NCBI GenBank assembly: GCA_019310425.1
Contig: JAFDEI010000060.1
Location: forward strand, 1-36,269
Origin: Deltaproteobacteria bacterium
GTDB lineage: Bacteria > Myxococcota_A > UBA9160 > SMWR01
Length of the DNA: 36,269 bases
Direction: 5' to 3'
Position numbers and translations under genes: made by a program
The notes under the pieces: generated by a model
What the model was told of the DNA's origin: nothing
What the model saw: only the letters and a program-made list of their open reading frames with translations
Databases searched by the model: none
Shown here: positions 1 to 36,269 of the stretch, piece by piece
Numbering within the stretch: the first letter of the stretch is position 1
Layout of the letters: every line of letters starts with the position of its first letter

Positions 1-747
1 GAGTACCAGGTCGTCGCACTGGATCTGAGTGGACACGGCGACAGCGGGCGACGCGCCGAATACCCGCGTGAGCTCTGGGCCGACGAGGTGCTCGCGGTCG
101 CCGACGATGCCGGCTTCAGCGATCCTCCGATCGTGATCGGACACAGCATGGGGGGGTTCGTCTGCATCGCCGCGGCCGCGGCCTACGGCGACCGACTCGC
201 AGGCGCGGTGATCCTCGATTCGCCCGTGACGCGCCCCGACCCCGAAGCCGAAGAGGGCGCGCGCGGACAGTCGTTCCGCAACCCGAAGGTCTATCCAGAC
301 GAAGCGACCGCGCTGGGCCACTACCGCCTGGTCCCCTCACAGCCGTGCGAGAATCGCTTCCTCCTCGATCATGTCGGGCGCCACTCGCTGCACGAGGTCG
401 AGGGCGGCTGGACCTGGAAATTCGATCCGATGGTCTTCCTGCGCGCCACACCGCGCGCCGCGCGCGAGATCCTGCCGGAAGTGCGCTGCCGCATCGCGTT
501 GTTTCGAGCCGCCCATGGTCTCGTGACGCCGGACATCGGCAGCTATATGTACGAACTGCTCAACCGAAACGCTCCCGTCGTCGAGGTGCCGGAAGCGCAT
601 CACCACTTGATGCTCGACCAACCGCTCGCACTCGTGACCGGTCTCCGGACGCTACTCGCCGACTGGGAGCACTCGATTCCCGCGCAACGCAGGTCTGCAA
701 ACCAATGGAGACACGGCACTCGATCCGGCCGAAGGGAGAACCAATGA
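1..747 (+). CDS. alpha/beta hydrolase, 5'-truncated by window edge
   Basis: The frame is open from base 1 and the start lies outside the window. The visible part begins near strand 4 of the fold ([10 protein letters not shown]) and has the nucleophile elbow GHSMGG at about residues 46-51 of the visible protein. A late histidine in [12 protein letters not shown] is the likely catalytic base. This is an alpha/beta-hydrolase-fold enzyme of the general esterase/lipase/epoxide-hydrolase type; the substrate cannot be read from the sequence. The last 25 or so residues, after LLADWEH, are Arg-rich and look like a non-conserved tail. The stop overlaps the start of the haloalkane dehalogenase (ATGA at 744-747), so the two genes are probably co-transcribed and translationally coupled. 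Confidence 0.85.
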
Positions 748-1628
748 TCTCGAGCGATGAACGCTACCCGAAGAAGAGCATCGAAGTTCTGGGGTCCAAG
801 ATGGCGTATGTCGAAGTCGGCAACGGCGACCCGATCGTCTTCCTGCACGGAAACCCGACATCGTCCTACCTCTGGCGCAACATCATCCCGCACCTCGAAG
901 GAGTGGGTCGTTGCATCGCCCCCGACCTGATCGGACAGGGCGATTCCGACAAGCTCGAAGACAGCGGACCGGATCGCTATCGCTTCGTCGAACACCGCCG
1001 CTACCTCGACGCGCTGCTCGAAGCGCTCGGGGTCGAGCGCAACGTCACGTTCGTGATTCACGATTGGGGCTCGGTGCTCGGCTTCGACTGGGCGAACCGT
1101 CACCGCGACGCCGTGCGGGGGATCGCGTACATGGAAGCCATCGTGCGCCCGTTCACGAGTTGGGACGAATGGCCGGAGGCCGCCAGACAGCTCTTCCAGG
1201 CGCTGCGCTCACCGGCAGGCGAGCAGATGATCCTCGAGAAGAACATCTTCGTAGAGAACATTCTGCCCGGCTCGGTCGTACGCAAGCTCACCGACGCCGA
1301 GATGGCGGTCTACCGCCGGCCGTTCGACGAGCCCGGCGAGGGCCGACGTCCCACCCTGACCTGGCCGCGGCAGATTCCGATCGCCGGCGAACCCGACGAC
1401 GTGACCGCCATCTCGCGCGACGCTGCGGCCTGGCTCGCGGAATCCGAGGTTCCGAAATTGTTCGTCAATGCCGAGCCGGGCGCGATCCTGACCGGCGCCG
1501 TGCGCGAAACCTGCCGCAGCTGGCCGAACCAGACCGAGCTGACGGTGGTCGGAAATCACTTCGTCCAGGAAGACTCCCCGGACGAAATCGGCCGAGCAAT
1601 CGCGGGCTGGCTCGCGGACATCGCTTGA
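744..1628 (+). CDS. dhaA: haloalkane dehalogenase, HLD-II (DhaA/LinB-like)
   Basis: This 294-residue protein should hydrolyse carbon-halogen bonds of haloalkanes to an alcohol plus halide in the cytoplasm. All expected active-site residues are visible: oxyanion/halide-binding Asn37 in [10 protein letters not shown], nucleophile Asp107 followed by halide-binding Trp108 in HDWGS, catalytic acid Glu131 in AYMEAI, and base His272 in VGNHF. This pattern and its spacing match the HLD-II subfamily (LinB, DhaA), not HLD-I. The ATG at 744 is chosen because the family N-terminus begins there and GGGAG lies just upstream; the same frame is open further 5' but only in the shadow of the preceding gene. 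The start overlaps the upstream hydrolase stop by 4 nt. The natural substrate is unknown. Confidence 0.93.
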
Positions 1629-1645
1629 GTCTCTGAAGCGTCGCC

Positions 1646-1676
1646 TTCGATAACCTATCGAATTTGAACTATTTTT
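1646..1676 (+). terminator. possible intrinsic terminator after dehalogenase
   Basis: A perfect 7-bp stem, TTCGATA/TATCGAA, with a 3-nt ACC loop occupies 1646-1662. It is followed by an AT-rich stretch with six T at 1671-1676. It lies 18 nt after the dehalogenase stop and ahead of the MerR promoter, so it could separate the two units. The stem is weak (AT-rich) and the T run is displaced, so confidence is moderate. Confidence 0.45.
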
Positions 1677-1695
1677 TCGCTTAGACCAGACTGAC

Positions 1696-1725
1696 TTCGA
1701 CAATCAGAGCGATTACTCTTAGAAT
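1696..1725 (+). promoter_or_regulatory. candidate promoter and dyad for the merR-men operon
   Basis: TTCGAC at 1696-1701 and TAGAAT at 1720-1725 are separated by 18 nt and resemble -35/-10 boxes. The spacer holds a dyad AGAG-N6-CTCT at 1706-1719. MerR proteins typically bind dyads inside a long spacer, so this could be the autoregulatory operator. The predicted transcription start would fall at about 1732, the A of the merR ATG, and there is no Shine-Dalgarno, so the transcript may be leaderless. This rests on motif reading only. Confidence 0.4.
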
Positions 1726-1731
1726 ACCTGC

Positions 1732-2484
1732 ATGGAATATCGGGTCGAAGAGCTCGCGGCGGAGTCGGGAGTCCGGGTCGACACGCTTCGCTTCTACCAG
1801 GCGCGCGGCCTGCTGCCCGCACCGGAACGCGTCGGGCGGGTCGCGGTTTATTGCGACGAGCACCTCGCCCGCGTTCGTCGCATCAAGGAACTCCAGCAAC
1901 AGGGGTTCACCCTCGCGCAGATCCAGCAGGTACTGGAACCCTCGGCGAGCGGCGACCCGGACCTGCTCGCCGCACTCGTCGAAGAGCGGGTCGGCGCCCG
2001 CACGCTCTCGCGCGAAGCGCTCGCTGCCGAAGCCGGTGTGCCGGATGCACTGATCCGCGCCGCCGAGAGCCAGGGGCTATTGCAGGCGGTCGAGATCGAC
2101 GGGGACGAACGCTTCAGCGAAGCCGACCTCGAGATGACACTCGCCGGCAAGGCGATCCTCGAGATCGGATTTCCGCTGCCGGCGATCCTCGAACACTCGA
2201 TCGCACACGCGCACAACATCGAGGAAACCTGTGACCGGGCCATCGAACTCTTCGACGAACACGTGCGCAAGAGCGGGCCCGCAGCGAACGACGACCGCGC
2301 CGTCACCGACGCGTTTCGCAAGCTGCTTCCGCAGGTAACACGGCTCGTCGCACTGCATTTCGAGCGAACACTCGTCAACCGCGCGCTGCAACGCCTCAAG
2401 ACCAGGGAAGAGCGCGAGGCCTTCCGCGCGGCGATCACCGCCACCGAATCGAAGAACCACGAGGTCGAGGTCGCGTGCCGCTGA
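1732..2484 (+). CDS. MerR-family transcriptional regulator
   Basis: A 250-residue protein with an N-terminal MerR winged HTH at residues 1-70. It starts YRVEELAAESGVRVDTLRFYQ, has the wing-region RGLLP..R, and then RRIKELQQQGFTLAQIQQVL, the classic MerR helix order. The C-terminal 180 residues are helical and do not match a metal-binding MerR type; I see no Cys-rich metal site. A second segment, at about residues 85-130 (LSREALAAEAGVPDALIRAAESQGLL), looks like a second degenerate HTH. It overlaps menG by 10 nt (2475-2484), making it the first gene of the menaquinone operon, which it may regulate. The ligand is unknown. No clear ribosome-binding site precedes the ATG. Confidence 0.88.
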   Translation: MEYRVEELAAESGVRVDTLRFYQARGLLPAPERVGRVAVYCDEHLARVRRIKELQQQGFTLAQIQQVLEPSASGDPDLLAALVEERVGARTLSREALAAEAGVPDALIRAAESQGLLQAVEIDGDERFSEADLEMTLAGKAILEIGFPLPAILEHSIAHAHNIEETCDRAIELFDEHVRKSGPAANDDRAVTDAFRKLLPQVTRLVALHFERTLVNRALQRLKTREEREAFRAAITATESKNHEVEVACR

Positions 2485-3182
2485 ACGCCCTTCCCAGTCA
2501 CGAAGACAAGCATGCAACGGTCCGGTCCATGTTCGACCGCATCGCACCGCGCTACGACCGCATGAACCGGCTGCTTACTGCGGGCCTCGACCAGCGTTGG
2601 CGACGCGCGGCGCTCGACACCATCCGCGTGGGTTCCGGCGATCGCGTGCTCGACCTTGCCTCGGGAACCGGCGATCTCGCCGAGCTCGCAGCAGCCCGCG
2701 GCGCCGAAGTGATCGCGGTCGACTTTGCCGGCGAGATGCTCCGAAGCGCACAAAAACGCGGCATCCGCGCCGCCCTCGTGCAGGCGGACGGAGAAAAGCT
2801 GCCGCTTCCCGACCGCAGCGCGAACGTCGCCGTCTGCGGTTTCGCACTGCGGAACTTCGTCTCGCTGCCCAACATCTTCCGCGAGCTCGCGCGTGTACTC
2901 GAACCGGGCGGCCGCATCGCGCTGATCGACGTCGACCGCCCCACCACGCCCGTCATCCGCCAGGGCCACGCCTTCTATTTCGACCGCGTCGTGCCATTCA
3001 TCGGCGGGCTGCTGTCGGACCGCGCCGCTTACGCCTACCTGCCGGCCTCGACCGCCTACCTTCCACCCGAAGCCGAGCTGATCGAAATGCTGCGACGCGC
3101 GGGCTTCGAAGACGTGCAGCGCACTTCGCACCTGCTCGGCGCGGTCCAGACCCTGACGGGTGTCCGAGGCAAGACGACGTGA
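2475..3182 (+). CDS. menG: demethylmenaquinone methyltransferase (UbiE/MenG)
   Basis: This is a class I SAM-dependent methyltransferase of 235 residues that would methylate demethylmenaquinone, the last step of menaquinone synthesis. The N-terminus has the UbiE signature FDRIAPRYDRMNRLLTAGLD (residues 20-39). SAM motif I is VLDLASGTGD at 58-67, and the post-motif RNF segment FALRNFVSLPN is present. The GTG start at 2475 lies inside the 3' end of merR (10-nt overlap) with GAGG just upstream. The stop overlaps the menF GTG (GTGA at 3179-3182). Because all other genes of the unit are men genes, I call it menG; a role in ubiquinone synthesis is unlikely here but cannot be excluded. Confidence 0.93.
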   Translation: MPLNALPSHEDKHATVRSMFDRIAPRYDRMNRLLTAGLDQRWRRAALDTIRVGSGDRVLDLASGTGDLAELAAARGAEVIAVDFAGEMLRSAQKRGIRAALVQADGEKLPLPDRSANVAVCGFALRNFVSLPNIFRELARVLEPGGRIALIDVDRPTTPVIRQGHAFYFDRVVPFIGGLLSDRAAYAYLPASTAYLPPEAELIEMLRRAGFEDVQRTSHLLGAVQTLTGVRGKTT

Positions 3183-4451
3183 CGGCCGAAACACGAACTC
3201 GCTCGCTGCACGATGCGGCCGTGGCGGCCGTCCGCGGAGCACAGACCGATGGTCAACCGCATTGGGTCGCGCTTCGCGCACGGGTGCCCGCGCACGACGG
3301 CCTCGAATTCTTCGACACCGCGCCGCAGGACGACCGATTCCACTGGGAACGCCCCGACCAGCAGCTCGCGATTACCGGTCTCGGCTGCGCGTTCTCGATC
3401 GAAGCCGAAGGTGACGACCGATTCGACGTTGCGGCGCGTGCAGCCCGCGAGTTGTTCGAGAACCTCCACGTCGCGGGCGAGTCCGGCCCGCGACACAGCG
3501 GGCCGCTACTCGTCGGCGGCTTCGCGTTCGCCGCAACACCATCGCGGCAGATGGCCTGGCGCGACTTTTCTCCGTGCCATTTCACGCTGCCGTCCATGCT
3601 GTTCGCACGTGAACGCGACGACGCCTGGTGCACCCTCGTTCAGCGTATCGACGCAGACGACGACCCCGGAGCCATTGCCACCGCACTGAGCGGGGCGATG
3701 CAGTCACGGATCGCCTCGCAGCCCGGCATCCCTCATGCACGATCACGACCCACCGGCACGAGCGATGCCGCGGCGTTTTCGATCCATGCGGACCAGCCGC
3801 ACGCGGACTACCGCGAGCGCGTCGAAGCTGCACTCGCCGAAATTCGTGCGGGCGACCTGGAGAAAGTCGTGCTTGCACGTTCGCTCCGAGTCGACTGTGA
3901 ATCGCCGATCGACACCGGCCGACTGCTCGACGCGCGGCGCGACGCCGGAACACCTGGTCCGGCTCACGGACGGCCGAGTGGAAACGGCGGCCGTCGCGGG
4001 CTCGGCGCCGCGCAGCGGCGACCCCGAGGCTGACGCCCACCACGGGCGGTGCTTGCTCGAGAGCAAGAAGGAACAGGCCGAGCACGCCATCGTGGTGCGT
4101 GCGCTGCGCGCCGCACTCGAAACGTGTTGCGATGAACTCAGCATTCCCGAATCGCCGCAGCTGCTCCGCCTCGGCGAGATCCAGCACCTCGAAACCGCGA
4201 TCCACGGAAACCTCATCAACGAGCAGTCCATCCTCGAGCTGGTCGGCCGGCTCCATCCGACCCCGGCGGTCGGCGGCGCACCGAGGGCAGCCGCCAACGA
4301 GTGGATTGCCGCGCGCGAAGGCCTCGACCGCGGCTGGTACGCGGGCCCGGTCGGCTTCGTCGACTCGAGCGGCGACGGTGAATTCTGCGTGGCGCTGCGC
4401 GAGACTCGCCTGAAGTTCCACGCAATGCTGGCGCCACTTCTGGAGGTGTGA
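3179..4451 (+). pseudogene. menF: isochorismate synthase menF, frameshifted with two apparent deletions
   Basis: MenF converts chorismate to isochorismate, the first step of the classical menaquinone route. The first part (GTG at 3179, 4-nt overlap with menG) reads in one frame to LLDARR, near 3932-3941. It includes the general-base lysine segment LEKVVLARSLRV. From there the conserved family sequence continues in the +1 frame as GATPEHLVRLTDGRVETAAV and runs through HLVT-type and HPTPAVGGAPR motifs to 4451. Two pieces that MenF/EntC/TrpE-type enzymes normally carry are absent: about 20-25 residues between LLDARR and GATPEHL, and about 28 residues between GEFCVALR and RETRLKF (near 4400), which should contain GAGIVxGSxPxxE with a Mg-binding glutamate. 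The total is 1273 nt, not a multiple of three. Either a pseudogene or an assembly error. Confidence 0.85.
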
Positions 4452-4453
4452 CG

Positions 4454-6283
4454 ATGGGCGCCACCGTCGCCGAGGCCCCGAATCACGCCTACGCCTTCAC
4501 CACCGCCTTCTTCGAAGAACTCGTACGCGCGGGCGTGCGCAACGTCTGCCTCTGCCCCGGCTCACGGTCGACGCCGCTCGCGGTCGCGACGGCCCAACAG
4601 CCCGAGTTACGCTGCTGGACTCACATCGACGAGCGCTCGGCGGCATTCTTCGCACTGGGCCTCGCGAAAGCCTCTTGCGAGCCGGTCGCGCTGGTCTGTA
4701 CCTCCGGCACCGCGGCGGCAAATTTCCTGCCTGCCGTCGTCGAGGCCCACTACGCGGGCGTTCCGCTGCTGCTCCTCACCGCAGACCGTCCACCCGAACT
4801 TCGCGATCGCGGAGCCGGCCAGACGATCGACCAACTCCACCTCTTCGGGCGCCATGTGCGCTGGTTCGCCGAGGCCGCGCTGCCGAGCGCCGATGGCGAG
4901 ATGCTGCGCTACGCACGAGCGCTGGCGAGCCGTGCAGTGGGCGTTGCAAAGCGGCGGCCGGCGGGGCCCGTCCACCTGAACCTGCCGTTCCGCAAACCGC
5001 TGGAGCCGCGGCCGACCCCGGGTGACGTCGCGCCGGATTTGCGCGAGCGCGACCCGCTAGCAGCTGCCGGGCGCGAAGCAGGACCGTTCACCGACGTGAT
5101 CGAACCGCTCGCCGTGCCCCCCCCGGCTGCAGTCGTGGGCATAGCCGAGCTCGTGCGCGCGTATCCGCGCGGCGTGATCGCGTGCGGACCGATCGACGCG
5201 GAACCCGGCCTGGCCGCAGCCGTGTCGGGACTCGCGCGCCGCTCGGGCTGGCCCGTGCTCGCCGAACCGACAGCGCAGCTCCGCTGCGGACCTCACACGG
5301 GAGACGCCGCGATCATCGCAACCTCGGACTTGTTCCTGCGGAACGAGACATTCGCTGCCGATCACGCGCCCGACGTCGTGCTGCGGATCGGCGCCACACC
5401 CACAAGCGCCGCACAGCGACGTTGGATCGAGCGCCACACACCGCCTCACCTGCTGTTGATCGACCCGGAGCACACCTGGAACGACCCGAGCCAGCTCGCG
5501 TCTCAGGTGATCGCGGTCGATCCGACGCGCTTCTGCGTCGACGTCAGTGCCGAACTCGACCGCGGCCCGGTCGCCGCGCAAAGCCCCTGGCTCGAGGCCT
5601 TCGTCGACGCGGATCGACGCGCGAACGCGGCCATCGAAATGGTCCTCGCAGGCGACAACAGCCTGCTCGAGCCGCGGGCTGTGCGGGAAATCGCAGCCAC
5701 GCTCCCCGATGACGCGCTCCTCTACGTGTCGAACAGCATGCCGGTCCGCGACCTCGATGCCTTCCTTCCCGTGTCTTCCCGCCCTCTCCGCGTGCTCTGC
5801 AACCGCGGCGCAAACGGAATCGACGGGATGATCTCGAGCGCACTCGGCGCCGCAGCCGCGAATTGCGGCCGCGTCGTGCTGCTCACCGGCGACCTTGCGT
5901 TCGCGCACGATCTCGGCGGCCTGCTGGCCGCACGACGGCACGAGCTGCACGCCACCATCGTGGTGTTCAACAACGACGGTGGCGGGATCTTCTCGTATCT
6001 TCCGATCGCCGACTACGCCGACGAGGTCGATTTCGAAGCGAACTTCCGAACGCCTCTCGGCATCGATTTCGAGCCAGCGGCAGCGACGTTCGGCGTACGT
6101 TTCACGCGCGTGGGCTCCTGGGAACATCTCCGCACCGCACTGAAGGAGAGTGCGGACACAGCCGAGACCTGTGTCATCGAAATTCCGATCGACCGCGACC
6201 GCAGCGTGTCGCACCATCGTGCGATCGAAGCTGCCGTTGGAGCTGCGATCGCGGGCGACCCCGCCGACCAGGGCACGCGTTGA
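4454..6283 (+). CDS. menD: SEPHCHC synthase (MenD)
   Basis: A ThDP-dependent enzyme of 609 residues that adds the succinyl semialdehyde carbanion from 2-oxoglutarate to isochorismate. The N-terminal PYR domain has CPGSRSTP (about residues 34-41) and the activating Glu60 in HIDERSAAFFALG, followed by CTSGTAAANFLPAVVEA. The C-terminal PP domain shows NRGANGIDG, then GDLAFAHDLGGL and NNDGGGIFSYLP (about residues 478-512), the ThDP-Mg binding motif. I prefer ATG at 4454 over GTG at 4448: GGAGG at 4442-4446 is 7 nt from the ATG but only 1 nt from the GTG. It follows menF directly and its stop overlaps the menH TTG. It is intact, in contrast to menF. Confidence 0.95.
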   Translation: MGATVAEAPNHAYAFTTAFFEELVRAGVRNVCLCPGSRSTPLAVATAQQPELRCWTHIDERSAAFFALGLAKASCEPVALVCTSGTAAANFLPAVVEAHYAGVPLLLLTADRPPELRDRGAGQTIDQLHLFGRHVRWFAEAALPSADGEMLRYARALASRAVGVAKRRPAGPVHLNLPFRKPLEPRPTPGDVAPDLRERDPLAAAGREAGPFTDVIEPLAVPPPAAVVGIAELVRAYPRGVIACGPIDAEPGLAAAVSGLARRSGWPVLAEPTAQLRCGPHTGDAAIIATSDLFLRNETFAADHAPDVVLRIGATPTSAAQRRWIERHTPPHLLLIDPEHTWNDPSQLASQVIAVDPTRFCVDVSAELDRGPVAAQSPWLEAFVDADRRANAAIEMVLAGDNSLLEPRAVREIAATLPDDALLYVSNSMPVRDLDAFLPVSSRPLRVLCNRGANGIDGMISSALGAAAANCGRVVLLTGDLAFAHDLGGLLAARRHELHATIVVFNNDGGGIFSYLPIADYADEVDFEANFRTPLGIDFEPAAATFGVRFTRVGSWEHLRTALKESADTAETCVIEIPIDRDRSVSHHRAIEAAVGAAIAGDPADQGTR

Positions 6284-7143
6284 AAACCGACGAGCACCGC
6301 ATCCGCAGCGGCGGCGTCGAACTGCACGCGCTGCTCGATGGCGACGGAATACCGGTGGTGATTCTGCATGGATTCACGGGCTCGTGCGCCAGCGTCGAAG
6401 GCATCGCTCGCGACCTGAGCGACCACCACAGGATGTTGCGGATCGACTTCATCGGGCATGGGGCAAGCGATGCGCCGGCCGAACGTGAGCCGTACCATTT
6501 CGACCGCTGTGTCGACCAGATCGCGGACGTCATCGGCCAGCTCGCCCACGGGCCCGCACACCTCATCGGTTATTCGATGGGCGGCCGAGTCGCACTCGGG
6601 CTCTGCGTCGCGCGGCCCGAACTCGTGAAGTCTGCAACGGTGATCGGCGCTCGTGCGGGCATCGAGAATGCGGCGGAACGCGCGGAGCGGGTGCGCGACG
6701 ACGAAGCACTCGCGGACTCCATCGAGCGCGAGGGCGTCCCCGCGTTCGTCACGCGCTGGATGGCGCTGCCGTTGTTCGCAAGCCAACGGCGGCTCGGCAC
6801 CGCACGTCTCGCCCAGGAGCGTAAACAACGACTCGCGAACCGCGCACACGGCCTCGCCAATTCGCTCCGCGCCATGGGGGCCGGAGCGCAACCACCACTA
6901 CATGCGCGACTCGCCGAGATCTGCGCGCCGGTCTGTCTCGTCGTCGGCGATGAAGACGCGCGCTTCGCCGGAATCGCGAACGCGCTCGCAGACGACCTCC
7001 CGCACGCGCGAGTCGAGACGATCCCCGGATCCGGGCACGCGGCACATATCGAGAACCCGGAAGCCTTCCTGAAGGTCGTGCGCGCCTTCATCGACGAGGT
7101 CGAAGCTCAGCGGGCCCACCCCGAGGATCCCCACGCCGCATGA
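6280..7143 (+). CDS. menH: SHCHC synthase (MenH), alpha/beta hydrolase fold
   Basis: A 287-residue alpha/beta hydrolase-fold lyase that eliminates pyruvate from SEPHCHC to give SHCHC. It has the MenH-type HGFTGS motif (residues 30-35), IDFIGHGASD, the nucleophile Ser99 in GYSMGGRVAL, an acid in VVGDEDARF (Asp226 likely) and His253 in SGHAAHIENP. The N-terminal fold begins at the TTG at 6280 (TTGA overlap with the menD stop). No closer ATG or GTG would preserve the first strand, so a TTG start is likely. The MenH assignment over a generic hydrolase rests on position between menD and menA plus the motif pattern. Confidence 0.9.
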   Translation: MKTDEHRIRSGGVELHALLDGDGIPVVILHGFTGSCASVEGIARDLSDHHRMLRIDFIGHGASDAPAEREPYHFDRCVDQIADVIGQLAHGPAHLIGYSMGGRVALGLCVARPELVKSATVIGARAGIENAAERAERVRDDEALADSIEREGVPAFVTRWMALPLFASQRRLGTARLAQERKQRLANRAHGLANSLRAMGAGAQPPLHARLAEICAPVCLVVGDEDARFAGIANALADDLPHARVETIPGSGHAAHIENPEAFLKVVRAFIDEVEAQRAHPEDPHAA

Positions 7144-7231
7144 CCGCAGCATACGTCCTGATCGCGAGCAGCATCCGGAAGCACTCGAAACTCCACCGCG
7201 AGGCACACCCACCCATGAGGTTGCAACTCCG

Positions 7232-8137
7232 ATGGCGACGCTAGAGACCTCGCCGCGGCCCCGCGGGTTGCGAGTGTGGTTGCTCGCGGCACGCCCACGC
7301 ACGCTGCCGGTCGCGTTGGCTCCCGTGCTCGTCGGTACCGCGCTCGCAATCGCCGAAGGTTCTGCACGGGCGCTGCCGGCCACGGCCGCACTGCTCGGCG
7401 CACTGCTGCTCCAGATCGGCGCAAACTTCGCCAACGACTTGTTCGACGCCGAGAAGGGCGCCGACGGCGATGACCGCATCGGCCCGCCGCGCGCGATGCA
7501 GCTCGGTCTCGTCAACGCCGAGCAGATGCGCTTCGCGATTGCGTGCAGCTTCGGCGCAGCGGCCCTGGTCGGCGCCTACCTGGTGTTCGTGGGGGGCTGG
7601 CCGATCGTCGTGATCGGACTGGCATCGATCGCAGCCGCCCTCGCCTACACGGGCGGCCCGTTCCCGTTCGGCTACCGCGGGCTCGGCGACATCGCGGTGT
7701 TCGTATTCTTCGGGCCGGTCGCGGTTGCGGGCACCCACTATGTACAGGCGCTGTCACCGTCGGGGCTCGCGCTCGCGGCGTCGTTGCCGATCGGCGCCCT
7801 CGCGACCGCGATCCTGGTGGTGAACAACCTGCGCGACATCGACTCCGATGCCCGCGTCGGAAAACGCACGCTCGCGGTGCGAATCGGCTCGCGCGCGACG
7901 CGGATCGAATACGCGAGCCTGCTCGTATTCGCCTACGCGATCGTGCCGGACTTCTGGTTGCTCGGCGTCGCTTCGCCGTGGGTCGCGCTCCCGTTGCTGA
8001 CCTTGCCATGGGCGCTCGGGCTCGTGCGCCGCATCGCGGCGTCCTGCGACGGGCCGACACTCAATCAGGCGCTCGCCGACACCGCGCGACTCACGCTCGC
8101 GTTCTCGCTGTTGTTCTCGATCGGTTGGTTGCTGTGA
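7232..8137 (+). CDS. menA: 1,4-dihydroxy-2-naphthoate polyprenyltransferase (MenA)
   Basis: A 301-residue integral membrane prenyltransferase of the UbiA family that attaches the polyprenyl chain to DHNA. The first Mg-diphosphate motif is GANFANDLFDAEKGAD (Asn68-Asp69..Asp72). The second is the conserved NNLRDIDSDARVGKRTLAVRIG at about residues 190-212. Eight or nine hydrophobic segments cover most of the chain. The RPRTLPVALAPVLVGTALA N-terminus is typical of MenA rather than UbiA. It is separated from menH by 88 nt, the only sizeable gap in the operon, and overlaps menC by 4 nt (GTGA at 8134-8137). Confidence 0.95.
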   Translation: MATLETSPRPRGLRVWLLAARPRTLPVALAPVLVGTALAIAEGSARALPATAALLGALLLQIGANFANDLFDAEKGADGDDRIGPPRAMQLGLVNAEQMRFAIACSFGAAALVGAYLVFVGGWPIVVIGLASIAAALAYTGGPFPFGYRGLGDIAVFVFFGPVAVAGTHYVQALSPSGLALAASLPIGALATAILVVNNLRDIDSDARVGKRTLAVRIGSRATRIEYASLLVFAYAIVPDFWLLGVASPWVALPLLTLPWALGLVRRIAASCDGPTLNQALADTARLTLAFSLLFSIGWLL

Positions 8138-9252
8138 AGATCATCCGCGCGCGGGTCATTCCGATCCGTCTCGCCCTGGCTGAGCCGATCGCGACCTCTC
8201 GCGGCGAAATTCGAATACGTGAGGGTGCCTTGATCGAGCTCGTTTCCGAGTCGGGCACTCGAGGTTGGGGTGAAGCGTTGCCCTTGCCGGGTTTCGGGCT
8301 CGAGACTGCCGAAGAAGCCGTAGTGGCGCTCGAAGCGATCGGCCGGGCACTCGTCGCCGAAGAGTTCGCGGGAGTGGACACGGCGCTCGACTGCGCCGAC
8401 GAAACCGCCCCGACCGCGAAAGCCGCCCGTGCCGCTGCCGACGTCGCGTTGCACGATTTAGCCGCACGTGAGGCGGGTGTCGCACTCGCGGCGTTGTTCG
8501 AATCCTCACCGCTGCGGCAAGTCACGCTGAACGCGCTGGTCCGCGGCACGTCGCCCGCTGAGCTCGCCGCATCCGCGCGCGCTGCAGTCCGGCGGGGCCA
8601 TCGCACGCTGAAGCTCAAATTGCTGGGCGGCGATCTCGACCGCGACGTCGCGCGCGTCGCGGCCGTGCGGGGCGCAATCGGCTACGGCCCACACCTGCGT
8701 CTCGACGCAAACGAAGCCTGGGAAGAAGACCGCGCGCTCGCCGCGGTTGCTCGTCTCGACGCTTTCAGCATCGAATTTCTCGAACAACCGATCGCGGCCG
8801 ATGATCTCGGCGCACTCGCGCGCGTGCGTGCCGCTTCGCCGATCGCAATCGCAGCCGACGAGGCGGTTCGCGACCCCGCATCGGCGGCGCGGATCCTCGT
8901 TGAAGGTGCCGCCGACGTTCTGATACTGAAGCCCGCCGCGCTGGGAGGGCTGCGCGCAGCCCGGCGTATCGCCGAGGAGGCGGAGCGTGCCGGAGTCGAC
9001 GCGCTCGTGACGTCGTTCCTCGATTCGAGCCTCGGAATCGCCGCCGCACTCCAGTTGGCCGCGTCGCTCCCGCGCGCCACCCACGCCGCGGGCCTCGCGA
9101 CAGCCCCGCTGTTGGCAGAGGATCTCGCGACTCCACTCGCGATCGTGGACGGATCGATGGCACTGCCCGAAACAGCCGGCCTCGGGCTTCGACCCGACCC
9201 CGAGGCGCTCGAACGCTGCACCCACGGACGAACGCGCGAGGTTCGACAATGA
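8134..9252 (+). CDS. menC: o-succinylbenzoate synthase (MenC)
   Basis: An enolase-superfamily dehydratase of 372 residues that converts SHCHC to o-succinylbenzoate. The catalytic and metal ligands are visible in order: Lys160-x-Lys162 (LKLKLLGG), Asp191 (RLDANEAW), Glu217 (IEFLEQP), Asp242 (AADEAV) and Lys266 (LKPAALGG). The start is GTG at 8134, coupled to the menA stop; the first residues VKIIRARVIPIRL match the usual MenC N-terminus. The stop overlaps the menE ATG (ATGA at 9249-9252). OSBS enzymes can also be promiscuous N-acylamino acid racemases, but the operon makes the MenC role clear. Confidence 0.94.
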   Translation: MKIIRARVIPIRLALAEPIATSRGEIRIREGALIELVSESGTRGWGEALPLPGFGLETAEEAVVALEAIGRALVAEEFAGVDTALDCADETAPTAKAARAAADVALHDLAAREAGVALAALFESSPLRQVTLNALVRGTSPAELAASARAAVRRGHRTLKLKLLGGDLDRDVARVAAVRGAIGYGPHLRLDANEAWEEDRALAAVARLDAFSIEFLEQPIAADDLGALARVRAASPIAIAADEAVRDPASAARILVEGAADVLILKPAALGGLRAARRIAEEAERAGVDALVTSFLDSSLGIAAALQLAASLPRATHAAGLATAPLLAEDLATPLAIVDGSMALPETAGLGLRPDPEALERCTHGRTREVRQ

Positions 9253-10754
9253 GCGCGATTGCGCCGTGGCTCGGCGCGCGCGCGCAGGTCTCGGGTCCAC
9301 TCCCAGCGATCGAGTGCAACGGCGCCGTGCTCAGCTACGCGGAGCTGAGCACCCGTGCGCACGAGGCTGCAGGGCATCTCGCCGAACTCGGAATCCGCCA
9401 TGGCGATGTCGTCGCGCTGTTGCTCGAAAACGGCGTGCCGTTCGTCGAACTGTTGTACGCCGCGGTGCTCTCGGGTGCGGTCCTGCTACCTCTCAATCTC
9501 CGTCTCACCCCGACCGAGTTGGGAGTGCAGCTGCGCGAAGCACGGGCCCGATTGCTGGTACACGGCAATGGCGCGATCGCGGAGCGTGCGCGTGCCGCCG
9601 CCCCGCCTGGAACCCGCACCTTGGAGATCGCCAGCGCGCGGCGCGCGTTCGAGCGCGCGCCGGAATCCGAACGCACCGATGCAATGTTCACGCAGGTCCG
9701 ACCGGACTCCACTCTCGCCCTGTTGTTTACTTCGGGCACCTCCGGCACACCAAAGGGGACCGAACTCACGCACGCGAACTTCCAATGGAGTGCGCTGGCA
9801 TCGGCGGCCCACCTCGGCGCCGACCCCCGCGACCGCTGGCTCGCCTGTATGCCGTTGTTTCACGTCGGCGGATTGTCGATCCTGATTCGCGCGCTGCTCT
9901 ACGGAAATTCCGTCGTGGTGCATGAGCGCTTCGACGCCGTCTCGGTCGACCGCGCTCTCGACCGAGATGGCGTCACCCATGTGTCTCTGGTCGCTACCAT
10001 GCTCGCGCGCATCCTCGACGTGCGCGGCTCGCGGCCCGCGCCGGACACGCTGCGCTGCGTACTCCTCGGCGGTGGCCCGGCACCGACGGACCTGATCGAC
10101 CACGCGACCCTTCTCGGCTTTCCCATCGCGCCGACCTATGGCCTGACGGAAGCCGCCTCGCAGGTCGCCACGCGACCGCCCGGGTCTGGCACTGCGGTTG
10201 CGGGAGCGGGCCTCGTGCCCCTCATCGGAAACGAGCTGCGCATCGTCGCAGAGAACGGCCGCGATTGCGCCGACGGCGACGCCGGCGAGCTGTGGCTGCG
10301 CGGTCCGACCGTAATGCGTGGCTATCGACAACAGCCCGCAGAAACCGCATCCGCGCTCGCAGGCGGTTGGCTCCACACGGGTGACGTCGCGATTCGGGCC
10401 GGCGACGGGACACTCACGATTCTCGCGCGGCGCAGCGACCTGATCGTCTCCGGTGGAGAGAACGTCTATCCGGCGGAAGTCGAGGCGGCACTGTGCGAAC
10501 ACCCGGCAGTCGTCGACGCCGCGGTCGCCGCGGTCGCGGACCCGGAATTCGGCCAGCGCCCCGCCGCCTGGCTGGTCTTCCACCCGGACGCGCACGAGGT
10601 TCCCGCTGCGGATGCGTTGCGGCAATTCTGCCGACAGCGCCTGGCAGCCTTCAAGGTTCCAGTCCGCTTCGAGCGCCTCGATGCCCTGCCCCGCACCGCG
10701 TCGGGAAAGCTGAAGCGCGGGGAGCTGAAGTCCAAAACGCCCCTTTCCGGCTGA
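9249..10754 (+). CDS. menE: o-succinylbenzoate-CoA ligase (MenE)
   Basis: A 501-residue ANL-superfamily adenylating enzyme that activates o-succinylbenzoate with ATP and CoA. The P-loop TSGTSGTPKG is at residues 161-170, the A5-type motif PTYGLTEAASQ is near 296-306, TGDVAIR is near 378-384, and the C-terminal catalytic lysine is Lys487 in TASGKLKR. The ATG overlaps the menC stop, with GAGG about 8 nt upstream. It is the last gene of the unit. The next pathway enzyme, MenB, is not in this window, nor is a dedicated DHNA-CoA thioesterase. Confidence 0.94.
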   Translation: MSAIAPWLGARAQVSGPLPAIECNGAVLSYAELSTRAHEAAGHLAELGIRHGDVVALLLENGVPFVELLYAAVLSGAVLLPLNLRLTPTELGVQLREARARLLVHGNGAIAERARAAAPPGTRTLEIASARRAFERAPESERTDAMFTQVRPDSTLALLFTSGTSGTPKGTELTHANFQWSALASAAHLGADPRDRWLACMPLFHVGGLSILIRALLYGNSVVVHERFDAVSVDRALDRDGVTHVSLVATMLARILDVRGSRPAPDTLRCVLLGGGPAPTDLIDHATLLGFPIAPTYGLTEAASQVATRPPGSGTAVAGAGLVPLIGNELRIVAENGRDCADGDAGELWLRGPTVMRGYRQQPAETASALAGGWLHTGDVAIRAGDGTLTILARRSDLIVSGGENVYPAEVEAALCEHPAVVDAAVAAVADPEFGQRPAAWLVFHPDAHEVPAADALRQFCRQRLAAFKVPVRFERLDALPRTASGKLKRGELKSKTPLSG

Positions 10755-10885
10755 ATTCCGGTGATTTGCGCGTGCCTGCACGCCGAGGAACAAAACTTCT
10801 CGAGACGAGGCGATAAAGCACTCAAGCGACTGCTGGATCGAGTCGTTGAGGATGATGAAGGACTCCCCGCTCGAGGACCACAAGC

Positions 10886-11197
10886 ATGCGCGTACACCAC
10901 CGATCGGCCGCAGTACTTGCCGCCCTGCTACTCGCCGCGGCGCCCGCATCCGCGACCCTGATCACACCGCCCCTGCTCCTGACCGCGGCTGAAGTCGCGC
11001 ACCAACCCAGCTCGCAGCTGCTCGAGTTCGACGTGGAGGGCTGGGCGTCCTTCATCAGCAGTGACGCACCCGAGTACGAGCTGTCGGCGCTCGGTTCGGG
11101 AATCGACGAGTTCGGCGGAGCCAGCGAATTCCAGATGCCGCTGCCGATCGACATCGACGACGAACTGATCCTCACTCAGGTGTCGATCCGACCGTAG
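10886..11197 (+). CDS. small secreted protein of unknown function
   Basis: This is a 103-residue protein with a clear Sec signal peptide: basic start MRVHHR, hydrophobic core VLAALLLAAAP and an ASA cleavage site near residue 23. The mature 80 residues are acidic (many Asp/Glu), have no cysteines and match no family I recognise. It starts 131 nt after menE with GAGGA upstream of the ATG, so it is probably a separate transcript. A copy of the 36-nt repeat begins 32 nt after its stop. The coding call rests on the signal peptide. Confidence 0.6.
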   Translation: MRVHHRSAAVLAALLLAAAPASATLITPPLLLTAAEVAHQPSSQLLEFDVEGWASFISSDAPEYELSALGSGIDEFGGASEFQMPLPIDIDDELILTQVSIRP

Positions 11198-11229
11198 CCG
11201 GAATCGGGCCGCGTGTCGCGAGCCCGCCA

Positions 11230-11265
11230 GCGCGTTGGCCGCCCTGCGGCCATAGCTTCCGCGTC
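11230..11265 (+). repeat. 36-nt 3'-end hairpin repeat, copy A
   Basis: GCGCGTTGGC, 7 variable nt, CGGCC, 2 nt, AGCTT, then CCGCGTC. It contains a 7-bp stem TGGCCGC/GCGGCCA (11236-11252) with a 3-nt loop. It matches copies at 14018-14053 and 24301-24336, both on the minus strand, at 28 of 36 positions each without gaps. It lies 32 nt downstream of the 10886-11197 gene in the same orientation. A second imperfect hairpin (AGCGC..GCGCT) follows at about 11266-11288. See the findings. Confidence 0.7.
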
Positions 11266-11295
11266 AGCGCATGAAACGCTTCGCGCTGCACGCTG

Positions 11296-11559
11296 CTAAC
11301 CGTCGCTACAGGTCTGGCTGCGCGGCGGTGTCGAGCTGCACTGGATCCCGTCCGTTACACCGCCCGACAGAACCGCGCAGGCCGAGGTGACCGCACCCGC
11401 GATCGCCTGCGGGCGATCGACCGCAGTCGACGTGCGGCAGACCGTCTCCCCGCGATAAACCACGCAGACTCTGCATTCGACCCGACTCTCGGCCATGACG
11501 GCGTAGATCATCGCGCCGATGAACAAGGCTCCGATCGAGATTCCGACGATGGTTCGCAT
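11296..11559 (-). CDS. small single-pass membrane protein with Cys-rich tail
   Basis: An 87-residue protein. One N-terminal membrane segment (IVGISIGALFIGAMIYAVMA, residues 4-23) is followed by about 60 residues with six cysteines, including the cluster ECRVCVVYRGETVC and further Cys at the C-terminal half. This pattern suggests a periplasmic disulfide-bonded domain anchored in the inner membrane, but I recognise no family. I chose the ATG at 11559 because the frame upstream is Arg-rich and non-conserved in character. It is divergent from the M20 peptidase (111 nt apart) and convergent with the small secreted protein. Confidence 0.6.
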   Translation of the reverse strand: MRTIVGISIGALFIGAMIYAVMAESRVECRVCVVYRGETVCRTSTAVDRPQAIAGAVTSACAVLSGGVTDGIQCSSTPPRSQTCSDG

Positions 11560-11670
11560 GGACGAGAACCATAGCGTTCGGGCTGGGCGGCGGAGCAGGT
11601 ATCGCTGCGAGAGCCCGCAGCCTCGTCGATTCGCGCGGCGGAGAGAGCGGCCCACGAGTATCTTCGGGGC

Positions 11671-13026
11671 ATGGCGGTCCCCGGATCCGACGAGAAGCTC
11701 CCCGATCTACCGGTCGACTGGGACGAGATCGAGCACGAGGCCACGGATCTTCTGCAGACCTACCTGCGTATCGACACCACGAACCCGCCGGGCGGCGAGG
11801 AAGCGGGCGCGCAATTTCTCGCCGAGGTGCTGCGCAGGGACGGGTTCGAGCCGACCTTCTACGATGCCGGGAACGATCGCGTGTCACTCTCCGCTCGGCT
11901 GCCCGGAACGAACACTTCGGGATCGCTGCCCCTGGTACTGCTTTCCCACATCGACGTCGTGCCGGTCGAACGCGACTACTGGTCCGTCGACCCGTATGCG
12001 GGCACGCTCAGGGACGGCGTGCTGTGGGGCCGCGGCGCACTCGACATGAAGGGCATGGCGGTGATGGAGCTACTCGCGTTCGCGCTGCTCAAGCGCCACC
12101 GCGTCCCCCTCCAACGCGACCTGCTCTTCCTCGCAGTCGCCGACGAGGAAGCAGCCAGCAAATCGGGTATGAGCTGGCTTGCCAAGCACCATCCTGAGCT
12201 GCTCCGTGCCGACGCCGTGATCAATGAAGGCGCATTCGGCTTCGGGGAGTTGATGGGGCACCGCGGCCTGATCTTCGGCGTCTCCACCAGTGAGAAGGCT
12301 CCGCTGTGGTTGCGGTTGACCGCCACCGGACGCCCCGGCCACGGATCGATTCCGCACGGCCAGAACGCGGCGGTGCGACTGATCGAGGCTCTCGCCCGCG
12401 TCGCGGCGGTGGAGCAGACCGCAACGCTGTGTCCCGAAACCCGGCTGACGCTCGAGACGCTGAAGCGCGAGGGCCTGTTTCCGGCCGACCTCGACGTCAC
12501 CGATCCCGAGGTGCTGCAAGGCCTCGCGAGCGCGAGCGATCTCGTGCGCGCGCTGGTCTGCAACTCGGTCAGCCTCACGTCGATCGGTGGCGGCTCCAAG
12601 ATCAACGTGATCCCGGCGAAGACCGAGGCCACACTCGACTGCCGCCTGCTCCCGGGCCAGGACGTCGACACCTTCCTCGGCGATTTGCGTGCGGTGATCG
12701 ACGACGAGCATGTGGAGATTTCGGTGGTGCATCAGGACGTGCCGCTGGTCTCGCAGATTCGCAGCGACATCCTCGAGCACGTCGAAGCCACCATCCGCCA
12801 CGAGACTGCGGGGGGCGTCGTGATGCCGATGATCTCGCCGGGCTTCACCGACAGCCGTATCTACCGCGCTCACGGAGTGCCTTCGATCGGCTACACGCCC
12901 GTCCTGCTCACGACCGAAGAAGCGGGTGGCGTACACGGGCACGACGAACGCATCTCGACCGCGAACTTGAGGCTGGGAACACAGCTACTGCTCGATACGG
13001 TCCGCCGCGCCGCCGGCGTTCCCTGA
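11671..13026 (+). CDS. M20-family metallopeptidase/deacylase
   Basis: A 451-residue di-zinc amidohydrolase of the M20/M25/M40 family (ArgE, DapE, CPG2, carnosinase-like). The metal and catalytic residues are visible: His93 with Asp95 in LLSHIDVVP, bridging Asp125 in GRGALDMKG, the Glu159-Glu160 pair in VADEEAA, Glu186 in VINEGAFG, and a C-terminal His in VHGHDERI (about 424-426). The lid/dimerisation domain follows at about residues 200-320 (GRPGHGSIPHGQNA). There is no signal peptide, so it is cytoplasmic. Substrate class, peptide or N-acyl amino acid, cannot be decided from sequence. No strong Shine-Dalgarno precedes the ATG. Confidence 0.92.
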   Translation: MAVPGSDEKLPDLPVDWDEIEHEATDLLQTYLRIDTTNPPGGEEAGAQFLAEVLRRDGFEPTFYDAGNDRVSLSARLPGTNTSGSLPLVLLSHIDVVPVERDYWSVDPYAGTLRDGVLWGRGALDMKGMAVMELLAFALLKRHRVPLQRDLLFLAVADEEAASKSGMSWLAKHHPELLRADAVINEGAFGFGELMGHRGLIFGVSTSEKAPLWLRLTATGRPGHGSIPHGQNAAVRLIEALARVAAVEQTATLCPETRLTLETLKREGLFPADLDVTDPEVLQGLASASDLVRALVCNSVSLTSIGGGSKINVIPAKTEATLDCRLLPGQDVDTFLGDLRAVIDDEHVEISVVHQDVPLVSQIRSDILEHVEATIRHETAGGVVMPMISPGFTDSRIYRAHGVPSIGYTPVLLTTEEAGGVHGHDERISTANLRLGTQLLLDTVRRAAGVP

Positions 13027-13038
13027 GCAGGCGGCAGC

Positions 13039-13806
13039 TCAGTGCTTGGAGGGAGGCCCGGACGACACCGCGGGCGTACCAACCCACGCGGGCGAATGCG
13101 CCACGCCCACGGCAGTGAACGCCGCCCCCAACGCGGGAATCGGAGTGTGCTCCGCGGGTGCCGCTGCGATGCTGGAAGCGACCTCGTAGAGCTTCGCCTC
13201 GCCGAGGGGTGAGAAAGTGTGCAGCACCACCTCGCCGAAACGCACCTGCAGATCCCCGATCGCGTTCACGTAGCCGCGCTCGGGATCGTAATCGCTCGCT
13301 CTGACCTGAGTGCAGCGCTTCTCGGCGATACTCCGACACGTCGTAAAGAACTCCTGTCCCATCCAGCGTCGTGCCGGCTTGAAACCGACGTTGCGCCGAG
13401 TCGCCATGTCGACTTCGATTGCGGCGCGCACCTTTGAGTCGAAGAGCCCCCAGTCGAGCTGCTTCTCGAGCTCGCCCGACATAGTGGCCGAGAGCACCTC
13501 ACCGGTTCTGGCCTCGAAGATCCAGACGAAGTCGCTGAAACTGCCCGCGATCGGGTTCTGATCGGCCAGCAGGATCCGTTCGACATCGCCGCGGTCGATC
13601 GTGACACGGATGCGCCCCGCCTCCACGGTCTCGAGCCACGCTTGGATCTTCGGTGTGTAGTGGGTGTCGATCTGGCCCGGCCGGTCGCGAGGCGAGACCT
13701 CGAACGCGATCTCGACCCAACGCGGTACGGGATTGCCGAAATCAACCGGATCGGCTGATCCGCTCGTGGGCAGCAGCAGCAATAGACCCAGTAGAAGAAA
13801 TCGCAC
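13039..13806 (-). CDS. secreted protein of unknown function
   Basis: A 255-residue protein beginning with a strong signal peptide (VRFLLLGLLLLLPTSGSA, cleavage after residue 18). I chose the GTG at 13806 because GGAGG lies 7 nt upstream; an ATG at 13845 would add 13 residues before the signal core. The mature protein has a few aromatic and basic segments and two cysteines close together (FFTTCRSIAEKRC), possibly a disulfide. I recognise no domain. It converges with the M20 peptidase (12 nt between stops) and lies downstream of prfC on the same strand, separated by 270 nt that contain repeat copy C. Confidence 0.75.
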   Translation of the reverse strand: MRFLLLGLLLLLPTSGSADPVDFGNPVPRWVEIAFEVSPRDRPGQIDTHYTPKIQAWLETVEAGRIRVTIDRGDVERILLADQNPIAGSFSDFVWIFEARTGEVLSATMSGELEKQLDWGLFDSKVRAAIEVDMATRRNVGFKPARRWMGQEFFTTCRSIAEKRCTQVRASDYDPERGYVNAIGDLQVRFGEVVLHTFSPLGEAKLYEVASSIAAAPAEHTPIPALGAAFTAVGVAHSPAWVGTPAVSSGPPSKH

Positions 13807-14017
13807 GCGCCATCCTCCGCCTTCGACCCATCGCGCTTCGAACACGCGACGAGCTTCTTGAGTGCAAGCCGGATACCAAACTCACACGACCCGTCGCTGG
13901 CGGGCAACGATCCCCACAAGCGGCTGAAATGGCTGCAGAAGCGACCAGTCTGTGCGACTGCGCGAGGTGGGCGCAAGATTCTGCACAGTGGAAGTGAAAT
14001 TCCGTTCAGAGGGACAC

Positions 14018-14053
14018 GACACGTAAGCTGCGGCCGCGGACCAGCCAACGCGC
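14018..14053 (-). repeat. 36-nt 3'-end hairpin repeat, copy C
   Basis: Read on the minus strand: GCGCGTTGGC, 7 nt, CGGCC, 2 nt, AGCTT, ACGTGTC. It agrees with copy A at 28 of 36 positions without gaps. The hairpin stem keeps pairing through two G-U wobbles (positions 7-12 with 18-23) when read as RNA in this orientation. It lies 23 nt downstream of the prfC stop. Confidence 0.6.
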
Positions 14054-14076
14054 AGGCAGGGGCAGCGCAGATGCGC

Positions 14077-15705
<1,629 letters not shown>

Positions 15706-15750
15706 TGCTCGAACCAGCCTCCATTACACTTCGGCTTCGTTCGGTCGGAC

Positions 15751-15789
15751 AAAATAAGAGAGGCCCCGGCGCGCTGCCGGGGCCTCTCT
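15751..15789 (-). terminator. rho-independent terminator of the csp gene
   Basis: A perfect 14-bp GC-rich stem, AGAGAGGCCCCGGC (15757-15770) with its complement (15776-15789), closes a 5-nt loop. On the minus strand it is followed by TTATTTTG (15749-15756). It lies 21 nt after the csp stop. This is the clearest intrinsic terminator in the window. On the plus strand there is no T run. Confidence 0.9.
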
Positions 15790-15810
15790 GAGATCCGACT
15801 GACAGGGTAG

Positions 15811-16014
15811 TCAGTTGGGGCGAACGTTCGTCGCCTCGGGACCCTTACGGCCCGGACCCGCGTCGAACTCGACCTTCTGACCGTCCTGTAGGGATCGGAA
15901 ACCTTCCCCTACGATGTTTGAGTGATGTACGAACAGATCCTCGCCCCCATCATCGGGAGTGATGAACCCATAACCTTTTTCGTCGCTGAACCATTTCACG
16001 GTGCCACTAGCCAA
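15811..16014 (-). CDS. cold-shock domain protein (CspA family)
   Basis: A 67-residue single OB-fold RNA/ssDNA-binding protein. RNP1-like KGYGFITP and RNP2-like DLFVHHSNI are intact, and [17 protein letters not shown] is the usual N-terminus. The start is TTG at 16014, with GGAGGAGG 6-7 nt upstream supporting it; no in-frame ATG is present at the right place. Expected to act as an RNA chaperone. The gene ends at a strong terminator and is monocistronic. Confidence 0.95.
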
Positions 16015-16344
16015 GACTTTCCTCCTCCGCGCTTAAAGCGGGGCCTAATCGTACATGGATCGCTCCCGCACTACAATTTGAATTCGCGCAATCCGCATTT
16101 TCTACCGAGAAAAGTGTGCTCGCGGATCCGGCCTCGCGGAGGCCCGTGGTGGTGGCAAAAGCCCCGCACGAGGTCAATTCGCGGCGAACACACCACCTGA
16201 CGGTCCGTGTATTTCCTTTCATTTTCAGCCTGTTGGATGATTTTCGGCAGAGTCGGAGCATTCCGGCAGCCGTGCCGTGTTCCAAAACTGGGTCCTTTTC
16301 GTCGCAGTGCGGGCTACCCCCTGCGATCGGTCGACCGCGGCGCC
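16015..16344. other. intergenic region between tupC end and csp start
   Basis: About 330 nt with no convincing gene. It must hold the csp leader and promoter, but I cannot assign boxes confidently. A 6-bp hairpin GGCCTC/GAGGCC with a GCG loop sits at 16130-16144. At the tupC end, a GGCGCC repeat pair (16339-16344 and 16350-16355) can form a hairpin across the stop codon and may help termination. The open frames here have atypical composition. Confidence 0.5.
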
Positions 16345-17460
16345 TCAGCGGCGCCCGTCGCGAGTTCCGGCATTGCTTTGGCCTGGAATCGACCCCATCT
16401 TCGATCTACGGCCGATCAGGTGCACTTCCTCGGGCCGAACCGACAGCGTCAGCGAGTCACCCGCTGCGAGCGTCCGCGCCAGACCGCGGCCCGCGATCAG
16501 ATGCGTGCGAAGCTCGAAACCGGCCCAGTCGAGCGTGAGTGTCGCCGCCACACCGTCGGAAACCAGGTGTCGCAGCACGCCTTTCCCGATCGAAATCCCC
16601 TCTCCGCGTCCGACATCGACCTTCAGGTGTTCGGGCCGGATCCCGATCCAGACCGGCGTTCCGACGGCGGGAGCGACCGGAACCGGAACGCGATGCAGCG
16701 CATCGACCTCGACCCAACACGTGCCGTCGCCGGTGGGTGCGGCAACTTGGCCCGCGATCAGGTTCGACATGCCGACGATGCGAGCAACATCGAGGTCTAT
16801 CGGCCGATTCAGCACCGCTTCGCGCTGGCCACACTGAACCAGTGAACCACTTTTCAGAACCGCGATGCGGTCCGCGAGCAGGAGCGCGCGGCGAAGGTCA
16901 TGCGTCACGACCGCCACCGCGACATCGGTCTCGACGATGGCTCGCCGGAGATCCAACGAGAGTGACTCCTGCCCGGCCGCGTCGAGGTCTTCGAACGGCT
17001 CGTCGAGCAGCAGTACCGCTGGGCGCAGCGCAAACGCCCGCGCGAGCGTGAGCCGCCGCGTTTCGCCGCCCGAAAGCGTCGCGGCGTTGCGCGCAGTGAG
17101 TCGCGCAATCCCGAAGCGCTCCAGCGATTCGCGCGTTCGACGCTCCGCTTCGCCTCGCGAAAGCCGTGCCCCGAGCAGCGCTACGCGCAGGTTGTGCTCG
17201 ACCGTCCCCGCAAACACGATCGGGCGCTGAAAGACCATCGTGACCGGACCGCTCGCACGTCGCTCGATACGCCCTGCAGCCGGAGCTTCGAGACCCGCGA
17301 GCGCACGTAGCAACGTGCTCTTGCCCGCGCCGTTGTGACCCAGCACGGCGAGCACCTCTCCCGACGAAATACCGAGCGAAGAAACGCTTAGTTCGAAGCT
17401 ACCCGTCCGATCACTACGGCGAACGATGAGATCGCAGGCTTCGAGCGCCGGGGCGGTCAT
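16345..17460 (-). CDS. tupC: tungstate ABC transporter ATP-binding protein
   Basis: A 371-residue ATPase. Walker A is GHNGAGKST (residues 41-49), the signature is LSGGE (129-133), Walker B is VLLLDEPF (149-156) and the H-loop is His187. After about residue 230 there is an OB/TOBE-type domain, as in ModC/WtpC (MSNLIAGQV, then VWIGIRPEHLKV and LSVRPEEVHLIG). The ATG at 17460 overlaps the tupB stop (ATGA). It should energise uptake of tungstate (or molybdate) bound by TupA. The C-terminal 15 residues are unconserved. The TOBE portion may sense oxyanion as in ModC, but this is inference. Confidence 0.9.
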   Translation of the reverse strand: MTAPALEACDLIVRRSDRTGSFELSVSSLGISSGEVLAVLGHNGAGKSTLLRALAGLEAPAAGRIERRASGPVTMVFQRPIVFAGTVEHNLRVALLGARLSRGEAERRTRESLERFGIARLTARNAATLSGGETRRLTLARAFALRPAVLLLDEPFEDLDAAGQESLSLDLRRAIVETDVAVAVVTHDLRRALLLADRIAVLKSGSLVQCGQREAVLNRPIDLDVARIVGMSNLIAGQVAAPTGDGTCWVEVDALHRVPVPVAPAVGTPVWIGIRPEHLKVDVGRGEGISIGKGVLRHLVSDGVAATLTLDWAGFELRTHLIAGRGLARTLAAGDSLTLSVRPEEVHLIGRRSKMGSIPGQSNAGTRDGRR

Positions 17461-18108
17461 CGCCGCCCCGCCTGTTGTATCGCGGTAAGGACCGCCGAGA
17501 GCATCAGCATCAGGCCGAGCAACACACAAGCGAGCGCGATCGCTCGTTCGAACTCGCCCATCTCGGTAAACATCACGATCGAAGTGGTCAGCACGCGGGT
17601 CTCACCCGCGAGATTGCCCCCGACCATCAACACTGCGCCAACGCCCGAGAGAATCGAACCAAGCGCCGCACCCGAGACGGATCTCGCGAAGCAACAGCCA
17701 CGTCCTCCAAGCCGCCGGAATGCCGAGCGTTCGCGCCTGGAGATCCCAGTCCGCGTCGAGTGCACCAACCGCGGCGAGCGTGATACCAACGATGAGCGGC
17801 AACGCAATCACGACCTGCGCGATCACCATCGCCTCCATGCTGTACATCAGGCCGAGTCCGCCCAGCGGCCCGTTGCGCCATAGCAGCAACGCGAGTGTGA
17901 GCCCGACCACCACCGGCGGCGCCCCCATCCCGGCGTTCACGATTCCTACGACCGCACGTCGCCCGCGGAAGTGGGATCGTCCGAGCAGGATCCCGATCGG
18001 CAACCCGAGTGACAGCGATAGCGTCAGCGCGAAGAACGACATTCGAAGTGTGCGCGCAGTGATCTCGCCCACGAGCGGCCATGTCAACTCCGTCACGGCT
18101 GGAGTCAC
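17457..18108 (-). pseudogene. tupB: tungstate ABC transporter permease tupB, frameshifted
   Basis: This should be the membrane permease of the Tup transporter. From the GTG at 18108 (4-nt overlap with the tupA stop) the frame encodes membrane segments and the EAA-type loop DLQARTLGIPAAWRTWLLLREIRLG, ending in coding sense at about 17671. The family sequence then resumes in another frame from 17669 as AALGSILSGVGAVLMVGGN and runs to the stop at 17457. The 652-nt span is not a multiple of three. Compared with TupB relatives, about five residues are missing between the LRE..G and GVGAV segments, so a small deletion of 3n+2 nt (roughly 11-17) fits better than a single-base insertion. Flanking tupA and tupC are intact. 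Confidence 0.82.
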
Positions 18109-18950
18109 TCCTCACGCGGCCGGTCAGGCCCCTTGAACAGCGGGGTGAACAACGGCCGGCCGAACCGCTCGCCTCCGAACGCAGCGATCGTCGCCTGCGT
18201 ATCTTCGCGGATCATGAATGCGGCGAAGAGTTTTGCTCCGGTCGCATTGATCGGCTTCTCGAAGCGTGCTGGGTTCACGCGCAGCACCGAATACACGTTT
18301 CGAAGTTCGGGGTCGGGGTCCGAAAGCGCTCGGATCTCGATGCGCTTCTCGTACGCGAGATAGGTCCCGATGTCGGAAAGGGTGTAGCTGTGGCGTTCGT
18401 CGGCGACCTGAAGCGTCAGACCCATTCCGCTCCCGGTCTGGGAAAACCCCTCCCAGCTCCCGGCGGGAGCGAGCCCTGCGGCACGCAGCAGCGCGCGTTC
18501 GCGCTTGTGCGTTCCCGAATCGTCGCCGCGGCTGACGTACGGTGCCGAGGCTGCGGCGATCCGCCGAAACGCCTCCACGGCGGACTCGGCTGCGCGCACC
18601 CCTGCGGGATCCTTCGGGGGGCCCACGATCACGAAGAAGTTCTCCATGAATGGCTGCCGCTCGACGAGCACACCCGAGCGAACCAAGTCCGCCTCGGCGT
18701 CCGGTGCATGCGTGAGCAGTACGTCGACGTTGCCTTCTGCCCCCATTCGCAGCGCAGCGCCCGTACCCACCGCGATTGGCTTGACCGTGATGCCGCTCTC
18801 CGCTTGGAACGAAGGCAGTAGCGCGTCGAGCAGACCGGTATCCCGAACACTCGTGGTGGTCGCGAGCAGCAGCGTGTCGTCTTCGGCGATTGCGGGGCCG
18901 TTCTGCAACGCCACGAGAAGACAACAAAGAACAATGGAGCATTTATACAT
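18105..18950 (-). CDS. tupA: tungstate ABC transporter substrate-binding protein
   Basis: A 281-residue periplasmic binding protein. A signal peptide covers about residues 1-22 (LCCLLVALQNGPAIA). The TupA-type oxyanion-binding motif TTTSVRDTGLLD is at 31-42, and further conserved segments are VLLTHAPDAE, SRGDDSGTHKRE and the hinge-side SGMGLTLQVADER. The TTTS..DTG motif distinguishes TupA from ModA. It is the first gene of the tupABC unit, which would supply tungsten for tungstoenzymes such as aldehyde or formate oxidoreductases; none is in the window. Two Cys near the signal core do not form a clear lipobox. Confidence 0.93.
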   Translation of the reverse strand: MYKCSIVLCCLLVALQNGPAIAEDDTLLLATTTSVRDTGLLDALLPSFQAESGITVKPIAVGTGAALRMGAEGNVDVLLTHAPDAEADLVRSGVLVERQPFMENFFVIVGPPKDPAGVRAAESAVEAFRRIAAASAPYVSRGDDSGTHKRERALLRAAGLAPAGSWEGFSQTGSGMGLTLQVADERHSYTLSDIGTYLAYEKRIEIRALSDPDPELRNVYSVLRVNPARFEKPINATGAKLFAAFMIREDTQATIAAFGGERFGRPLFTPLFKGPDRPREE

Positions 18951-19254
18951 AACGACGTTTCACTCCCTACTCGAAGTCCAACGTTCGGCCCCCCGGGCGC
19001 CGAACGGCGACGATACGGCAGGTCGGTGCATCGAGTCTACGCTTGCTTTTTGCATGCGCCGTGGTGCATGATGGGGGTGAACAGCGTCTCACCGGCGGGT
19101 GAATACGGGTCGGCGAGGCCAGTGAAGCAGTCGGGTCGCATCTACTCCGCTCCCCACCTTCTCGTCGCCCTCCTGATGCCTCCCGCCAGAGCACACGCCT
19201 CCGTCCGGCACCGATCACCAACCGTGTGTGGCAGCCCAACACGGGAGGTCCGCG
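18951..19254. other. divergent intergenic region, tupA / YbaK-like
   Basis: About 304 nt between divergent genes. It must hold both promoters; I find no box pair I trust. A direct repeat TGCATG occurs twice about 14 nt apart near 19051-19070, which could be an operator but is too short to claim. Open frames in this stretch look like noise. Confidence 0.4.
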
Positions 19255-19686
19255 ATGTCCATCGCAAATACCGTCAAGTGGTATCTCGACTCCGAGCAGC
19301 TGAGCTACGAGATCCTGCAACACCCCCATACGAGTTCGAGTGCCGAAACCGCAGGCGCCGCTTACATCTGGGAGGACCAGCTCGCCAAGTCGGTCCTGCT
19401 CGAGGACCGCGTCGACCTGAAGAGGCTGCGCGAGAGTATGCATCGCCCGCTCGAGCTTGCGACCGAAGCGGAGCTCGGTGAAATCTTCGCCGACTGTGAA
19501 ATCGGCGCGGTTCCCCCGCTCGGCCAGGCCTACGGCATCCCGATGATCTACGACGATTGCCTCACGAAACTCGCGAATGTCTACTTCGAGGCCGGCGACC
19601 ACGAGGATCTCGTCTACATGGGTGGTGCGGAATTCATGCAGCTGCTCGGCAAGGCGTCGCACGCGAAGTTCTCCACGCCGATCTGA
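19255..19686 (+). CDS. YbaK/ProX-type aminoacyl-tRNA deacylase-like, core strand missing
   Basis: A 143-residue protein of the YbaK/EbsC/ProX editing-domain family, which hydrolyses misacylated tRNA in trans. Conserved parts are the N-terminal MSIANTVKWYL, HPHTSSSAETA (residues 23-33), LAKSVLLED (43-51), DCEIGAVPPLGQAYGIP and YFEAGDHEDLV. Relatives carry a strand of about 14-16 residues (typically GYxMAVxPATH) between LED and RVDLKRL. Here Asp51 is followed directly by Arg52 at nt 19407/19408, so about 45 nt appear lost in frame. That strand is part of the fold core, so activity is doubtful. The start ATG has GGGAGG 8-9 nt upstream. Confidence 0.8.
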   Translation: MSIANTVKWYLDSEQLSYEILQHPHTSSSAETAGAAYIWEDQLAKSVLLEDRVDLKRLRESMHRPLELATEAELGEIFADCEIGAVPPLGQAYGIPMIYDDCLTKLANVYFEAGDHEDLVYMGGAEFMQLLGKASHAKFSTPI

Positions 19687-19776
19687 TCCGGGAGCCACGC
19701 GGCTGCAGGACTCGAAGCACCGGATCCGGCCCGGCCGATTCCGCGCAGGGCCGGTGGTGCGTTACCTTGCCTCTCG

Positions 19777-20622
19777 ATGGCGAACACGACCAAGGTATTG
19801 CTCGATGGTCTGGCCTATCCCGAAGGCCCGCGTTGGCACGAGGGGAAATTGTGGTTCTCCGACATGCACTCAGGCGCGGTCCTCAGCGTCGATGCCTCGG
19901 GGAAGTCGGAAGTGGTGGTCGAAGTCCCGAACGCCCCGTCGGGCCTCGGCTGGCTTCCCGACGGTCGATTGCTCGTGGTATCGATGACCGATCGCCGGCT
20001 GCTGCGCCTCGACCCCAACGGACTCACCGAAGCCGCCGACCTCAGCGAACTCGCGTCGTACCACTGCAACGACATGGTGGTCGATGAGCGGGGTCGCGCA
20101 TACGTGGGAAACTTCGGCTTCGACCTCCACGACCACGCAAAGCCGACGAATGCAGAGATCGTGCTCGTCACGCCCGACGGTATGGCCCGTCTCGTCGCCG
20201 ATGGAATGCAGTTCCCGAACGGCAGTGTCATCACGCCCGACGGCGCGACCTTGATCGTCGGAGAAACCTTCGGAACGCGCCTCACCGCCTTCGACATCGA
20301 GGCCGACGGTTCACTGTCCGGTCGCCGTACCTGGGCGCAGCTCGAAGGGATCATGCCCGACGGGATCTGCCTCGATGCGGAGGGCGCGATCTGGGTCGCC
20401 TCGCCCGTCAGCCACGCGATCTTCCGCGTCGCCGAAGGCGGAGAAATTCTCCAACAGATCCCACTCGAGACCCAGTCGTTCGCCTGCATGCTCGGCGGGC
20501 CAAACGGTCGAACACTTCACATCTGCACCGCCGAGAGCCCGGACCCCGAAACGTGCGTCGCGAATAGAACCGGACGCATCGAGATCGTCGAAGTCGACGT
20601 CCCTCACGCCGGACTTCCCTGA
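19777..20622 (+). CDS. SMP-30/gluconolactonase family protein
   Basis: A six-bladed beta-propeller lactonase of 281 residues. Metal-site residues typical of the family are visible: Glu16 in YPEGPRW, Asn98 in HCNDMVVD, Asn148 in MQFPNGS and Asp200 in MPDGICLD. Repeated strand motifs ([33 protein letters not shown]) run through the chain. The family hydrolyses sugar lactones or related esters with a divalent metal. There is no signal peptide, so it is cytoplasmic. It stands 90 nt after the YbaK-like gene and 22 nt before gluQ. Confidence 0.9.
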
Positions 20623-20644
20623 ACCGGCAGCCGAAATCCGACCG

Positions 20645-21598
20645 GTGGACCGCTCTCGCTTCGCGCCAACGACATCGGGACCCGCCCACCCGGGCACGCT
20701 CGTCGCAGCCCTGCTGTGCTGGCTCGACGCGCGCAGTCGCGGTGCGTCCATCGGGCTCCGACTCGAGGACATCGACCCCACGCGTTGTACCTCTCTCCGC
20801 GCCCACGAGCTTCGCGATGCGCTCGCATGGTTCGGCCTCGATTGGGACGATGAATCGCGCCAGAGCGATCATCTGCCCGCGCACGAACGCGCCCTCGACC
20901 GGCTCGCAGCACAGCACGAGCTCTACCCGTGCGATTGCAGCCGCAGCGAGGTCAAGCGCGTCGGACTGCGCGCAGCCGACGGCGGCTACCGCTACCCGGG
21001 AAGCTGTCGCGCGCAACCGCTTCCGGCGGCGGGCTGGCGAAGTTGTGACAGCGCCCTGCGCTTCCGACTCGAACCCGGTTGGATCGCACCACCCGACGAG
21101 AGCGGACTCGACCTCGCCCAGGACCCCGCGGCCGCGATGGGGGACCCCGTGTTGCGGCGACGCGACGGAGCCGTGGCGTACCAGCTCGCGGTGGTGGTCG
21201 ACGACGCGGAACAGGCCGTGACACGCATCGTGCGTGGCCGCGATCTCGCACCATCCACCGCCATCCAGGTCATGCTGCAACGCTCACTCGGGCTCGCGAC
21301 GCCGGCATACCGCCACCACCTGCTGCTGCTCGAAGAGCAGGGGGGCAAGTTCGCAAAGCTGCACGGTGCGGTGGGCTGGCGAGAGCTGCGCGAGCACTAT
21401 TCGCCGGAACGGTTGTGCGGCTTCCTCGCTCGAGTCGTAGGACTGACCGAGTCAACCGACGAGACGTCCCCGAGAGAACTGGTCGCGGACTTCGACTGGG
21501 CGCGGATCAGCCGCGACGACGCGCTGATCCGCTGGCGAGACGGAGAACTCTCGTGCCTGGGATACAGGCCCGCCGAGACAGAACCGGGCGTATCATGA
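20645..21598 (+). CDS. gluQ: glutamyl-Q tRNA(Asp) synthetase
   Basis: A 317-residue class I synthetase paralogue that charges the queuosine of tRNA(Asp) with glutamate. It begins [31 protein letters not shown], with HPGT as the HIGH-type motif, then [10 protein letters not shown]. The GluQ zinc site shows as CxC in YPCDCSRSE plus YRYPGSC. The KMSKS-type loop reads [10 protein letters not shown], keeping both lysines but replacing the usual Ser with Ala. It lacks the anticodon-binding domain, so it is GluQ rather than GltX. The start is GTG at 20645; there is no ATG nearby. The stop overlaps the convergent HAD gene by 6 nt. Confidence 0.92.
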
Positions 21599-22348
21599 GC
21601 CGCTCGCGTCCAATAGCTGGATCAGCTCCGCGAGATCGGCAATCACGAAATCGGGTGACGGCCCGTCGAATTCCTGAAGGCGCCGTTCGGCCTCGGGAAC
21701 TCGCCGGGTGATCCAAACGGAGGCAATCCCCGCAGCCGCCGCGCCCTGGACATCGGCGTGAAGATTGTCACCGACGTGCAGCGCCTCATCGGCCCCGACA
21801 CCGAGACGTTCCAGGCTGACTTCGAAGATCTCGCTGCGTGGCTTGCGGAAACCGATCTCATCCGAGATCGCTATGGCGTCGAAATGGCAACTCAAGGCGG
21901 ACTCTTCGAGGATCGACATCGCGGTCGCGGAATGGCTGAAGTTCGAACACAGTCCCAAGCGGAATCGGCCGTGGAGTTCAGCGAGCAGATCAGCGTGCTG
22001 CGGAAGCACCACCGTGTGGTCGCGGATCGCCCCCATGTGGATTTCGGTGAGGCGATGCGGGAGCTTCGCGTCATCGATGCCGAGTCGCTCGACGACCGCC
22101 GCGAAGCGTTCTTCGGTCGGAACCTCGATGTCGCGCGCGTAGCGCGGATGAAGGATCTCGTGGTCGACGGCGAACAGCACGTCGATGAAGTGATCGAAAT
22201 CGACCGCTTTGTACTCTGCGATTGCGGCGTGCAGCGGCCGTGCAGTCGGCATGATGGGCCGTCCCGCATGGAGTTCGCGCGGGAGGCGGTCGTAATGCAG
22301 ATCTACCAGCGTATCGAAGAGGTCGAACAGCACGGCTCGAATCGGCAT
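21593..22348 (-). CDS. HAD-superfamily hydrolase
   Basis: A 251-residue protein with the HAD motifs in order. Nucleophile Asp9 is in [11 protein letters not shown] (the +2 position is Phe, with Asp at +3). Motif II Ser/Thr is in [10 protein letters not shown], motif III Lys in [12 protein letters not shown], and motif IV is [14 protein letters not shown] helical cap lies between residues 15 and 110. The absence of Asp at +2 is seen in haloacid dehalogenase-type members as well as many uncharacterised ones, so phosphatase versus other activity is open. It is convergent with gluQ, with a 6-nt overlap. Confidence 0.88.
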
Positions 22349-22450
22349 GAGCGCACTTTGCCCCAGCTTCCGCCCCGGGTGCAAGCGCACCGCCTCTGAA
22401 GCAAACTCCCTGCGATCGCGGCGCCGCGAACGAGGACGAGGACGAGATCT

Positions 22451-22759
22451 ATGGATTCGCCGCAACGACGCACTCGACGGCAAGCAGTCGGAGACCATCT
22501 CGCCGAGCGAGAATGGTCGTTCGAAGAACTTCGTGCGATGTTCGCGATCCCGGTCCACCTGCTCGAAGACGACCTGCGACATCTCGAACGCAGCCTGCGG
22601 CGAAGCAACGCACGGCTCGAAGTCACTCCACCACGCTGCCGAGACTGCGATTTTCAATTCCGCAGACGCGCGCCGAACCGCTTCCACAAACCTGGGCGCT
22701 GCCCGCGCTGCCGCGGCGAGCACATCGTCGATACGCGGCTCGAAGTCGTCAGCGCATGA
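22451..22759 (+). CDS. HTH plus zinc-ribbon transcriptional regulator-like protein
   Basis: A 102-residue protein. An N-terminal winged-helix-like segment at about residues 10-55 (WSFEELRAMFAIPVHLLEDDLRHLERSL) is followed by a zinc ribbon with Cys63-x2-Cys66 and Cys84-x2-Cys87. This layout matches COG3357-type predicted regulators (HTH fused to a Zn ribbon). No target is known. The stop overlaps the next gene's ATG (ATGA at 22756-22759), so the pair is coupled. Confidence 0.85.
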   Translation: MDSPQRRTRRQAVGDHLAEREWSFEELRAMFAIPVHLLEDDLRHLERSLRRSNARLEVTPPRCRDCDFQFRRRAPNRFHKPGRCPRCRGEHIVDTRLEVVSA

Positions 22760-23190
22760 GCGGAGAACCGACACCGCACCGCGCAGTCTTCGCGCGATAC
22801 CTGCTGATGCAGATCCCAAGTGGATTCGCCGTCGCGCTGGGGCTGTGGGCCTTCGTTCACTGGGGGCCACTCACTCCCGCAATCGCATCGCTTCTGTTCG
22901 GCGTATGGGTGGCGGTCGAGATCGCGCTGTTCCCAGTACTCCGGATCGGCTACGAGACCGGCGGGCAGCGGGCGGGCGTCGAGGCGATGATCGGCGCAGT
23001 CGGCAGGGTCAGCCGAGACCTCGACCCGGAGGGTTTCGTACAACTCGGGCACGAGCGTTGGCGAGCACTCGCCGCGACCGGACCGCTACCGATCACGGCC
23101 GGTACGCGTGTGCGCATCCGCGAGGTTCGGCATCTGACACTCGTCGTCGAGCCCGCCGACGAAGCAATCAGCGATCCTCCGGGCGGCTGA
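22756..23190 (+). CDS. membrane protein with NfeD-type C-terminal OB domain
   Basis: A 144-residue protein with two membrane segments at about residues 15-60 (GFAVALGLWAFVHWG and IASLLFGVWVAVEIALFPVL) and a cytosolic OB-fold like NfeD C-terminal domains. The latter is seen as GAVGRVSRDLDPEGFVQLGHERWRAL and GTRVRIREVRHLTLVVEP. It has no serine-protease part, so it is a short NfeD1b-like form. Such proteins usually accompany SPFH/stomatin proteins, but none is adjacent. It is coupled to the Zn-ribbon regulator gene, and its 3' end overlaps the convergent AhpD-like gene by 23 nt. Confidence 0.83.
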   Translation: MSGEPTPHRAVFARYLLMQIPSGFAVALGLWAFVHWGPLTPAIASLLFGVWVAVEIALFPVLRIGYETGGQRAGVEAMIGAVGRVSRDLDPEGFVQLGHERWRALAATGPLPITAGTRVRIREVRHLTLVVEPADEAISDPPGG

Positions 23191-23815
23191 TCGAGGCCAT
23201 CACGTCGAGGCTCTGGTCTCCCGCTGGAGCTTCGATCTCACGGATGCGCTCGGAGACATCGTCGTATTCCAGACGCAGCGCTCGGCAGATGGTCGCGTGC
23301 AGATCGTAGGTGCAGGTGATGTAGGTGAGTTCGAGGATCGCTTCGTCGGACAGAAACGACCGTAGACGTTCGAACGTCGCGTCGGACACGCGGCCACCGG
23401 CGAGTACCAGATCGTCTGTGTAGGCGAGCACCGCGCGCTCTTCGGCGCTGAACGCATCCGAGCTGCTCCAGGCGGGGATCGACTCGATCTTCTCCTCGGA
23501 CAGCCCCACCGATCGGCAAGACTTGCAGTGCTGCGAATACACGAACTGACTGCCCCGCGCGTAGCCGGCGCGTGTCTGGCCCAGCTCGCGCAGCCTCGGG
23601 TCGAGCTTGCGCTTGTCGCTGCGATACAGACCGAAGCCGGCAACCGCGTGTCGGAACACATCCGGCACCAGGGCAAACACGGTCCACCAGTTTCCGGGTG
23701 TTCCGGTCGCTGTGCCCGGCTCCGCCACCGGATCGCGATCACCGAACAGCAGATCGTACATCGTCGCGATTTCAGAAGTCGCCTCCGAACGTGAAACTTG
23801 TTTCAAACGCGGCAT
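23168..23815 (-). CDS. carboxymuconolactone decarboxylase / AhpD-like protein
   Basis: A 215-residue all-helical protein of the AhpD/CMD superfamily. The redox motif is Cys97-x2-Cys100 in SQHCKSCRSVG. The glutamate and trailing histidine that complete the AhpD proton relay (E..CxxC..H) are not in their usual places: Gln95 precedes the motif and Gly104 sits where His is expected. A peroxidase-partner role is therefore uncertain. The start ATG has GAGGAGG 5 nt upstream. Confidence 0.85.
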   Translation of the reverse strand: MPRLKQVSRSEATSEIATMYDLLFGDRDPVAEPGTATGTPGNWWTVFALVPDVFRHAVAGFGLYRSDKRKLDPRLRELGQTRAGYARGSQFVYSQHCKSCRSVGLSEEKIESIPAWSSSDAFSAEERAVLAYTDDLVLAGGRVSDATFERLRSFLSDEAILELTYITCTYDLHATICRALRLEYDDVSERIREIEAPAGDQSLDVMASISRPEDR

Positions 23816-23892
23816 GCCGGCCTCCTCGGGGTCTCACCCCAGGGTCGCAAATTCGCGTCATGATACACTCCGCCCATATCGCCGGAGGATCC

Positions 23893-24270
23893 ATGACCGC
23901 TTTCCTGAAGCCCCACTCGGAACACATCTACGCACTGTTGCGCATCGTCGCCGGATTCATGCTCATGTGCCACGGGATCCAGAAGGTCTTCGGGCTATTC
24001 GGCGGCAGCCAGGCCCCGCCCGCGATCACGTGGAGCGCCGGGCCCATCGAACTCGTCGGCGGCGCGTTGGTGATGGTGGGATTCCAAGCCGGCTGGGCGG
24101 CTTTCCTGTGCAGCGGGATGATGGCCGTCGCCTACTTCTTTGCCCACCAGTCGAAGGGGCTGCTGCCGATCGCGAATCACGGCGAACTCGCGGCGCTCTA
24201 CAGCTTCGTCTTCCTCTTCATCGCCGTTCGCGGTTCCGGCGAATGGAGCGTCGACGCCGCACGCAGCTAG
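23893..24270 (+). CDS. DoxX-family membrane protein
   Basis: A 125-residue inner-membrane protein with four hydrophobic helices and the DoxX-type segments LLRIVAGFMLMCHGIQKVFGLFGG, GPIELVGGALVMVGF and MMAVAYFFAHQ. Family members are linked to terminal oxidases or to redox stress, but most have no assigned reaction. The ATG has GGAGG upstream. It is divergent from the AhpD-like gene, 77 nt apart. The downstream gene is convergent, and two hairpins lie between (24277-24336). Confidence 0.88.
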   Translation: MTAFLKPHSEHIYALLRIVAGFMLMCHGIQKVFGLFGGSQAPPAITWSAGPIELVGGALVMVGFQAGWAAFLCSGMMAVAYFFAHQSKGLLPIANHGELAALYSFVFLFIAVRGSGEWSVDAARS

Positions 24271-24276
24271 GCGAAG

Positions 24277-24299
24277 GATCCGCGAGAGCGGATCAAGAG
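24277..24299 (-). repeat. hairpin repeat CTCTT-GATCCG..CGGATC, copy 1
   Basis: On the minus strand CTCTT is followed by GATCCGC-TCTC-GCGGATC, a perfect 7-bp stem with a 4-nt loop (24277-24294). The same CTCTTGATCCG..CGGATC arrangement occurs at 35706-35726, also minus and also just after a gene. It lies directly behind repeat copy B, so the two hairpins form a tandem 3' end for the 24391-25467 gene. On the plus strand it also follows doxX closely and could serve both genes. Confidence 0.55.
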
Positions 24300-24300
24300 C

Positions 24301-24336
24301 CGGGCGGAAGCTTTGGCCGCTAAGCGGCCAGCGCGC
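24301..24336 (-). repeat. 36-nt 3'-end hairpin repeat, copy B
   Basis: Read on the minus strand: GCGCGCTGGC, 7 nt, CGGCC, AA, AGCTT, CCGCCCG. It matches copy A at 28 of 36 positions. It forms the same perfect stem TGGCCGC/GCGGCCA (24314-24330) with a different 3-nt loop, so the stem is kept while the loop varies. It lies 54 nt downstream of the 24391-25467 gene in the same orientation. Confidence 0.7.
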
Positions 24337-24390
24337 AGCAGCCCGCATGATTCATGAAGCTCGTCGCGAGGGCGACAGAGTCGCCGTCGA

Positions 24391-25467
24391 TCAGGCGCCC
24401 GGGGAGGGGCGCTGGTGGATCAGCAGGCGCGGGGTCTCGTCGAACAGGACCTTGATCTTGCCCGCACCCGAAGAGCGCTGCACCACGCCGAAGCCCAGGG
24501 TCGGGTGGTCGATGCTGTCACCCGACTCGTAGCTGTCGGTGATCTTGTAGGCGCGTACGGGTCGACTCGTGTCGGCTTCGACGATCTCGTCGATCGGGTC
24601 GCCCTTCGACTTCGACTTCGACTTGCCTTTGGGACGGACCTTGCCGGCGCCCAGGCCCCAGGCGCGGTCGAGAATCGGCGTGCCGTCCAAGACGGGCTTG
24701 TCTTCTTCGTATTCCCAACCCGGATCGCCCTGGAGCTTCAGGCCGAGGTAACGGACCTCGATTCCGAGGTTCTCGTCGATCTCCTGCCCCAGACGCTCCA
24801 TCTGGTTGATCCAGGCGGCACCCTTCTGCGCCTCGCGCTTGCGACAGAGTTCCCAGTAGCGCGTGCTGCCGAGGATGATCAGGATCGGCGGCTCTTCCGA
24901 AAGCTTGCGCCCGCAGCTCTCCTCGATCTCGTCGAGGATCTCATTCCGGTTGGCCTGCACGATCGCCGTGTAGGCGAGCCCTTCGAGTAGTGCACGCAAC
25001 GGTGTGTCGCCCGTCGAGCCTCGTGTCGCAGTCGGCGGAACGAACTTCAGCATCACGATCGCAAGCCGATTCTCGGGAATGGATCCAATCAGGTCGACCT
25101 TGCCGATGCGCGTGTCGGGGTCCGACTGGCGAGCCTTGAGCGGCATCTGGTAGACGAGTGAATCGAAGGTATCACCGGCCGGAGCAGCGGGCAGATCGAG
25201 GCCTTCCCCGGCGGTGCGGCAGCGATTGACGAGTGCGATCGCGAGATGCTCGTGCGGCTTGCCCGACTTGCCACCGCGCGGCGCGACACCCTTCTGAGAC
25301 ACGAGGAACTTCTTGTCCGCGTCGTAACGTTTCGGCGCGTTGGCAACTTCCTGCTGGTACATCTCGGCGAGCCCCTCGCCGGTCAGTTGCTCTGCGGCCG
25401 CGCGAAATCCCTTCGACTGCCGGACTTCGCGTTCGTTCGCTAGCTCGATCAACGGATGCTGACTCAC
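24391..25467 (-). CDS. unrecognised protein: nuclease-like core plus Tudor/SH3-like tail
   Basis: A 358-residue cytoplasmic protein. The start GTG at 25467 has GGAGGGG 6 nt upstream. Residues 70-240 alternate strands and helices in a way that recalls PD-(D/E)XK folds: Glu73 in a first helix (PHEHLAIALVNRC), Asp125 (GKVDLIG), Lys141 in the next strand (LAIVMLKF) and Glu162. The canonical E-x-K is MLK here, so catalysis is doubtful. A Lys/Ser linker (GKSKSKSKGD, 281-290) leads to a C-terminal module, SGDSIDHPTLGFGVVQRSSGAGKIKVLFDE (315-344). That module resembles Tudor/SH3-like barrels of UvrD/PcrA C-termini and CarD-type proteins. I do not know its function; a nucleic-acid or RNA polymerase-associated role is an inference. 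Confidence 0.8.
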   Translation of the reverse strand: MSQHPLIELANEREVRQSKGFRAAAEQLTGEGLAEMYQQEVANAPKRYDADKKFLVSQKGVAPRGGKSGKPHEHLAIALVNRCRTAGEGLDLPAAPAGDTFDSLVYQMPLKARQSDPDTRIGKVDLIGSIPENRLAIVMLKFVPPTATRGSTGDTPLRALLEGLAYTAIVQANRNEILDEIEESCGRKLSEEPPILIILGSTRYWELCRKREAQKGAAWINQMERLGQEIDENLGIEVRYLGLKLQGDPGWEYEEDKPVLDGTPILDRAWGLGAGKVRPKGKSKSKSKGDPIDEIVEADTSRPVRAYKITDSYESGDSIDHPTLGFGVVQRSSGAGKIKVLFDETPRLLIHQRPSPGA

Positions 25468-25921
25468 AGGGGTCCCCTCCAGGCGAAAGCAGAGATTAGC
25501 CCAGTTGGGCCCGGGAAGACGAGGACTGCACCGTTGTTTCCCGCGAGTCGAACGCCATTCCGATGCGGGTTTCCGCCTCTAGCGGGCCGTGCCGTGCCAT
25601 ATTTCGCCTCGATTCGCAGCGTTGCCGCCGGCCCGACCCGGATCCGACACCATATCCCAAGAGCCGCCCCAGAAACGATTCGGCGCATTCTTCGGCTCCG
25701 GAGGCGAATCTGTCGGACCATCAGGAGCATCGCGCGCTGAAAACCCTTTCCGCAGCACCCGCACGGTGAGAATCGGATGTCACTCAATCCCCGTGCGTCT
25801 GCGACGACGGCGTGCACCTCGGGGGACCGTGATCGGACCCAAGCTGCGTGGATCGGACATGCCACGGTCGCAATCTTCAATTGTGGTGTCACGACCCAAT
25901 CCCCATCTGAGCAAGCGCACA
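25468..25921. other. 454-nt intergenic region without a convincing gene
   Basis: This stretch lies between the DUF1295 gene and the unrecognised gene at 24391-25467, both on the minus strand. Open frames on both strands are present, but they have the Arg/Pro/Gly-rich look of out-of-frame high-GC DNA. I see no tRNA, strong hairpin or repeat copy. It must contain the promoter of the 24391-25467 gene. Confidence 0.4.
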
Positions 25922-26797
25922 TCAGCCATCCGGCGTCTTCGGTCGCCACGGAATGATGCGAGAGGTCGTCGCGACATAGGCCGCGTAGTCGGAGCGCGAG
26001 GCCGACATCCGATCTTCGATCAGCTTCAGGCTGATGAACCAGAACATCAACGTGATGGACACCGCTCCGATCGCAGACCACCACCACTCCGGCGCCGCCG
26101 CAATCCCAAAGAAGGCGATCCCCCACCAGAAGGCGATCTCGCCGAAGTAGTTCGGGTGGCGCGAGAACCGCCAGACGCCGGTCGTGAGCGTGCTACCGGG
26201 CAAAGGGGCGGACATCCGATAGTCCATGAGTTCGCGATCCGCGCGCGCTTCGAGCCAGATCGCAGCGGCCATCCAGCAAGTGGCGAATCCATCGAGAAGC
26301 CCGAATGGCCGTGTGCCGACCGCGAGCGCCGGGTACAACGGCAGGCAGCCGAGAAACACCAGGAGGGTGGGCGCCATGTGGATCCCGGCGAAACTCACCA
26401 GCCAGTAGACGCGGCCGGTCTTGTCCCGCATGTCCCGGTAGCGCCAGTCCTCGTGGTCGAGCCCGCTCCATCCGCGGTGCCAGTTGTAGGTGAGACGCAC
26501 CGCCCAGGCAGCCACCAAGCCGATCAGCAATACGCAGCGCAGTGGGTCGACGTCGGGAACGTCGGAAGCGAGCAACCAATAGACCGCGATGATCGGCGGG
26601 ACGACGCTCCAATAAGCGTCGTAGAAGCTCGAATTACGCCAGGCATAGCTGAACGCAAAGATCACGCAGGTGGCGGCCACGTCCGCGACGAAGGCCACCT
26701 TGATCGGGTGCTCGGCGGCGCAGAGCGCAGCGACCGAGAATGCTGCGGTGAGTGTGACCGCGTAGGCGACGAGGATCGTGCGATCCGCAGCCTTCAT
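25922..26797 (-). CDS. DUF1295 / steroid 5-alpha-reductase-like membrane protein
   Basis: A 291-residue protein with about seven or eight membrane helices. It shows the DUF1295 signatures RLTYNWHRGWSGLDHEDWRY and GVWRFSRHPNYFGEIAFWWG and ends with a DYAAYVATTSRIIPW-type tail. The family is related to steroid 5-alpha-reductases and isoprenylcysteine methyltransferases, and the RHPNYFGE motif is the shared cofactor-side element. The substrate is unknown. I chose the ATG at 26797 since the frame upstream runs into low-complexity Ala codons antisense to the RRM glycine tail. Confidence 0.9.
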   Translation of the reverse strand: MKAADRTILVAYAVTLTAAFSVAALCAAEHPIKVAFVADVAATCVIFAFSYAWRNSSFYDAYWSVVPPIIAVYWLLASDVPDVDPLRCVLLIGLVAAWAVRLTYNWHRGWSGLDHEDWRYRDMRDKTGRVYWLVSFAGIHMAPTLLVFLGCLPLYPALAVGTRPFGLLDGFATCWMAAAIWLEARADRELMDYRMSAPLPGSTLTTGVWRFSRHPNYFGEIAFWWGIAFFGIAAAPEWWWSAIGAVSITLMFWFISLKLIEDRMSASRSDYAAYVATTSRIIPWRPKTPDG

Positions 26798-26867
26798 TCT
26801 GGGCTCACGACGTAGCCGACCGTTGCGCTCATAAACAGCGAAGCGTGCTCGAGGCCTGCCTGGGGAG

Positions 26868-27149
26868 TCAGCGCCGGCCGCCGCCGCCGCCGCCGCCGCC
26901 GCGCTGACGATCCTGCGCCTCGTTGACGCGCAACGGACGGCCGCCCATTTCCTGGCCGTCCAGTGCCGCGAGTGCCTTGTCCGCGTTGGCGGCATCGTCG
27001 AATTCGACGAAACCGAACCCACGCGAGCGACCGGTCTCCCGATCCGTGATGACCCTGACCGAAGCGGTGGGCCCGTGCTGCTCGAACAATTCGCGCAGCT
27101 CCTCCTCGGTGGCCGTAAAGGCGAGATTCCCGACGTACAGTTTCTTCAA
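26868..27149 (-). CDS. RRM-type RNA-binding protein with Gly-rich tail
   Basis: A 93-residue protein with a single RNA recognition motif: RNP2 is LYVGNL (residues 4-9) and RNP1 is RGFGFVEF (44-51). It ends in a basic QDRQRG segment and a run of eight glycines, like cyanobacterial/proteobacterial Rbp cold-induced proteins. No in-frame ATG or GTG fits the domain start. TTG at 27149, immediately before KKLYVGN, is the most likely start, with CTG at 27152 the alternative and a GGGG purine stretch upstream. It is divergent from htpG, with about 304 nt between the starts. Confidence 0.88.
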   Translation of the reverse strand: MKKLYVGNLAFTATEEELRELFEQHGPTASVRVITDRETGRSRGFGFVEFDDAANADKALAALDGQEMGGRPLRVNEAQDRQRGGGGGGGGRR

Positions 27150-27453
27150 CAGTTCATTCCCCGCCGCGGGCGGCTCGAAAGGGACCGATCCGCCGCAACC
27201 ATGAGCGAGATTCCCAACGGTCCGTCCGACGGGGATCTCCTCGCGCAATATACTCCCGAGACCCCGCCATGGGGGAAATATTGGGCCCAATCCGACTTGC
27301 GGGAGTGCGACGATACGCGGACACTTTGCCGCGAAGTCGCGGAAAGCGCTGGAATTTTGTGATGTTTTCAAATGCCGGACGAAAGCGATCGAGCGGTCGG
27401 GACGGCTCGAGCCGGGTCGAGCCATGCAGACCCGCTCGTCGGAGGATGCTTCA
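27150..27453. other. divergent RRM / htpG control region
   Basis: About 304 nt without a gene. It contains a perfect 12-bp palindrome ATTGGGCCCAAT at 27280-27291. A TTGCGG..GACACT pair with 17-nt spacing (27297-27325) faces htpG, and a TATATT facing the RRM gene lies near 27247-27252. None is a strong match to sigma-32 or CIRCE consensus. The long leader ahead of the RRM gene would suit thermal or post-transcriptional control, but that is inference. Confidence 0.4.
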
Positions 27454-29364
27454 ATGAGCGATACGAAGACCGAGAGCTTCGAATTCCAGACCGAGGTGAA
27501 ACAACTCCTCGATCTGATGATCCACTCACTCTACTCGAACCCGGACGTCTTCCTGCGCGAGCTCATCTCGAACGCATCCGATGCGCTCGACCGGCTTCGA
27601 TTCGAAGGCCTGACCAACCCGGAGTGGCTGCCCGAAGCTGAACTCGGCATCACGCTGCGGGTCGACCCCGAGCAGCGACTGCTCACGGTCTCCGACTGCG
27701 GCATCGGCATGAGCCGCGAAGAGGTCGTCCTGAACATCGGAACCATCGCGAAATCCGGCGCGGCCGAGTTCACGGCGGCGCTGAAGAAGAAGCAGGGCAA
27801 GGAAATCCCGCCGGAGTTGATCGGACAGTTCGGCGTCGGATTCTACGCGAGCTTCATGGCAGCCGACCGTGTCACTGTAACGACACGCAAGGCCGGCGCA
27901 GACACTGCAACCCGCTGGGAGTCGACCGGTGAGGGAGGCTTCGAAATCTCCGAGGCCGAACGCGCGACGACCGGGACCGACGTCACGCTCCACTTGAAGG
28001 CCGCCGGGGGCGATGCGGGAACGCCCGACTACGCCGACGAATGGGGACTGCGGCAGATCGTTCGAAAGTATTCCGACTTCGTCTCCTACCCGATTCGACT
28101 CGAAACCGTCGGCGGAGAAGAATCCAAGGGCGGTGACGACCCGCTCAATTCGATGAAGGCCATCTGGACACGGCCCGACGATGAGGTGAGCGAAGACGAA
28201 CACGGAGAATTCTATAAGCACATTTCGCACGACTGGAGCGACCCGTTGCTTCACATTCGAACGCGAATCGAGGGGAACTTCGAAGCCACTGCGCTGCTGT
28301 ACCTCCCTTCGGTCGCACCTTTCGACCTCTACCACCGCGAGATGGCCCATCGCGGTATCCAGCTCTACGTGAAGCGCATCTTCATCATGGACGAGTGCCG
28401 CGAGTTGATGCCGGAGTACCTCCGCTTCGTGAAGGGTGTCGTCGATGCCGAGGACCTGTCGCTCAACGTCTCACGCGAGATGTTGCAGCAGGACCGGCAG
28501 ATCGAGGCGATCCGCAAGCACCTGGTGAAGAAGGTCCTCGAAGCCCTCGGCGAGCTGAAGCAGAACGACGAGGAAAAATACCTCGGCTTCTATTCCCAGT
28601 TCGGACCGGTGCTGAAAGAAGGCATGCTCGATCCGCGCGAGAAGCGCGAACGCATCCTCGACCTCGTGCTGTGCGCCTCGACCGTCAACGCGGGCAAGCT
28701 CGGCAGCCTCGCCGAAGCCGTCGACCGGATCCCCGAGGATCAGGATGTCATCTATTTCCTCACGGGCGCCTCGCTCGATACCATCACACGCTCGCCCCAC
28801 CTAGAGGCGTTCAAGAAGAAGGGCATCGAGGTGCTGCTCTTCAGCGACCGGGTCGACGAGGTCTGGCTCGAACAGAACCCACCGGAATACAAGGGGAAGC
28901 GCTGGCAGTCGGTCGACCGGGGCGACATCCGCCTCGGCAGCGAGGAGGAACAGCAAGCCGCCGAGGAAGAGCGCAAGCAGGAAGAAGATGCGTTCGGCGA
29001 GCTGCTCGGGAGGCTGCGCGTCGCGGTGCAGGATCGGGTCAAGGAAGTCCGGCTTTCCCAGCGGCTCACCGAGTCTCCTGCGTGCCTCGTCAACGAGGAG
29101 GGGGAGCTCACACCGCAGATGGCCGCGATCCTGCGCGAAGCGGGGCAGGACGTTCCGGAGACGCAACCCATCCTCGAGATCAACCCGACCCACCCGCTGC
29201 TGGTCAAGCTCCGAGAACTCTGCGAAACCGATTCGAGCGATCGGCGCATCGCGGAGTTCGGCGAACTGCTCTATGGGCAGGCGCTGCTTGCGGAGGGCGG
29301 AAGACTGGACGACTCGGCGGCGTTCAGTCGAAAGCTCGCCGACCTGATGCTGCGGGCACTCTGA
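27454..29364 (+). CDS. htpG: molecular chaperone HtpG (Hsp90)
   Basis: A 636-residue cytosolic ATP-dependent chaperone. The GHKL ATPase domain has ELISNASDALDRLR (the catalytic Glu/Asn helix), SDCGIGM, GTIAKSGAAEF and IGQFGVGFYASF. The middle domain has the LYVKRIFIMDECRELMPEYLRFVKGVVD segment with the LNVSREMLQ element, and a C-terminal dimerisation domain follows. I prefer ATG 27454 over ATG 27424: GGAGG ends 8 nt before 27454, and SDTKTESFEFQTEVKQLL is the usual N-terminus. Confidence 0.97.
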   Translation: MSDTKTESFEFQTEVKQLLDLMIHSLYSNPDVFLRELISNASDALDRLRFEGLTNPEWLPEAELGITLRVDPEQRLLTVSDCGIGMSREEVVLNIGTIAKSGAAEFTAALKKKQGKEIPPELIGQFGVGFYASFMAADRVTVTTRKAGADTATRWESTGEGGFEISEAERATTGTDVTLHLKAAGGDAGTPDYADEWGLRQIVRKYSDFVSYPIRLETVGGEESKGGDDPLNSMKAIWTRPDDEVSEDEHGEFYKHISHDWSDPLLHIRTRIEGNFEATALLYLPSVAPFDLYHREMAHRGIQLYVKRIFIMDECRELMPEYLRFVKGVVDAEDLSLNVSREMLQQDRQIEAIRKHLVKKVLEALGELKQNDEEKYLGFYSQFGPVLKEGMLDPREKRERILDLVLCASTVNAGKLGSLAEAVDRIPEDQDVIYFLTGASLDTITRSPHLEAFKKKGIEVLLFSDRVDEVWLEQNPPEYKGKRWQSVDRGDIRLGSEEEQQAAEEERKQEEDAFGELLGRLRVAVQDRVKEVRLSQRLTESPACLVNEEGELTPQMAAILREAGQDVPETQPILEINPTHPLLVKLRELCETDSSDRRIAEFGELLYGQALLAEGGRLDDSAAFSRKLADLMLRAL

Positions 29365-29375
29365 TTCGCGTGTGA

Positions 29376-29407
29376 TGTCGCGACGCGGCTGGTGCCGCGT
29401 CGCGACA
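29376..29407 (+). terminator. strong hairpin after htpG
   Basis: A perfect 14-bp inverted repeat, TGTCGCGACGCGGC (29376-29389) with its complement at 29394-29407, closes a TGGT loop. It starts 11 nt after the htpG stop. No T run follows on either strand, so it may be a U-poor terminator or an mRNA-stabilising 3' structure rather than a classical terminator. Confidence 0.65.
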
Positions 29408-29446
29408 AGACCCGTGTTCTGAGCGAGAGCGGAACGGAGGAATGCG

Positions 29447-31210
29447 ATGGCCGCGCGGATCGATTGGTTCCTGCGTTCCGGGTTCGCCGTCGCGGTCATA
29501 CTCGGCATCTATGCGACTCTGGTGTTGCCAACGCTGAATCATCTCGGAATCGGATGGGATGAGCAGACCGATTTCGGCATCGCGCTCAGCTACAGCGCGG
29601 AGCCGGGCGGTTGGTTGATCGGCTCAGACATCGACCCGGTCAACGTACGATTGCCAATGGCCGCCTCCGCGGTCTGGTTCAAGATATTCGCCCCCGAACT
29701 CGAGGCCGCGCGCGCGCTCGCCTGCGTACTCGGCGCGTTCACACTGGTCGCGGTGATCGCATTTTGCCGGCGCGAGCTCGACGCGCGCAAGGCCTTCGTA
29801 GCGGGCTTGTTGCTAGCGACAAGCCCGTATTTCCTCGCGTATTCGAAGTCCGCCTTCAGTGACGGCGATGCCTTCATCACCTGCGCGATTGCGACGCTGC
29901 TCGCCAGCCTGGCGTACCTCCGCAAAGAACGCAGCCTGGGCTGGGGCGCCATCACCGCTGTCGCACTCGGCGCCGCACTGGCGTCCAAGATCTCGGCGGT
30001 GGCTGCGATTCCGGCGATCGCAATCACGCTGCTGTTTCCGGCGCGCGACGAACACACCCGCGAGAAAACACTTTCCAGCAGCGCATGGACCGCCCTCGTG
30101 ACGCTACTCGCTCTCCTCTATGCAACCGTCTTCGGCGGCTGGGAGGTCGGCAAGCGGCTGGCCTCGGGGCCCTACGAAAGCGCCGGGCTCGGCTTTCTCG
30201 CCCTGCATGCGGGCCTGGTCGTCGGTTTGTGGATCGCGGTGCTCATTGCCAGTTGGCGGCACCGCCGCGAACGGCCGAGCCGGGGGAAACTCACAGCATT
30301 CGTACTGGTGCTCGGCGGCATGACCTTCTTCGCGCTGCCACCGCTCCACACTACCAACCCAGATGTGTTCAACAGCCTGATCGGCGCCTTCCTGTTCAGC
30401 AACGTCGAATCACCGCTGATGTTCGCTCTCGAAGCCGCCGCACTTCACTTCGCGGTGATCGCGATCAAGCCGAGCCTGTTGATCGGTGTGTGTGCCTGGC
30501 TCGGCGTGGTCGTGGCAGCGGTGCGCGTGCGCACACGGCCGGAGCTGCGCCTGCCGCTGCTTTTCATCGCCTGCTACCTGCTATTCCTGCTTCGGCTGCC
30601 TTGGGCGCAGACGTTCTACATGCTGCCCGTCTTTCCGCCGCTCGCGATTCTGCTGGCCGACATGGGGGTCGAACTCTTCGACCGCAGGCGCGGTGCCGCC
30701 GTGACTCTCGCCTTCCTGGCGATCACGCTGCTGGGCGTCGATCTGGCGCGCAGCCACCCCGACTATCACCTGAACGGTTACCAATGGGTCGGCGCGAGCG
30801 TGTGGGGCGGCCGCCCGACGATCGGGGCCCGCAGCCTGGTGCAGGTCCCGGCCGACGGCGCCGAGCAGGCACTGCGTTGGGTCGACGCACACGCGCAGCC
30901 GGGCGAAACCGTGGTCACGTTCGTGCGCCCTTGGCATATCATCGCGGCGACGATTCCGAAGCCCGACTACGCGCTCGAAAACGGGCTCGACGACCCGGGT
31001 GCAATCGCGCGCGGCGACTACGTCGTAACGACCCTCGGTGCCGAGATCCAACACGGCTACGGGATGGACGATCCGACCGACGTATGGGCGGTTCCCTACG
31101 ACCGCGAACGGCTCGAGCGCGACTTCACGCGCGTCCATTCCGAGAGGCGCGCCTTCGACCTCGAAGTCGCCGCAGTCTGGCAGCGCAAGCGCGCCGAGCC
31201 GCTGCGATAG
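29447..31210 (+). CDS. GT-C glycosyltransferase, ArnT/PMT (GT39) type
   Basis: A 587-residue polytopic membrane protein with roughly a dozen hydrophobic segments. The first periplasmic loop has the acidic GT-C signature GWDEQTDFG (residues 36-44), and YSKSAFSDGDAF near 146 fits the GT39/ArnT core. Such enzymes transfer a sugar from a polyprenyl-phosphate donor to lipid or protein on the periplasmic face. The acceptor is unknown. The C-terminal 120 residues form a soluble tail. The ATG has CGGAGG 6 nt upstream. It stands alone between htpG and the convergent acyltransferase (16 nt between stops). Confidence 0.85.
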   Translation: MAARIDWFLRSGFAVAVILGIYATLVLPTLNHLGIGWDEQTDFGIALSYSAEPGGWLIGSDIDPVNVRLPMAASAVWFKIFAPELEAARALACVLGAFTLVAVIAFCRRELDARKAFVAGLLLATSPYFLAYSKSAFSDGDAFITCAIATLLASLAYLRKERSLGWGAITAVALGAALASKISAVAAIPAIAITLLFPARDEHTREKTLSSSAWTALVTLLALLYATVFGGWEVGKRLASGPYESAGLGFLALHAGLVVGLWIAVLIASWRHRRERPSRGKLTAFVLVLGGMTFFALPPLHTTNPDVFNSLIGAFLFSNVESPLMFALEAAALHFAVIAIKPSLLIGVCAWLGVVVAAVRVRTRPELRLPLLFIACYLLFLLRLPWAQTFYMLPVFPPLAILLADMGVELFDRRRGAAVTLAFLAITLLGVDLARSHPDYHLNGYQWVGASVWGGRPTIGARSLVQVPADGAEQALRWVDAHAQPGETVVTFVRPWHIIAATIPKPDYALENGLDDPGAIARGDYVVTTLGAEIQHGYGMDDPTDVWAVPYDRERLERDFTRVHSERRAFDLEVAAVWQRKRAEPLR

Positions 31211-31226
31211 CGCTGCTTTCCGGCAG

Positions 31227-32618
31227 TCAGTTTCGGAGTACTTCCTGCGAGAGCTTCTCCAGCTCGACCGCCAGGCCATCTGCGAGCGATCGCACGTCGG
31301 GCACGTGTTCGCGGCAGGCGTGCACACCGATCGAGAACGCATCGAGATAGCTCCAGGCGGTGAAGTTGAGCCCCATCTGTCCCGAGAGCGGCCCCATCGA
31401 GAAGAGTTCCGAAACACGCGCACCGTTGCTGTAGAGCGGCACGCTGGGCCCCCGCACATTGGAGGCGATCAAGTTCACGCCCGGCCGCCCGAGAAACGCG
31501 TTGAGGAACTTCGGAAGATCGTGGAGCCACAACCGGCGCAGCACCCAGTGGTCGTACCATTCGACCGCGAGCCGGGGATCGCGCCGCTCGAACAGCGCCC
31601 GCGCTGCCCGCGTGCTCTCCGCCACGGCGCGCAGCCGCTCGAGCGGGTCGGCGATATGGCTGGCCGTGGTGGCGAGCATCGCGGTGACCGCGTTGCCGAA
31701 CGCGGGATCTTCGAGATTTCCGCGCACCGAAACGGGGATCGCGGCCGTGAGGGCGGAGTCGTTGGGCTCTCGGTGTGCCGCGAGATAGCCGTGCACCGTA
31801 CCGCCAACCAGCGTAAGAAAGACGTCGTTCACGGTGCACTTCGCAGCTCGCTTGACCTCGACGATCTCGGGAAGGGAAAGCCGAACGTGTGCGTAGACTC
31901 GATTCGGAGTGATGGCTTGATTGAAGCGTGCAGCCGGTGCGTTGAACACCTTTGCCGGCATCGTACGGCCCGATCGAAGCCAGGACAGCGAAGTCCCGAC
32001 CTCGCGCATCGAACGCAGGAGTAGCCCCGGCAGCTCGCGCTGGCGCCGCGCGTGGGTCTTCGTCGCCGCCCAGATCCGGTCGCTTCGCGACGGCAGCGGC
32101 TCCGCAGGCGGGGGCCGCCACGGTTCGTAGAGCATCTGCTCGCGATCCTCTTGAAGGCTCCGTAACGCGAGCTCGGCGCTCGCGACACCATCCGCCACTG
32201 CGTGGTGAACCTTCATCACGTAGGCCACGCGCCCGTCGGACAGGCCCTCGACGAAGATGATCTGCCAGAGCGGCCGCTCGCGATCGAGCGGTTCGCTCGC
32301 GATACGCCCGGCCAGTTCGTCGAGCGCAGCGTCGGTACTGCCGGCCGGCAGTACCTCGTGGCGGACGTGGTAGGCGGGGTCGAGTTCTTGCGCGTCCACC
32401 CAAAAGGGGTTGCCGAAGCCGGCCGGCACATCGAGTGGGCGCCGGCGGAAGGCCGGCTCGCGCGGCAAGACCCCAACCGCCCCCGCACGCACGCGTTCGA
32501 TCGACGGCGGATCGTAGGCACCTTCGTGCTCCACGACGACGATCTTCAGCGTGTGCATGTGTCGAGCGCGCGACTCCTCCCGCAGGAAGTAGGCATCCGC
32601 GCCGGACATTTCGATCAT
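31227..32618 (-). CDS. wax ester synthase / diacylglycerol acyltransferase (WS/DGAT)
   Basis: A 463-residue acyl-CoA:alcohol or diacylglycerol O-acyltransferase. The catalytic HHxxxDG motif is His138-His139..Asp143-Gly144 (KVHHAVADG). The second conserved block NVRGPSVPLY and the PLW..FVEGL segment are present. The N-terminus MSGADAYFLREE is typical (family: LSxxDxxFL). It would make storage wax esters or triacylglycerol at the inner membrane. The ATG at 32618 has GGAGGCG upstream. It is divergent from an alpha/beta hydrolase that could act on related lipids, which is inference from position only. Confidence 0.92.
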   Translation of the reverse strand: MIEMSGADAYFLREESRARHMHTLKIVVVEHEGAYDPPSIERVRAGAVGVLPREPAFRRRPLDVPAGFGNPFWVDAQELDPAYHVRHEVLPAGSTDAALDELAGRIASEPLDRERPLWQIIFVEGLSDGRVAYVMKVHHAVADGVASAELALRSLQEDREQMLYEPWRPPPAEPLPSRSDRIWAATKTHARRQRELPGLLLRSMREVGTSLSWLRSGRTMPAKVFNAPAARFNQAITPNRVYAHVRLSLPEIVEVKRAAKCTVNDVFLTLVGGTVHGYLAAHREPNDSALTAAIPVSVRGNLEDPAFGNAVTAMLATTASHIADPLERLRAVAESTRAARALFERRDPRLAVEWYDHWVLRRLWLHDLPKFLNAFLGRPGVNLIASNVRGPSVPLYSNGARVSELFSMGPLSGQMGLNFTAWSYLDAFSIGVHACREHVPDVRSLADGLAVELEKLSQEVLRN

Positions 32619-32814
32619 CTACGTCGCCTCCGGGATCACGCGGACAGCAAGTTCCGATCTGCGAATCGGCCCAGCTGGAGCAGCTCGATTGCCCGTACCG
32701 GGGATTATCACCCCGGTTGAATGCCCCTATTCGCCACAATGCTCACTGACAGGGGCGTCTCGGGGCGCCTCGAACCAACTTCTGCTGGCACGCCGCCTGC
32801 ATTACCTATCCCGT

Positions 32815-33765
32815 GTGAGCAGGATACCCGAAGTGCACACCCAGGAGTGGGGCGCGGGCGACCCCGTCGTCGCACTCCACCCGCTGGCGCTCGAATCGAG
32901 TGCGTTTGCAGGGCTCGGAGGAGATCTCGCCCGCGAGGGTCTGCGCACCATCGCGGTCGACCTGCCCGGCTTCGGAGTATCCGAGGCACCACCGGTTCCC
33001 CTCACGCCCACGGTACTCGCCGCGCCGGTGATCGAACTGGTGCGCTCGTTCGATACAAAGCCGCTGCTGCTCGGCATGTCGATGGGCGGTCGAGTGGCGC
33101 TCGAGGTCGCGCTCAGCGCGCCCGAAGCCGTCCGCGGAACCGTGCTGATCGCACCCTACCTGCCCTGGCGAGAATACCGCTGGGCACTGGGCGCAGCCCG
33201 CTTGCTGGACCCGAACTGGAGCGACTACATGCCGCTCGAGAAGATCTGGCCGGTGCTGAAACGGCTCGCGATCTTCCTCGACGAGCTGCCCGCATTCGAG
33301 CATGACTGGATCGCGCGATCCGCCGCACGCGTCGTCTACTACGGGTCGTGCCCAGCCACTCGACACGCGTTCCTGTCGGCCGCGCGCGAGCTCGCACTCG
33401 ACCCGGCCGACGGCCCAGACGGTTTATGGAGCCGTCTGTCCCATATCGACATGCCCACCACGTTCGTCTGGGGTGGGCGCGACAGGCTGATCCCGAGCAG
33501 CCACATGGACGATGTGTCCGAAGTCCAACCGAATTCCGACCAGGTCGGAGTCGACTGTGCGGCGCACTTCGTGAGCGGCCCACACTTTCGATGCATGCGT
33601 CGAGCCACTCGGCTTGCGGTGCTGCGCACCCTCGAAACCGAACGCGGCGGTTTCACACGGGGCCTCCGTATCCTGAGCCGTTGCGTCGCCGGCACGGCCG
33701 AACCGAACGACGAACCCGCGGCATCCGCCGTCGAGGTCGCAGAAGCCGCACAAGAAGCCCGGTGA
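32815..33765 (+). CDS. alpha/beta hydrolase
   Basis: A 316-residue hydrolase fold: oxyanion-side HPLALESSAF, VDLPGFGVSE, nucleophile Ser in GMSMGGRVALE (about residue 89), Asp in FVWGGRDRLIP, and His in the DCAAHF..GPHF region near the C-terminus. The usual compact GHxPHxE around the last catalytic His is altered here, so the active-site His is not certain. The GTG at 32815 is the best start because the fold begins a few codons later; no good Shine-Dalgarno is visible, so the start is uncertain. The C-terminal tail (AEPNDEPAASAVEVAEAAQEAR) is probably disordered. Confidence 0.82.
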   Translation: MSRIPEVHTQEWGAGDPVVALHPLALESSAFAGLGGDLAREGLRTIAVDLPGFGVSEAPPVPLTPTVLAAPVIELVRSFDTKPLLLGMSMGGRVALEVALSAPEAVRGTVLIAPYLPWREYRWALGAARLLDPNWSDYMPLEKIWPVLKRLAIFLDELPAFEHDWIARSAARVVYYGSCPATRHAFLSAARELALDPADGPDGLWSRLSHIDMPTTFVWGGRDRLIPSSHMDDVSEVQPNSDQVGVDCAAHFVSGPHFRCMRRATRLAVLRTLETERGGFTRGLRILSRCVAGTAEPNDEPAASAVEVAEAAQEAR

Positions 33766-33854
33766 GCGATCCGTTGGAGATCACGCGGGCGTTCGCACAG
33801 GCGATCGGTGAACTGCTGTTCGCAGCCGACGAGCGCGAGGCGGAAGTCTCCTGA
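33762..33854 (+). CDS. possible 30-residue coupled ORF or gene remnant
   Basis: A GTG at 33762 overlaps the stop of the preceding hydrolase (GTGA) and opens a 30-codon frame, VSDPLEITRAFAQAIGELLF and so on, ending 11 nt before the msrA stop. The 4-nt coupling and the amphipathic-helix look make it more than random, but it is too short to assign. It could be the 5' remnant of a longer gene or a genuine micro-protein. Confidence 0.25.
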   Translation: MSDPLEITRAFAQAIGELLFAADEREAEVS

Positions 33855-33864
33855 TCGGGGCGTT

Positions 33865-34494
33865 TCAGCAGCGCACGCCCGTGCCGCCGAGCCCGCAATA
33901 TCCCGACGGATTCTTCGCGAGATATTGCTGGTGGTAGGCCTCGGCGTAGTAGAACTCCGGAGCCGGAACGATCTCGCTCGTGATCTCGCCATGGCCCGCT
34001 TCGCTGAGACGCTGCTGGTAGGCATCGCGTGAGGCCGACGCGGCATCCTGTTGAGCGGCGGACGTCGTGTAGACGCCCGAGCGGTATTGCGTTCCGGCGT
34101 CGTTGCCCTGGCGCATGCCCTGCGTCGGGTCGTGGGTCTCCCAGAAGATTCGCAACAGCTCGCGGTACTCGATCTGCGACGGGTCGATCACGACGCGAAC
34201 GACTTCGTTGTGACCGGTGCGACCGCTGCAGACCTCTTCATAAGTCGCGTTCGGCGTCAGCCCGGCCGCATAGCCGACCGAGGTACTGAAGACTCCGGGC
34301 GTCTCCCAGAACTTCCGCTCCGCACCCCAGAAACAGCCCATTCCGAACAGCGCGAGTTCGAAGCCGTCGGGAAACGGAGGCTCGAGCGGGTTGCCGTTCA
34401 CGAAATGTTTCGCGGGCACCGAGATTCGCTCCGCACGCCCGGGCAACGCCGCTTCCGGGGATGGCATCGCAGCGGGCTTGCCGAACAGACCCAT
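33865..34494 (-). CDS. msrA: peptide methionine-S-sulfoxide reductase A
   Basis: A 209-residue enzyme that reduces methionine-S-sulfoxide in proteins and small molecules. Catalytic Cys54 is in [34 protein letters not shown] and [21 protein letters not shown] are the standard substrate-binding blocks. The C-terminal [12 protein letters not shown] supplies two candidate resolving cysteines. An N-terminal extension of about 45 residues precedes the core, as in longer MsrA forms. ATG 34494 has GGAGG about 8 nt upstream. Confidence 0.96.
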
Positions 34495-34570
34495 GGTCGT
34501 TTCCTCCCAGACTGATGATAGTCCGCCCGCCCGAACCGGAAACCGCTCCCCTGCGCAGCGCGAAAGAGCA

Positions 34571-34576
34571 TATAAT
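34571..34576 (+). promoter_or_regulatory. TATAAT -10 box ahead of the SDR gene
   Basis: A consensus TATAAT lies 18 nt before the SDR ATG, in otherwise GC-rich DNA. No good -35 box is at the expected distance. Transcription would begin only about a dozen nt before the ATG, close to the GAGGAGG ribosome-binding site, so the leader would be very short. Moderate to low confidence. Confidence 0.35.
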
Positions 34577-34594
34577 CGGCTCGAGGAGGCCCCC

Positions 34595-35539
34595 ATGCCC
34601 GACACCACCCCGTGGACAGCCGACCAGATTCCCGACCTCGACGGGAAGACCGCGATCGTGACCGGAGCGAATAGCGGCCTGGGATTCGAAACTGCCTTCG
34701 AGCTCGCCCGCAACGGCGCGCAGGTGGTGCTCGCCTGCCGCAATCTCGAGAAGGCGGCCACGACCGCCGAGTCGATCCGCACCGCGCACCCGCTGGCGGC
34801 TGTCGAGTCGCTGCAGCTCGACCTCGCCGACCTCGCATCGGTGCGCGCGTTCAGCGAGAAATTCCTGTCCAGCCACCGCGAGCTCCACCTGCTGTGCAAC
34901 AACGCCGGTGTGATGGCGTTGCCGCTGCGGCGAACCGCCGACGGCTTCGAGATGCAGTTCGGGACCAACCACCTAGGGCACTTCGCACTGACGGGCCTGC
35001 TGCTCGAGCCGCTGATGCGAACGTCGGGTGCGCGCGTCGTCACCACCAGCAGCACGGCCCACAAGATCGGTCGCATGAACTTTTCCGACCTGCAGTCGGA
35101 ACGAAGCTACAGCCGCGTGCGCGCATACGGCCAGAGCAAGCTCGCCAACTTGTTGTTCGCCTACGAGCTGCAACGTCGCCTGGCCGCAAACGGTGCGGGC
35201 GCCATCAGCCTCGCGTGCCACCCAGGCTATGCAGCAACCAACCTACAGCTCGCCGCACCGCGCATGACCGGGTCGAGCTGGATGGAGCGCACAACGGAGT
35301 GGGCCAACGGAGTATTTGCCCAGAGCGCGGCGATGGGCGCGCTGCCGACCCTCTACGCCGCCACGTCGCCCGGTGCGCGCGGCGGCGACTACATCGGCCC
35401 GAGTGACTACTTCGAGAGTTGGGGTCACCCGAAGAAGGTCCAATCCAACGGACGTTCGCACGACGCAGAGGCGGCGCACCGACTCTGGGATATCTCGGAG
35501 ACGCTCACCGGCGTCCGCTTCGACAGCCTTTCGGGCTGA
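34595..35539 (+). CDS. short-chain dehydrogenase/reductase (retinol dehydrogenase/WWOX-like)
   Basis: A 314-residue Rossmann-fold oxidoreductase. TGANSGLG is at residues 23-30, NNAG at 102-105, the catalytic Ser in VVTTSSTAH (152/153) and YGQSK gives Tyr178 and Lys182. An Arg after strand 2 (ACRN, Arg49) suggests NADP(H) preference. The [11 protein letters not shown] block and long C-terminus match the retinol-dehydrogenase/protochlorophyllide-reductase-like SDR group; the substrate is unknown. The ATG has GAGGAGG upstream. A perfect palindrome CCGAAATTTCGG (35557-35568) lies 17 nt after the stop. Confidence 0.92.
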
Positions 35540-35705
35540 AGCGCACGCGATCGGAACCGAAATTTCGGCAGACACCGATGATCGCGAATGTCGCGACCAC
35601 CTGGGCAAGGAAACCGGAAGAGAGGGAGCCGCTACTAGGCGAACTTTCCTCTCGCAATAGTCTCGAGGTAGTCGAGATCGCTCCGCTGGGGGTTCTTGGC
35701 GCCGC

Positions 35706-35726
35706 GATCCGCCGCCGGATCAAGAG
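35706..35726 (-). repeat. hairpin repeat CTCTT-GATCCG..CGGATC, copy 2
   Basis: On the minus strand CTCTT is followed by GATCCG-GCGG-CGGATC, a perfect 6-bp stem. It begins 19 nt after the stop of the nitrobindin-like gene. It shares the CTCTTGATCCG and CGGATC blocks with the hairpin at 24277-24299, which is also 3' of a minus-strand gene. Confidence 0.5.
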
Positions 35727-35745
35727 ACCCGGGCCCCGCAGGCTG

Positions 35746-36269
35746 TCAGACTCGGGCCAGCTCGTTCTCGTCGGTGTGGTCGAACACGCGGCCGTAGATC
35801 TCCACGACGGTGGTCTCCGCGTATTGGAGCCGGTCACCCTCGAGCGTCGCCCGGTAACGGAACTCAACGGTCTTCGCCTTGTCGCGCATGAAGGGCGACT
35901 GCGCGATTCCCCAGTCCGCGTCGCCGAGCTTCGCCTCGACCTCGAGAACTACAGCAGCGGAAGCGTCGGCGGGGGCGGTGTATCGCCCGCCCGCAACGAC
36001 ACAGACCGCACGCGGGATCGCGAGCGAATGCGCCACGGTCTGCATCGCGGCATCCCACATCCAGTAGCCGGTCTGGTCGTGAAAGATCTCGTCGTCCGAC
36101 TTCCTGCGAACGACCTGGTGATAGCGAAGCACCGCCAGCGTCTGGCTCTCGGCGTTGGTCACGTCACCGATGGCGTCGAAGTCGATGGTCTCCCAGTAGG
36201 GGCTCTCCTCGCTGCCGTCGGGCTCGGGCGCGACGTCCATGCCCTTGTCGCCCTTCCAGTTTCCGATCA
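35746..36269 (-). CDS. nitrobindin/THAP4-like heme-binding beta-barrel protein, 5' end outside window
   Basis: The frame is open to the window edge, so the true start is beyond 36269; the ATG at 36240 is internal. The N-terminal part visible reads IGNWKGDKGMDVAPEPDGSEE, the GxWxGxG-type signature of FABP-like/nitrobindin barrels. It is followed by YWETIDFDAIGDV, LRYHQVVRRKSDDEIFHDQTGYWMWD and IPRAVCVVAGG, and ends normally at HTDENELARV. About 173 residues are visible, close to full length. Relatives bind ferric heme or hydrophobic ligands; whether this one keeps the axial histidine cannot be judged here. Confidence 0.85.
   Translation of the reverse strand, partial: IGNWKGDKGMDVAPEPDGSEESPYWETIDFDAIGDVTNAESQTLAVLRYHQVVRRKSDDEIFHDQTGYWMWDAAMQTVAHSLAIPRAVCVVAGGRYTAPADASAAVVLEVEAKLGDADWGIAQSPFMRDKAKTVEFRYRATLEGDRLQYAETTVVEIYGRVFDHTDENELARV

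Follow-up and report, generated by a model that had tools for sequence, protein, structure and literature searches.

Enzymes of the MenF/EntC/DhbC type (models TIGR00543 and NF005459; domain PF00425) are isochorismate synthases, and the C-terminal part of MenF-type enzymes carries a GAGIVxGSxPxxE motif that we take to be the metal-binding segment. The menF gene described here follows the block order of that family, with its conserved K and GATPE blocks, and sits in a men operon; unlike the family, it lacks two conserved blocks as assembled and is split over two reading frames. For bacterial assemblies, PMC11017572 documents spurious pseudogenes that arise from sequencing and assembly and names read coverage as a main factor.

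The window, that is, the whole 36,269-nt stretch of DNA analyzed, is contig C215 of a 4.9-Mb draft assembly of 368 contigs that is 91% complete. The sampled part of this genome is ~64% GC and ~90% coding.

The assembled menF lacks two conserved blocks

The men genes of the window lie in the order menG, menF, menD, menH, menA, menC, menE across positions 2475 to 10754, with the following features.

2475 to 3182, + strand: menG/ubiE methyltransferase, intact
3179 to 3946, + strand: menF N-terminal piece in frame 2; its GTG start overlaps the menG stop, and it ends at the deletion 1 junction
3929 to 3947, + strand: deletion 1 junction in menF; ~62 nt absent compared to relatives, with a frame shift
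3936 to 4451, + strand: C-terminal piece of menF, running from GATPEHL to the stop in the shifted frame
4392 to 4409, + strand: deletion 2 junction in menF; 84 nt absent, in frame, the lost block including GAGIVxGSxPxxE
4448 to 6283, + strand: menD, intact (TIGR00173, 478.6 bits; cut-off, 244.2)
5863 to 7143, + strand: open frame holding menH (from ~6350), intact (TIGR03695, 240.4 bits; cut-off, 208.55)
7232 to 8137, + strand: menA, intact
8137 to 9252, + strand: menC, intact, the C-terminal part of an open frame at 7543 to 9252, start approximate (TIGR01927, 166.2 bits; cut-off, 130.55)
9249 to 10754, + strand: menE, intact (TIGR01923, 369.6 bits; cut-off, 330.15)

The menF reading frame from 3179 is lost at ~3936 to 3946, and the protein resumes in the next frame from the GATPEHL codons (3936). 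No single frame of the assembled gene holds a full-length chorismate-binding domain (PF00425, 257 positions): model positions 3 to 49 are matched in one frame and 65 to 226 in the other, while 227 to 257 are unmatched. The parts that remain belong to the isochorismate synthase family. The top models for the C-terminal piece were NF005459, isochorismate synthase (214 bits, E value of 4.1e-63), and TIGR00543 (192 bits, residues 5 to 164 of 175), and those for part of the N-terminal piece were DhbC (33 bits) and TIGR00543 (30 bits). Identity to the MenF proteins of relatives was 45 to 63% for the C-terminal piece and ~30 to 42%, over most of its length, for the N-terminal piece compared with their N-terminal parts.

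To size the gaps, both pieces were aligned with the menF loci of 29 relatives (29 genomes within the family and order), which a DNA similarity search had located. The K of EKVVLA is 73 nt from GATPE in the window and 45 residues (135 nt) from it in 22 of the 25 measured relatives (44, 46, and 50 residues in the other 3); deletion 1 is therefore 62 nt, a length not divisible by 3. From RGWY to ETRLK there are 24 residues in the window, 52 in 25 of the 29 relatives, and 56 to 64 in the other 4, none having fewer than 52, and this anchor comparison puts deletion 2 at 84 nt, in frame. Both missing blocks occur in all 29 loci (for the 4 relatives unmeasured at the first gap, presence was read from the alignment), and each locus has a segment corresponding to the GAGIVxGSxPxxE that is absent from the window gene. 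An earlier note on this DNA had proposed that 20 to 25 residues before GATPEHL, with a frame change, and about 28 residues before RETRLKF were missing and that the second block should hold GAGIVxGSxPxxE; each of these points agrees with the relatives. It had also stated that an uninterrupted menF in a closely related genome would indicate an assembly error; at the level of family and order, where this was tested, every one of the 29 loci was uninterrupted at the two sites. A separate scan of genome contigs for menF returned 15 loci, 8 of them at 46 to 60% identity in Myxococcales, Deltaproteobacteria, Proteobacteria, or Myxococcota MAGs and 7 at 24 to 30% identity in Bacteroidota-type records.

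Relaxed selection on menF was looked for in stops, branch length, and codon-position bias, and none of the three indicated decay; a very recent loss would look alike. Neither piece contains a stop. In a tree of 408 shared columns (the window gene and 26 of the 29 relatives, midpoint root), its root-to-tip distance was 0.75, the fifth lowest of 27 (range, 0.56 to 1.24). Differences between the C-terminal piece and five relatives were 0.18 to 0.28, 0.18 to 0.22, and 0.45 to 0.57 at codon positions 1, 2, and 3, respectively. As judged from sequence, menF is either a gene that was under selection until now or an intact one.

The rest of the menaquinone pathway is retained

The earlier note had described menG, menD, menH, menA, menC, and menE as intact, and every one of them scored above the curated cut-off of its own family. 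Compared with any relative, menG and menA have no gaps of at least 8 residues; in menD, menH, menC, and menE, such gaps appear against some relatives only. menB is on contig C76 (407 bits; cut-off, 342.7). Taken as assembled, the genome would leave the cell with six men genes in the window, plus menB on another contig, behind a dead first step.

A search for a second isochorismate synthase, which the earlier note had suggested, found none in this assembly, where PF00425 otherwise matches TrpE and PabB alone. Neither is a candidate for the role: TrpE scored 570.8 with its own model (cut-off, 517.7) and 183.1 with TIGR00543, and PabB scored 360 with its own (cut-off, 328.4) and 154.7 with TIGR00543, both below the TIGR00543 cut-off of 224.75. 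The genome likewise had no match to PF02621 (MqnA/MqnD) of the futalosine route.

The menB model matched 45 times in this genome (on C76 and elsewhere) at an E value of ≤0.001, and only one match passes the menB cut-off. The numerous crotonase-type enzymes suggest strong acyl-CoA metabolism.

Similar losses occur in unrelated genes

We compared ~640 kb of the same assembly (13%) with 1.51 Mb of G015, an assembly from the same family, and with 257 kb at the men locus of 15 other MAGs. Other genes in the assembly that holds the window were also short of ~5 to 108 nt from conserved cores, as listed below.

17460 to 18111, - strand: ABC permease (BPD_transp_1, PF00528), presumably of the tungstate TupB type; frame-breaking loss of ~17 to 23 nt near 17671
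19177 to 19683, + strand: aminoacyl-tRNA editing domain protein; in-frame loss of 39 nt near 19408
L109:5962-7065 (C172): RmlB-like (dTDP-glucose 4,6-dehydratase-like) protein; in-frame loss of 78 nt, including a YxxxK segment seen in the G015 homologue, which we take to be the catalytic segment
L140:9084-10159 (C310): histidine kinase; frame break where the H-box region, as we presume it to be, is expected
L117, ~3938 (C324): TolB, split near the N-terminal domain; apparent very small frame-shifting loss
L141, ~379 to 1142 (C63): membrane protein; two separate frame breaks in one gene, as in menF
L139: Peptidase_C26 hydrolase; 108 nt lost
L107 and L141: 46 nt and 86 nt lost, respectively, in the reference-based comparison

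Two of these broken genes, with lesions at ~17671 and ~19408, are in the window itself and had gone unmentioned in the earlier note. In the protein at 19177 to 19683, PF04073 was matched from position 40 only, and the G015 homologue has 13 more residues there. The frame scan and inspection by eye added mid-protein breaks in a DUF3604 protein, a luciferase-like monooxygenase, and an SDR. For some broken genes, Pfam searches of the halves matched one half only, and those breaks rest on the frame scan and inspection by eye.

In the reference-based test, the translated coding runs of one set served as tblastn queries against DNA from another, and an event was scored where the subject lacked at least 8 residues between conserved flanks or where the match continued in another frame. 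With the assembly that holds the window as the subject, 292 queries (best match, ≥40% identity) covered 169,857 nt and gave 8 distinct events, 4 in frame and 4 frame-breaking, all of them losses: the 62 and 84 nt of menF, the permease at ~17671 (23 nt here, 17 nt in the first pass), the 39 nt at ~19408, and those in L139, L109, L107, and L141. Put as a rate, about one such deletion falls in every 20 kb of sequence that could be compared (8 in 170 kb). With G015 as the subject (315 queries, 187,985 nt), there were no in-frame losses and four frame breaks, of net 16, 32, -4, and -34 nt, the first two being net losses; the background of this procedure is thus not zero. The 15 other MAGs gave no losses (73 queries, 58,721 nt). 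Net losses were 8 versus 2 against G015 (binomial P = 0.014) when the two menF lesions, which were the starting point of the search, are included and 6 versus 2 with them excluded (P of ~0.055 by hand calculation). In the first pass of this test, antisense and overlapping open frames served as queries and produced extra rows, all left out of the 8. These included a 12-amino-acid in-frame loss in L099 (an SDR), frame breaks in L108 as well as L099, and an 8-amino-acid difference near positions 1723 to 1900 of the window. A 72-nt linker difference in L108, seen only with this assembly as the query, was not counted either.

A reference-free frame scan with a strict filter found 13 candidate mid-coding switches in 640 kb of this assembly versus 8 in 1,514 kb of G015 (P = 0.002). 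Inspection by eye placed 9 of the 13 in the middle of proteins: menF, the permease, the DUF3604 protein, the luciferase-like monooxygenase, TolB, the SDR, the histidine kinase, and the membrane protein, which counts twice. The other 4 were judged doubtful or gene boundaries (window position 645, L103 5084, L114 10045, and L129 10483); all 8 from G015 look like places where one gene ends and another begins. Five candidates turned up in the 257 kb from the 15 other MAGs, about as often as in this assembly, but by eye they look like antisense frames. With a looser filter the scan did not separate the sets (11 in 264 kb here and 11 in 277 kb of relatives), and the candidates L111, L116, and L119 (SpoIID), seen with that filter and absent under the strict one, were not counted. 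By the reference-based test and the strict frame scan, like lesions are in excess over related assemblies, as expected of spurious pseudogenes.

No junction signature common to the lesions was found beyond menF junction 2, with the DNA of relatives serving as a proxy for the missing bases. At that junction the split point is ambiguous over shared LR codons, so the earlier note's proposal of loss between short direct repeats fits there but does not extend to the other lesions; by the same proxy, direct repeats are unsupported as a general cause outside menF junction 2. The homologues of the missing stretches are slightly GC-richer than their loci (0.65 to 0.74 versus 0.62 to 0.72).

The menF gaps are probably assembly errors

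Taken together, these sequence comparisons make it very likely that the menF gaps are errors of a draft metagenome assembly and that menF is intact in the cell. Several observations lead to this reading: many unrelated genes in the same assembly lost similar short pieces, such lesions are rare or absent in related assemblies under the same procedure, the affected functions are unrelated and often catalytic, menF is otherwise without decay, the presence of two lesions in one gene recurs in a second, unrelated gene (L141), and all 8 reference-based events are losses. Spurious pseudogenes caused by low coverage are, moreover, documented for bacterial assemblies (PMC11017572). Short stretches of ~5 to 108 nt would have been dropped and their flanks joined, at sites scattered over the contigs and in whatever gene lay there, probably because short stretches were poorly covered and the assembler spanned them with false joins. 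The raw reads should then contain the missing bases of menF; the cell would carry, between menG and menD, a normal menF of ~470 codons (the 1272 nt present and a further 146 nt) and would make menaquinone by the classical chorismate route.

The earlier note had seen a broken menF within an intact operon as odd. The gene is indeed broken as assembled, but its loss in the organism is unsupported. With comparable deletions recurring in unrelated genes of this assembly, an assembly error is the best account of an operon that is intact but for its first step. A real, recent loss of menF through two small deletions, with isochorismate or a later intermediate coming from a partner or with a second synthase left unassembled, is unlikely. 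It would suit an assembly that lacks both another isochorismate synthase and MqnA/MqnD and that, being 91% complete, could be missing another copy, and the ambiguity of junction 2 over LR codons is what slippage between short repeats would leave. However, it calls for two independent deletions in a gene with no other decay, while the same kind of loss is found in unrelated genes across the assembly and the remaining pathway (menG, menD, menH, menA, menC, and menE plus menB) is kept. Somewhat less probable again is that the isochorismate synthase was truly lost very recently, as part of a burst of small deletions throughout the genome, in an organism that keeps the other men genes of the operon and lives on isochorismate or a later intermediate supplied by neighbors.

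A lineage-wide wave of gene decay, in which many small deletions including those of menF are real, would account for the number of genes affected, but the 8 reference-based events are all losses between fully conserved flanks, and a 4.9-Mb genome with ~64% GC and ~90% coding sequence in the sample is unlike a decaying one; we regard this as very improbable. Neither menF piece has a stop in its own frame, as would be the case if the missing parts were supplied after the DNA stage (by programmed frameshifting, bypassing, split subunits, or trans-complementation) and the gene worked as it is. This last idea has next to no likelihood: the contig lacks 62 and 84 nt of conserved code, recoding cannot provide absent residues, and no separate piece carrying the missing block turned up in the genome, whose PF00425 matches are TrpE, PabB, and the two menF pieces only.

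With assembly error as the preferred explanation, it is unsafe to call gene losses or auxotrophies from this assembly, and at ~1 conserved-core deletion per 20 kb, many enzymes will seem dead or devoid of catalytic residues. Were the lesions real, they would amount to an unusual burst of genome decay together with a cross-fed quinone pathway.

Comparison with described spurious pseudogenes

The lesions resemble the spurious pseudogenes of PMC11017572 in that genes are broken without other decay and in excess over related assemblies. They differ in kind and setting: that work concerns frameshifts and internal stops, whereas the lesions here remove as many as 108 nt, in some cases in frame, and lie in a metagenome assembly.
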